Origin: Pochonia chlamydosporia 170
Lineage: Eukaryota > Ascomycota > Sordariomycetes > Hypocreales > Clavicipitaceae
Assembly: GCF_001653235.2 (NCBI RefSeq)
Contig: NW_019154045.1
Location: forward strand, 248,001-312,000
Direction of reading: 5' to 3'
DNA length: 64,000 bases
A program made the translations under genes and the position numbers. Positions 1-64,000 of this stretch are shown here, in pieces. How positions within the stretch are numbered: the stretch's first letter is position 1; every line of letters starts with the position of its first letter. The notes beneath the pieces are model-generated. The model searched no databases. It was not told the origin of the DNA and was given only the letters and a program-made list of their open reading frames with translations.

Positions 1-534
1 GGAATGATCGGCGACATACGGGACTTTCGGATCATCCAGATGCTAGCCTGCAGGAACACACACTATTCAGCGTCAAGTAGAATGTTACGATCGGTTGGTG
101 CCGGCGAGCCGATTACAACACACTTCAGCAATCTCCGTTAATCTTGACTTCAATGTTCTCGACTATCCTCAGCTGAATTGTAACTTGCCATCCCAAACTC
201 CTAACTCATTACGCCATGACCCAGATCAACTGCGTCGCCGGTTTCTATTGCATAGCTTAATTCGCTAATCTGAGCTATGGTGTCTGCTGGCCTTTTCGTC
301 TATGTATTGGATGCCCTCCTTCGTAGGTTTACATCCGCGGGTCAAAGCATAATATGGCTATCCGTGGATAATTTTCCTGTTTGCATGTATGCACCCGCTG
401 CTGCCACATTTTTGCAAGTTGTTCGCTCGTGCATCACGTCACAATAGATGGTCGGTGTGATCACGATGTAAGTACTGACGCGTCGGTGACGTTGTTAATC
501 ACAGAAAAAGTCTTACATTACGCAGACAGAGAGG

Positions 535-541
535 TATAAAT
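535..541 (+). promoter_or_regulatory. TATA box of the con-10 gene
   Basis: TATAAAT lies about 95 bases before the ATG at 634, a plausible core-promoter position with a short 5' leader. It is placed by sequence and spacing only. Confidence 0.5.
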
Positions 542-633
542 GCCAGGAAAGTTCCCTAAACGCATACAGCTGGGCCTAGGAACGTTACCTAGGTACGCAC
601 ACTATAGATTGCTGAAACTTACAATACAACAAA

Positions 634-959
634 ATGACTGGAAACCAGAACCCCGGAAATTTTGCAAACCGGTATTGAGATTTCCTTCCCTGCCGTTAGA
701 TGCAAGCTAAATCACTATAGCCCCCAAGAGGAGGTCCAGGATATTGCATCAAAGGGTGGGCAGGCGAGTCATTCGGGCGGCTTTGCCAGTATGGAAGCTA
801 ATAAGCAGGTATGTTACAGGATTTTAGCTTGTGAAGTAAACATATTCTAACATTTCGTAGAGAGACATTGCCTCTCAAGGAGGCCAGGCATCGTCTGGAT
901 CATTTGAGCCTGGAAGCGAGAAGGCTAAGGAGGCTGGGAGGAAAGGCGGTTCAAAGTAG
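634..959 (+). CDS. con-10: Conidiation-specific protein 10 (con-10) homologue
   Basis: This is a small hydrophilic protein of the con-10/KGG-repeat stress family, made during conidiation or stress in Neurospora and relatives; its biochemical role is not known. The model has three exons (634-671, 721-808, 861-959) joined by two short introns, giving 74 residues, close to the usual 80-90. Two copies of the family repeat are visible, QDIASKGGQAS followed by GGF, and RDIASQGGQAS followed by GSF. A basic KEAGRKGGSK tail ends the protein. Each repeat sits in its own exon, as expected for this family. A TATA box lies upstream. The first exon is short (MTGNQNPGNFANR) and was chosen because it is the only ATG that splices in frame to the repeat exons. 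Confidence 0.9.
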
Positions 960-1091
960 GGCTACAACGTGAATGCAGATGGTAGATAAAATAGTAACTA
1001 GATGCTATCATTGGAAAATACAAACATCTTATTACTTAACACTTAAGGTAATGCATGATATGGTGAGAGAGAAAGCAACTTATTATAACCT

Positions 1092-1390
1092 AGTTAATAG
1101 GCTATATACAGGTTATGGGCCGAGGTGGACATGGTCTCCGCACGGAGAAAATTAGGATCAGTAAGAATGCGAAAGCCTTGCCAGTCTATTATGGTTTTCG
1201 CGGTCCCAATGAAGAAGACAGTGGCGGTGTCATCATCTCCGGTTGTATTGAGACGAGAATGGGTCAGTTTGGGTGTCGGTAGATCATTATGGCTGTCGTG
1301 CTCTGAGTGTCGCCTATTCTTGAGGAGGGGCACTCGATCATCGGTACCCAGACGCAGATGCTTTGTAATATTCACGTTGATATAATCCAA
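1092..1390 (-). pseudogene. Decayed N-terminal piece of an MBL-fold metal-dependent hydrolase
   Basis: The reverse strand encodes a 90-residue stretch typical of the start of fungal metallo-beta-lactamase-fold (UlaG-like) hydrolases: DLPTPKLTHSRLNTT, then TATVFFIGTAKTIIDWQGFR and ILTDPNFL. Intact members go on with an AGDHVHLGPG-like segment and then the HxHxDH metal site. Here a one-base deletion near 1125 shifts the frame. The GDHVHLGP continuation can be read in the next frame, where it meets TAA at once. No metal-site sequence is found beyond about 1090. I infer a truncated, frameshifted remnant. A sequencing error could explain the shift but not the missing body of the gene. Confidence 0.7.
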
Positions 1391-3584
1391 ACTTTTGCAT
1401 TGAATTGGCAGAAGTAAGGCCTAATTGCGTTTTTATAGACGATGACTTGAGGAAATGGAATGACCATCCCGTCTTTTCTTGACCGTGTTGTTGTAAGAAT
1501 GACGTGGGAGTCGGCAACACATGATATCACAAGAGAGATGTTAGCCGTTTTGGCATAGTCGAGATATGCGCACGGGGAATACTTGTATTACCAGTATCAA
1601 CAATACGTATATTGCCACGCAGTGGGCGGAAGTAAGCCTGTTTACGAGGGATGCAAAGGACAGCTGGCTCCTTCTGTTGCACACTTTGGCAAATGAAGTT
1701 TAAGCAACAAATCAGACCGCAGCTTTTAAGTCCCTAACGTACTTCCGTTAAGAGTTTTGTATTATATTCCAGTTATTGTCACAGTTGTTTGCCATTGGAT
1801 AATTCACCATAGAGCTGGCGTCTGCCAGACAACGCGTCGTGTTGAGTTGCCAGACAATCGTGTTGAGTTGCCATACCTGCAGTCACTACTCTTGAATTCA
1901 TATCAAAGGAATTACCACTCTTTCATCTGCCCTGGCGAAAAGGAAAGGTTCGACGATGCAAAGAGATAGCCATACTTATATCCATTGACATTTCAACAAG
2001 AATTACATCCTTCAATACCTGTCAAGCGTAATGGGAGGTCATCATACCATCACAGCTTGTCGCATACATCTGCCAAAAATACTTATGAACGTAATAAAGA
2101 ATAGGCCAGTTTAACGTAGAAATGCCATATTTGATACACTGGACAAGAGGTCTACTGTATGGCAGTGACTTTGTCACAATTTTGCCATCCCAAAACGTAA
2201 CTGATTGGCGTTATGAGCCAGTTTGTTGACTATAATTCTTCGAACCTTTGTGCGCATTTAACTCTTGCTGGTTTTCACCTTTCTCGCCCTTGCGTCCAGA
2301 ATTTTGTGATTTATTCGAATTGCGAGCAAGTTCTTCCTGGCTTCAAAAACTCTTAGTGCAAAGCCGCCGACGACATGCACGTCAGACAGGGGATTAGGAC
2401 CAACCTGGGCTTGTGAGAAGGCTCTTGGGAAGATTGAGAAGCTGTCACCGGTTTGAATTGTCCCTCTTCGCCACTTTTGACAGCCCTGGAAGCATGGCTT
2501 GTTTGCAAGAATCTAGTCGCAATGAACTGTCTGGGTTGTGTCGGCGGAGACGAAAAACCTTTACGCAAAATTCCTATGGAATACTTTGTAGTCATGATCT
2601 CAGTGCTGCAAGCAAGTTTGCCTTAATGGTAGAAAGTTGGGATTAAAATGAAGCAAAACAACTTTGTATCTTGTGTTTATGCAACCCTGGCTAATCAGAG
2701 GTAAGTTATCTCTAGTCGTCACCTCGACGTCACATATGGGTGCGGATGCTGACTGTCCACCAGGGCCACGGTTATGGCCCACATGGTGTTGGGATTGCTG
2801 ATTCTTTCCCTGAACTGTTTCTGTCACCAAATTACCTGACACGGTTGCACGGCTCCAGGTTGTGTGATTGCGGCGACCTGGGAATATGTAGTATGTGGGT
2901 AGTTTAGTGAGTGACAACTGGGAGAGTGCTAGCTGATATTCCTTTAACATCCAACCTCGGCAACATCAATATACGAGGAAAATTTGGAGCACTAATCTAC
3001 CAGTGATGTCGAATCATAACCTGTAATATGAGGTGTTAGTCAACGACCCGATAGCCAGGCCGTATCTCCTTCCCCAGATCGATTCTCTGCGGATTGGGTT
3101 GCTCCTTCCACCTCCAGGTTTTGGACCGAAGCCTGGCACCGGCCGGCCCCACATCTCCGGGCCGTCCGGTTGACATATTCACTGTTCCAATTTCTGCAAT
3201 GGTGCTGGACTGCCAGCTGGACTTTGAGCTTTGCCGGATTCGCTGACGGACGACATTTTTGCAGGCGAATTTGACTCAACGGGATCAGTACGACATTGAT
3301 TTGAACTTATATACCGACAAACATGAAGTAGAGCAGTAGCTAACTTGTGTATTGAGGAAAGTCTCTCTGCCACATTTACGGCTATATATGTAGATCGATA
3401 TGCCAGGTAATTTCAGAAGCCCATGATATTTCCCGACCACTGTTGTCTTTTCTTGCGTAATTGTAGCAGCTTGAACTCATAGAACGCTCGTTAAATAATG
3501 CAAAAAGAAGAAATACTTAATCGTTTGATCTGATCTGTGGAATTTTTCACGCGAGATACCACCCGTATGCCTGAGTGTCTTAGA
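1391..3584. other. Intergenic stretch without a recognisable gene
   Basis: About 2.2 kb between the hydrolase remnant and the gluconokinase gene. Open frames exist on both strands (for example reverse 2600-2950 and reverse 3040-3279), but none resembles a known family or splices into a longer product by eye. It holds one short tandem repeat near 1823-1872. No RNA gene was seen. Confidence 0.5.
1823..1872. repeat. Short imperfect tandem repeat (25 + 21 bases)
   Basis: Copy one (1823-1847) and copy two (1848-1868) share TGCCAGACAA and TCGTGTTGAGT. Copy one has four extra bases (CGCG) between them, and TGCC begins a third partial copy at 1869. It lies in noncoding DNA and looks like a local slippage duplication. 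Confidence 0.7.
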
Positions 3585-4422
3585 TCACCCCTGCGCTTTC
3601 TTGTGAGCAAGAATCTTTGAAAAAGAATCCAATGCTACATTCTGGACCTCCTCTAGCGGGGGTACTACGCTGATCATCGTGACGTCGGTTTCTTCGATCC
3701 CTGGTCGCTCCAGCGTCTGGAACTGGCTGTGTACAAGGTTTGACTTGGCGAAATGACCGTGTCTCGTCTCTGCTCGGTGTCGCAGTTCTGACTCTGGTGC
3801 ATCGAGATGGATAAAGTGCACAATTGAGTAACCAGCACGGTCGCAGCTTTCCCTCAATAGTTCGCGATAACTTCGTTTCAATGCCGAGCAAGTAATAATA
3901 AGGTGCCGCTTGGTATTATGCTCCTTTTCATATCCCGAGGCTTGCTCAGAGATGGCTTCGAGCCAACCTTGACGGTCGGAATCATTTAGTGGTTCCCCTT
4001 TGTGCATTTTGCCAACATTGGCTTTGGGGTGAAGCTATAGATCAATTAGCGCGGGCATAGGCGATGCTTTGGTGCGGGTGTCTGACATCGTCTCCCTCAA
4101 TAAAATGAGCTTCCAAATTTGTCGCAAGAAAGTCTGCCACTGAAGATTTCCCTGAAGCAGTTGGTCCTGAAACAAACAGGACCCATGAGTGATTCGGGTG
4201 TTTGTGGTGACCGGCCGTTGTACCCTCCTCGTTGATGGGATTCTCTTCAGATAGTGTCAGAAACTCTGTCATTGCTGTTTTAGAGGCTATCTGCCAGATA
4301 CTTAGCAATGCTTCTATTGCTAGTTTTATTTTTGACGGACTTGATGAAGATCCCAAATGTTCTGGCACACTTGCTTTTGTGTAACGGCTGAGACCGCTTG
4401 ACGTCATGCTGATGCCACGCAT
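3585..4422 (-). CDS. Gluconokinase (thermoresistant glucokinase family)
   Basis: It likely phosphorylates gluconate with ATP to 6-phosphogluconate, feeding the pentose phosphate pathway in the cytosol. Two exons (4087-4422 and 3585-4034) are joined over a 52-base intron with branch site GCTAATTGA. The splice restores the family's signature: HFIEGDD joins LHPKANVGKM, followed by HKGEPLNDSDRQGW. A P-loop, GPTASGKS, lies before it. The C-terminal GHFAKSNLVHSQFQTLERP matches the usual GHF..S.L.SQF.TLE.P. From the first ATG the protein has 261 residues. A downstream ATG at 4272 would give 211, nearer the family norm, and may be the true start because the first 50 residues show no family similarity. 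Confidence 0.88.
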
Positions 4423-4817
4423 ATTCGGTCACTCTGCCCGGAGGCCCTCATCATGACACTCGAATCAATGACCAGATTCCATCCCCTTATTAAATATTAA
4501 GCATAAGAGCAACTTTGTCGGTCATTAGCGCGTCCATTACTACAACATCCACCTTCTCTTGTCTAAGTCGGCCATACAAGAGTACCGCCGCTACGATGAG
4601 GAGCAACAAGTTTTCTAGATCTTAATACACATGATTCACGTGGTCTCTAAATTGCCTTGTGTCCCTCAACTCCTCTTTTGTTTTTGCGCTGGGTTTTAAG
4701 TGACGCTTTCAGGCGACTAGGAAGTTGGGACAACATCTGTGTGGAATGATTGCTAAAAGCCTTCCAATTCGCTGAGCCTATATCACCATGAAGCGATCTT
4801 CCTGTTTTTGAAACACA
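4423..4817. other. Intergenic, divergent promoter region
   Basis: About 400 bases between the reverse-strand gluconokinase and the forward-strand SDR remnant. It is T-rich in places. I see no clear TATA box and no additional gene. Confidence 0.4.
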
Positions 4818-5325
4818 TTGGGCAATTCCCTGCGGCCGGTAGTAAACCGGACTGCGTTCGTGCCGCTATATGCTAACCCACAGAGATTGATCTTCACTCC
4901 TCCACATGCGCAGAGAGGATGTTATACAGCGGGAGATCGCTCAGCGAATATTGAATGGCTGCCAAAGGGAGAAGAAGTGGGAGGCAAACGGTTCGCTGAT
5001 TTTGACCTTGCGGGCAAGGTCTTTGTAATCACTGGAGGTGGTCGGGGGCTGGGCCTCGCTCCTGCGGAGGCACTCGTCGAGGCCGGTGGAAAGGGTTTGT
5101 TCACACATGCGTATTGAATTATTTTATCCTGTAATAGGCTAATAGCTCGTTACAGTTTACTGTCTTGATCGGCTGCATGAGCCTGATGAACAGTGGCGGG
5201 AGGCACAGGAGCGGGTTGTTCTAGAATGGGGCGGCTCACTTGTTTACCAGCAACAGGACTTAACTGATACTGATAATCTCAATGAAACAGTTGAGAATAT
5301 CGCTTCTACGGCCGGTCTATTAGCC
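4818..5325 (+). pseudogene. Truncated short-chain dehydrogenase (sorbose/mannitol reductase type)
   Basis: The N-terminal half of an SDR is preserved. It has a leader with SANIEWLPKGEEVGG, then FADFDLAGKVFVITGGGRGLGL with the TGxxxGxG cofactor loop. An intron (5095-5155) splices into VYCLDRLHEPDEQWREAQER and DLTDTDNLNETVENIAS. Similarity then stops near 5310-5325. The frame continues to TGA at 5437-5439 through DNA that is the antisense of a transporter fragment. The catalytic YxxxK, the NNAG-type region and the whole C-terminal half are missing, so no active reductase can be made. The break coincides with the broken end of the opposing MFS fragment, which points to one rearrangement. Confidence 0.8.
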
Positions 5326-5660
5326 AGTGCCGAAGATATGAAGGTCCCGGACAGAAATCTTCCAACCAAAAGAGCCCCAAAGTTGGGCGTAAAAGCGCAC
5401 AGCAAAGTGAAGGCCAAATATATCGGAAAAGTAATTTGAAACAATAATCGCCTGCCGTAGAACTCCGAAAGCGGCGCGAAGAAGAATGGCCCGGCGCAGT
5501 AGCCCAGAAGGAACAGAGTGATAGTTAGGCCGGCGGCCTCTTCAGAAACGTAAAGATCTGCAGATATTTCGCTAACCGACCCTGATGTAATGGAGGATGT
5601 AATGTTACCAATCAATGCTAGGTCTTGCTTTGAATATAGTCTGCCTTATAGTCTTTGCTG
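5312..5660 (-). pseudogene. Truncated MFS transporter fragment
   Basis: The reverse strand encodes the first membrane segments of a DHA1-type MFS transporter. IGNITSSITSGSVSEISADL is followed by SEEAAGLTITLFLLGYCAGP, then FAPLSEFYGRRLLFQ with the loop 2-3 motif, and LVGRFLSGTFISSALANRPAV. Similarity ends at the SDR junction near 5312. At the start of the fragment, SKQDLALIGNIT lies in one frame while plausible upstream coding lies in another with a stop, so the 5' end is also damaged. Only about 100 of some 500 residues remain. No function is expected. Confidence 0.75.
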
Positions 5661-5946
5661 TCGGCATGTTCCTTAGAGTTTCCAGAGTCTGATGTCCAAA
5701 GTCGCCGTGAGACACAGGTACCTTTGCCGCCCATGGCTTGCATCTGCATTGGAGTCCATGGGCGACGAAACAGATGCATAGAATGTTGAAAAGAACGTAA
5801 TCAGAAATAAGTAGGTGCCACCGACGCATCCATGATTTTATTCTATGTACAATGGGTGCACGAGTCAGAGTGACGATAGTTGTGACGTCAGTCACTTGTC
5901 AATCAATATGGCGATACGGAGATATTAGACATCGCGCGCCAGGCAG

Positions 5947-5953
5947 TATAAAG
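5947..5953 (+). promoter_or_regulatory. TATA box candidate upstream of the SDR gene
   Basis: TATAAAG lies about 135 bases before the ATG at 6087, in the gap between the MFS fragment and the intact SDR gene. Support is positional only. Confidence 0.35.
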
Positions 5954-6086
5954 CTTTGAGAACATTTTGGATTTTTTGTGTATCTCGATTAATGTCACGT
6001 TAAAGTGTACCTGCTGTTTCCTACTAATAACAGTTCGCATCATTGAAAGCCAAGTTACCAACTTTTGAAGCTCTTCCATCTCAAAG

Positions 6087-7178
6087 ATGCAGTCAGCTCT
6101 TCCCCAGGTTTTCGGACCTGAGAAGGTCCATCCAGAAAACCTCGTCGGTCACGTTGCCGTCATTACCGGAGGTTCTTCTGGAATTGGATATGAGGTCAGC
6201 CGAGCGCTGGCACATGCTGGATGCAGAGTCATCATCGTCGGCCGGAGCGAGGAGCACGGCCAAACAGCCATTGGAGAGATAAGCAAGGACAATCCAGACG
6301 CGGATATTACTTGGAAGGAATGCGACATGGGAAATCTTTCTCAAATTCAATCTGTTTTCACGGACATCCGCGAGTCTCTTGAACGCCTGGACTATCTCGT
6401 CCTGTCTGCAGGCATTAATGCGAATCAGTACGGCTTAGGTGACGACGGAATCGAGCGTGTTTTCGCAGTTAATTATCTCGCGCAATATTATGCTGTCAAT
6501 CAACTTTGGCCAAGACTCAGGAAGACCAGCTTGATGCCAGGGGTTAGTGATCCTCGCGTGGTTGCCATATCCAGTCAACTGCATCAGCAAGCACCAAATC
6601 ACGTCAAGTTTGATTCAATGGACGATATCAACAATCCTAACCTCAGCCCAGTAGAGCTTTATGGCAGAAGCAAGCTTGCGCTTAACCTCTTCATCCGGTT
6701 TGGGCTGTTGGAGCGAGTAATCAAGCCCACGAGTGATTCTATATACGCACTGGCCGTGCACCCAGGCGCTGTAAGCACTGGCGTGAACTGATACCATCAA
6801 AATAAAAATATGACATGTTGATTGTCAAGACAACAACAACTAACACGCTAGGCACAGGTCAACACTCCCATGCAAGAGCAGTGGAAGGATGCCTACCCGG
6901 GAATTACGGGGAAATTACTTTCATATGCTTTGAAAGCAATAAGCAGAGATCCTGAGCAAGGTTCATACAGCACACTTTGGGCTCTGACCAGTTCTGAGAT
7001 TGATGAGAAGGGCCAGAATGGGGTGTATTTTTCGGATCCTGGGAAGCGAGGAGATGAAAGCGAACAGGCGCGTGATGGGAAATTGGGAGCCGAGCTTTGG
7101 CAATTAAGTGAGAAAATCATCAAGGATAAATTAGGTGACGATGCCCTCACATCGTGGGAAACAAGGGGAGGAAGTTGA
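6087..7178 (+). CDS. Short-chain dehydrogenase/reductase (retinol dehydrogenase/WW-oxidoreductase-like)
   Basis: This is a probable NADP-dependent oxidoreductase of unknown substrate, 338 residues. Two exons (6087-6782, 6858-7178) are joined so that HPGAVSTG runs into VNTPMQEQWKDAYPG, as in fungal homologues. Seen in order are the cofactor loop VAVITGGSSGIGYEV (TGxxxGIG), RSEEH after strand 2, CDMGNLSQIQ, VLSAGIN in place of NNAG, the catalytic Ser in VVAISSQLHQ, and the active site YGRSKLALNLF (YxxxK). The C-terminus GVYFSDPGKRG is common in this subgroup. The gene lies between the MFS remnant and a Zn2Cys6 regulator whose 3' end faces it. The core residues are intact, so the enzyme is probably active. 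Confidence 0.88.
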
Positions 7179-7415
7179 AGTTTATGCCCATTCTTGGAAG
7201 CTTCCTCAGTTCCAGGACTGATTGGAAGTGATGCTCAAGGTCGGTTAAAACTAAGAAAAGAAAGCTGCACAGGGACATTTTGTCACTGAGCAGAATACAA
7301 ATTCCCATAGTTACTGAAACCCTTTGACCCAGCCCATAAAAATACAAAACAAAAATTCCATGAAACGTCACTCGATATTCCTTAACTGCGTGTTCTGATA
7401 ACTAAAAGCGAATCG

Positions 7416-9892
7416 CTATCGAAGATACGTAAACCCGGCTTGCCTCAATGCATGGTCTGTTACCGTCGTTTGTTGCCTCAAGTGCACAAATGGCGAGAAA
7501 AGCGAGTGCTGGGAACTATTTATCGGCGCCTCTGTCATTGGACTCGTTGGCTGACTTCTTCTCATTTCCGCAACGGAACCCTTGCCAAAAAATCCAGGAA
7601 TAGGAAGATATTGAAGCCGTCTATCGTAGGGTCGACATATCTCAATGCAGTCTTGTAAGGAAATCTCTCCTGCATCGACCTCTATTTCGACGTTCCATTC
7701 GTCAACCAAGAAGGATATTATGCTCAACGCTTTTTCCGCAAGAGGGTGACATTGAGTCATTTCCGCGAGAGCTGAGATATCTTTCTCAAGAGCCCCCAAG
7801 GCCGAGGAGCCTGCTCGTTTGGCATTCTCAGAGGTCTCTCTTTCAGAGGCAGCCGAGTTGCCGTGGGTGAAGCTGGTAATGGTGGCGAGGCGCACGATTG
7901 CAGCCGTTAAAACAAAATATGGCACGAGAGAGGGTGTTCTTTGTAAAGTGTATAGCCTGGCGTAAGACGTGACTAGGGTTCCAATTGCGTCTGCTGCCTC
8001 AGAGCAAACTTTTTGTGGCAATAACTCGGTTCCGGTGATGCTGCATTCTATGACGGGCCAAAATAGCAAGATGATTGTAAAGTGATAGTACATGCTATGT
8101 AGAAGTTAGACGGATGAATTTGAAGGAAGTGATTACGGATAGACATACTGAACAAACAGCACGTATGGAGTAAAGTTCTCGCCAAGTCGCAAAGCCTCTG
8201 GTAGCTGGTCATACCACATCAAGTTTTTGGTGTAGAGTTGCAACAGACTCTTTGAGTTCAACGATCCGATTGGGCTGTGTACAAGATACAGGCATTGATG
8301 GGCCAGTTCGCTTAATTGGCAAAATAATGTAAACACCGATCGCTCGTTCCCTACCTGCTCACACGGAAGTGGTAATGGTACTCCTGCATATGTCGTTAAT
8401 TACCCGGTCTTCCCAATTTGCGAAAGTGAAACTAACCGTCATCGGTGTATGGAATCCAGGAGCTTCTCTCTTCAGATTCTATAATCGGAGGCTTAGGTGG
8501 TAGCAACGGTATGTATGAAGTTCGGGGCAAGGAGCCAGCAAAAGACAACGCGCTAGATACAGCTATCAGCGTCTCATCTCATTACACTGTTGCGTAAGAA
8601 TTAAATGTCGGTCGCCTACTTATCTAAGGTAAATGCTCCCCAAAAAGTCGCCAATCGTACGGTTCGCTCATCGTCGTTCGTGTCGTTTTGCGGCCTGGAA
8701 TCACCAATCCGATGCAAACCCATCTCGATTGCCAACCTCATACATTGGCCCGAATAGAACTCGCTCATCGAGATTCGACCACAGCTCGCCTCACGGATTG
8801 CCATGATTCCCAAGGCTTGGACTGTAGTAATTGAACGATGATCCGTCTCGTCAAAGTATAGTCGCTCACATTCTCTGAAGAAGCTTTTCCCAGACGTCAG
8901 AGACTCACCTGTGTTATCCTTGGCTCCATCCATATTGGAAAAGCGGCAACCTAGGGCAAGCAGGGCATTTGTGAGTAACGAAGAACAGTATCTATTCCGA
9001 CCGTCGTGAAAGTCTTTGAGATAGTGCTCTTTGCTCAGTGATGCAAACGTGGGATATTCCCAGCAGAAATATAAAGCCAGCAAATGCTGTACTATGTCTG
9101 TGTCTCCAGTGACCGTCGTCCAGGTTCCGGCAAATTCGGTCGTGGGCTCTCCCGAGGGCCACAAGACAAAACTCCGCTCACCAGAGATGTTTGGTCCTTT
9201 TGGTGCGATATGGGGATGATGATGGGTTGCCATATTCGGCACTGAAATTGAGTCTACAGTCCCTGACATATCCATGGTGTCTTTTCTCCAGTTCGATGAT
9301 TCATCTTTGCTGGCACTCCGAGCATTTGCGTCGTTCCGTCGGTCCGAAATTTGAGTTGTCCGTTGCCACAGATTATTCAGCTCGTCATTCGGGTTGCTTT
9401 GATCCATGACTTCAGATATGCTTTTGACTGAATCACCGCCCCATAGTCGCATTAAGATATCGTTGGCGAGCTCAGGTTGAACTAATGCAGAGATAACACG
9501 ACTGCTCGAATCCTGGCTTTGGCGCAACCGTTCTATTTCTGTCCGAAGCTCATCCTTTGACTTTCGTGACGGAGCTTCGTATATACAATCAACGGCGTAG
9601 GATTTACAGCGGCTGCATGGACTCTTTCCATCGCACTAGCAGATTATTTTGGTTAGCTAAAGTTGGAATTTGCACCAGATTGTTATGAAGGTTGTGTTAT
9701 AATGAAAGGAGACATGGCGTGAGCTACCTTGGCCCGCTTCCTCCTGCATTCTGCGCAAGCGTGAGGTGTCACAATTCCATGACCACGCCTGCGCCTTGGA
9801 TTTTGCGATTGACTTGACGGTGTGTTGGACGTAGACTGGTCCTGGCTGCTTCCGACGCCGGAGATGTGAGATTCGTCGTTGTCTATTTCCAT
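7416..9892 (-). CDS. Zn2Cys6 transcription factor with fungal MHR domain
   Basis: A nuclear DNA-binding regulator of 736 residues built from five exons: 9728-9892, 8620-9635, 8437-8552, 8149-8383 and 7416-8094. The zinc cluster, CAECRRKRAK then CDGKSPCSRC and a final C, has six cysteines at about 46, 49, 56, 62, 65 and 72 with canonical CX2CX6CX5CX2CX6C spacing. The first intron splits it after RKRAK. A short coiled region (ELRTEIERLRQ) follows as a dimerisation linker. The middle homology (fungal_trans) region is recognisable by ATFWGAFTLDN joined to ALSFAGSLPR and by the final-third HMYYHFTIILLF. All introns fit by frame and restore family sequence. It resembles regulators annotated as nirA-like, but the target is unknown. 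The neighbouring SDR at 6087-7178 is a possible target by position only. Confidence 0.9.
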
Positions 9893-10575
9893 GGACGGCG
9901 AGATGTAAAAACGATTTGGCTGCGCTGGGGTGTGACGAATTCTATGTACTCAATTAGTAAATGAACAAAACCGTTTTTCGTTTTCGAGATAGCCATTGAG
10001 CTGTTCATAACATCTTGAGACAGACGGAACTGTATCGACAAGATGTCGTATTGTGATCTCATCATGACGAGCTTATACGTAGGAGGGCGGGCGAGTGGCG
10101 ATACTGATTGCAGATCGCGTCCATTGCCATAGAATATAGGTCTGGTTAGATTCGGCGCGCCTAAACCTATTTTTTGTGGATCTTAATGCTGTTAAGGGTC
10201 TCAAATAATATATGATAACATTGAACTGATGGAATTCGCAAAATGTCGAATGTTTGTTGTACTGAGCCGAGACAAACGCAATGCTCTGGATCGGAAGCGC
10301 TCGCTGCAGGTCACTTCTGGCTCAGAATAGGTGCTGCAAAAGTTGCCATTTGGGGCGTCGTAAGTTGAGTATTATTCTTAGCTATCGTATCCTCCCATGC
10401 ATTCGTCCTACCATTCTATCTAACATAAGTTATAGGTGGCTTAGTTTTGTTTGATAGCCATCCGGTCTAAGAGTCGGACAGTTGGGCATGGCCAAAGATC
10501 CAGCGACCGTCTAACATTTGTTTGTTGTAGTAATTCTCAGCCCGGAGTCCCACAATGCACGAGTATCGTCAAAGA

Positions 10576-11295
10576 TCACGGGTTGTTCTGCTGAGAGGCC
10601 ATCCACGGCTCTGCGACGAATCCCATTTCACAGGTTAATGGTGGCGGCTGCATATCTGGCTGGATACATGACGAAGTTTGGAAGAAACTGACGCTGTGGC
10701 TGAGATTTGGCGCAGGCGCGAGATCCGGATAACTTGTAGAGTTCGGTGTAAGAGGTACGTCCATCAAAGCTACAGTATTTGTCTAATTAGATCTTGCTCA
10801 ATTCGAACTGGATATCAGTAGTGGGAGAAATTCCCTACCTGAAGAATCCTCAAAGTTAGATATGTTGCATATCTGCCTATGATTACACTCATATGGGTGC
10901 TGAATTCCGGGTGGCTGTGGTTCTTGACGTCTCGAATCAGGTAATTTGCTCGCTGCCGTTTGTTGCTGTTGCAGATGACATGTAAGATCACCTGCGCTTG
11001 ATGTTGCCTTGAGCGCCTCGAAGCATTGGGTTACTTGGCGTAGTTCCAATCGCAATCGCTCGATCTCGTTCCGTAAGCTCTCCTTTGACTCAGTTCTTCT
11101 CTTGATGTAGCAACAGTCGGTCTCTTGACGCATGCACCTCTCACAGGGTTTCCTTCCATCACACTTCTCGCTGTCAGCAATACGTTTGACTTGTCTGTAT
11201 AACTGAGTCCTCACCTTTGCTCGTTTTTCGCGGCAGGAATTGCACGCAACTGACGTAATTCGGCCTTTACGCACTCCACTAGCTTGTTTACCCAT
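10576..11295 (-). CDS. Short Zn2Cys6 transcription factor lacking an MHR domain
   Basis: A 199-residue zinc-cluster protein from three exons (11215-11295, 10839-11163, 10576-10769). The cluster is CNSCREKRAK then CDGRKPCERC and a Cys at about 44, with cysteines at 18, 21, 28, 34, 37 and 44. A leucine-rich helix follows (LRNEIERLRLELRQ), likely for dimerisation, then a Gln-rich and Pro-rich tail. The usual 300-400-residue middle homology domain is absent and nothing like it is found downstream, so this is either a naturally short factor or a shortened one. The intron inside the zinc cluster (11164-11214) is 51 bases without a stop, so its retention would insert 17 residues. An in-frame ATG at 11439 would add 48 residues, but the start at 11295 fits the family better. 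Confidence 0.8.
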
Positions 11296-12143
11296 TATTA
11301 TTTTCACGGACCTAGACTTTGGTTCTCTCGGCCAGCCAGATAGAACGTTATGTAAAATGTCCTCGATGCGAAGAAAAGGATTCCTGGTATACACATTACT
11401 TGATAGCGAAGACTGAAATTTCGGAGCACCGTCATTCATAAATTAAACCAACCAGAGCTGGGACTGTCGTCCGGCCAGTGTCTCACAACACGTTCATTCA
11501 GGGCTGGGGAACGTAGGTCGACGACCGAATTTTATGGAATTGGAAGGGCAAGTGGTGATTTTTACAAAATTGGACAAACCTGCTGTCTAACAGCTGTTGG
11601 TATTGGGGCATGCGCTGGACTGTGGGAAAGAAGTATTTCGCATGCATGATGTCATCTGGACGCAACGCAGCAACTCGGGTCGAGTTCCGTAAACCCAATA
11701 TTAGTGACCTGTCTATGTCCACAGCTTCTACATTTTAACTCTTTGGTGAGTTCCCCGCAGTGCGCCACATTGCACTAGGTGTAGTAATGAGTGCTATCCC
11801 TGAAGTGGCCCAGGATCTAGTGTGAGGATCAAGCAGGTAGCTTGAAGTAGAATAAAACGATTCGCAAATGATGGTCGAATTATAGCTTCGGACATTGACG
11901 TTTCTGAGTAATATTTGAAGTCTGGAAGTCTTAACAATTCAGTAATGGCAGTTGATGGGATATTACAGTCACGTATCAAATGCCAAATCCTGGTAGACAA
12001 GTCCATGATGGCAACCTCACGTCACCGGTATCTCACGGCTGCAGGCACGTTACTGTGGACTCGGGATGCTCCTACGAAATAAATACGCTCCAGAATGTCT
12101 TGAAGAGGTCTCGGAATAAATCCCTCATTATTTTCTGTTAACA
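11296..12143. other. Stretch without a supported gene
   Basis: Contains two reverse-strand open frames (11498-11722, 74 codons; 11794-12006, 70 codons) that resemble nothing I recognise and lack mutual splice support. They could be remnants or chance frames. Confidence 0.4.
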
Positions 12144-13003
12144 ATGGAGTCTCTACCTGTGACAAGTGAGAGCTACGGTGAGCCTACTTCCAAGAAGGAC
12201 GCCGTGCTTCTTGGGACGTCCTCCATCACCCAGGTAGGCTTGGCGATACAAAACAACACTTCTGAGGGTCTTAAATTGATGTGGATTTCAGGACTTCAAG
12301 CCAATTAAAAATGTCTGCGCCCATCTAAACGCCTTCCACGCTTACGCAGATGACCTGAGTCGATCAGTTGAGACAAACCACTTCTGCAGCCAGATAAGTA
12401 GGTCCGAGGGTGCAATCCGCTCCCAACCATGTGTCATAACTGACAAAATAAACAATTAGACAGTGATGTTCGGCAGTGCCTCCTATACGACTCTCCGGAT
12501 GCCAATGCCAGACTTATTGGTGTAGAATATATGATCACACCGCGGCTTTATGAGTCTCTTCCGCCCGACGAGCGACGGCTATGACACTCGCATGTCTACG
12601 AAGTAAAGTCTGGTATGCTTGTGATGCCGAATCGCGTGATTCCACAGACACCGTGGGACATGGCGGAGAACAAGGAGATGGAAGAGATTGTCAAGCTGTA
12701 CGGGAAAACATATCATCTGTGGCAGACAGACAGAGGGGATAAGTTGCCACTTGGGGAACCACGGTTGATGACAAGTTATATAAGTGACGGGCAGTTGGAC
12801 TTTAAGAAGGTGGAGGACAGGGACAGGCGCTTCGGAACCGACTACAGGGAGAAGAGGGATGCAAGACAGGGAATCCCGACCCCGGACATACACAAGGGTA
12901 AGTTTACGGCTTGGGGCTTACAGCTTATGGAAAATTTGTATTCCCGCACGGCACTGTTGCTAATCGTTGGTTCTTAGATGCGGATTCATACTGGAAGGAT
13001 TGA
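12144..13003 (+). pseudogene. DUF1264 / oil body-associated protein-like gene interrupted by an in-frame TGA
   Basis: Four exons (12144-12233, 12292-12397, 12460-12897, 12978-13003) splice cleanly into a 219-codon DUF1264 (OBAP-type) frame: [112 protein letters not shown] and a final ADSYWKD. Homologues have Trp before HSHV, but here codon 107 (12582-12584) is TGA. Every other codon, all six splice sites and the stop are intact, so the lesion is a single base. It is either a recent nonsense mutation, a sequencing error, or a read-through site (the next base is C). In plants the family coats oil bodies; the fungal role is unclear. If the stop is real, the product ends after 106 residues. Confidence 0.8.
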
Positions 13004-15860
13004 GCGTATGTAGATGTTGCGGCCTTGAGGCGAGGAACATGACTTATTATTTCTGCTCTACACTTGCTATTCTGATTCAGAATAAAAAATTTCGGCATAT
13101 CCACTCTCCCTGTTAAGGCTTATTGGCAGATATTGGTCCATCCGTCAATTGTATGGTGTTCTTCAAGTAATACTGGGATTGGAACTGAGCAAGTGTGGAA
13201 CCGATGATTCAGGACATGGGAATGTGATTTATCACGACGATCAGCAACTAAAAAATGCATGCGTGGCCATGGCCTAATGCAGAATCTATAAGCTAGGGGT
13301 CCATGGGATGGGTGGCTTACGGTCAAGAGTCTCCGGGCTCAGCTCGTCGGTTGAGTTGGGAGAATAACCCAAGACACCTAAATAAGAGCCGAATAAAGCT
13401 CCACGTTTGCAACTATTAAGCCACCTCGGGATACGTTCAGTTACGAAAAGCTTCCCAAAATGTCGACTTTCTTTGGAACCGGCGAGTTGGGGCGAGATCT
13501 ATATCTAGATGCAAGTCCCGCCCATCTCAATCGGAGCAAATAAACTGGAGGATCGGCCAATTGAGAGGCAGAATCTACACCAACTGCACGTTATTGTGGG
13601 GAGTCAGGCCACTTTGACGACTGTTTTGGATGGGCAGGGTCAATCTGATCCGGGGCTTCTTAACCGGTCTAACTAAGAACCCCTATCACACGCACATAAT
13701 AACATAGATCTCTTCAAATGGTCTCGCTTCATCCTCTGTACTGAGTCTTTTCACGAAACCAGTGGCATAAGGAAAGATTTAAAGCTCGCTGCCGTTGGTT
13801 TTGTTTCCTCCTTCCATTTCCCAAGTGCCACCTCTTTCGACAGAGTCAGCTGCTCCCACACTAGACGAAAGCGAGTTGAGAATGACTTAGCGACGACTGC
13901 ATAGCCATGCAGCAAGAGGCGGGAAAACCCATTCTGCTTGACATCCCAGCGGGGTGCATAGCGGAGACGACCCAAAGAAACGTGCCAGACATCGATGTTA
14001 TCGTACAGGAACTAGCCAACATGGACAAACGATTGCGGAGCTTTAGAAAACGACAACGTGAAGCTATCGAAGAGAGCAGTTTGACGTACAGCTCTATAGA
14101 CTCTGAAAATGACTCTCCTGAACATATTAACAGTCGGCAAGACCTTGTCAACTAGGTACCTAATCGTGAACCTTGCTCCCTTTTGCCATGCTGCTTTACT
14201 GACTGTTTAGATACATGTCACAGGCCAGTTGACGAATCCTTGCTTCACTTTTGCACATATGATCTGAAACGACACGTTTATCCAAAGAGAGTTTTTCGGG
14301 GCCATCTTGGGCCATCTTTGGCCAAGCCGGGCCTTGTTGGGTTGTGCCTGTTGGTAAAAGGCACAATGGAGGTTTAATGAGGAGTCACTACTTATGAGCC
14401 AGGCAATGAGTCGCCAACTTTCTATTATAGAAGATTATTCTGTGGAGAAACGTAGTACGGTGGTTATGAATTTCGAGATGTTTGACATGTCGTGTATTTG
14501 GGCATTTGAAGTTAGCTACTATGAGCAATGAAATTTAGTCATGTTGGGATAACTACGTTGACACCAACTCATCATGAGGCTTCCACGTGCTGACTCGCAA
14601 ATAGAGCAGAACTTGGTGCGACTTTTTCCAGTAGCTGCCGAGTTGGTGATACAACAAAACCGGTCAATAATGCCAGACGTGTTCCAGCGGCCTTGACGTA
14701 GACCTCCAGTGATGTTAGCGAATACTCAATAACAAAGTCAAACCCTCACGATCCGTCAATAATAGTACGCTGGTACCTAAAATATACTTTCGTGTGGGAT
14801 CAGGATGGAATCTTTTCCTCAGACGTACTCCTCCACAAGGGCGCAAAACGCGCAATGCCTGCCCTTGCTTGACAGGGCCGAGATCCATACCTGAAGCTCG
14901 CTGCCAGTGGCCGGAAGAGTTCTAGACCCAAGGCCTTGTTCAAGTCTATGGATGCGTAAACCAATCACAAGTAGTGGAGTTAGGCCTGGGATATGGCGTT
15001 TGGAATTTAAGCATCTGGAGCCAGACCGACATAGAGGCGTCTGTTCGATGCACAACTTGTGGACAAGGTCGATTGTTAAATAGCATGGTCTGCATGCCGA
15101 ATTGGCTGTTTCCCAGAGTCCTGGGATTACAGTCTTGCTTCCCCCAGCACCGCAATCGTGCGGTGTCTCCCGATGTGCCAGAGGGTATCTCACTCATGTA
15201 AGCTGACCATGTTACTGCCTTGGTTATTGTCTTCGACTTCCACTCGTCGTAACGCAGCTGAATGCTTTGGTGTGTATTCTGAGATTTTGAGCTTTCCTAT
15301 GAACTCAAATAATCCAGGTACACCGTCATACTATGCATCATGTTCCTCGATCAAGTTGTAAGCGCAGAAGTGCAGTCTGGACATGTATCACATGGTCAAC
15401 CAGGACAGGCTGCGAGTCAAGCACAATCTGTAAGAGTAGCGAGCAACAACTCCTGAGAAATCTCAGCATGTCTGACTGATTATTTCGAAAGATGGTGGGC
15501 CAGACTCGATCTAGCATCCCAAGTGTGGGCCATTTACCTTGTTGGCGGACTTCCTGCCGGCTGCCCTGGCCTAATTCGCAAGTCCCTGGCCGTCAGAGAG
15601 TCTGACGCTTCGCCTATGCAATGTGACAGGTTACAAGTAGCCTACGCAATTTGGTATGCTGGGGTAAGGCCGTTGGATATCCGCCCCCTGACGTCAGTGG
15701 AAGATCTTTCGTTGGAAACTGAGTCGTCTGCCTTTTTCGTCTCAGGTGATGAATGTGTGCACGAGAAGTAATATATGCTCACGCGGTCTGCTATCTGCAT
15801 TTCATTACCTCTGAAAAGCAAGTTCGTCGCACGCATTGCACTCTAACCTGGACAATAAAC
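13004..15860. other. Gene-poor stretch
   Basis: Nearly 2.9 kb without a gene I can support. The best open frame is forward 13907-14155 (82 codons), which is Lys/Arg/Glu-rich in its second half (DKRLRSFRKRQREA) and matches nothing I know. A 10-base direct repeat (GGGCCATCTT twice) lies at 14299-14318. Reverse frames around 14819-15197 overlap forward ones and look like chance. Confidence 0.4.
14299..14318. repeat. 10-base direct repeat, two adjacent copies
   Basis: GGGCCATCTT occurs twice back to back, followed by the related TGGCCAAGCCGGGCC. The function is unknown, and it may be simple slippage. Confidence 0.5.
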
Positions 15861-16604
15861 ATGGTGTCATCCACTTTTCCCCACGAGGGAGCAGACTTCC
15901 AGACCATCGAGACTGCCCAAGGCAGTGTTGTAGTATCTACTGATCTTCTCACGACATCGAATGCCGCGGCGGACGAAAACTTCAATATTCTCTTGAAGCC
16001 GAACACCGACGTTGTCGGCAAAACATCGTCGTCGTCCACGTCTAGCCCTAGCGTTGCTGAGGATGAGATCGAATCGCCAAACATTGCATCTATGCCATTG
16101 CAATATCCAGAAGCGAGCAATATCACTGTTGATAACCCGTCAACTTACAAAATTCCCGAAGTCTGGCCTGTCGACCCCGATCTTCATGAGTTGGATTCCT
16201 TCGACTATGAGCAACCACGAGGCGAAGCAGGAATACCAGCGGATCAGCCATTCGCTCAACCTAGCGAAATCGCGCCTTTACCTCTTAATACTGCGGGCCC
16301 CGTCAATCCATCAGACACAGCACCTGCCACAATACCGCCTGGGCCAGTTATACCGTCTTTGGTGTTGAATGGCAACAGTTTAGATTCCGAGCCGCCATCG
16401 CAGCCAGCAAGCACTGAACCTATTCCCTCCTATATGACGCCCGAAGCTATTCGGGCTAGGAATTTGATACTCAGCTGCAACCTCCCAAGACGGACTGGGA
16501 AAATTACGGGTAGAGCCCGAAGTCCTGAACGGCACGTATCGTTCTCGGATGACCCCAAACCTTCCAAGCGACAAAAGTTGGATAGCAACTGCTGTAATCG
16601 CTAA
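15861..16604 (+). CDS. Orphan Ser/Pro-rich protein with a basic C-terminal motif
   Basis: A single open frame gives 247 residues from the ATG at 15861. An upstream in-frame ATG at 15753 would add 36 residues that look noncoding. Composition is low complexity: a Ser-rich tract (KTSSSSTSSPSVAEDE), a long Pro/Ala-rich middle, then a conserved-looking tail, MTPEAIRARNLILSCNLPR, RSPERHVSFSDD and PKPSKRQKL. The last is a good nuclear localisation motif, and SPERHVSFSD resembles a phospho-site or docking segment. No domain is recognised. The length of the frame and the sharper composition of the tail argue for a real, probably nuclear, disordered protein. It stands alone in a gene-poor area. Confidence 0.55.
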   Translation: MVSSTFPHEGADFQTIETAQGSVVVSTDLLTTSNAAADENFNILLKPNTDVVGKTSSSSTSSPSVAEDEIESPNIASMPLQYPEASNITVDNPSTYKIPEVWPVDPDLHELDSFDYEQPRGEAGIPADQPFAQPSEIAPLPLNTAGPVNPSDTAPATIPPGPVIPSLVLNGNSLDSEPPSQPASTEPIPSYMTPEAIRARNLILSCNLPRRTGKITGRARSPERHVSFSDDPKPSKRQKLDSNCCNR

Positions 16605-19264
16605 GTTCGCTACGGAATTCGTCAGGCTGGATCTAGGAAGAATCTCAAGTATGTTTGAGGCAAGGAGTACGTGTTCGCGTCTACATTTTAGGCTTTGTTG
16701 TTGTTGTCTTGAGACATATTTACGACTTCGATACCCCGATATAAAAGTAGTGGATGTGCGCACTCTGCGCTTTTTGTTTTCATGGTTGTGTTGGTGCACC
16801 TCACTGCAGATAGCATGAGAGAAATACTTTTCTATGCATATATTCATCCTTTTTGTGGATATTGGAGTGTTCACCATCTTCACACGGGCCTATTGTTGCT
16901 GTGCTAGAGCTGGAGAGGGCTGGTAAATGACACTGTTACAGGTAGGAGTGCTATATTCAGAGGTCGCCTAAATATACCGTTATACCAGCGACCGACGGAT
17001 GGGCAAAACACGTATCGCAACTTGAACGAATCATTTCCACGTCAGGCTTGGGGCTGCAATGCGAATAGTTCCGGAGCAGTACCTCCGCCACATCTGGAGG
17101 AATGTCTGCATCAAACGGCCGGGAGAAAGCCGCTATGCACACGAAATGGGCTACCTACCTAGGCACTGTGGATAGACAGTCAAAGTCGATGTGTCCGCAT
17201 GTTCTGGACCAATTCTGTTCTCACAGGAACAACATGCCCGACACTCCATACTCCCTCAACAAATAAGATACCACGACGAACCAATGATTCGCGTTTTTAG
17301 ATCCGAGACAGATTTGCCTCGGAGCATTTGCTCCTTGACCAACCTAGTAAGGTAGAGTGTTTTATGGCGGGTAGATCATCGCCAGAGAGCGGAACAGAAC
17401 AGAACGGGAACAAGACGGACAAGGAAGTGGATTTTAACTGATACCCTAAGCTTTAAACTCTGTAGCGGATGCCTGCAATGGCAGGAGGGAAAAACTGTCG
17501 GACTGGGTAGCTCTCCTCCACGGTGATCATGATGTCCACACAACAGGCCAGGCCACTGCCATCCTACACCCTTGCGCCTGGGCGCATGATGGTGCCGCCC
17601 CATTTTGTGCAGCCATTCGGCGATGCCATGCCGAAGTAGGAGAACTAGAAAAGCCTTCCGCACCTGAGCGGGATATTGGGTACTGAAAATATTGTAGATT
17701 TGGCGGATGTTGAGGATGAACGTTGATGTCGCTGTGACGTGTATCACTTTTGCCAGTCGCCGACTTGCATCATCACTACGCCATGATACATGCTGCCAAG
17801 AAGATTTGCCAATGAGTTCTGCATACTTCTGCCTACATCTAAATACCCCAAAAAATGTACCCCCATGCTTGTTTTCGGTAGCTACTTTTGCGGATCGCGT
17901 TGGGGAGCTCATGGTGTAGAAACTATTTCTCGGCAAAGTGCTACTGCAATACAGAGGAGTTTTATAAGATTGGTCAATGAAGCGGCCATCGTACCGATGC
18001 ATCAGGGAACCTTATTGGGGTTCACATTACCATCATCTAGGTCAAGCCCTTGATTTTGCAATGCTTGGATCTGCTTATGCTACAAGCGGCAAAGTCCACA
18101 TGCCCATCTTGGTCTACCTGTAATCCGTACCGAAATGTGACGTAAATGTCCCTGTCTTCGTCTGTAAGTTGTTTTAAGCCTTCAGGCTGCGAGTAGTGGT
18201 AACAATGTAATTGTCATCATTTGCTGTTGCCACTTTGGCTTGATATAAATATTCACCTCGACCTGAGCGTCTAGCACTCCAACGACTCTACCAGGCGCAA
18301 CATTAATGTTTAATTTATAATTTGTACTATCCCTTGTAAAACAGTACATAAAAAAAATCCTAATTTATTAGGTTCCTTAGATGCCTACAACGCCGCAAGA
18401 TTCGCGAAAGCACCGTACCCGAGACCATGGTTATCTGTTCCATGGCAGAATAACGCAATAACAAGCAGAAGACGTCTCTCTTTCGAATACCTTTGTAAAA
18501 AGATGTGTAAATTTGAATAGAAACTGTGATAATATAGTAGGGCCTCCTCTGACTTTCGGTTCGTTGCCGTCTCTAATTGTTGTCTAGGAATAGATTGCAC
18601 GAACGCATGCGAAAGCGAAGAAGAATAATGACTGTACTATAGAAGTTACGACTAGTCTCAAAAGTAAAAGAGTGTGCTGGCTAAAACCAAAAAAATAGAC
18701 AATAGTGGGAAATAGATCAAACCATAGAGCCGGTCAAAATAGAGCATCTTAAAGTATCCGTTTGCATTGCATAACTCGGTTGGGAATCTAAGTCCATTAG
18801 ACTTATACTAAATACGACAGATCTCTATATGATACTGGTATGCTAGGCAATATAGGTGATTTATGTGGCACCTAAAACACTATCGCGCGCACAGTTTTAT
18901 TTGGAGATCGCAAACAGGGTGTGCAGCAATGAAGCAGGTCGCATAGCCGGCCAAGCCATACTACGCTTGGATGTACACGTCATAGATATCAATGAATTAA
19001 ATCTGATTGCAATGCTGGCAAAAGATCCATCGAAAAAATATACTAACAGAAGTACAATTGGTTCGCCGTAGAAATCCACTCCATGACGACAGAGATGCAT
19101 CACTAGGAATTGTGGGCTGCTGGCAACAATGCAGTCAGGAGGGAAGTCAGCCTTGAAGTTTCTGTGCCAGCTTTGATACTATTATTTAAGATTTTATTCT
19201 CATCTTATGTTTGATATCAGCAAAAGAGCTCGTTCTCCCAACACCTTACTCTCCTCAATCCGCC
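16605..19264. other. Gene-poor, partly AT-rich stretch
   Basis: About 2.7 kb with no supported gene. The longest frame is reverse 17376-18002 (208 codons); it has no domain I recognise and a His/Pro-rich biased stretch, so I do not call it. From about 18290 to 18860 the DNA is AT-rich with an A8 run and a small inverted repeat (CCTAAT..ATTAGG, 18359-18372). This could be degraded repeat DNA, but no element ends were seen. Confidence 0.4.
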
Positions 19265-20320
19265 ATGACGTCGCAATTCAAAGATGGTAAGCTATCCTCA
19301 ACACAAGACAGCCGGGCATTACTAACACAGAGATACCAATGCGACAGAAAAGAATATCCCCATCTCGAAACAGGAGTTTCCCGGCAGGGATCGAGATATG
19401 CCCGATCCCAAGCCCGTCCGCGAGGAGCTGCCCGATGCTGGTGGAACAACCAAAACGTACAAAGCGGCAAATAAACTCCAAGGCAAAAGAGCGCTCATAA
19501 CGGGCGGTGATAGTGGGATAGGAGCAGCGACAGCAGTCCTATTTGCCAAAGAAGGCGCCACATCAACAATAGTATATCTTCCCGACGAAGAGCACGATGC
19601 GCAAGACACCAAGAAACAGGTTGAGGCGCTTGGGGGAACATGTTATCTCTTCTCCACAGACCTTGTCGACAGGGAAAACTGTCAAAAAGCAGTCGATTTT
19701 GCTATGGAAAACATGAATGGAATAGACATACTTTTCAATAACGCAGCGTGTCAGTTGTACTCTGTTCTGAATGGATATGACAGCGCTAACTTGGCCGAAT
19801 AGATCAAATGATGGTTGAGGACATTCTCGACCTGTCAGATGACCAATGGGTTCACACGTTCAACATTAACATGCATTCGTACTTTTTTATGGCGAAATAT
19901 GCTCTCAAGCATATGAAGCGCGGCTCTGTCATCATAAACAACGCTTCTATCAATGCATATATCGGTCGCCCAGATCTGTTGGATTATACGTCGACCAAAG
20001 GAGGCATAATCTCATTCACGAGAGGGCTCAGCAACCAATACATCTCAAAAGGGATCAGAGTCAATGCCGTCGCCCCAGGTCCAGGTGAGGGTGCTTTGGC
20101 CACTGTTTTATATGACATGCTGACGAAAATTGTAGTATGGACTCCATTGATTCCCGCAACGATGAACGACAAAGCACAGAAGGAATTCACCAGTCCCATG
20201 GGTCGACCAGCACAGCCCTCCGAAATCGCAACCTGTGTCGTGTTTCTGGCTTCCATGGATAGCTCATGTGTCAGTGGACAGACTTTGCACTGCAACGGCG
20301 GAGTCGTGGTAAATGGTTAG
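19265..20320 (+). CDS. SDR oxidoreductase, YgaG/glucose-ribitol dehydrogenase-like
   Basis: A probable NAD(P)-dependent oxidoreductase of 301 residues in four exons (19265-19286, 19333-19749, 19803-20084, 20136-20320). Splices were chosen by frame: DDTNATEKNIPISKQEFPGR at the start, NNAA joined to YQMMVEDILDLS, and VAPGP joined to VWTPLIPATM. Seen are LQGKRALITGGDSGIG (cofactor loop), YLPDEEHDAQDTKK, ILFNNAA, the active-site Ser in IINNASINAY, YTSTKGGIISFTR (YxxxK), and the end DSSCVSGQTLHCNGG. This subgroup includes bacterial general stress dehydrogenases; the substrate is unknown. The last intron is 51 bases and free of stops, so its retention would insert 17 residues near the substrate loop. 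The first intron is short (46 bases). Confidence 0.88.
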
Positions 20321-21025
20321 AGGGATGTTGTTGTTGAGTCGCTGGACATGACTGCCTTGGTACTAGGGTATAGGGGCGTAGTAAAAGTCACTGGGTTCAG
20401 AACTAGAAGTACAGTTTCTATTTATGGAAATTGAATCCGTGATGCAAACTATCCGAATGGAGAGAAGTATTTGTCTTTTGCTCTGTTGGTCGTACATGGT
20501 CCTCTCTGCGTATTCTTGGTGGGTTTGCACCTAGACTGCTGGATCAGAACAAACCAGAAACCGACAATGAAGATGGCTTGCAGCGATTACTTAAAGCTGT
20601 TTCCCCATTTGGGAGGCCATAGCATCATTTGGTGTATGCTCTGACTGTCAAAAACCTCAGTTCACACAGTACTTATACTGCAGAGATGGTCTTCCCTGAG
20701 CTGAGTCTACCAGTACTACCAGCAATTCAGCTGCACAAATGCCTAATTGATCAGAATAATGTGGTAGCTGTGTCACCTATTTTGAAGAAAGCTTTCCCAA
20801 TTTTATATCTCAATCATGCCAATCGATCGTCTATTTGTCGTAATCTACACGCTGCGGGTGTAGCTTGGCTCAAGTTGTTGACGTCACCAACGACTCATCA
20901 CATATCAGGTCATTGTATCATTAGACTTGATCAGAGTACCATTTGTAACAAGCGCCAGAATTTTCTGATAAACGTGGAATTTCCTTGGAATACAATCAAC
21001 ATCTCGTCATTCCACAGTGCACATC
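20321..21025. other. Intergenic, no gene seen
   Basis: About 700 bases between two forward genes. An open frame begins at 20629 and runs through into 21165, but the part before 21026 has no recognisable content and overlaps the next gene in another frame. Confidence 0.4.
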
Positions 21026-21872
21026 ATGGCTCCGCCCTCAAAACGACGAAGGCGGTCCAATCTCAAGGGCGACGCACCAACATGTTCAGAAAGCAACACC
21101 CACTCAAGGCCCTCACCCGACATGCAACACGACAGGGAGCACGAGACTCACTCAGTATCAGGTAGCGATCACGATGCAATCATCGATCCCACTCTGCTTG
21201 ATGAAGAGGTGATGCCAGAAACAGAACCACATCCGGCCAACAAAGAGGGAACTGAGAAAGGCTACGTGCTAGGCTTGGGCGGCTATAACTCTCTCAAGTC
21301 ATTCAACGGCCAATATTACTCCGGTATGGCCGTGGGCGGATCACACACCTGGAACTACGAAGACGGTGTTTGGCATGAAGTCAAGGCGGAGCCAGACTTG
21401 TGGAAGATAGACTATACGACGAACAAAAAACGAGCTAGGAAGGCTCCTGAACGAAGTGGTGCGCCCGTAGGAACCGAGTACCATTGGCTAATAGTTGCGC
21501 ACCAGGTAAGTTTTAACTCATGAAGCGATGGTTTGGAATCTGATATTGGGCCGTTATTGACGCAAACTTTTGTCCATACAGCATGTCCGAAAGATTGATG
21601 CGAATACTTATGAGACTCACCTTGAGGGATCCAAATATAAACTCGCGCATAAGGGCGCGACATCAAATACATGGTCCATCCCAACGGTCAAAGGGCAACG
21701 CGAGCGGGAGCTGGAACTACTGGAAGATGCTAAACGGCGTGTTCAGGGGTTACCACCTGTATCGGGCGCCGAGAAGGTTAAGGGTAAATTGATGGAGAAA
21801 GGCCAGCAGAAGATTGAGAAGATGTTCAGCAAGAATGGTGCAAATGAGATGGGGAAGCGGAAGAGAAACTAG
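21026..21872 (+). CDS. Conserved fungal protein of unknown function, likely nuclear
   Basis: Two exons (21026-21505, 21582-21872) give 256 residues. The protein starts MAPPSKRRRR, a strong basic targeting motif, then a charged variable region, then a highly ordered core: YVLGLGGYNSLKSFNGQYY, SGMAVGGSHTWNYEDGVW, EPDLWKIDYTTNKKRARKAP, GAPVGTEYHWLIVAHQ joined by the splice to HVRKIDANTYETHLEGSKYK. It ends in a helical basic tail (KGQQKIEKMFSKNG). I recall near-identical core sequences in other Sordariomycetes annotated only as hypothetical, so conservation is expected to be high. No enzyme motif is visible, and the basic ends and compact core suggest nucleic-acid or chromatin binding, which is inference. 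A second in-frame ATG lies three codons upstream at 21017. Confidence 0.8.
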
Positions 21873-22515
21873 CTGTAAAAAGCCAGCAAGAAATGCTGCA
21901 GTGATTAGACCGAAGTAAAACAATATGAGCAGTCAGCGATATGGCTAGGGCAGATCTGTCGGTGTGGGCGTTATCATAAACCAGAAAATGCCTTGGATTT
22001 CCCAGCGTCTCGATTCTGGCGACAATCTAGAAGGTGACAGCGAAGTGACAGCAGATAAACTGGTCATCTTTCTTCCGTGATAGGCGAGTTCTGACTATAT
22101 TGAGACTTGCAGCCGTTTAACACCGAGAATCTGACGATTTCGTCGACCAAAGTCTGGCCCAAATGTCTCTGCAGAGGCCATTTTGTCAACTTCGCGGGTA
22201 CAATGACTGGTGTGTAACACATCTTTCACTTCTAAGAAAACGAATGGCTTCACGAATGGCTTCATAAGTCATAATATCCGTAATATTGGGTACAGCCTGT
22301 TCTTGCGCCACAGGTGAAATTATGACGTAAGGTGCGCAGGCGTCATTTGTGTATCATGTATACATGCCACAAGCAATTGCAGACGTCCCTTACGTTGCGT
22401 TTGGTAGCAACTCATCAGACAAGTTTCCTAAACGCCGTAGGTCATAAAACACCTTCTTTTTCGTTTTATCACACCATTAGACTCCAGTACGGTACCACAA
22501 TTTTATATGTTCACA
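21873..22515. other. Intergenic with a 12-base tandem repeat
   Basis: No gene seen. ACGAATGGCTTC occurs twice in tandem at 22240-22263. It is the promoter region of the downstream decarboxylase-like gene. Confidence 0.45.
22240..22263. repeat. 12-base tandem duplication
   Basis: Two perfect adjacent copies of ACGAATGGCTTC lie in the intergenic region. Confidence 0.7.
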
Positions 22516-23748
22516 ATGAATGTCTGGCAGCGAATTCACCAAATAGCCGACTATTTGCTATCATGGGTAAAACTCGTATGATACAAAAAGTTATCCAAAA
22601 CCAAACCTTGGTCACGACACATCTGACCATCTTTCTAGGAACAAAACGCGGAAGTCGGTTGGCGCTCATTTAATCGGAAGGTGATTCTGAACGGCCATGT
22701 AGTCCAAAGAGCCAATGACTCTAACACACTCGCAGACTGGACAATTGGAGCGAGAACAGCAAACACTATGGAAGAAGCTCAAGCTTGTCATTCTATTTAA
22801 TCCTTTAATGGAATGGATGGATAGGACTCATTTGATGCGTTTGTACATGCACGAAGAGTCTGTTGCAGAAGGTTTGTACCGAGCATACGACCTTGTCTTT
22901 GGAGTTCCGGTGTTGATTCAAGCTAAGGGCGACGAGAAAGAACAACGGCTTCCCGAAAGCGCATCAAGGCTTTTGTTGACTCATATGGAATTAATATGCG
23001 AGATTTCGAACCAGCAGATGTCAATTGCTATCCTACTTTCGAGGATTTCTTCACTCGGGCACATAGGCCAGGGTCACGTCCCATTTACGAAACAGACGAT
23101 CCGTCCCGTGCCGTCGTGGTGGCGGACTCGCGAGTTGTCGTCTTTGACTCAATCACCGAGGCTAAAGCACTCTGGATTAAAGGAAAGAACTTTAGTCTCA
23201 ATAACTTAGTCATGAACAATGAGATAGGCGACAAGTTTAAGCATGCTGCCATTGCGAGCTTTCGTCTGTCGCCGCAAGACTACCACCGATACCACTCACC
23301 TGTGCAGGGTACAATCCAAAGCTTTCAGAGCTTACCAGGAGATTACTACCAAGTAGATCCTGTGGCTTTGCAAAGTAATGTGGATATTTTGACACGCAAC
23401 CGACGAGATTTCGTGGTTATCAAGACAAAAGAGTTTGGAGAAGTTCTCTTTGTGGCCATTGGTGCCACAGATGTTGGGAGCGTACAGTAAGTTGACAACA
23501 AGCGAGTAACAAATTACGAATTGGAAACTAACTGCATCAGAATTCACAAAAAATACCAGCATATCGGAGAAACTGTAAAGAAGGGGGATGAACTGGGCGT
23601 ATTCCAATTTGGGGGCTCATCTATTATCGTTGCCTTTCAGTATGGTCTTATCAAGTTTGACGACGACCTGTCGGGGCTTAGTGAACAGAAGATCCAGACT
23701 TCTGTAGAGGTTGGCATGAGTCTAGGATCTTCCAAAGAAAAGTCTTAG
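22516..23748 (+). CDS. Phosphatidylserine decarboxylase-like protein
   Basis: Likely a member of the pyruvoyl-dependent phosphatidylserine decarboxylase family, which makes phosphatidylethanolamine from phosphatidylserine. Five exons (22516-22575, 22639-22680, 22736-22871, 22928-23486, 23541-23748) give 334 residues, all joined in frame. The N-terminal part is LWKKLKLVILFNPLMEWMDR and RLYMHEESVAEG. The core has FEDFFTRAHRPGSRPI, VVVADSRVVVFDSI, LSPQDYHRYHSPVQG (the conserved YHRYHSP), DYYQVDPVAL and AIGATDVGSVQ. The self-cleavage site is FQFGGSSIIV, where classical enzymes have LGST or GGST, so the Ser that would form the pyruvoyl group is kept. The lack of a mitochondrial leader and of a C2 domain makes it unlike the two main yeast enzymes, so it is a fungal side branch or accessory paralogue. 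Confidence 0.85.
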
Positions 23749-24143
23749 ACGAGATTTATTCATTTACATGCACGAAGTTTGCGCGCATGCTGCATCAACT
23801 GAACTCCGTGCGACCATTTCGCCGACTTGAGACTCGGCAGGCCTCTCACTGGAGCTCGACGGTCACCGGCACCACTGACAAATAACTTCTTTTTGTGATT
23901 GGGACCTATTTGGCGACCGAAATGGCTTTTTGAGCGATTTAAGTGGGCTCTTGACATACCAAACTCTGTAGTCATGGTGTGCTCGTCTTGATGTAATGGC
24001 GGCTTTATCTTGACGTCAGCGTTACATCAACCGCTCCCCATTGGCGATAATGAATTAAGTAGCAAATGACCGGCTTTTAGACTTGACAAAGATCGAGTTA
24101 ACATTTGATATGGAACACTATGCTCGCGCGAGGGTGAAGCAAG
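23749..24143. other. Intergenic, promoter of the SdhC-like gene
   Basis: About 400 bases with a reverse open frame (23760-23975) that resembles nothing. The forward strand leads into the SdhC-like gene. No clear TATA box was seen. Confidence 0.35.
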
Positions 24144-24825
24144 ATGCAACGACTCGGGCTCTTTGCATGGCGTGGTGGTAGGAATATGGCATCTTCACAA
24201 CAAAGAACCACTACCACTGACACTTTCAAAAGGCCACAGCGTTCATCTCACAAGAAAGGGTGTTAATCTAGCCTTTCCCACCTCGACTTCTTTTCGCCGT
24301 GTTTCAAACATACCATCTGGCAAGTACGAGAGCAAGGCTTTGGAAGTGTAAACTGTTGTCACTGAACCACCTGATAGCAAGCTACCAAAAAGCACAAAGA
24401 CGACGAAAGCGGAAGAGAATGAGATCCTAAAAAGACAACATATAAATCGGCCTGTTGCTCCGCACCTTGAGATATACAAGCTTGATCAGACGTATCTGGG
24501 CTCCTCGGCATGGATGCGCATCACCGGGTGTACTCTTTCCGGAGCAGCATACCTCTACTTCACCTCATATCTACTCGCACCCGTGTTTGGGTGGCATATG
24601 GATGGTGTGTCATTTGTGAATACATTCGCGGGGTTGCCTCTGGTGATCAAAGAAGGGTCAAAATTCGCGATCGCATTCCCCTTTGTTTTCCACTTTTTGA
24701 ACGGCATTAAGCAACTCGTGTACGACACGGGAATCGGTTACGCGAAACGGACGATTAAGAGAGCTGATTATTACATATGGGGTGTGAGCGTTCTAGGTAG
24801 TGCACTAGTTGTCTTTGGGATGTAG
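24144..24825 (+). CDS. Divergent succinate dehydrogenase cytochrome b560 subunit (SdhC paralogue)
   Basis: An inner mitochondrial membrane anchor of complex II, about 187 residues. The body (24378-24825) reads NRPVAPHLEIYKLDQTYLGS, SAWMRITGCTLSG, then three hydrophobic spans, with FHFLNGIKQLVYDTGIGYAK between. Compared with ordinary SdhC (RPVSPHLxIY, S..HRxTG, HxxNGxRHLxWD), the quinone-site Ser and Arg and the first His (haem ligand) are kept. However, His-Arg is Met-Arg, and the second motif has Lys-Gln-Leu where Arg-His-Leu is usual. The 5' end is uncertain. I start at 24144 (MQRLGLFAWRGGRNM, presequence-like) with an intron 24260-24377. An alternative uses another frame from 24163 with an intron at 24324-24377. 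The divergence suggests a second, non-housekeeping copy. Confidence 0.75.
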
Positions 24826-24945
24826 ATCGTGAATATATCGGAAGGAAGCGATCGAATCCTGCATATACTTTAGGCAGCAATGCCTCCCCATCACGCCTTG
24901 AGCAACTTCTTCCTTCTTATAATGCGCCGTCGGGTGTAGTCTGTC

Positions 24946-26439
24946 TTGAACCGTTTCATACTTGAATCAGCAGCTCAAATGGAATCTCAGTCTCAATTTC
25001 AGTGTTCAGCGCCGTGCAAGCATGATCGTATTCATCTCGACGACACAGCACGGGGCCGTACTAGTGAATTCAAGCGGCCGACGAAGAACCAACGTCTCAA
25101 GGATGCTTCTACGAATGGTGTATTGCCCAGTACAACACGATGGCCGTACGTAACAGGTCCAGCCATGTTCAATGACCCAAATACCTTTCCTGCGCCGCTC
25201 TTACTGGCTGGTTATTATCTGGATCTTGACCCCAAGCAAACGCCCCAAACCGTCAAGGACTGGCTCGAAGCTGAGTACCGAAATCCCGTCACAACCCAAC
25301 GGCAAAGCATCTACCTGGTGGGCAGTCCAAGCATCGGCGGCAACCTGGCACAAATGACAGACTGGTCCTTGCCCATGTCTCTCCATGAAGGAGACAAGGA
25401 GCAAGTGACACTTGCCTGGCCGAAACTCGAAAAGCTTCAGGATTATGTGTCGGCATTTTACCATGGCATGGAGGTGAAAACGTTGACAGACACATTTTCG
25501 TGGCAACCATTCGATCACAACAAAGCCCAAAAGAAAACACATTCATCCCGGTATGCACATCCCAAAGAGCAACTGGTTGGATTAAAGAGTCCACATCAGA
25601 TAGTTGGCGTCCGATGCCGTCCTTCACCAGATGGTGTGTCCAGGATGCAGGTGAATCTTCAAGATATTGTTGGTGCATTGATGCCGAATATTCCTGAGAA
25701 TGCATACGCCATGCTCATGCTACTCAACCTCGACATGTACGAGGATGAGGACGAAATATTTACGAGCGGGAGAGCGTATGGAAGTAGTCGGGTAGCTGTT
25801 GTGTCCAGCTTTCGAGACAACCCTCTGCTCTCTTCAGACGATGGTCAACACAGGTGGCCTGCATCACACTGCGCTTTCTTCACTGAGGGCAAAACCTCTC
25901 AGAAACACCAGATGCCTAGGACTCATCCTAAAACACGCGGTGGGAATGCTTCTCTACCGTCGTGGGGTCCAATACACTCTGCGGTACGCGACGCAGCAAC
26001 ACATCAATATGCATTCGACCTGACTAATCATGCAAATGACGAACATCACCACGTCGAATGGCTCTCGCGCACCGCTCAAACAGTCACCCATGAACTTGGC
26101 CACTGTTTGGGCATCGGTCACTGCCCATACTTTGCTTGCGTGATGCAGGGCTGTGCGTCAAGCGATGAGGCTATCCGCCAGCCCCCATACTTGTGTCCCA
26201 TATGTCTTGAAAAAGTGAGCTTGGCTTTGTTTCAACATGAAAACTTGGCGGGGACTATTGACACAAATGAGTTGAATGGCCATCACCCAAGACAGGTTTA
26301 TGTACGCCGTAGATACGCAGCGCTGCTGGCTGTATGCGAGAGATGGGCAAAGGCGGACTCATCAAGTTCAATGTTTGTCGGGCTCAAGGCATGGCTAGAA
26401 CTAGTTCTCACTAGTAGTATGCTTGTTCCGGCTGAGTAA
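24946..26439 (+). CDS. Archaemetzincin-type zinc metalloprotease
   Basis: A single-exon protein of up to 497 residues. The metzincin zinc site HELGHCLGIGHC begins at about residue 382 and is followed by PYFACVM and then CPIC. This is the archaemetzincin pattern HExxHxxGxxHC-x4-CxM-x(16-17)-CxxC with four extra cysteines for a second zinc. Upstream, NTIY-like QRQSIYLVG and AMLMLLNLDMYEDEDE (with SGRAYGSSRVAVVS) belong to the conserved N-terminal half. The second in-frame ATG at 24979 (MESQSQFQCSAPCKHDRIHL) is a likely alternative start. Family members are aminopeptidase-like with poorly known substrates. No signal peptide is visible, so it is probably intracellular. The catalytic Glu and all zinc ligands are present. 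Confidence 0.9.
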   Translation: MNRFILESAAQMESQSQFQCSAPCKHDRIHLDDTARGRTSEFKRPTKNQRLKDASTNGVLPSTTRWPYVTGPAMFNDPNTFPAPLLLAGYYLDLDPKQTPQTVKDWLEAEYRNPVTTQRQSIYLVGSPSIGGNLAQMTDWSLPMSLHEGDKEQVTLAWPKLEKLQDYVSAFYHGMEVKTLTDTFSWQPFDHNKAQKKTHSSRYAHPKEQLVGLKSPHQIVGVRCRPSPDGVSRMQVNLQDIVGALMPNIPENAYAMLMLLNLDMYEDEDEIFTSGRAYGSSRVAVVSSFRDNPLLSSDDGQHRWPASHCAFFTEGKTSQKHQMPRTHPKTRGGNASLPSWGPIHSAVRDAATHQYAFDLTNHANDEHHHVEWLSRTAQTVTHELGHCLGIGHCPYFACVMQGCASSDEAIRQPPYLCPICLEKVSLALFQHENLAGTIDTNELNGHHPRQVYVRRRYAALLAVCERWAKADSSSSMFVGLKAWLELVLTSSMLVPAE

Positions 26440-26707
26440 GGATGAATGCGACGACAATGGAGCCAAATCCACAAGCTCTTCGAAGTCTGGTCCCTGACTA
26501 GTGGTGAGGTCATCATGATGTGCCACTGGAGCCGACCCAATTCGTCTTGCGATCGTATAAATATAGATTGCTATGACCGCTAAATGATTTGAGCTGCATA
26601 AATGCATCTAATTTTCCTACGTGTATATTACATTGGCTTCCTCTGCCTTTCTCCCTGGTTTTGACATCAATTGAGGTCGCCTTCGAGTACACGGCGAAAA
26701 AGTAATC

Positions 26708-27998
26708 ATGTCAACTACATCGCGACTATTTCAATTAAGCGGAACTTGCAACAATTACCCATGGGGTAAGAAAGGCCATGATTCTCTCGCTGCTAGGCTT
26801 TGCGAGAAGACTCCCGGGGCTGGATTTGCTGTAAATGATGATCAGTATTATTCTGAACTCTGGTTTGGCGACTATCCCAACTTTCCAGCGAGGGACTTGG
26901 AAACTGGCCAACCACTTGCCGAATTGTTAAAAGCCCATAAAGAAAGTCTCTTGGGCTCATACTCGATGAAGAAGTTTGGAGACCAGCTTCCATTTCTTCC
27001 AAAGGTATGCTGGACTGTTTCCCCGACAAGCTCAACGCTGTTAACCCAAGAGATCACAGATCCTTTCAATAGACAAAGCTTTGCCATTGCAAATTCACCC
27101 GAATAAACCGCTCGCGGCCAAGCTTCACGAGAAGAATCCAGACAAGTTCTCAGACTCTAACCATAAGCCGGAGATTGCGGTGGCGCTGTCGCGATTCGAG
27201 CTCTTCGCTGGCTGGAGAGACCTAAACCAGATATCTCCCTTGTTCAACATTCCGAGCCTACGGGGTTTCGTACCCGAAGGAACGGAGTCCTGGAACGACG
27301 AAACGCTCAGAAACATAGTTCGTGGGATATTAAAGGCAGATGAACAAACTGTTCAGAATATCGAAGAGGACTTGAAGCGACAGTCTGAACGAGATATCGA
27401 GAGACTAGGTTACCCGAGCTCCATGTTCGAGCTAATTCGCCGCCTTCAATCTCAATACTCAGCCACAGACCCCGGATTATTGGTCGCGATACTATGCATG
27501 AACTATCTTGTCCTGGAACCTGGAGAGGCAATCTTCATTGCCGCTGACGGCGTCCATTGTTACTTGTCTGGGGACATCGTGGAGTGCATGGCTCGTTCCA
27601 ATAACATGCTCGCAGGTGGACTCTGTCCTGTTGCCGACCGCGACAGTATTGACCTTTTTGCCGAGACTCTTCGGATTGACTCAAGTACGCGGTTGGATAA
27701 TCTGAGGTTGCCAGCCAGGCCGAGTGAAGAGGTGGCAAACGGACATGCCTTACTTTACCAGCCCCCAATTGGCGAATTTGACATGGTTCGGATTGACATG
27801 CCGGCTGGAAAGGAGGAGTTGATTTGGGATCACAAGGGTCCTACCGTGGCTATTGCGATTTCTGGCGAGGGCACAATTTTGGGGGATGGAAAAGAACTTG
27901 CCGTCAAAGACGGATACATTTTCTACATTGCGGCGGAAACCACTACGATGCTACGCGCAGAGACTGCCTTGCAGATATACGCTGCTGTTATACGATAA
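26708..27998 (+). CDS. Type I phosphomannose isomerase-like protein (divergent)
   Basis: Homologous to mannose-6-phosphate isomerase, which interconverts fructose-6-P and mannose-6-P for mannosylation. Two exons (26708-27004, 27060-27998) join FLPK to ILSIDKALPLQIHPNKPLA, giving 411 residues. Zinc-binding LQIH, DSNHKPE and a His in ADGVHCYLSGD are present, as are ELWFGDYPNFPA and the Trp of the NNYPWG start. However, the usual VRAGLTPK segment after the SDN motif, which carries the catalytic Arg, reads MLAGGLCPVADRDS here. The family's otherwise near-invariant region is therefore changed. It may be an accessory paralogue with altered activity; the housekeeping isomerase would be elsewhere. 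Confidence 0.82.
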
Positions 27999-28602
27999 AC
28001 AGAGTAATAAATACTAGCCAAACTTTAGATTCCGTTTCTCGAATTGAACTACACCCGTCCTCGCAGCTGTGCCACTTACGTCATGTTACTACACCTCACT
28101 TTTCTAGCGTATAGACTATACAGTCTAGACAAATTTGCATAGAACTACCGAGCCCTTAGGTCAATGATCTTTCTTTACGTGAGATTATCTTATGTAAATG
28201 CTCCCCGTTGGTTTTAGCAACCTCTTCTTCTACAGCAATCCCTGGTTCATTGTCGACGCCAAATATTTGCAATACACCTAACCCCAATGACAACGTTACT
28301 CGGTATATGCCACAAGGGTCGATGATGCTGGCCTAGAGCACTCACAAAGACTAAGACGCCGAACCTGGATAAACTTTTCTCTCCTACAGAAAACATATGT
28401 ACTAACAAACGCCTGCTTTCTCATTTCTCCGCTTTTTGAGTTATGTATAAGCAATCATAACATGGACATTAATATACAAAACGGTGCAAAACAGTACGTT
28501 AACCCTTTTATATCAGCATTGGACTTGTTGACGGTTTGGAAACAGCACAGTGCAGCCACTACCCACGCCATATCGCTCAAGACTTCAGTGAATTTGGTCC
28601 CT
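27999..28602. other. Convergent intergenic stretch, no gene seen
   Basis: About 600 bases between two facing 3' ends. It is AT-rich with no recognisable product. Confidence 0.4.
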
Positions 28603-29616
28603 CTATGCCGGAAGCTCGACAGGAATTCTCCTCGGGGAAGCGGGCATTTCGTAGAGACCATGTCCTTGCGTCTTTTCAGCTAAATTGCAATGCTTTGAAG
28701 TTGTCCTCGGGGTCTCTGCCCTTGAAGCACCGTAGAATGAAGGCATTCTTCGAGACCTGCCTCTCCTGAGATATACGACGATTATGACCGCTCCGCATAT
28801 CACTACCAGACCGCCGAGAACAGCGCCTACGATGGCACCAATATTCGGCGATGCGGTAGTTTCTTCAGATGTAGTTGTTAACGCTGATGAAGTTGTCGGG
28901 ACAATCGATGTAACATTTGTAGGAGTAACGGTAGGGGTAACGTTTGTAAGGGTCACAGTTGACAGCACCGAGCCAGCAGCTGCGGATGTTGACTTTGACG
29001 ACGACGAAGATGACGAAGATGATGACTCCACGGTGGTGGTAGGGACGTCCGCCGTTGGTAAGGCTTGATAATGGACGGTTCCGGGATCTGGACCGCAATG
29101 ATAGTATTCGTATGTTTGATCGACCCCGAATGTGAGATACGCAAAGGAACAGTACTTGGAATTGGGATCACTCTGGGTGCTGGAAAACTTCTCAGTAATG
29201 TGTCTCGTTGGAGCAGAGCGGACTTAGAAGCCTTACCACGTCCATGTCGTGATATCAGGGTTGTCTTTTAGTCGGCCACAACCGTCTTTGCAATTATTCT
29301 GATCAAAACAATAACCCCCTAATCCGCAATCTGTAGCAGCAATCACGGTTGTGGGACAGAATCCCCATAGTCCATGAGACGTGTCTACACGGCAGTCGTA
29401 TCCTTTCGGCGCCGACCAGCCTTTCTTGGGGTTCCCCGTAAGATATCCACATGTTGAAGTCCTGGTTGCCACTATTGCTCGTTCGTTTAATGTCGCTGGT
29501 CGGGTTGGTGCTGGAGGGTTCGGGTGCGCAAAAACATGGCTCTGAGAGCCGCAAAACGCGAATATCGCAACAAGTAGTTCAATCATTGGGCATTTCGTGG
29601 TCTTCTTCGTCGTCAT
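28603..29616 (-). CDS. Single-pass surface protein with Ser/Thr-rich stalk (Mid2/WSC-sensor-like)
   Basis: Two exons (29237-29616, 28603-29179) give 318 residues. A hydrophobic N-terminus (IELLVAIFAFCGSQSHVFA) is a signal peptide. If the ATG at 29586 is used it sits at the very start. A Cys-rich ectodomain follows, with TSTCGYLTGNPKKGW, CGLGGYCFDQNNCKDGCG and, across the splice, KYCSFAYLTFG. Next comes a Ser/Thr-rich stalk with a run of ten serines and repeated TVTPTNVT-like units. One membrane span (IGAIVGAVLGGLVVICGAVI) is followed by a basic stop, RRGRSRR, and a short cytosolic tail. This architecture is that of fungal cell-wall sensors and adhesins. The ectodomain is not a standard WSC domain, so the ligand is unknown. 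No GPI signal is seen. Confidence 0.8.
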
Positions 29617-30358
29617 AGATGTTGTTCACTGGTCAAGACAGACGCTACAAGTCGTAGTTTGGATTTTTGAGACATTCCATCACAATTATGAGGGCGGCGA
29701 TAGGCATCACGGACACAATTCCTATTAATAACCAAGAGGAGCTTGTCATTCATTGCCATCGCAAGTCCGTGCTTTCAGTGCATTCAAAGGCGAGAAAATG
29801 GCTTTTTACACAGGCTCATTCACAACCAATAAATCACTTGCTTCCCCTGAGTTCTTTGGCATTACGGCTGACAGTCGACAGTTGATGAGACATCACCACT
29901 TTACGGACAAGCCCACGAGTTTCGAGTTATACTCTTATACTACTTGATTTAAACGAAATTGTGGAAGAGGCGACTGATGTCGCGCAAGATGAATCCAAAT
30001 GTAGGGAGGAGATGGCAGTTTTGATGAACAAAGACCAGCTACAGCCTGTCTATGGAGTATTTCGCGCAAAGACACGCCCCTCCGCTCTGGGGATGGTAAT
30101 ATATCATTTTTCAAAACATATCCCCACTGCAACTGTGCAACGTGCACGGAACAAGGCTAGCCGTCACCAATGGTAGAGTTGGAATAAGCGCCATGTTGGT
30201 CTGAGAGATGATGTTGGTTCTAGACGGCAGCAGTTGAACTGTGCCCCAGGAGCTGACTTTGATCTCATCTTGTCTCTCCAATTTAAAACAAGCTCGGTCC
30301 GCCTGCCCCTGACACACTTTTCGCAGAGGACGAAACCTCGTGCTGGGAGGCTGCCGTC
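29617..30358. other. Divergent intergenic region
   Basis: About 740 bases between the surface-protein gene (reverse) and the mannosyltransferase gene (forward). Small open frames on both strands show no family resemblance. It likely holds both promoters. Confidence 0.4.
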
Positions 30359-31677
30359 ATGAACATTGGCGTCATGATGCATCGTCGGAGCCGCCTCTCA
30401 GTATGTACAACCTTGCTTGTTTTCATTGTCGTTGCTGCGCTGTACTTTCACAATAATACGGCGTCAAGGTTATATCATCCCGGGCTTATCACTACTACAA
30501 AAAATGATGAAATACCGCCTGGAGGTTTGTATTAATCTCAACACCATATTGACGAATTCCTAAATCTTACCACGGCTTAGGCATACTATCTCGGGGAAAT
30601 GTCACATCATACATCGGTGCAATTTTTGACCAGAAAAAGACTCACCTCCCCAAGCTCAACTGCTTGAACTCAGACTTCAAGCGGTATGAGCATCTCAAAA
30701 TCTCTGCAACTTCATCAAAAACACCGTACTTTTTCGCCTTGAACCTCCGTGAGAACCTAGCTGTTCTTCCCAGGCTGTTGGGAAGCATCGTCGAAGTTAT
30801 CCAGTTCCTAGGCCCCAGCAATTGCGCTCTTTCAATCGTAGAAGGGAACTCTCCAGATGGAACTGGTGATGTTTTAGCTGCATTACAAGCGCATCTTGAC
30901 AAGGGGCTCCGAACGCACATCGTGCTTGGCAATAAAATCAACCCACTGGAGGGGTTAAGGTTCGCAAAACTCGCAGAGCTGAGAAATCTAGCTCTCAAGC
31001 CGATTCTGGAAGAGCCTGAGAGATATTCTGATTCAACAGTCATTTTTGTGAATGACGTCGTTATTTGTCCAGATGATATTCTCGAGCTCATCCATCAGCG
31101 AGTCCACCTTGCCGCAGATATGACATGCGCAATGGACTGGGTCTATGGTTCGGCAGTTCCCACATTCTACGATGTGTACATTGCGCGCGGCATAAACGGC
31201 GATTTATTCTTTGATGTGCCTCCGGATGTCAGTTGGTCTAAAGCTACAAATCTGTTCTGGAACGACCCAGAGTCAAAAGAGCGATTCAACTCGAATCGAC
31301 CAGTGCAAGTGTTTGCGTGCTGGAACGGGGCAGTCGCATTCACAGCCAACCCAGTTGCTACGAAACAAGTAACTTTCCGTGCGGCTCGCGAGAACACGGG
31401 AGAATGCTATAATGGGGAGCCTGAGATATTTTGCAAAGATCTGTGGTTCCATGGCTACGGTAAAATAGCCGTAGTGCCATATATTCACCTGGCGTATACG
31501 AACGAGGCAGGAAAGCGGATCAAAGATGAAAAGGGATACACATCAAAGGTTGTGAAAAGGTTGACCTCAGAAGATGCAATGCAGTGGAAGCCGCCGCCAG
31601 AAAAAGTTAAGTGTATGCCGTCGTTCGACAGACAGTCATGGCAAGTTTGGAACGAAACCTTGGGGGACCATATCTAA
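30359..31677 (+). CDS. CAP59/CMT1-type alpha-1,3-mannosyltransferase
   Basis: A probable Golgi type II membrane glycosyltransferase of 420 residues. Exon 1 (30359-30524) encodes a short basic tail and a membrane anchor (LSVCTTLLVFIVVAALYF). Exon 2 (30581-31677) holds the catalytic domain of the Cryptococcus CAP59/CMT1 family: IVEGNSPDGTGDVL, KLAELRNLALKPI, VIFVNDVVICPDDILELI (the DxD-like acidic cluster), ADMTCAMDWVYG, PTFYDVYIARGINGD, VFACWNGAVAFTA and NGEPEIFCKDLWFHGYGKIA. In Cryptococcus these enzymes mannosylate capsule or cell-surface glycans; here the acceptor is unknown. The domain is complete. Its neighbour is a surface protein with a Ser/Thr stalk, though nothing ties the two together beyond position. 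Confidence 0.9.
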
Positions 31678-31802
31678 TGTTTTGAGGTTATATTTAATGG
31701 GATATATTCAGGTTTGATCTGCCTTGCATCATACAGAAATATGGATTTGCCCATCTAACATGCAATTTTCTACTATTTTGTACAAGCCGTGAGTCATATT
31801 AC

Positions 31803-34736
31803 TCAAGACTGCCACCGCACCTTTTCCTCAGCCAGTGTGCGATACAAACCCAGCGACAAAAACTCCTCCTCGGCAATAGATCCACCAAACTTTTCTTTCA
31901 GTTCTGACTCAAAGTATGCCGCTGCCCATTCGTTAGTACTGGGCTGTGTGCTACCCAGCCTCAGAATCGGCGGGTCAAACATCGACTTATACCAGTCGCC
32001 CAAGGCGGAACTATGCTCCTCGCTGGTGGAAACGTAGTCGCTGAATGACATGAAAGTTGGCACGCCCATAGCTTTATCGGTGCTTTCAGTCTTTCCCTCG
32101 AATGTTGGGACCGCGACTAGTTGTTTGCCAAGTTTGTTCTTCTCGCTCTCCGCATGCAACCTCTCCCCAAATAATCTACTATCAACGCGGTACGCATCCG
32201 ACAGTTGACGTCTCATGACTTCAAAGTGCTTTGCCATGGGTGGCATGAACTCATCGTCCGTATCCTCTTCTTTGACAATGTCAACATACTTGGCGAAAGC
32301 TGGCACAGGATTTGCCAACCCCAAGCCACCACTCTCGACGCCCATATATAAGAAACAGTCGGGCAGATCATACTGACGCTGGAGAGCAAACTGGTCCTGA
32401 ATCATCTTCCTTACATGTTTCGCCACGTTGGCTGTCTCTGACGCATCCTGAACTGCAGAAGACTCGTCACCACCGTAGAGGCACTGCTGTGCGTATTGCA
32501 GCGCCTCAAGTACCGTTATCGCATGGAAGTCCCCCAACCCGTTGACAACTCTGCCAAAGTTGTTGGCTAGAAAACTTTCCATGTATGCGTTATAAGCTTG
32601 TATGTGCGCCATGACCGAGGTCCGCGAGCTTAGTTGATACCTCAGCTCCTTCATGTGTTCCTCGATGGCGCGTTTATTCGCCGCCCACTTCCACTCACTG
32701 GGATCATACTGTAAAAATCCCCATTTGACTTCACCAGAGGGCAGACGATCAAGGGTACTCTGTGCGACTGCAGCATACCGCGGATTCGACTTGTCAACAG
32801 AGTGAGCAGACGCGGTCTTGCGCTTGTTTAGACGCAAGCCCATGATGTTGGAGAACTCGCATACTGTGTCCCAGGCCACCACGCACTTCTCTGGCTGGCC
32901 CCAGAACCAGAGGTCGTCGTGGTTGCGGTACAGATGCGTCCCTTCAGTTCGCTGATTAACGGCAAAGTCCAGCGTGAACAACATCAGCTCGGATATGCCG
33001 TACGTGAGCTGGAAGGATATCGGGGTGCCGGTCCGCCGAGTCAAGACGGGGCCATTGCTGCCATCCTCCTCAAACCTCATTCGCATGCTCAGAAACGCCT
33101 CAACAAAGTGCACTAGCTCGCCTGGGAAGTGAAAGTACTTCATGATGGCGAGCAGTGTAGAGTGTGGTTGCGACGGACCAAACCACTCAAAGTCGCTTTG
33201 CAAGATACAGAACTGGCCGTGGACAAGCTTCTGGATGGCCATCTCGGCAGAACAAAGGTTCAGAATATTGCTTCTCAGCGTAGTTCTGTTTGGTGCTCCG
33301 TTTACCAAGTCGGTAAACCTAGGTCCATTGTCGATAGGTCGGCTGCATGGGTCGTATGAGTTACCCACGTCTCCTGTGTACGTTGGCAGCTGGGCGGCAA
33401 AGAAGGCGTTTTGGTATATTCTGTGACGCAGGTCGTAGACTGAGTTACCAGACTTGCGGCTCCCGTAGTCCTCTATTTGCGCCTGCATCGCCGCGTTTCT
33501 CCCTTCGTCCGATGGTTGCATCCACACGTCCCGGACTTCAGACGACCACGCTTTTTGCAATACACTCCCGATGTTCAACGAGACGTGTTGACCGATACAC
33601 TCGATAAGAATGGCATCAAGAAGCTCCAAATCGAGATGTACGTGATATTTCCCGTTAATAGCCTTGCGCATCTGCACCGTGATGGGGTTCTCGCCCCAAG
33701 ACCAGCGTTTGATCGACTCCAGGTTCGTGTCGATGTTGAGGATATCTGCAATCTCTGACAAGACATTGACTTTGTCGCTTATATCGAGCATCGCACGTCG
33801 TTTCTCACTGGTGAGCTGATCGGCGCTGAGAACACCACGTATGGCGTCTCTGACCGTTGACGTCGTCACTTGCATCTTGTTTCTACACGAGGAAAAGAAC
33901 TCTCGTCGCAAGTTGCGCAAAAGTATGGCACGCAAGTCCGTTGGTTCACCCACCAACTTGTCTTCGTACCGCGGTCCAGAGTGAAATAGTTCGTCCAGAA
34001 AGTTGACAATTTTGTCCGTGTCCGTCCGACGCTCGTTGGTGACATGTCGTTCCCAAGTTTGACGCTGTTCGTACATCTCCTTGCGGCCCACGGCCACGGC
34101 TTCAGACTTTTCCAACTCCTTTGCCGCGGACAACTCACCGAAACGAAACTCTGCCCACTCGTTGGTCAGATGGCCGAAGAGAGCTGTGTATTCCATCCGG
34201 CGCTGACGCTGCCGAAGATAGCCCAGCAACTCATTGCGCCATGCCAACGCGGCGGATTTGGAGAAGACTGACGAGTACTTTGCTTCCCAAAGCATGCGTT
34301 CAATCATGACAAGTCGATCTCGAAGTCTCACGGCTGGACCACCAGTGCCCGCACCGCCAATGCCACCTCGTCCTCGTCCTCGCCCTCCTCCTCTTCCCAT
34401 ATGTCCCCTTCTGCCTCTTTGATTAACTGATCCATGACCTTGGACCGGTGAATCGAGGGCCCCAGCATATGCCTTGCGTACGGTTGCCAGCAGCATAAGC
34501 ACATCAGCCTCTAATTTGCGGTTGTCGTCTTGACCCTCCTTGTATTGGATTGCGGCTTCGGCATCACGCACATGGCCATCAATCGCCTCTAGACGGCTAG
34601 CAACTTTGTCCCATTTGCTTACCGTCACATGTCTGATGATAGAAAGAATGGCAGCTGACCCCGCTGATGTAGACATTATTGGCGATAGCCTGGTGATGAA
34701 TATTGCAGCGGGTAAAGTACAGCTTTCAAGTCTCAA
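31803..34736 (-). CDS. rvt: Single-copy cellular reverse transcriptase (RVT family)
   Basis: One uninterrupted frame of 977 residues (957 if the second ATG at 34676 is used) encodes a reverse-transcriptase-like protein of the domesticated rvt class known from fungi and rotifers. Palm motifs are present in order. Motif A is LQSDFEWFG with Asp at about 515, and the motif B region is RRTGTPISFQLTYGISE. Motif C is YRNHDDLWFWG with the Asp pair at about 607-608. Motif D is NIMGLRLNKRKTAS. The N-terminal 300 residues are helical with a Gly/Arg-rich segment (RGGGRGRGRGG), and a long conserved C-terminal extension follows the palm. No gag, integrase, endonuclease, LTR or poly-A tail is found, and the frame is intact, so it is a host gene and not a retroelement. 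From memory, RVT in Neurospora is induced by growth inhibitors or starvation and polymerises nucleotides without an obvious template. Confidence 0.9.
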   Translation of the reverse strand: MRLESCTLPAAIFITRLSPIMSTSAGSAAILSIIRHVTVSKWDKVASRLEAIDGHVRDAEAAIQYKEGQDDNRKLEADVLMLLATVRKAYAGALDSPVQGHGSVNQRGRRGHMGRGGGRGRGRGGIGGAGTGGPAVRLRDRLVMIERMLWEAKYSSVFSKSAALAWRNELLGYLRQRQRRMEYTALFGHLTNEWAEFRFGELSAAKELEKSEAVAVGRKEMYEQRQTWERHVTNERRTDTDKIVNFLDELFHSGPRYEDKLVGEPTDLRAILLRNLRREFFSSCRNKMQVTTSTVRDAIRGVLSADQLTSEKRRAMLDISDKVNVLSEIADILNIDTNLESIKRWSWGENPITVQMRKAINGKYHVHLDLELLDAILIECIGQHVSLNIGSVLQKAWSSEVRDVWMQPSDEGRNAAMQAQIEDYGSRKSGNSVYDLRHRIYQNAFFAAQLPTYTGDVGNSYDPCSRPIDNGPRFTDLVNGAPNRTTLRSNILNLCSAEMAIQKLVHGQFCILQSDFEWFGPSQPHSTLLAIMKYFHFPGELVHFVEAFLSMRMRFEEDGSNGPVLTRRTGTPISFQLTYGISELMLFTLDFAVNQRTEGTHLYRNHDDLWFWGQPEKCVVAWDTVCEFSNIMGLRLNKRKTASAHSVDKSNPRYAAVAQSTLDRLPSGEVKWGFLQYDPSEWKWAANKRAIEEHMKELRYQLSSRTSVMAHIQAYNAYMESFLANNFGRVVNGLGDFHAITVLEALQYAQQCLYGGDESSAVQDASETANVAKHVRKMIQDQFALQRQYDLPDCFLYMGVESGGLGLANPVPAFAKYVDIVKEEDTDDEFMPPMAKHFEVMRRQLSDAYRVDSRLFGERLHAESEKNKLGKQLVAVPTFEGKTESTDKAMGVPTFMSFSDYVSTSEEHSSALGDWYKSMFDPPILRLGSTQPSTNEWAAAYFESELKEKFGGSIAEEEFLSLGLYRTLAEEKVRWQS

Positions 34737-34807
34737 ATGGTTTTTGCGGATCGTAAACTACCTGTTCCTTCAATCCATCCGAATCTCTTTCGTCAGTCTC
34801 TCGCTCT

Positions 34808-34815
34808 TTTTTATA
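34808..34815 (-). promoter_or_regulatory. TATA box of the rvt gene
   Basis: TATAAAAA on the reverse strand lies 72 bases before the first ATG (34736). With initiation about 30 bases downstream, both candidate ATGs would lie inside the transcript. Confidence 0.45.
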
Positions 34816-36948
34816 CATTTTTTCAAAGCTCATGAACCTTTTGCCAAGAGTCCTTGGCGGGTTTACATTCCCAGCCGCAATGGGTCAACTGTTGCCTGCA
34901 TGGCTGCCTGGACTGCGGAATATCGCATCCAGCCGTGTTGACATGGTGAAATGGAAATGAAAAGTACCGTCCAACAGGACCCTGAGCCAGGATTAACCAC
35001 AGTTTCGTAATTTTATTGATCCCAAGTCTTCGGTATGAGGCACTCTCCCCGTGTTGAGTCATCCGGCATCACTCGTTTGTTCACTGTCGACGTCGATGCT
35101 CAGCCCCATTATTGTTTGAAGCGCCGAACAGATGCTGAAAGATTCTCGCTTGGAGATAAAAGGCTGCAGCCGAATGGCGCATTGAACTCTTGTTGGCGGG
35201 GTCTCAGATTGGCTTCAACCATGCAATGGAGAGAAAGTGCTTCATGAGACAGATCTGACCCCTTGCTGGTCAATGAATTAAACCTGGAAGTCGTTTTTCG
35301 GCGTCGAACAGCTCGAGCCCTACATACCAGGCTCTGTTCATGCAATGGTTGAGCCGCAACATTCTAGTTGATTGCTGAAAGAGCTGGTTGGCAATAATCC
35401 AATATTCGAGATCTCCCGCCAGGGTATCCTGGCGAGACTCACGAGCAGATTTGTAGAGTCCCAGCCCCAAAGATTAGAATTACACCATTTTAATGAATCA
35501 AAACCTGCCAGCTAACCGCATCAACTATTTGTCTCGTTATTGTGGCACTAGAGAATATGCATGTTGCCTGCCCAAAACCTGTTTTATTGTAGAAGTGCAT
35601 AACCACTACAGTCCAAGCTGGTAATGTGGCAAGTAAACTATTTGGCATATTTCATAGTTGCCTCATAAGTGCTACCATTTCGAGGTGGAACCTGGCACCA
35701 TTCTGACACAGTACACTCAGTCGCACACAGCCCGTTGAGTTGATTCTAGACGCTATAAGAGATAGAAAAACGCCTCATTGTGTCAAATGCGGCCAGCAAG
35801 ATGAATCAAAGTCAGTCACGAGCAACATACGCACAATAGCCGGGTATTCAGTCTCCAGCCCAACCGCCATGAACATGAACACTGGTAGGAGCTGAAGGAG
35901 AAGACGTCGACAGTTTCGCGAAAGACCGAAAGAGACTGCAGTGTTTTGGCCCTATCTCGAGCACCAGGCGTCCGAATCCATTTCCGTGACACCGTCTCGA
36001 TTTCTTTGCTTACGTTGTGACCAAGACGTTGGCGTTTCCGGCAAAGAGTATCCGTTTGCAGAGACTGAGAAGCAGTCAACATGTTAACTATCCAAGCATA
36101 AATCCGATGGATAGACCGGTTATCCCAAGAAAACCTCACAGAGAAACTCACACAGAAACCAGAAACAGCGACGCCAATACCGATGCTTCAACTGACTCGA
36201 CACCTTGCAAACATGTCAGTGTCACCTCGTCATTGGCCTTTTGCGACGAACATGCGGCCTGAACTGTGGCTGCCTTACAACTCCTTAGAATGCCGTCAGA
36301 GCCGGACAGAACTCACAGAGCGAATCAGCAGATGAGATGATGTCCGCCTTAAAACCGTAGGGGGCAGGTTTGCGACAGAGGAGCCGTGTCCGACGTTTCT
36401 GGTGCCAAGCGATTGACTGGCCACGAGACGCCACAAAAGGACAAAATAGGCAACGCAGAACAGTATCCACAAACAATCCCCATGACACAAAACCAAGTTT
36501 GTTACAAGGACCCTTACCCTAGTGCTTAGGTGGAATCCAAGAACTGGTAGGCGATGGCTTCCCGGCAGGGCTGGGAAAACGAGACGGTATGAGTTGCAGG
36601 TAACGTCATTCGCGAACACTTGATGTCGAACATGGCCTACGTGAAATCTCACCAACCAGCATTTTTTCTTGTGCGTCAACCATGCGTCGATCCGACAGTG
36701 CATCTTCCGGCCTCCGTTGTGACAGATGCATGGTCTTCAGGTTGTAAGTGTTGTTTCTGGCGTCGATCATGTTGATTGGCTGTCAGGCTTGAAGAAAAGT
36801 CAAGAGACATGGTGTTTGGAATTAGGCCTCCGATGTTATTTTGGGTGCTTGATTCCCTCGTCTCGAAAACCTTCTCATTCATTCATCGAAATGAGCAAGT
36901 TTTTGAGTGAGCAGGTTTTCTTGTTTACTTACTTCACAAAAATACACC
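34816..36948. other. Long divergent intergenic region between rvt and an MFS gene
   Basis: About 2.1 kb. It includes a Gcn4/CPC1-type palindrome at 35055-35061. Reverse frames at 35816-36151 and 36296-36703 contain hydrophobic stretches but cannot be joined to a known family, so I do not call a gene. Confidence 0.4.
35055..35061. promoter_or_regulatory. Candidate CPC1/Gcn4 site upstream of rvt
   Basis: TGAGTCA, the palindromic Gcn4/CPC1 consensus, lies about 320 bases upstream of the rvt start. Such 7-mers occur several times by chance in 64 kb (others are seen inside genes), so this is only suggestive. Confidence 0.25.
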
Positions 36949-38610
36949 ATGTCCATCGACGAAGAGACAACCTTTTTACAAGCCGAAGATGAGGAAGGAT
37001 CTTGTATCACAACAAGCAGCCCACATTATACTGCCGACCATGATGATATCTTTGGCAGTTCGGGCAGTCCAATGGATTGGCCAACGCCATTCAAATGGCG
37101 GACCGTGGCCATGCTAGCCTTTGCAGCGTTTACAGTGTATGGGCACCGTCCCATATATTGCTCAGTATTTGCACCCCCAAACTAACATTGGCTCAAGATC
37201 ATTTAATTCCATCTCCATATTCCCAATAGCAAACTTTGTGGTCCACGATCTAGCCGCTGATCACGTAACCAAGGCGGATACAGTACTCATGGTCACGATA
37301 TGGGAGCTTGGCGAAGCTGTAGGGGCGCTTCTCATCGCACCCCTGTCTGAGATGTTCGGGCGATATCATCTGTACAACGCATGCAACGTGGTCTTCATTA
37401 TGGGAGCAACGGCAACAGCGCTCTCACAGAGCACGACAGTGTTCATAATGGCGCGGGCGCTTACAGGCATGGCAGTGGCATCGAATGTGTTGAACCCAGC
37501 CATTATCGGAGATATATACCCATCGGAGCAGAGAGGCTCTGCCATGAGTGTCATCATGCTCGCTACGCTTGCGGGCGGTAATCTGGGTCCAGCCCTGGGC
37601 GGAATCATCTCGCAAATTCTCGGTTGGCGCGCTGTGGTTTGGATAGGCGTTACTCTCGCCGTGGCCTGTGAACTGGTGTTCCTAACGTGTTTCAAAGAGA
37701 CATATCGCGCTCATGTTTCCCAGAGAGACAACGCCAAGCTTCTCACGGAGTCTAGTTACGCCTTTGATGGAACGGCTGGCTTGGACAAGAATCTATCCGG
37801 TCTGCGAACTGCGGTGATGCGGCCTGCCCGTTTGCTCTACGGCTCTGGCGTGTTGGCGTGCCTGGCCTTATTTGGGTCCGTCATATTCTCCTTCTTTTAT
37901 GATGTCCTCGTGACTCTTCCAAGTGTTTTGGAAGAGACATATGACCTGTCACCGGCGGCGGTAGGGTCATCCTTCTTGGCAAACGGTGAGAAAACACCAC
38001 CTCCTACGGAGTTCTGCCCGTTCTCCCCATATCTTCTATATCCACTCTGACACATATGTTTCTCCATCCAGGAATCGGTTCCTTCATTGGTATTATGATT
38101 TCCAAAATGTACTTGGACAAGATCTATGTCAAACTAAGAGCGGCCAACAACGGTGTCGGACAACCAGAATATCGGCTCCCCGTAGCCATCATCGGCGCCT
38201 TCATGTTGCCCCCGGCGGTAGCACTTTACGGTTGGTGTGCAGAAACCCAGCTTCCACTTACACTGCTTCTTCTGTCTGTGGTTGCGATGCGCCTGTCCCT
38301 GATGCTCGCCATCGTGCCACTCATGACATATATTGTCGATGCATTTGGTCTCTACTCGGCGTCTGCAATGAGTGGCGTCATCGTGCTTCGGTGCCTTGCA
38401 TGCGCCTTTCTATCACTTACCACTGTTCAAATAACTGAATTTCTCGGCGACGGCTGGGGATTCACCTTGCTCGGAGCTGTGTGCATGGTTCTCGCCCTGA
38501 TTCCAGTCATGATACTGCGGTATGGCCAGCACTGGAGGCAACGGTGTAGATATACCAGCCTTTCCCAGGATTCTACAGAACATCTCCCAGTTGCCTGCAT
38601 CGAAGGATAG
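36949..38610 (+). CDS. MFS multidrug-type transporter (DHA1 family)
   Basis: A plasma-membrane proton-coupled exporter of the polyamine/multidrug branch, 504 residues. Three exons (36949-37136, 37198-37985, 38072-38610) are joined in frame. The acidic cytosolic N-terminus is followed by FKWRTVAMLAFAAFTV, TVLMVTIWELGEAVGALLI, PLSEMFGRYHLYN (loop 2-3 motif), ALTGMAVASNVLNPAIIG, SEQRGSAMSVIMLATLAG and ALGGIISQILGWRAVVWI (motif C-like). The second half starts after a long loop (FKETYRAH) and carries FDVL-like YDVLVTLPSVLEETYDL. About twelve hydrophobic spans can be counted. The substrate is unknown. It is not a partner of the broken MFS copy at 5.3-5.7 kb, which belongs to another subgroup by its motif wording. 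Confidence 0.88.
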
Positions 38611-39193
38611 GTTGATCCACTTCGCTAGAGGCTTGTCATGGAGTGTTGGTGTTTTGTGTGACGTATTAGTACAGCGCGGTGTAGTACCGCGTATTATAAC
38701 ATTTGTAATCGTTCAGGGTGTCATGGCGTATTTAGCATATATGAAGCGAGGATATATCATCAAAAGTTGTACATAGAATGTTGCATGGCGAGAGGAGACA
38801 TTATTCATTCACAACCCGGCATGTTGGTTGGCGCTCAAGGTCATAATTAGGAAAATGCTACAATGGGTGAACCACAAGCCGCAGGAGGAATTATGACAAG
38901 CTGAAAAGACGGGAAAGTGCAGAGACGAAAGCAAAGGGCACAAATTAATCAGTTTATTGCTACTGCTTAACTCGTGGTTCATGGTTCAAACGGCAATACC
39001 AATAACGTGATATATGTGCCGTCTAGTAATCGATCACTAGTTGTTGACTAAATGAAGTCTATAACCTGCCCTCAAGGCTTTTAACGCCAAACGCCACATC
39101 CATGAATGAATCTGCCCCAGTCTCGTATCCAAATCGTTACCCATGCCATTCCCCATATCGTCGTCGCTGATTGTTATGCCCCTAATGACCGTT
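38611..39193. other. Convergent intergenic stretch, no gene seen
   Basis: About 580 bases between the facing 3' ends of the MFS and Dre2 genes. Nothing recognised. Confidence 0.4.
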
Positions 39194-40148
39194 TTACAGT
39201 TGTACTTCGTTCATAATGCGCACCTCCTCGCCTGGCTTGAATGCTGGCAGTCCGATGAACGGACAAGTGGAGCATCTGAATGCATCTCCCAGCGAGCAGT
39301 TGTTGCACGAGCCCGTCTTGCCCTTGACAGTAAAATCGAGTTCGTTCAGGTCGTTTGTATCGAGCTTGATGGCCTCGAGGCCAGCATCCGCTTGGGATCG
39401 TCTCTCTTTTTCTTCGGCTTCGAATTTCGCGGCTAAGCCACAAGTGCAATCCTTGCAGGGACGACGGCGCTTCTGCGGCTGACATTCGACGGCTGCAAAA
39501 TGGTCAGTATTTTCTGATTCATATAGAAATGCGAACGGGGAACATACGCGCTTGTGGACGTCGCTTTAGGTCCTCCTCGCCAAGCAGGTTATCCTCATCG
39601 ATCAGCTCATCGTCATCATCGTCCAGCTTACTGAAGTCAAACTTTTGCACAGGCGCTGGCGTCTTTTTCTTGCCGAATCGCAGAGGAATGACAACTTCCT
39701 CCTCCTCTTGCTTCTCGAAATGGCCATCCTTGGCAATCAGGCCGGCGAGAATTGCCTCTTTGGACTCCGTCGCGCCCGGTTGGCCATCTTGGAACTGCAA
39801 TCTACCTCCCACTTTGATGGCGGGAACCAGAGAAGCAAACAGCTGACGGTTCAGCAATTGGGCAGACGCGGCAGTACGTGATCCATCAGCATCGGTAAGA
39901 ACGAGGACCAAGTCGTATGTAGCGGCAGGTAGAGACACAAATCCAGCAGAGAGCCGGTCTAGCATCTGCAAGTCGGTATTTGCCCGGTCGAAAGCCGTGA
40001 AGATTTCGCGTAGCTTCTCCTCGTGCGCCGCGACAGACGGGGGGGCAAGGAGCAGATTGCGCTTCGCGGGGTTCGCCACGGGAGGGAAAGCGGACGGCAT
40101 CGGCGCAAAGTCGTCCGCGGTATCAATGAGGATTGGATGAGGAGCCAT
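39194..40148 (-). CDS. dre2: Fe-S cluster assembly protein Dre2 (anamorsin)
   Basis: An electron carrier of the cytosolic iron-sulfur assembly pathway that takes electrons from Tah18. Two exons (39548-40148, 39194-39492) give 299 residues. The N-terminal methyltransferase-like domain (about 20-170) precedes an acidic linker ([20 protein letters not shown]), followed by the two cluster sites. The first is VEC..., then CKDCTCG (CxnCxxCxC), and the second is the twin CxxC pair [15 protein letters not shown] in the near-invariant setting ending [14 protein letters not shown]. All cluster cysteines are present. The splice restores the first Cys of the [2Fe-2S] site (PVECQPQ). It is a housekeeping gene and probably essential. 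Confidence 0.96.
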
Positions 40149-42379
40149 TGCGCGTACGGACGCTAGATGTCTGTGGGAGTACGTTCTTTATGGTGAAGGT
40201 ATTGACAGGACAGAGCGAGCGAGGGTTTGCGTGAGGTTTGAAATGTCTGTCCTGGGGTTGGATGTAACAGGCAACTTTTTAGTGCAAGCCGACGTCGGCA
40301 AGCCCGTTTTCACAGGCAAAAACTGCATCATGGCGGGGAAGGTGCGACCAAGGGCAGCGAAAAGTGACTAATTCGTCAGGCAGCATTTGTAATCGCCCAT
40401 TGGTCGGATCTCCCATTGGACCAGATGCCACTGGGCTGGCCCACGGTAAGGCTAGTCAGGGACCTTTGGGGGCCATTCTCGACCATATCAGAGCAAGAAC
40501 CATTGGCTGCTCCTTCCCTTACATTTGTGCTTCTGGTTGGCCAATGCACGCTTTTGTCTATTCTGACGGCAGTTGCGTTAGTCATCGCCTGATCATCTCG
40601 GCTGATGCACACCTAGGTATACTAGTCGTTGCCTCGATTGCTTCTTGGTACGTACGGAGTATCTTGCCAGACAAATCACCGAAGATTGAAGGCTATTGAC
40701 CAATCGCTACATTGGCGGAATACACAAAGCAACAAGACGTTCATGTTGTCCATATGTCGTCTAGCAGCTGACCCCACACAACAACCTTCGAATACACGTA
40801 TAAGTTCAGCCACGAGGACATATAGAGCTGTTTAGTCAAGTTCACGTCGCAAAATAGCTTGCATCGCCTTGCAAGTAAACACGTATCTTGACGAGAAACC
40901 TTTGGGATGACGTGGCTGGCTATGACACACCGTCAGAACATCAGCGGTTTGGTTTTAGCCAAGTCTTTGCCACGAAACATCAACACTTTGCTCAAGAGCG
41001 GTATGATTGACAACATGGATCTTTCAAGATGGTGTGACCGTGTCGGGGGTTCGTAAGTTGCTCATAAATAAAGTCATTGACAAGAGACCGACCGGGCCTG
41101 TCACGTCCGCATCGCTTATAAATCTAGACTATTTAACCTCCAGGAGCTGACTGTTTTAATAACCACTCATGTCCGTAACCCGCGCGGCTGATCCGTATAT
41201 GTACGGAATGCTTCACGGCTTGATACACGGCTAGACCCAGCCGTTTCTTGGCTAGATGAGCAGCTTGAACACCGACTTGGCTGCCTTGGCCAACGTCCCA
41301 TGGAGTGAAAAGGAGAGGGGAAACGAGGCCACACAATATCAAAATGGGCAAGCCGAAAGTATCAACCGGGGTTGGATACTCTGTACAGCGGCTCGCATCT
41401 GGCCATGATCCTCCATGTGGTCCGCCAAGGGCTTGGTAGAGAAAACGCCCCAACGTGGCGCTTCTTGGCAGTCTGGAAGATGCAACAACACGCAATCTAT
41501 TCGCAGCCGTGTTTGAGGCAATTACAACATAGCGCTGCAAGTAATCTTCATGTCATCCACAGAACAGGAATGTCGAAGACGTGAAGCCATGTGGTCGTGT
41601 CATGCACTAAGACGTTTCGCATCCTTGCGGCGATGATCACAGAGGATGGGGATATTAACACCTTATACTGCAGATTGACGGCGGAACTACAGGTGAAAGA
41701 TGTAACCCAAACATGGGACTTTAACATGTTCGTCTTGTCTCATTCCCACTGAACGTCATGTTCAGCCAACTTGGACTCTCCCGGCTCCAGAAGTCGATCA
41801 CCGTTCGGCGGCCCCCAACTGCCCACCTGCATCGTGACAATACTGTCGGTGTGATTAAGGTCAGGGTCTTGACTGACTCGGGAAACGACCACTCAAAATG
41901 GTTGAAGTTGATTTAAGCTTGAATGTAGAACCAGGGTTGTCTCCGCAAAGCGACTTGGCGCCTAGATATCCCCCAGATTTCCCAATATTAACCAACCATC
42001 CCCGAGAAAGGCCGTTACCTCCTTCTAAATAAAGAGTAGTCGCCAAAAATATATGAAGATTTCCAGTTTTGTGGGGTAAGAGGGATGATTTCAGACTGAA
42101 TCTCGCATCGTTTTCTCCGATTCAGGCGTCTTCGACTTGAACGCCACAAGAGAAAATATCGGAGGTGAGCAGCCTTGCATTCGACCAACACCAATATGCC
42201 AAGTGCCTTGTATCAGGAATAAATGGGGAGATATTGAGTCTGGAACGTTTCTTTGGTATGGCAGACGGGGTACAAGTAGTCGGCCTTCCGCCCTGGAAAT
42301 AAGACAAGAAGACATACTCTTCAACGATCATCATCGTTTGATAAACAAAGACATCCAGCCCTTGCTGAATATTTTCGCA
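40149..42379. other. Divergent intergenic region, no gene supported
   Basis: About 2.2 kb between the Dre2 and permease genes. The longest frames (forward 40364-40699, reverse 41133-41540) have no recognisable content. It likely contains both promoters and long 5' leaders. The permease frame extends upstream to an ATG at 42137, but that segment lacks family similarity. Confidence 0.4.
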
Positions 42380-44157
42380 ATGATCTTTGGGCAGAAGAAA
42401 GAGGTAGTGGAGATAGAGAAGGTGGAACATGATGAAGCTTTGAACAAAGGTCCCGCCGTCCAGCGTGACTATTCTGGGGCAAGCAAAAAGACTGATCCAA
42501 GGGAAATTGCCCTGGTCCGAAAGCTGGACATGTGGATTATGCCGGTGTTGTGGCTCATGTATTGGCTTAACTATCTGGTAAGTTAAGGTCGGACTCTTTC
42601 CAAGTTACGGACGTCGGGAAGGCTATCCGTCTCAAAGAGACTTCAGCTGAGAGCGGCTGATGTCTAGCAATATCGCCAGTTTTACTAACTAGTCATACAA
42701 AGGATCGGAACGCAATTGCACTTGCAAGACTAAGTTCTCTTGAGAAGGACCTGAATCTTACTTCATCACAATACCAAACCTGCGTTTCTATCCTGTTTGC
42801 CGGATATGTGGCAGCCGGTATTCCGTCCAATATGGTCGTGACGAGAGTCCGACCAAGCTTGTGGATGTCATCTTGCATGGCCGTATGGGCTGTGATCAGT
42901 GGTCTCACAGCCATTAGCAAGAACTACACTGGTTTGCTCCTCACTCGCTTCTTCCTCGGTATCACGGAAGCACCGTACTATCCAGGAGCGCTTTATATCC
43001 TCGCCACTTTCTACACACGCAAGGAACTTGCAACACGAATTTCTATCTTGTACACTGGAAATATTTTGGCGACCGCATTCGCTGGACTAATCGCCTTGGG
43101 AATATTCCAGATGGATGGCATGGTAAGCTTTCATCTTATTCCGTACCAATCTCTGTATGTGTTTGCTGACTCACATATTGTCTGCTAGGCAGGAATTGCG
43201 GGTTGGCAGTGGCTTTTCATTATCCAGGGCGCTGTAACTCTGGTCATCGCCATCGCAGGCTACTTTCTTTTGCCTGATGAACCATTGACAACGAAGTGGT
43301 TGACAGAGGAGGAACGGGCTCTCGCCCATGAGCGAACGCAGCGAGACACGGTAGACAACGCAGGCCAGACAACAAGCTGGAAGGGTGTCTTGACAGCAGC
43401 AAAAGACCCCAAAGTCTGGCTATTTGCCTTTATGCAACACTGCCATCTTGGTGCCAATGGGTTTAAGAATTTCTTCCCCACTGCTGTTCAAACGCTGGGT
43501 TTCAATCAAACCATCACCCTTGTCCTGACATGCCCTCCTTACCTTATTGCTGGAGCAATCTCAATTGCCTGGTCTTGGTCATCTGGAAGGTGGAATGAGA
43601 GAACATGGTGAGTGCGGCTTCTCTATTGTTTTTAAAACGTGTCAAACCTTGGCTGCTGACGCTTGCAATTGACAGGCACATTACCATTGCCAAAGCAGTC
43701 GCCATTTTCGGCTTCATTCTCGGCTGTGTTACGCTGAATACGGGAGCACGATATTGTAAGCCACAAATGAGAACAATTTGAGCAATGCTTTTGGGGTCAA
43801 GTACACGGAGCGCTAACACTGTGCTTGTAAACAGTTTCCATGGTGGTCTTCTCAATTGGAACTTATGCCGTCAATAGCATCATCCTCGGCTGGGTCTCCG
43901 CGACGTGTTCCCAAACAAAGGAAAAGAAGGCAGCCTCACTAGCCATTGTCAATTCTTGTGCCAATGCGTCCTTTATCTGGACCCCTTACCTATGGCCCAA
44001 GTCTGATGAGCCTCGATATGTCATGGCCATGTCGTCGAGTGCTGCACTCAGTGTTGCAACCGCACTTGGAGCCTGGGGAATGAGAGTTTGGCTGAAGAGG
44101 GAAAATAAGAAGATTCGGGCATCTGAGGATGAGACAACTGTGCGCTATGCGTATTAA
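42380..44157 (+). CDS. MFS permease of the allantoate/Dal5 (anion:cation symporter) family
   Basis: A plasma-membrane uptake permease for small carboxylates, vitamins or ureides; the exact substrate is unknown. Five exons (42380-42577, 42703-43122, 43189-43607, 43676-43755, 43835-44157) give 479 residues. Family marks are LDMWIMPVLWLMYWLNYLDR joined to NAIALARL, FAGYVAAGIPSNMVVTRVRP, LLLTRFFLGITEAPYYPGAL, FYTRKELATRISILYTGN, GIAGWQWLFIIQG, FLLPDEPLTTKWLTEEER, and in the C-terminal half GLVSATCSQTKEKKA-like WVSATCSQTKEKKAASLAI and SFIWTPYLWPKSDEPRY. All splices keep frame. The hypothetical gene at 44.9 kb separates it from a second permease of the same family on the other strand. Confidence 0.9.
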
Positions 44158-44948
44158 ACTGCCTGCTATTGGCAGGGAGCTATGAATCAAACGGACTCAG
44201 TATGGAACATATACAAGTGGTAACTTCTGGGAGGGTTAGACGTTGGCACGAACCAACGTACTCGGTGCCAGTTGGTTTTTGGAAGCAGAAAACGTTACAT
44301 GAATTGATGGTTTAGTGTTTGTGTTAGAAACTCGGCCACAACTAGATAGCTACACGAGAATCGCAACTTGTCACTCATTTTCTTGACATCTACTACACAC
44401 AGTAAGAGCTGCCCAAGTTGTGAATGGAGTTTATTAACAAAAGAACGTTTTCTTCTAGCTGAGCGATTATGCCGACTTATAACTGATATGTCAAGCGTCA
44501 ACCTCCTCCAAGCGGGCGCCGCTGCCTACCTAAACTAACTCAGTACTGAGAGCCTAGATTGTCGAAGCCGTTACAAACGTCCAATGTCCCACAACAGGTT
44601 ACGGCTTTTGGCCTAGATTAAGACATTTGGAGGATGAGGCGGGCCTTTTTTTTTTTTTTTGGTCATGCGATGGCGAATACCGTAGGCAGGTTTTGTTGGC
44701 AACATGTTGTATCTTGTCCCAGGCAACACCACAGTCCTGGCAACATATCAAAACATTACAATTACGCTTCCCCCGCGACAGAAGAGTGAGTATTAGTAGA
44801 CAAAATGTCTGCTGGCTGCCTTATGAAAGCCAGTTTATACCAAGCAAGAAAAAAAATGTTGTATTCACTTCGTGTGAGTGATTTTCAGACAATCACACAC
44901 GTGACATTAGAAACCGAAGATCACACTAAATATAGCTTCTCCACTGCA
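44158..44948. other. Intergenic with a T15 run
   Basis: About 790 bases. A run of 15 T lies at 44646-44660. No gene was seen. Confidence 0.4.
44646..44660. repeat. Homopolymer run of 15 T
   Basis: The run stands out from its surroundings. It could be a nucleosome-free promoter element of the gene at 44949 or a simple slippage tract. No target-site duplications suggesting retroposition were identified. Confidence 0.6.
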
Positions 44949-45551
44949 ATGGCTTTGAAACTGCCAAGCTTGACCCCTTCACGATGGTCTCAAATTGACA
45001 GTCCCGAGTTCTATCAATCTACGAGCCACTCTAATACTGCCACCAACTCTCTACTTGAACCCGTTGCAAAGCATATTCTACCTCAGATAATGGACGAACC
45101 AGAGTGGATGAAAGATGCGATTGCAAAGCTAGTTAAAGAACACGGAGCTGTTCCCCCTCCTTGGTTCATGTTTCCAGACACTCATCCATATGAGATATGT
45201 TGGCGCATGGGCGCAGGTGAAACACACATCATGAACTTTTCAGCCTGGTGGGACAAGCAGAAGGAGGTGCTCGACGAACAGGGAAGAATCGAGTATTTTC
45301 GTCGATGGCCACCTCCGCCTCGATGGCTCGAATGGATGATAGATGCCGTGTGGGAACCTCAACCGCCGGATTCGTATGACGAATCTTTTGATTATACACC
45401 ATATTTTGAACGCGTTGAAGCGCTGGGATTTGGATCACAAGCCGAATATGAGCAGGACTTGGAGGAATTCGGACAGGAGGATGAGGCGGGTGAAGAGGAT
45501 GGTGACGACGATGACGATCATGACGATCATGATCATGATGACCAAAAATAA
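44949..45551 (+). CDS. Conserved fungal protein with a His/Asp-rich tail, function unknown
   Basis: A single exon encodes 200 residues from the ATG at 44949. An in-frame ATG at 44805 would add 48 residues without family character. The core has a clear pattern of conserved aromatic and proline residues: AVPPPWFMFPDTHPYEICWR, MGAGETHIMNFSAWWDKQ, IEYFRRWPPPPRWLEWMIDA and FDYTPYFERVEALGFGS. I recall such sequences in many ascomycete genomes as hypothetical proteins. The end is EDGDDDDDHDDHDHDDQK, a metal-binding type of low-complexity tail. No signal peptide or membrane span is visible. The coding trinucleotide run (GAC/GAT/CAT) in the tail is prone to length change. It sits between two Dal5-like permeases facing each other. 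Confidence 0.75.
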   Translation: MALKLPSLTPSRWSQIDSPEFYQSTSHSNTATNSLLEPVAKHILPQIMDEPEWMKDAIAKLVKEHGAVPPPWFMFPDTHPYEICWRMGAGETHIMNFSAWWDKQKEVLDEQGRIEYFRRWPPPPRWLEWMIDAVWEPQPPDSYDESFDYTPYFERVEALGFGSQAEYEQDLEEFGQEDEAGEEDGDDDDDHDDHDHDDQK

Positions 45552-45729
45552 ATGAATACCACATCCAGCAAAACAGCTTGGATATCTGCGCTAGAAATTG
45601 ACTATATCTAAGAGCTACTCAAATACTAAACTACTCTGCTGGTTACCAAGCTGGCGTCCAAGCCGTGTTGTCCAAGACTTGTTGTAGCGTCGATCACCAT
45701 TCATCATTCTTGAGATATCTCATTAACCG

Positions 45730-47601
45730 CTAATACACGTATCGGAACTGAGGAATCTCCTTATCGGTCTTATCCATAAGATTTACCATGATTCCGGGCT
45801 GTGCTTCACTAAATTCCTCTACTTGCGCCGCGCTAGTGGTTTTATCACGACGGCTATTCTCCCAAATGAGATAGAAGCGGAGGGCAAAGCATAGAATAAA
45901 TCCAGCCGCAAGACATATAATGAGCGCAAGGAATCCCGAGTTATACGTCGGGGCTTGCCGTTCAAAAAACAACTGCGGTCCAATAATGTTGCCAGCGCAA
46001 TAGGCCATAAAGCTCTATACGTAATGATGCGCATGCTCCAGTCAGCGTATTTCAAATCGCAGGAAAGAAACTACCTTTAAACCCAGAGGAGCTAGAAGCA
46101 AACAGAATTCGACTCACCATTGCATTTACGGTCGTCTTCTTGGTAAAGCCGCCAAAGTTGCCAGACATGAGAGACATAATCAATGGAAAGTTGGCGGCAT
46201 ATCCTCCTGCCATGCAGATTCCCGCGAGGCGAGCCCACTTCATGCTTGAGGGAAGCTGGCGAACCATAGCGGCACCTGCAACAGCTATAGCTAGGTTACC
46301 AGCCATCCAGTACGTCCGGGTGTTGTGGAAGTACGAAGATCCACCAGTGGCGATTAGGACGAGGAACAGCTGGAGAAGATAATTAATGCTTGTAAGGAGC
46401 AGCGTATTAAAGGTGCTGAATCCAAATGACTGAATAATGATGGCGCTAAACTGTTACCAGTCTCGTCAGCCAAGGGATCAATTAGTTCACCATTATGGTG
46501 GGAGGAGTAGACGTACTGTTGTCACAGCACCGTTAGGGATGCTATTGGTGATTTGCATGCCGACAATAAACCAGCTCTTTATATCCAAGAGTGCCTCGAT
46601 ACAATGTGCCCACTTGAACTCGTTGTTCTTTATACCGGTCATGTTCTCCTTAACTCGAATAATAGCCTTCGTACGGTCAAACTTGCTTAGGAACCAGGCC
46701 TTTGATGGAGTATCAGGAAGGAAGAAGAAGATAACGAATGACCAGGCAACTGTGATGCCGCCCAAGATCAAGAACACGGCCTGCATTTGCTACTCGTTAG
46801 CTCTTTCTGTCTGCCGTCGTAGTCGCCGTTAAGGAAGCTATACTTTCCAAGGGGAAATGCTGTTGATGTGGCCAATGCCATAAGCAAGCAGGCCGCCAAA
46901 AATTCCAGCAAATGTGTTCCCGAGATACCAAGCTGCGTGACGCAGGGGCTGCTCCGACCGCTTGTACCACATGGATATAACGACGGTCAGCCCAGGCCCA
47001 ATAGCGGCTTCAGTGAAGCCAAGAAAGAATCTCTCCGTCAGCAGACCGCCGGCATTCGTGCAGACCGCTGTAAGCATAAGAATAACACCCCAAATCAAAC
47101 TACGGGCAACCAGACACATTAGGTACCTGCAATATAAAGGGGGTCAGGAGATGTGCTTACACTGAGGCGGATATGGTTTTGCCCACATGCCAGCGTACCA
47201 TCAAAATAGCCGCCGGGTACGAGGCCACGATGTATCCAAAGTAGTATATGCCGCTAGACCAGGAGTATTCCTGTCCGGTGAGGTGCAGATCCTCCCGGAG
47301 ACCTAGAATAGCCGTGCTGCCAAGTGCAGTCTTATCAAGGAACTGGAACATGTATGATAACCCCATCACTGGTAACAAGCTGCCAATGCATGAGTGAGCG
47401 AGCGATCCTCCGAGAGGTGCATTTGGGTGGGCTAGGTAGCCCGGTCGAACGTGTGGCTGCAACCTACCATCTATCAATCTTGTGAAGCAGTCTTTTGTCC
47501 TCTTCTGGGCTGAGAACATCATCATAAGCCCCCTCGACAGGCTTGAGATCTTCGGCGTGCATTGTGCCGCCTTCGAGCTCCGCCTTTTCCATTGTAGTCA
47601 T
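45730..47601 (-). CDS. MFS permease of the allantoate/Dal5 family (second copy)
   Basis: A plasma-membrane uptake transporter of 496 residues in six exons: 47468-47601, 47161-47379, 46844-47099, 46517-46780, 46118-46450 and 45730-46014. Splices restore HKIDRCLLPVMGLSYMFQFL, DKTALGSTAILGL, ISASVLIWGVILMLTAVCTN, LTERFFLGFTEAAIGPGLTV, MWYKRSEQPLRHAAWYLGN and, in the second half, GYAANFPLIMSLMSGNFGGF, TKKTTVNAM joined to SFMAYCAGNIIGPQLFF. The third exon was set with acceptor at 47100 because an alternative acceptor would leave a 35-base intron and an odd insertion. A second ATG lies three codons in (47592). It is only moderately alike to the permease at 42.4 kb, so the pair is not a recent duplication. 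Confidence 0.9.
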
Positions 47602-49098
47602 ATGATGCGAGCGAGAGCAAGGGAGGGAAATCAACTAAAAAGGAAGATATAAGCCGAGCCCCCTGTGTATGTAAGAGCGATGATGGGGAGAGGGCAGATT
47701 AAAGAAGACTCTTTGAAGTTTATGTAGTGGAGAGGGAGCACAAGTCAAGAATATCTCTCGCAAGTCACTAATGAATACTTGAATAGTTCCCGGCCGCACA
47801 TGTAAGGAACTCGGGAGATGATCTGCAACATCCACCAATCTTGACGCAAAGAAGCTCTAGAGATCGGTAAAGGGAACATCCAAGCCTTCTTCAGCCGGTT
47901 CCAACGGCCGGAAGACGCCGTGTTTACTTACTTAGAATGGAAAACATTTACGTAACAGAAGACAACCTCAAATACCCCAGGATATGGCAAACACACATGT
48001 GCTTGACATTTGGTCTATTTCATCCAGCATTTATCCTAGCTTCAGCCACCTTGAATTCCATCCCCACATTTCACCCCAGACTTGCAATCCTAGTGACGGC
48101 AAAATGAACTTTACTGCCTCACACGGATCAAGTGCCGGGCCAAACTATCCTGCTCCACACCAACAGTCTGATGCCAGTAATTACCACTAGGCTCTCTATG
48201 AAGATTGTTCGTCAAGTAATCTACAGTCCTCCGCCACATACGTGCCTTCGGCTTCCTAACTGGCCCGGCCACTGGTTCTTTGCAAAAACAACCAATCCAA
48301 ACAGCATGAGCATGTGGGTTGCAGTCCGATATCCTCCATGATCTACAACATCTTCCGAGAGATCTTTCAGCTGCTTGCTGAGTAGCCTCGTTGAGGCAGC
48401 ACTCTGAATCACTCCAAACGCTGGAAGGTATGTAGTGGCTATGAGTAAAACGGCGATACGACAACAAGGATACGTGCGCGATAACGAGCCGGAAACTGGT
48501 TCGGCTTTTGACCTCCCCCAAGTATCATAATGGCAATGACTAGCTTGCAAATCCCGCTGTATCATGTACTGTAATAGAGGCAGATTTGTTCAATGTGTGG
48601 TGCTGCTATCGCGCGCTAGGTAGTGACTTTCCCCGCAAACCACTAGCTGGGTGATCTGCGCTTCCTTGCCCTCGGCAATACCTAGCGCTGCAATTGATGT
48701 GATAGAATGGAGTAATAATTGCGTAAAATGTACGGGGGAAATGACGGGGGAAGTTCCTGGTTGTGAAGGCAGCTCTTGTGCGACCAAGCTTGCCTTACAC
48801 CAACCGCCAGGGCGACTGTAACCCGTGATTTTGATGTGTGATGTTGGAGACGAAATGTCGGAGACGCACGCACTTTAGCCATATATATATAGAAGCCCTG
48901 ATTGCACGGCTACGCGGTGACGATTAGTGTAAGCAGTCTTCTCATAACCCTGACCAGTGCATGCCAATGTCACCCAATGGATATATACTCCAGCTTTGTG
49001 CATAAGGATCGTCATCGACCGTCAGGCTATCTCGTAGACGAGGGCTGACGCGAGTTTGTAGAGACACTAGAAAGCGGCGACATCTCTGAACTAAATAT
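47602..49098. other. Intergenic, possible small membrane-protein remnant
   Basis: About 1.5 kb. Reverse 48221-48565 encodes two hydrophobic stretches (RIAVLLIATTYLPAFGVIQS and THMLMLFGLVVFAKNQW) that could be part of a spliced membrane protein, but I cannot build a complete model. The rest is the promoter of the permease gene and the 3' flank of the monooxygenase gene. Confidence 0.35.
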
Positions 49099-50834
49099 CT
49101 AAAGAAAGCCAAACAGATCTTTACGTCTATCAGGCACCAAAAGCCAACTTTCTCCCTCATCTTCGTCTTCACCTACTCCATTCTTTTCGTGGGTAGGAGG
49201 CTCTGGGTATTTGTGTATATGTTCTATCGCCCATACCATCTCTTTACCCAACGCTGGTGGAATCCTGCCTTCGCCATGAATGGTGCCGAGACCGGCAATC
49301 TTGAACAAATACTCCAAGTATTCTGTCGTCTCGCCATTTTCCCATGGTATATCGTGGAACTTGCCGCGCCTCGATCTCGTCTTCCTGTCCTGTTCGGTTT
49401 CCCACCATTCCTGTATTTCACGGGGAGGCAGAGCCACTGAATTTCTATTCGACCAGAGTCTAGCCAGTGCAATAGCTTGGTATTCAAAGCTTCGGAAGGT
49501 CAGAGTCCTCGGTAGACCAACGATCCCAAGGTTTGGGTAATCACGAAAAAAGGTATGCTGGTAGCTCCCGACTAATCTGTCACGCTTGTAATCCCACAAT
49601 GATCCCTTATTGGTCTTTTCGTTCCAGAATGGAAACGAGGCTTTGTACCCTGTGCAGTAGATAATTGTGTCGATGTTATCCAGATATGTGCCGTCGCTGA
49701 AGATGACTGTGCCATCTTGCTTGTATTCTCTTATAGTCGGCTTCCACGATATGCCGAAAGGAGGATCATCGCCGTCCCATTTGGACTTGGACCGTCGAGA
49801 TACATACACGGGATGCTGCGCTGCTGTGACCAAGTCGGTACTGACGTCGTGGCCGGATGCAGAGTTTCCAACCACAATGACCCTCTTAGACTCATAGACT
49901 AAAGGAGAGCGGTAGAATTTGGAATGTGATACTCGGCCGGGGTATTTTTTGATGTATTGTTCAAGACCCTCAACCTGCGGCACCTAGTCATCTCGTCAGT
50001 TTCATAGCTCATTAGCATGTTCTGGTCTGTATAGAGGCTTCGCACATAAGGAACCGAGTAGTGTCCATTCGCCAAGACAACAGCGTCAAAGAATTCTTCC
50101 CACCAAATATCCACGTGTCTAGTAGGGTCGTATTTTCTTAGTGTTAACTTCCAAGCCGCGGCATCTCGACCACCTGCAGGCACACTTGAAAGATCTTCCA
50201 CGGTGGTATTAAGCTCTAAAAGGTAGTCGGTTTTGTGGATTGCGAAATAGTTTTCAATATACTGCTTGGCAACGTAGTGCGGTACGAAAGGGCCGTATGG
50301 GAATTTCGAGTCTGAGAAGCTCATGGCTATGTCAGGTACGTTGGTTCTGGTGGTTGATTCAGCATTAGGTTGGCCATAGCCTTTGATGGACTCTCACGTC
50401 AAAGTATCATAAATTGGTGTCAAGGTCCAGCGCTCTTGGCTGCAGGGAGCCGTAACCCGAGGCAAGTCATTCGGAATTTGGAGCGGTCGGTCGATTTCAG
50501 TGGGAAGCTTTCCGGGGTGGACGGCGCGAGGAGGACCTGGGTCTTGGTCGTGTATCCTACTTTGTTCTTAATACATGTAGGAGCTGTGGGTGTCCAGAAA
50601 CTGCCAGACATACCAGGTCCCTCCGGCTGATTCTCGACGTTCAAAAACGCGAACTCTTTCAAAGTAGTTCTCAGCTTGTAATGCAGAAACTGTGATTGCA
50701 CCTACGATATTAATGGATTCCTAATTAGTAACAAGCGCTTGTAGAATGCTGTGAATTGTATGGAAAAGAGATTTACCCGCTGCCCCGGCGCCTATAACTG
50801 CAACCGACTTAACGTCTAATTTAGCGCTCTTCAT
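49099..50834 (-). CDS. Flavin-containing monooxygenase (FMO/dimethylaniline monooxygenase-like)
   Basis: An FAD- and NADPH-dependent class B monooxygenase that would oxygenate N- or S-containing metabolites, 496 residues. Five exons are 50777-50834, 50614-50701, 50398-50556, 50046-50346 and 49099-49983. The FAD loop VAVIGAGAAGAI spans the first splice. FERRESAGGTW joins IHDQDPGPP across the second, then TPIYDTLTTNVPDIAMSFSD appears across the third. The FMO fingerprint YPGRVSHSKFYRSP, the NADPH loop VIVVGNSASGHDVS and the YCTGYKASFPF segment follow. The donor of the fourth intron (GTGCGA) is weak, but the join VPYVPQVEGLEQYIKK is what the family requires. Compartment and substrate are unknown. 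It shares a 450-base divergent promoter with the carrier gene. Confidence 0.9.
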
Positions 50835-51281
50835 AGTGTATAAGACAAGATTCACATAGAATTAGACAGCTGAAGACTAAGTCCTAGCTAGTGCGAACCA
50901 GACAGGCAAAACCAAGAAAAGAATAAAAAAAAGTCTCGAGTAGCACGATAAGTAAGACATCCGTGCTATATGAGGCGTGAAATAAACGCCGATTGCTTCC
51001 ATCGAATCTGACCTTATCTTCCAAATCCATAAGAATGATTTGAGGTGGGAATTCGCCATATTCATCGGCATTGCATCAGCCTCAATTCGACCAATCCAAG
51101 TGGTCATCCACAATATTCCCCAGATTTAGGAACAACCACACTAAGTAGTTAGCTTCCGAATTTGTCATCCAGAATCAGGCGATAACGGACACCTTGAGAT
51201 TGTGCCTATGGATTTGCAAAACATAACCATTGTAACAACACTCCTCACTATTGACTCTTCCGCGCGCGGAACACCAACATC
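50835..51281. promoter_or_regulatory. Divergent promoter region (monooxygenase / carrier-like gene)
   Basis: About 450 bases between two start codons pointing away from each other. No gene or clear TATA box was seen, and co-regulation is possible but not shown. Confidence 0.35.
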
Positions 51282-52757
51282 ATGGCTCGTGAAAGTGATA
51301 TAGAGAATCAGAACAACCAGCATGAGGAGACTCCGTTGCTTAGCAATGAGCAATCGGGCCAGCAGCATGAACATAACGTCGAACCCCAAACCAAGAGGAG
51401 TATTCGGATCGGCTGGAGAATATCTTGGGCCATCTTTGGAGTTGTTGCGTTGACAATTTTCATCAAAGGCTGGATTGACGCCGGCAGCGATGTCAAAGTT
51501 GGTTAATCTATGATTGACATGAAAACGGTCATGAATAACTGACGTCTTGCTATTATCCTAGTTTGATCTCAAGGATGCGCTCAAAAGAGCACTTGGCGGC
51601 GGGCTCAGTGGCGCCGCAGCCATGGTTCTTCAAGTTCTTCTGCTAATGGTATGCAGATTCATTTTTAAACAGTCGCTTTGAGGTTTCCACCGTGTACTAA
51701 CAGTAATAGCCGCTTCGGACCATAATGAACTATCAATACCGTTTTGGAACGTCCTTCACCACCGCAACGAAAACCCTGTACCATGATGGTGGATTTGGTC
51801 GATACTACCAAGGGCTAGCAGCCGCTCTCATCCAAGGTATTCTTTTAGAGACATGGCTTGTAAGACAGACTGCTGCGGAGACTAACTGCCGAGTATTTAG
51901 GGCCGCTTGCTAGATTTGGAGACACGGCAGCGAATGCCGGAATCCTGGCACTGCTGCAATCAAATTCGTATTTGAAGCACTTGCCATCACCTGCAAAGAC
52001 GGTCTTTGCCTCTCTCAGGTACAAAAAGTCCCGTTCTATTAATGCTTTTGCATACTGAGACATCCATATTCAGCGCCGCGGCATTCCGAATGATTCTCAC
52101 GCCAATTGATACTGTAAAGACTACTCTCCAAGCTCAAGGCTCTACTGGAATCGACCTACTACGGCAGCGTTTCAAGAAATACGGCATCGCAACACTCTGG
52201 TGGGGGGCTTTTGCGACAGCAGGAGCCACTTTTGTCGGACATTATCCTTGGTTTGCTACCGTGAGATGAAAGAGCCTTGCTGAGATATGGCCAGTCCTCG
52301 AAGTCGCTGACATCGTGAAGTACAACTTCTTGACCGAAACGATCCAAGAGCCACCCAAGTCGGAGTTACTCTTATGGCTACTGCGTCTGGCCCTCATCGG
52401 ATTTGTCGCGTCTATAGTTTCTGATTCTGTATCAAACTCACTAAGGGTGGTAAAAACGTACCGACAGGTCAATGACACCAAAGTTTCATACAGTATGCAT
52501 CATGGCCCAACTTACAAGCACGCTCTACTAATACATATTAGCCGATGCTGTCAAGCTGGTGGTTCGAGAGGATGGGATTCGCGGGCTTCTCGGGAGGGGA
52601 CTTTCCACAAGAATTTTGTGCAATGGTCTCCAAGGAATACTGTTTTCCATATTGTGGAAGCTGTTTCTTGATCTGTACGTCTCAAATAATCTCCTGACAC
52701 ATTTTATGAGTTAGTGACCTAACGATTACTAGCTGGGAAAGAAAGACCAACTCCTGA
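51282..52757 (+). CDS. Mitochondrial carrier-like membrane protein, atypical
   Basis: Eight exons (51282-51497, 51562-51648, 51710-51836, 51901-52018, 52074-52260, 52321-52492, 52542-52674, 52733-52757) give 354 residues. An N-terminal single span ([20 protein letters not shown]) precedes a carrier-like body: [70 protein letters not shown] (the PxDxxK carrier signature), [37 protein letters not shown] and [20 protein letters not shown]. The last exon is only eight codons and was chosen because KLFLDLW matches homologues. Related fungal proteins are annotated as mitochondrial carriers, but only one repeat keeps the full signature. An acidic dileucine (EETPLL) at the N-terminus could instead send it to the vacuole. 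Confidence 0.8.
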
Positions 52758-53973
52758 GTGCGAGTCAGGGCGGAATATGAAGCAGATTACGTCTTGGTTG
52801 TGCTGTGAGGATGATTTTCTGGACCAAGACCTGTCGAACTTCGTGGCGAAACGCAAAAAGTCTCAATACAACATAGTATAATGTGTCGAGATATAACTGC
52901 TCATTAAGCACAAGCACAGAGACATAGACTCGTCACGATATCCAAGAATCTAAGCAATCTAAGTGCATCCTGGACGGCGAACCATTCTCATCGTTAACTC
53001 TAAACCCGAATTATAGCTTACAATTTCAAAAATAGTATCATTTAGCTATTCCGTGCCTTGAGTGCATAGAAACTGGCCGTTCAAACTCTGTATGAGCTCA
53101 TGGCGTGAAAATCTATGCCACTTATGCCACAGCGGATGCAAGACACGTCAGACCACCAGAAGCCAAGCCCGCTGCGACGTGCACGTAGCAAACATGAAGC
53201 CCAGACCATCCAAATCGAGAATTATACGAAAAAGATCTCCTTGCCACATTTCTAGTGTCGTTGGGGTATGGTTCCCAACAGATGGCACAGGGAAGCCATC
53301 TAGACGCCACGCGGGGTAGTGCATGTGGCATGTCACTTATACGATGCCACGCAATACAAACTGAGGCTGCATGCTCTATGCCATTAGTAGCCGAGAAGAA
53401 GATGCCAAAGAAGCTTGGAAAGTTGATCACAGAGATCCATGTGATCATACATGAAAGCATATGCATATATACGGACATTCCAAGATCGCAGGATGATTGA
53501 ATTTCACTATCAGATTGATACTGTATTTCTTCGAGAAAAAAGGGGCTGCAGTTCTCAGAAATAGTTACTGAAAGTCTATATACTCTACTTACTATAAAAG
53601 GAGCTGAACTATACTTGCTGCATGGCGTACCGAAAACCGCATACTCGACTTCATCCCATCGTCATAATGGTTTCATTAGACACAGCGTCGGGCCATTGGT
53701 GTGCAATGCCTTGCAGCGTGTTTGACTGCGAGTAAACTGCTGGTTCATCCTGTTCGTGGCGTATAAGCCCGTTTCATCTGAGCAATTCATCGGCAACATT
53801 GAACCGCGGCCAACGGTATGAAATGAATCAAGCAAGTATAAAATCTCTACGACAGATCTCGTCTTGGGGATTGTTTCTTCTCCTGACTCTGCAACCCTTT
53901 GGTCACTTATCAATAGGATACCTACGGCTGACAATTTTATAACTTTAAGATTCAATATATTACCTACTTCAAT
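52758..53973. other. Intergenic, promoter of the calpain-like gene
   Basis: About 1.2 kb. TATAAAAG lies at 53593-53600, some 375 bases before the downstream ATG, and would imply a long 5' leader. Open frames on both strands show no family resemblance. Confidence 0.4.
53593..53600 (+). promoter_or_regulatory. TATA box candidate
   Basis: TATAAAAG lies upstream of the calpain-like gene. Assigned by sequence alone, at an unusually long distance from the ATG. Confidence 0.3.
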
Positions 53974-55563
53974 ATGGGCGATATCCGGCTCTCGACATCT
54001 GACACAGCATCCAACGACTCCAAACTTCTTGTTGTCGATCCAGCTGCCCTTGTCAAGGCTATTCTTGGCCAGACCGCTGAAAGTGTCCAGAACATACAGA
54101 CTGACTATGATGACCTTGTTGAAGTGAGCTCGAAATCACCGCCAATGGGAGGCGAAAAGATTCGCCCCGACTCTCCTCCCAAGGATGTAAGAGTCGGTGT
54201 GGTGAATCCATATGCCCTGGCGGAGGCTCTTCTCGGAAGGAAAATAGAAAAGCACTCAATGAATGCGGCGCAAATTATTTCACATCTTTTGCAGACTGAT
54301 TACGATGAACTGTTTGATATGAAATACCACTCGGTGCTATACGCCGGGCTGCAACTCAATGAAAAGGAGAACAAGGCGGAAAAGCTGCATGAGAAGGACC
54401 TCAAACTTCTGAAGGAGCACGATCTTGAGACACCTGATCTTTCAATTGTTCAGGAGCTCAAGGATCTTGAGAAGATCGGACTGAAGAATATGGGTGAAGC
54501 GCGTGTTAAAATGGCACGCCTGCAAAACGGCAAGCTTTGTCTTGTTGTCAATGCCCACTCTTTGGGCAAAACGATTTCCAACAAGATGGTAACCCACTCC
54601 ATCAACGAGCTTGTTAGTCCATTTAGAACGTCCAAGGGGCATTGGATGCCGCCAAACAGCTCCTGGCGCGACATGTACGACGAATTCTTCGAAAAGGTCA
54701 ACAACAGAATGATGAGCGAACTTATCAGGTTCCAGATTGGCAAAGACAAGCCGAGATATGCCATGCGCACCTTTGACGATCCCACGCAGGGTTGTACCAG
54801 CAACAGCTGGCTGATTGCTGCGCTCTTCTCCGTCGTCTGGTCTGATCCTTCTGCCATCAACCGAGCAACCAGGGTCTACGAGAACAAGGGCGAGAAGAAG
54901 AAGCTCTCGATCAAGTTCCACGACAAGGGAGGTCACAATAACGCTCGCACAGAGACTGTTGAGGTGAATTACGAAGTTCCCATCAGCAACTCTGACAACC
55001 AGCCGCTATACTGCCGATCTAGCGACGGAGTAGACATTTGGCCATCCCTCTATGAGAAGGCATTCACCAAATGGATAACGGGTGATTCATCTCAGCGACC
55101 AGACATTACACAGACACACAGCGGTGATCCTGTCAAGGCCATGGCACAGATCAATGGCCGTGAACCGCATTACTTCAAGACTGACAAGCACTCGCACCAC
55201 GACTTGCTCGGCATCGTCCGCAGCAACTGCGCCAACTTCAAGACCATCAGCCCCATGGTCGCCTGGACTCATGCCACCGGCCACTTGTTCAAGGGAAGCA
55301 ACATTGTTGCTAACCATGCCTACTCCATCCTGGGCTACACCATGCACGGCGACAAGCAGTACATCATGATCCGTAACCCGTGGGGAGTCACCGAACCAGC
55401 TGGCTTAACTAGCTATCCGGGACTCCTGGAGCGTGTCGACCCATCCATGTGGTATCTTGCCTCGATGCTTGACCAGGGTGGATTGTTTGGTATTGAGCCC
55501 GAGGCGTTCAAGCAGTGTTTTGCGTACATGGGTGTTGCGAAGGAGTCGAACCACCATTCTTGA
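53974..55563 (+). CDS. Calpain-like protein with a Ser in place of the catalytic Cys
   Basis: A single exon of 529 residues. The C-terminal half is a calpain-type papain fold: RTFDDPTQGCTSNSWLIAAL (active-site helix), IWPSLYEKAFTKWI, ANHAYSILGY (His at about 448) and YIMIRNPWG (Asn at about 468). The nucleophile position directly before Trp, normally Cys, is Ser at about 278. A Cys four residues earlier (about 274) is not in the active position. The His and Asn are intact. I therefore expect no classical protease activity. The N-terminal half has two related units, VVDPAALVKAILG..QTDYDDL and VVNPYALAEALLG..QTDYDEL, and a weaker third (LVVNAHSLGKTI), then a coiled Lys/Glu-rich segment. No EF-hands or C2-like domain follow. 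The frame is intact, so it is a candidate regulatory pseudoprotease. Confidence 0.8.
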   Translation: MGDIRLSTSDTASNDSKLLVVDPAALVKAILGQTAESVQNIQTDYDDLVEVSSKSPPMGGEKIRPDSPPKDVRVGVVNPYALAEALLGRKIEKHSMNAAQIISHLLQTDYDELFDMKYHSVLYAGLQLNEKENKAEKLHEKDLKLLKEHDLETPDLSIVQELKDLEKIGLKNMGEARVKMARLQNGKLCLVVNAHSLGKTISNKMVTHSINELVSPFRTSKGHWMPPNSSWRDMYDEFFEKVNNRMMSELIRFQIGKDKPRYAMRTFDDPTQGCTSNSWLIAALFSVVWSDPSAINRATRVYENKGEKKKLSIKFHDKGGHNNARTETVEVNYEVPISNSDNQPLYCRSSDGVDIWPSLYEKAFTKWITGDSSQRPDITQTHSGDPVKAMAQINGREPHYFKTDKHSHHDLLGIVRSNCANFKTISPMVAWTHATGHLFKGSNIVANHAYSILGYTMHGDKQYIMIRNPWGVTEPAGLTSYPGLLERVDPSMWYLASMLDQGGLFGIEPEAFKQCFAYMGVAKESNHHS

Positions 55564-56156
55564 GGCGGCGAGGTAGTCGCGTTGGAAGTTTCCGCAATGT
55601 CATGTCGCTCGTTTGGGGACTTCTGATACTCCGCTCGTTGATGCTCGGTTGGCATAGGATAGCAAAAGTAAGTCTGGGTGCAAAGGTGAAACAAGATTGT
55701 CCAACATAGTTAATTCTCAATGAGTTTGTGCTGTCAAGTTCAAAATGCTACTGTCGCCTTTCCACAATGTTTTTGCATCGGCATGACGCATCAGTATGGC
55801 GACTACTAATTTGTTGGATATCTCGGGATTGACACATTTGCCGTCGTGGAAGAGCCGGCGCACCTCGCGTCTCCGACTTCAGCGTTATGAGATTGCCCAA
55901 GAACCCATCCTTAAAATAAAGCTTGCTTTTGGTCATGCATGTTCTAATAAACGGTGAAAAGGAAGCCTCCACAACTTTCATGCCTGGGAACATTGAGCTG
56001 TTGTTTGGAGATAGGCCAGGCAACGACAACAGCTCTCAGCCGCAGCGTTATGTTCAATAGACAGGCTGTGGTCGCAACAACGACCATCCGTTTACAATAA
56101 AGAATCACAAAAATCGCCTGTCGCAACTTACGAAAGGCACACCTAGCGTCATCTAG
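55564..56156. other. Intergenic, no gene seen
   Basis: About 590 bases between two forward genes. Reverse frames here are short and unrecognised. Confidence 0.4.
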
Positions 56157-56867
56157 ATGAGTGCACGAAGTGAACACGAGTTGCTCACTGACAGTGCCAA
56201 GGCATCTATATCCTGGCGGGTCCGATCGGGCTTCTACTCATCCGACGAAATCGTCGAGAGCTTAGTTGACGTAGTCTCACACGAACAAAGCATTTCAAAC
56301 CATGAAGCTAAGAGAAGAATTCGAGCTGTCACGGCTGCAGAATGGTCGGCTCACCTGCAACGCCAACAGTCGTGGCCGCCTGGTCCTACAATAAGCGATA
56401 GATTAGCAAAGGCATTTGAAATCCTTGAACGTCGGCACGGCATCATTGCAAAGATGAACTTTACATGCTGCCAGAGTTGTGGAATAAGCGAAATAGGACA
56501 GGACGTCGATGATGATGATACGTACGGGTACGTATTCTTCCATGAGCAAGATACGGAGGCTGCCGTAGATGGCATGGGGTTATCGCTCGCTTTCGGTTCA
56601 TTCACAAAGTCCAAACGAAAGAGTGAACTTATAGCAGACAAGATTATCAAGTCGCTGCGACGGGCGGGGTTGAGGGCCAACTGGGAAGGGGACGTAGGCA
56701 AGCGAATTATGGTGGAATGCGATGAGTGGAGGAAAAGGTTCCGTGAGGATGAGGACATGGAAGACATAGCGGACGATGATTTCGATACCGACAGTGTCTC
56801 AGATGACAATGAGTCTTCACCAGAGCCAGATACACAGTCTGACCTAACTCTCGATGGGGAGGGTTAA
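56157..56867 (+). CDS. DUF6891-like protein with acidic tail
   Basis: A single exon of 236 residues. The N-terminal third is helical (SWRVRSGFYSSDEIVESLVD). The centre has FTCCQSCGISEIGQD, a zinc-ribbon-like Cys cluster, followed by YGYVFFHEQDTEAAVDGMGL and SLAFGSF. The combination resembles what I remember of DUF6891, found in actinobacteria and some fungi. A helix-rich segment ends in MVECDEWRKRF, then a strongly acidic, probably disordered tail (DEDMEDIADDDFDTDSVSDD). No catalytic motif is known to me. The distribution I recall suggests exchange between bacteria and fungi at some time, but codon use here does not stand out by eye. Confidence 0.7.
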   Translation: MSARSEHELLTDSAKASISWRVRSGFYSSDEIVESLVDVVSHEQSISNHEAKRRIRAVTAAEWSAHLQRQQSWPPGPTISDRLAKAFEILERRHGIIAKMNFTCCQSCGISEIGQDVDDDDTYGYVFFHEQDTEAAVDGMGLSLAFGSFTKSKRKSELIADKIIKSLRRAGLRANWEGDVGKRIMVECDEWRKRFREDEDMEDIADDDFDTDSVSDDNESSPEPDTQSDLTLDGEG

Positions 56868-57787
56868 TAGCTGTATTGCTACCGTCTCACTGATGAAGTG
56901 AGTGACTGAGGACAAGACAACGCACTTTTATCTTGCGAAGAATTATTCATCTAGCTTTTTGGTCAGAGCATGCTGTTTGATATAGTGACTTGTTGTCCTT
57001 ACGAAAGCACTTGGCTTTCTGCGCAGGTGAAGACTCGTACTGGATGTACCCTTCAATGCCAATGTTGACTTCAGTTCGAACTGGTCTGTTGAGTATTTTG
57101 TTTCTGCCATTCTGCCTTCTTACCAACCGGATATGATTTCGTACGTCATGGGCAATAGCTTCGGTGATCCAGCTTTTGGAATATGTGCTTTGTTTTCCTG
57201 CTGTTAAGTTGTGTATTACGAGCTCAAATGCACCGGCAAAGAAAAGAATACACGGACCTAACCTACAGCCAGCCTATCCTTCAGCGTGCAGCGTTTTTTT
57301 AACCCATCATTTGCTAAAAGGTCGCAAGCGAGACACGAATAGGCTGTAATCGCAGAGATCATTAATTTCCCATGATTCAAGTATTGTGCTGGACCGAGTC
57401 ATGGCGTCAACTACGGCGTTTCGCTTCTTTCTCCTTCTGTGAAGGTGTGATTCACAAGGGAATCAGCAGTGACGAGGATGACAGTGACGACATGGCGATG
57501 CGGCCATTTGTTACAAAATTCGATCAACATCAGTGACCATGAAAAAGCACACCAAATAGATCTTTTCCATTTCACCAAAATACATACTATGACCCATGCC
57601 CGTAACAATTGGTAGTCCTTCACACCTCTGAGTAGCATATTGCCACTGACCAGCACCCTCACCGCCTAATTCTGCCTGACAAACTCTGGTCCCCACCAGC
57701 CATCTCGAAGCAAGCAACAAAATCTCAATCATCCAGCAGCAAGATCGCAAAACCTCACACGCACTCCCATCCTGACACACAAGCAAA
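56868..57787. other. Intergenic, promoter of the Rpb12 gene
   Basis: About 920 bases without a recognisable gene. The last 200 bases are C-rich and probably hold the promoter and 5' leader of the polymerase subunit gene. Confidence 0.4.
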
Positions 57788-58071
57788 ATGCCCCGCGAGG
57801 AATACCAAGTCCCTACCACCGGGAGCACCGCCGTCCGCGGCAACACCCGCGAAGACCACAGCTCCCGCTCCGTCATGACCTACATCTGCGGCGACTGCGG
57901 ATCGAACGTTTCCCTGGGCAAAGATGCGCTGGTTGCGTGCCCTCACTGCGCGGGGAGGGTGCTGTACAAGGAGAGAACAAAGCGGTATGTCAGTTGAGCG
58001 CAGATGCGCAACTTTTTGGGAGGAGAACAACGCTGACAAGTCGCAGAATGGTGCAGTTTGAAGCCCGATAA
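57788..58071 (+). CDS. rpb12: RNA polymerase I/II/III subunit RPABC4 (Rpb12)
   Basis: A small zinc-ribbon subunit shared by the three nuclear RNA polymerases, 73 residues. Two exons (57788-57984, 58047-58071) are joined so that the end reads YKERTKRMVQFEAR, the invariant C-terminus of the family. Without the splice the frame would end in KRYVS. The ribbon is YICGDCGSNV..ACPHCAGRVLY, with the four zinc-binding cysteines (CxxC and CxxC). The N-terminal 25 residues are variable, as in other fungi. Its 3' end faces the GPN1 GTPase gene 223 bases away, a factor needed to assemble RNA polymerase II. Confidence 0.95.
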
Positions 58072-58294
58072 GTCGCGAGAAGGACGATGAGAAGAAGGCA
58101 AAGTCATGATTTATGGTGTTTGGAGTTATGGATAGAAAATGGGCATCAAGAGCGTGCGCTAGACGGGTTGTCACAAGAAAGAGAGTAGCAGTGGTGTCTG
58201 GTATCAAATGTTTTAAAGCAAAATCTATCCTAACCGAAACTCCGTGTCCAGATTTGTGGAAGTTACTCGTAATTCTATATGCCGGTAGTTGAAA

Positions 58295-59504
58295 CTACCG
58301 TTGTTTGTGGAGATATTTGGCAAAGCTGGCATCTGCTAGGATGGAGTCTTCATTGTCTCCCATCGCTGCTTGATACCGCTCTTGTAGGCCCTCCTTGGCG
58401 GCTTCTTCATCCGAGTCCTCGTCATCGTCGCTTGCCACCTCCACATCCGACTCGTTCCCAGTGCCGCTTTGCTGCGGCGCTTGCCCCGGCGCAACAGACA
58501 TGTCCGACATCATCTTGTCCAGCTCCTTGTCACGCGACTTCTTCTTTTGCTCTTCCCGTTCTTGACGCCGCCTCTCAAGTTCAGGCAGGTAGTCGCGTAT
58601 AAACTCCTGCTTCTTCTCTTCCACGGCTTCGAAGAACTCGTCCACCCCCGTGCCCACTCTCGAGCTGACTCCCACCATGCTCAAGTGCGAGTAAAACTCC
58701 TCAAGCATCAAGCTCATTGAGTTGAGCAAACTGCCCATGTATCCGCTTCCACCGTGTCCACCGCCTTCCAAGCCGCCTAACGCGTCTGACTCCTCGTCCT
58801 GGCGAAGGGCTTCTTGGAAGGCCTCGAAATCTGTCATCCATTCTTTTGCGAACGCTGCGTCCTTGACGTCGGTCTTGTTGAAGACGAGAATCATGGGTAG
58901 CTTGGTTTTGTACAAGATGGAGCAGGCGTAGAGCATATTTGACATGAATGTAGATGTTGACGCTGTTCTCGGTGTGTCGATAACGTAGGCAATCACCGTA
59001 GGGAACGAGGACGCCAGCGACTCTAGCAGAATGGTTCCTGAGGCAGACCACACAAACGCCTCGATTTGACCAGGAGTGTCGACGATGATTCTGTCAATAG
59101 GTTTGCGATCGGGTTTCTCGGCATCGGGCTTCGCTCTTTTCTCCAGAAGATTGACAATCTGATCGACTTTTGTGGCAAACAAGTTGAGTGATGTGAGGAT
59201 GCCTCCGTTAGGACCTAGGTTGTACTGCTTCATGACCTCTTCGTAGTTTACCGAGTCGCGGATGTCGATATTCGGATCGAAGGGCACGTTGAGGACGGCC
59301 GGATCGAGGTTGATTACATATGGAGGCTGGTCTTTGCTATGAAGGTGGGCGTTGATGCGTTGCATAAAGGTTGTTTTGCCAGAGCCTGGGAGTCATGTTA
59401 GGATTAGTTGGTGTTCTGCGTCAAGGTGAGAAGCTCTTATCCGTACCTGCCATGCCGACGCAAACTATGGCAACGGGTGGCGACGCATCGCCTGAAGAAG
59501 CCAT
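58295..59504 (-). CDS. npa3: GPN-loop GTPase 1 (Npa3/XAB1), RNA polymerase II assembly factor
   Basis: A cytoplasmic GTPase required for assembly and nuclear import of RNA polymerase II, about 382 residues. Exon 1 (about 59448-59504) encodes [13 protein letters not shown] and the start of the P-loop; exon 2 (58295-59385) continues [17 protein letters not shown]. Other marks are [20 protein letters not shown] (switch), [15 protein letters not shown] (the GPN loop), [18 protein letters not shown] (G3, DTPGQ), [12 protein letters not shown] (G4, NKTD) and [16 protein letters not shown] (G5-like). The C-terminal tail is Lys/Arg- then Asp/Glu-rich and variable, typical for Npa3. The exact donor of the intron was set by frame. 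All GTPase motifs are intact, so this is the housekeeping copy. Confidence 0.95.
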
Positions 59505-60072
59505 GATCGAGACGGCTCACTAGCGACAGTGACTAGAGTGTGAATGAAGCGGCGAGTCTTGGGCCTGCGGATGCGGTTACGAGTAAAGAGAAACTTGATG
59601 GGAAATGGTCTGGTGGTAGAAAGTCTGGGCTGATGCTCCAAGGTGCTGGAGGTTACAAATTTTGACATCACTCTTGAATTGCTGGAGCCGATGCCCCGCA
59701 GTGACTGAGCACCCCGCCACCAGCAGCAACTGACTGGAACCTCTTGCAGACATCAAACCTAAAATATCACAGTCTCATGCATGCCCATGTAATAAGTCGG
59801 ACGCCACAGATGTTTGCGGCATGTGTTTCGCTCTACAACCATCAATTGCGCAAATGCATATATAGTCTGGCGACGACATATATTAAACCCCCGTCGGCTG
59901 CCTCCGATTGACGCCTCTATGCCCTACAAAGCCATAGTATCAAATAGTAATTACTTTGGTCATTGGCCTCTGCAAATGACATTAAATTATCAATAACTGC
60001 TCGGTTTGACGCCCTTCTCATCCCATCCTAATGCACTCTACATGGTCGCCCAACTTTACTCAAACCGTCGAC
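59505..60072. other. Intergenic, no gene seen
   Basis: About 570 bases between the GPN1 start and the 3' end of the ChAPs gene. Nothing recognised. Confidence 0.4.
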
Positions 60073-62388
60073 TTAGCCATCGGTCCCGCTGCTTCGGAAC
60101 GTAGCACACAATGCCGCGTAGTGGTGCGTCAAATCCAGCACGTTTTGAGGAAGACTGGTCGCCTGAATAATGCTCCTGACCTTGACGGCCCCTTCATCCT
60201 CAATCAGTGTTCGAATTGTATGCAGCAGCTCTGGACTAAACTCGCTGTACCAGCGGTACTGCCAAGTTACCAGTCTGATAACTGCCGCTACCGTGTCCCT
60301 GGTACTCTTGGTCTTCTCGAAAACACGAAGCACGCCTGCCAGAGACTTGGGGCTGAATCGCAGCGAAAGACACGCTCGGTAGGCTTCGACGGCTTCTTCA
60401 AGATGTTGCAGACGCTCGGCGAGTCCTCCCAAAATCTCCCATTCCTCTGCAGATTTCTTATACTGCATTTGCTGGGCTCGATATTGGGCCATCTGCGTCC
60501 GCCAGATGGTGTACACTCGCAGGTCCTCGTACAGTACCATAAACAAGCTGTCAAGCCATCTCTCGCAGAGACGCTTCGTGTTCAGCTTCGACAGGTGCTC
60601 GTCATTCTGTGTGCTCTGCGCCAAAATGTTAATCGACTGATTTTCCCCAACTAGAAAGCATCAACTTATTGGGGTAAACTTACGCTATCAGATTCAGCCT
60701 TGACCTGGTTTGGGTCAATAGTGTGAGATGGTTTCTCAACGCTGTTGCCGTGGCCATTGGTGTCGGCTGTCTCCTCCCCATTTGCAGCTGGCTTTTCAGC
60801 ATCCCCATTCTCCGACTCGTCTTCTCCATTCGTTGTAGGATCCGGAGTACCTCGGAGGCCGTCGAGACTGGCGTTTCGCTTCGAAGGGCCAGGTTGTGAT
60901 GCCTCTTGCTTCTCCGTGCGGTACTCATCTTCCATGACAAACACATTACTTCGAATCTTCAACAACTGATCCCAGCCAATTTTGGCAGTCATTTCCGTTA
61001 GAATACTATACGCCTGCTTAAAGGTGCCCCGATAACCCGCAGCCCGCAGCCCAAGCAGACTGCTGTCAACTTGCTCTGAGAATCTGGATTCCGGCTCGCT
61101 GTCGATTTCATCAAGTCGCGTCTCGGGAAGGGTTGGCAAATGTACGTCTCTTGGCTCAGGCATAATGGGCGTGTCCTTGTCCTGATATGTAAACATGGGG
61201 CATGAGTTCAACGTGGTGAGTGCGTTTTCCCAATCTTCCATGGCAACATAGACTTGGGCTAGACGTGCCCATGTACCAAACTCACTGGGCGCGGCAATGG
61301 TGCTACGGTCTGCACAGCCCAGAGCCATCTTCAATCTCTCTTCTCTTGCCTCTGGTGTTTCCGCAGTCTGAGCCTTCTTGAGCAGGAATTCTGCCTGTGC
61401 ATCGAGCATGACATAGTCCATCGGGGTCTCCTGTAGCGACTGGTACAAATTTTTGACGCCGGAAACTTCCTCATTACCCATAAACATGACCCTTGACAAT
61501 AGCGATGAGACCTCGATGCTCTGTGTACGTAGCTTTTCGAAGAGGTTAATGCCTGATGCATAGCGACCTGTTGTCTCGAGATATTTCAGAAGCCCGGTTG
61601 TGAGGTGATTGGAAACATTGGTGGGAACTTGAACGACCGAGTCGGACCCAAGCTGCCAGCCTCGAAAGAAGAGTTGTTCGGCGGCATTGAGGAATCTCTG
61701 TTCTGTCTCTGTATTCGTGACGGGGTTAAATCTCCTGACGCCCACGATCTTGCGGATGGTGTCGCCGCTGCCATCATCGGCGTATGAATACGCCCTCAAG
61801 ACGCTGCAGAGATATGTCTCAAGCCACAACTCATCAGATGCCTTTCGCTTCTCGCCTCGCTCGTCGACGCAGTAGCTCTCGACGGTACCGGGAATCGATA
61901 CGTGTACGCGCATATCAAGTCGAGAAAACGCATTGTAACAGCTATGAAAAATTGTAAATGGTTAGCCGATTAGATAAACGTACGGCTCGCAGTAGGGTTA
62001 AGCGTACCAGTATACGCCTTCTACAATCTTGGAGGTGGCATTGGGACCGTTGTCCTTGTAGGTGAGAGTGTTGATATATGCGGCAAGACTGGCAGATGAT
62101 GACGCATCGACACCAGTAACATGATGGTAGAGGCCGGTCTAGACACGTTAGACACTAACAATTTCTACTCGCATACACAACATACCTGCTTTCCCGAATT
62201 TCGCACGCCTTGCTTTAGGAGATGGACCAGGTCGGGTGGACCAAGCTCGCGCAGCGCAACCAGTGATTCGGTTCTGGCGTCAATCGACTCGTGGAGGACC
62301 TCCTCGGTAAGTCTGTAATAAATTTAGTATTTGTGATGATTCGGCAGGCATGATTTAGTTCGTACTCTGGCACGGCGGGGGCGACCAT
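60073..62388 (-). CDS. ChAPs family protein (Chs5-Arf1 binding protein; Bch1/Bud7-like)
   Basis: A TPR-rich cargo adaptor of the exomer complex, which with Chs5 exports chitin synthase and other cargo from the late Golgi. Five exons (62366-62388, 62186-62312, 62008-62138, 60684-61941, 60073-60615) give 693 residues. The start MVAPAVP joins ELTEEVLHESIDART. Then come LRELGPPDLVHLLKQGVRNS, LYHHVTGVDASSSASLAAYI, NAFSRLDMRVHVSIPGTVES, DELWLETYLCSVLRAYSYAD and IRKIVGVRRFNPVTNTETEQ. TPR-like segments around TWARLAQVYVAMEDWENALT are followed by a variable acidic insert (about 410-520) and a conserved end with ERWLDSLFMVLYEDLRVYTI. The first coding exon is only 23 bases. A divergent neighbour is the Hir3 gene. 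Confidence 0.93.
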
Positions 62389-63069
62389 GGCGACAGGAAG
62401 CTCCTTGAAAGCTCGAGGTAGGCGGTTATTGTTGGCTGGTGAGCCGAGTCGGGAGGCAGGTTGGGATTCACCAATCGCGGCGTATCTCCTCCCCCTGGCT
62501 GTCAATACTGAAATCGAATCTAGTTATATCAAGCGATTATGGGGAGAATGTCGCGACGCTTGCGGTAGCACTCTGTTGCGTCCGTACCTGGGAAGAAAAG
62601 GGACAAGTCCAGGATGATTCAAGATTGATCTGTCCAGTCTCTGGGAGCTCTGAGCCGCCAATGAAGGAGAGCATTGAATGTTCACCTGCCCACATTTTAG
62701 CCCCACACGAAGTCAATAAGCCTCTCTCGCCCTGAACCGCGCCACATTCACACGTGGTTCCGTAAAGTGAGGAGTCAAGCCACAGCATCCAATTCAGCCA
62801 TAGCAAGCTGCAGGGAACGCCACACGCTAGTCAAACCAGACACTTTGAACTTTGACAGGGATTCAATGTTGGCACAGGCAGGTCCGGTCTGTCAGTGATT
62901 GAGCAGGCGCGACGCGACAGCACCAGTCGTCAATTAAGCATTTTTGATCGCCAAGCTCGAGATACTGCACCACCATTCACACCACCCCCAAGGAATGACT
63001 CCATCGCACCGCATCTGAATTCATCTCGAATGACGGCGACATCACATCCTCGGACACAGCACCGCGACA
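62389..63069. promoter_or_regulatory. Divergent promoter region (ChAPs / Hir3)
   Basis: About 680 bases between two divergent start codons. The final 150 bases before the Hir3 ATG are C/A-rich, as in fungal 5' leaders. Open frames here are chance readings. Confidence 0.4.
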
Positions 63070-64000
63070 ATGGCAAGTAGATCTGATCTCGTTGCAAGCA
63101 AGCTTGCGCTAACCAGTCCCTAAAGCCCGCCTTCCAGGCGATCAACCTCGAGCCCGAGGAAAACGAGGATGAGCAGATTGACACCACTAAGGAGCTGCAT
63201 GTCAGTCGCATGATGCCCTCACACCATTCCAATTATGTATTCTTACCCTCTAGCAGGTCGATAAAGCTCTCCAAAAGTTTCAGGCCGCTCTCAAGCTTCA
63301 CGCCCAAGGCATCAAGTCCAGGGATGCCGCTGATGCAGCATATCAGGAGCTGTTCGAGTGCGAAATATTCGATTATCGAGAAGCAAAGACCGACTACGAA
63401 CGCGCAGAACGCCAAGCCGATGGCCGACCGGAAGCCTCTGCTGTCGACTCCTTTTCATCCACCTTGGGCATGGATGCTGGGGGAGCAGATGGAGTCGCAG
63501 CAAGCCTCGCCCAAGCCCTGTATATGTCATACAAAAACTACGGCCAGTTCTTTTTGGACAAATTAAAAGACAAGTGCAAATTAGACCCCGAATGGAGCAA
63601 GAAACTACGCATCAAGTACGGAACCGACGACGGCGGCAAAGTTATTGACAACTGGACTGCGGCCCTCGACCAGGACCCGTCAGACCCTGAACTGTGGAGG
63701 AAGATGGCCCGTTTCGCCGGCGCTATGAATTCTGGTCGCATCAAACGATATTGTCTTGAGTCTGCTGTTGAACTGGACGATGATCCTGCCGTCGCCGAAG
63801 TAAATCCCCCATCTCTTGCGGAAGGCTTCGCTGGCCAACAACTCAAGGACTATCTGCAAGTTCTTGATGACGATATGGCACTTTCACACCCCATAATGGC
63901 ACCCTGGCTCAAGAGACAGATGCCAGCCCTGTTAAAGCGCCATTTAGACCCAATTCCATTCCTGCCAGATCCTGCAACCATTTTGACTCCTCCACCGTCA
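63070..64000 (+). CDS. hir3: Histone transcription regulator 3 / HIR complex subunit (5' part)
   Basis: Homologue of Hir3/CABIN1, the large TPR scaffold of the HIR histone H3-H4 chaperone. Only the first 274 or so residues are in the window, and the gene runs off the right edge. The model has exon 1 as just the ATG (63070-63072), then an intron 63073-63125 with a GC donor (GCAAGT), branch GCTAACC and acceptor AAAG. Exon 2 (63126-63200) reads [20 protein letters not shown] and TKELH. After intron 63201-63256, exon 3 continues [55 protein letters not shown] and [20 protein letters not shown]. The acceptor of intron 2 is a tandem CTAGCAG, so one residue may vary. [13 protein letters not shown] is the expected family start, which supports the GC donor over any canonical alternative. 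Confidence 0.85.

Follow-up and report, generated by a model that had tools for sequence, protein, structure and literature searches.

The locus and its reading frame

The window, meaning the whole 64,000-nucleotide stretch of Pochonia chlamydosporia 170 contig NW_019154045.1 that was analysed, carries on its minus strand an intronless reverse transcriptase (RT) gene of the rvt type, most likely 957 amino acids long from an ATG start (31803..34676) and delimited by its open frame, the starts of its relatives and 23 homologues. The neighbouring frames are ordinary and encode a CAP59-type mannosyltransferase (30553-31677, plus strand), an MFS transporter (37118-38050, plus strand) and DRE2 (39519-40187, minus strand).

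The frame is open over 31803-34736, which makes 977 codons counted from a TTG and 984 from stop to stop. The sequence-only reading had described an intact frame of 977 residues; its integrity held, but its length probably did not, and the TTG at 34736 is a start solely by the ORF tool's acceptance of that codon. The protein most likely begins at the ATG at 34676 and has 957 residues, because the starts of 21 out of 23 relatives fall no more than two alignment columns from the methionine encoded there; the records P0002 and P0004 start further in. Residues are numbered throughout on this 957-residue protein. Chance can be excluded as the source of the open frame: in none of 2000 base shuffles did the 957 codons stay open, and the computed probability is about 2e-20. 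The GC content at the three codon positions (0.56, 0.42 and 0.60) follows the pattern expected of coding sequence, and for repeat-induced mutation the dinucleotide indices come out approximately as in the whole window.

Upstream, 379 bp from the ATG, lies a TGAGTCA motif (35055..35061, no strand assigned), which we take to be a Gcn4/CPC1-like site. The window holds 10 copies against 8.1 expected, an expectation of about 0.05 for every 400 bp; the upstream copy, not significant alone and possibly due to chance, may therefore serve as a lead only. A scan for bacterial-type promoters gave matches no better than those in its shuffles.

Protein architecture and predicted fold

The predicted model of the protein has an RT fold (pLDDT 86). 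Its best structural matches, R2, LINE-1 and group II intron RTs, align at 9-17% identity and, as far as the model goes, reflect the general RT fold; the group II RT 7k9y aligns with 369 of the 536 residues in 263-798. AbiK is absent among the best 50 structural matches listed and might stand further down. A single-sequence PDB search with the window protein found no RT and gave weak matches only (best E 0.08), four of five on the Gly/Arg stretch described below.

Long N-terminal helices are predicted at 3-42 and 140-191; rvt proteins have an N-terminal coiled coil that multimerises. The fingers beta-hairpin (aa 332-349; 33630..33683, minus strand like all protein features below), modelled as strands 332-338 and 344-349, includes Y344, which is invariant in 141 of 141 aligned proteins, and is presumably the RT motif 2 region. 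Between the hairpin and motif A, the model elements at 352-485 and the alignment with 7k9y mark an insertion of 138 residues (aa 350-487; 33216..33629), which by the model would correspond to the 'loop 2a' reported for rvt proteins between motifs 2 and 3. Within it, a variable acidic loop (aa 432-463; 33288..33383), recognised by its Asp/Glu content and length variation and with pLDDT below 50 at 443-450, contains Tyr441 (33354..33356), a candidate priming residue and a tyrosine in 141/141.

The catalytic core follows. Motif A (aa 490-506; 33159..33209) has the sequence SDFEWFGPS with the catalytic D495, and motif C (aa 582-594; 32895..32933) the HDD box with D587 and D588, while motifs B' (aa 547-570; 32967..33038), D (aa 612-622, MGLRLNKRKTA; 32811..32843) and E (aa 650-657, VKWGFLQY; 32706..32729) were placed by alignment; in motif B' the window protein has Y559 where 111/141 have Asp. 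In the alignment of 141 sequences (A5), from which four proteins longer than 1200 aa (P0026, P0027, P0044 and P0108) were left out, the invariant residues include D495, D587, D588, R547, G550, P552 and W590. The three aspartates previously placed at 515 and 607-608 on the 977-residue numbering are thus D495, D587 and D588, present in every row, and the HDD box noted at the same time is indeed there and is the family norm, H586 being His in 140/141. A C-terminal extension (aa 813-957; 31803..32240), with a long helix modelled at 813-850, carries Y829 (135/141) and Y896 (138/141).

A Gly/Arg-rich, disordered and lineage-specific segment occupies aa 83-111 (34344..34430; pLDDT below 50). Counting a stretch as RG-rich when 30 residues hold six or more RG or GR pairs, we found 8 such proteins among the 141, just three of them with the stretch at this site (the window protein, P0002 and P0004) and the others with it near the N-terminus (P0028, P0042, P0123 and P0142) or the C-terminus (P0092). 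A reading of the segment as a conserved extension is contradicted by these counts, which put it outside the family core; from its distribution in the alignment it looks like a repeatedly gained tail, no feature of the family, and plausibly it binds nucleic acid.

Copy number and absence of element parts

With the window protein as query, the sole match in the 44.2-Mb genome was the protein itself; a 33%-identical Aspergillus relative and the RT_UG37 profile each gave one match too, at the rvt locus, so that the single copy proposed from the letters was confirmed by three queries. RVT_1 matches elsewhere in the genome number 75, none of them on the window's contig, and 35 of these carry at least one stop, in contrast to the rvt frame. 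Repeats of at least 20 nt within 27000-40000 comprise two direct and three inverted pairs, imperfect (20-34 nt, 71-85% alike), and no pair in this interval is placed like element ends around the gene. A Pfam scan of the window protein returned no family at E <=1, hence no match to the telomerase RNA-binding domain. Over 52 members of the family, RVT_1 was found in 42, and among the 25 of 37 Pfam families listed the sole element-type one, an integrase C-terminal domain, occurs in a single member (E 0.08). The claim that the gene lacks retroelement parts is borne out by the missing Pfam families and ends and by the single copy, and the outcomes that had been named as counting against it, best matches to LINE or LTR elements in many copies or flanking element ends, were absent in the sequence searches.

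Relatives and membership in the rvt class

A first homologue search gave 23 proteins of 919-977 aa with 48-97% identity, those named being from Lecanicillium, Cordyceps, Beauveria and Akanthomyces. When two distant members served as queries, 448 proteins reached E <=0.001, of which 120 were listed and usable; the organisms named in that listing are ascomycetes, basidiomycetes and a moss, Ceratodon purpureus. Protein names, where given, were 'reverse transcriptase' or hypothetical. The 24 window-like proteins group together in a single clade (support 1.0) of a FastTree tree computed on 839 columns, and the branch dividing this clade from the remaining 117 measures 1.58 substitutions per site (in the same tree, the basidiomycete branch measures 0.51 and the Aspergillus/Penicillium branch 0.37), and the moss protein clusters with Maublancomyces and three further proteins. 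The long branch may reflect true divergence, transfer or missing intermediates; the last may explain it in part, because protein searches score only candidates that share short words.

The window protein and P0002 differ at 26 of 941 positions. None of the differences falls in the 121 columns conserved at >=90% (one-sided Fisher P 0.027), three fall in the 270 columns conserved at >=70% (P 0.034) and eight in the 437 conserved at >=50% (P 0.076), a pattern which, in these aligned sequences, weakly suggests purifying selection and in which the test fades at the looser cut-offs. An N-terminal match to ribosomal protein eS1 (profile E 0.02-0.14) was rejected as chance, having disappeared with the 24- and 52-member profiles; eS1 itself was found in the organism's own genome.

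Gladyshev and Arkhipova reportedly described the rvt genes, Neurospora crassa RVT among them, in 2011. The title of a paper in a reference list likewise has the family known since that year. In PMC5718144, loop 2a is defined for these genes as a large insertion before motif A. As described in PMC3520738, PMC5718144 and PMC10680173, rvt genes resemble the window gene in being single-copy host RTs with loop 2a, without element parts and with members in fungi and moss, and these shared traits uphold the membership in the class that had been proposed for it. Set against published descriptions, as distinct from labelled rvt sequences, the frame is thus supported as an intact rvt gene. It departs from the described rvt genes in the long branch of its clade, in the RG-rich insert of three clade members and in Y559 of motif B', shared by the window protein and P0002. 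As a member of the rvt class, the gene is an ordinary one.

Match to the RT_UG37 profile

In a scan of PADLOC-DB, the profile RT_UG37 (PDLC03776, 778 positions) matched 52 of the 52 family members in set A7 (best E 1.5e-81); it is filed under DRT, a label that reflects PADLOC's filing and no test of UG37 function. For the window protein it was the sole PADLOC-DB match at E 0.01 (E 1.7e-37), extending over residues 138-802 (32271..34265) and profile positions 78-667. When six rvt proteins were scanned singly, UG37 always came first, with a best stretch of 643-712 residues in five and of 309 residues in the sixth, P0043, where two stretches passed; other defence-RT profiles, where coordinates were seen, cover about 60-210 residues of the RT core. 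L012, a telomeric RT frame from this genome that served as a control, matched 20 other RT profiles (best E 1e-10) and, at E 0.01, not UG37. Among 14 control genomes, the UG37 profile also gave matches in three, which are those matched by RVT_1 too, and it can therefore catch other RTs. We take UG37, known here from its profile alone, to be a prokaryotic class, and from the length and constancy of the match the rvt genes look like a eukaryotic branch of it.

Matches to better-known defence RTs were shorter or fewer. The Drt9 profile matched 27 of 52 members and AbiP2 19 of 52 (best E 2e-5), neither reaching the window protein at E 0.01; among seven proteins scanned with coordinates these matches span 80-150 residues, the single one for AbiP2 spanning 80. 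AbiK is absent among the 25 of 39 PADLOC-DB families listed for the A7 members. In NCBIfam, 7 of 10 gave weaker matches to group II intron RTs (best E 1.6e-8) and 2 of 10 to Drt3a. The best solved-structure match of the family profiles was DRT9 (PDB 9ioa and 9nlv; E 7.4e-5 to 0.065), which, unlike the rvt protein, is a bacterial, RNA-templated enzyme of 499 aa. The proposed likeness to AbiK and Abi-P2, bacterial phage-defence proteins, is one of mechanism only (published for them as untemplated and tyrosine-primed from a fingers loop). In sections 9 and 10 of a 2025 preprint (PMC12632851), telomerase and Penelope-like RTs are tied to UG classes and rvt is not placed; according to the same source, the experimentally characterised UG enzymes are all implicated in phage defence.

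No bacterial rvt sequences were found in GTDB contigs, viral contigs, plasmids or phages by searches that used eukaryotic queries, which bacterial rvt genes could escape. A viral DNA pattern search gave 43 loci, in which a six-frame profile scan found one hit (E 0.006 over 25 residues); tblastn against plasmids gave 71 records, none covering 80% of the query, and the best coverage among the 20 records listed was 15-27%, mostly in annotated group II intron RTs. A literature search for UG37, to whose reach the main rvt papers did not belong, returned no relevant paper among those listed.

An invariant tyrosine in the acidic loop

Tyr441 is one of 32 invariant columns (141/141), and the eight neighbours on either side have a mean conservation of 0.27, the lowest around any column conserved at >=97%. 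The surrounding segment 431-463 varies between 16 and 46 residues in length, has exactly one tyrosine in 116 of 141 proteins and is 26% Asp/Glu, compared with 14% for the whole protein. Using each protein's own tyrosine frequency, the chance of every cluster having a tyrosine comes to 2.8e-13 with 39 clusters (below 60% identity), 3.6e-5 with 15 (below 50%), 0.011 with seven (below 45%) and 0.084 with four (below 40%), and since it runs over this range the strength of the signal depends on the discount for relatedness. The spacing from Leu-Pro 430-431 to Tyr441 is nine residues in 109 of 141 proteins, and mean pLDDT is 77 for 431-440 and 47 for 441-450; because of the mostly constant spacing and the well-modelled approach to the residue, Tyr441 may be a structural anchor. 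By its conservation in the alignment it is a candidate priming residue, not a finding. The literature search, which did not extend to the main rvt papers, turned up no mention of a conserved loop tyrosine.

Proposed function and rival explanations

Of two meeting reports, one (PMC3520738) states that Neurospora can grow without its RVT, that inhibition of protein synthesis strongly up-regulates it and that it acts as a terminal transferase; the other (PMC10680173) describes template-free polymerisation by rvt proteins and a need for their catalytic residues in stress relief. Because the window gene has every catalytic residue, an activity like that of Neurospora RVT is the best guess. On the analysis as a whole we consider it rather probable that the gene is no mobile element and encodes a host-encoded, stress-induced, non-templated polymerase of the rvt class, possibly primed by Tyr441. 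By analogy with the Neurospora reports, a failure of protein synthesis or of the amino-acid supply would switch it on, and it would then add nucleotides without copying a template. Chain growth may start on the protein itself, Tyr441 in the acidic insertion loop reaching the active site in a role modelled on that of Tyr44 of AbiK, with C-terminal residues as the rival site; multimer formation is probably aided by the long N-terminal helices. A bolder version, possible though rather doubtful, is that rvt is a eukaryotic UG37 branch which is still growth-arresting or antiviral and begins its chains on the invariant loop tyrosine, Tyr441 here; if so, tyrosine priming would explain the purpose of the acidic loop of the rvt insertion.

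Tyrosines near the C-terminus are said to have been implicated in bacterial HaRVT in a paper of 2018. Priming from C-terminal residues is known from DRT9, with tyrosines, and DRT10, with a serine (PMC12483538 and PMC12632851); in DRT9, Tyr496 and Tyr498 of the C-terminal tail adjoin the active site and their change to Phe impairs synthesis (PMC12483538). With these precedents, and with Y896 in 138/141 and Y829 in 135/141, it is a reasonable, if not our favoured, possibility that the C-terminal tyrosines prime as in DRT9 and that Tyr441 merely pins the loop to the fingers. However, Y896 is Trp in P0042, P0055 and P0079 and lies within a predicted helix (890-898), and Y829 is replaced by Trp in three different proteins and by His in another three; since no member lacks both, either could serve. 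The AbiK priming residue Tyr44 sits in a loop without secondary structure (PMC9508834).

Less is to be said for the readings that change the nature of the enzyme. That it copies a dedicated RNA template, like DRT9, DRT10 and telomerase, its non-templated activity in vitro being a side reaction, would suit the complete RT fold and triad and the fact that DRT9, the best solved profile match, uses a non-coding RNA; we think it distinctly unlikely, for a search of 29000-38000 for described RNAs found none of Rfam's and the rvt activity reported in PMC3520738 and PMC10680173 is non-templated. A non-enzymatic, structural RT remnant as in Prp8 is very improbable and was rejected, the catalytic Asp triad being invariant in 141/141 and stress relief reportedly needing the catalytic residues (PMC10680173). 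Least credible of all, and given practically no weight here, are the readings as a retrotransposon copy or as a telomerase gene. RT motifs are present and R2 and LINE-1 proteins top the Foldseek list, and with these and group II intron RTs, all mobile elements, the protein shares palm, fingers and thumb, but the fold match covers the RT core common to such enzymes. A LINE, LTR or PLE element was rejected on the one copy, the lack of element-like ends and of endonuclease, RNase H and integrase families, element families being near-absent among the members listed. Telomerase, likewise a host RT, is a separate gene on contig C1, where its RNA-binding domain (2349365-2349825) has an RVT_1 match beside it; with that domain there and none in the window protein, telomerase identity was also rejected.

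Significance

The rvt genes form a conserved, host-owned and little-understood class of RTs. The UG37 match points work on fungal rvt towards viruses and growth arrest, besides starvation. If Tyr441 primes, changing that one residue in a tractable laboratory fungus would set protein-primed synthesis apart from end-extension.

Reverse transcriptase frames near contig ends

Two copies of another reverse transcriptase frame, 980 residues in length, were found in the same genome, one (L012) at C11:550-3492 and the second (L013) at C17:214800-221000, C11 and C17 being other contigs of the assembly. The copies are 99.8% identical (4269 bp), both lie within about 6 kb of a contig end, and the one in C11 is adjoined by CCCTAA repeats. 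The frame contains YIDD and RPIVPS, gives a weak match to RVT_1 (25.1 bits) and matched no endonuclease domain (Pfam, E 0.1). The frame looks like a Penelope-like element of the telomere-attached type in an ascomycete.

Relatives of the window protein

In the alignment of 141 rvt-like sequences (A5), the tyrosine at position 559 in motif B' (window 32967-33038) is shared by the window protein and its close relative P0002 alone, the residue being aspartate in 111 of the 141. A moss protein in A5, P0131 (source contig of 16.8 Mb), groups with that of the fungus Maublancomyces, consistent with reported horizontal transfers of rvt genes. Among the matches listed, Bacidia gigantensis (P0035 and P0101) and Pleurotus pulmonarius (P0042 and P0079) each have at least two rvt-like proteins in A5, and therefore the single-copy state of rvt may not be universal.
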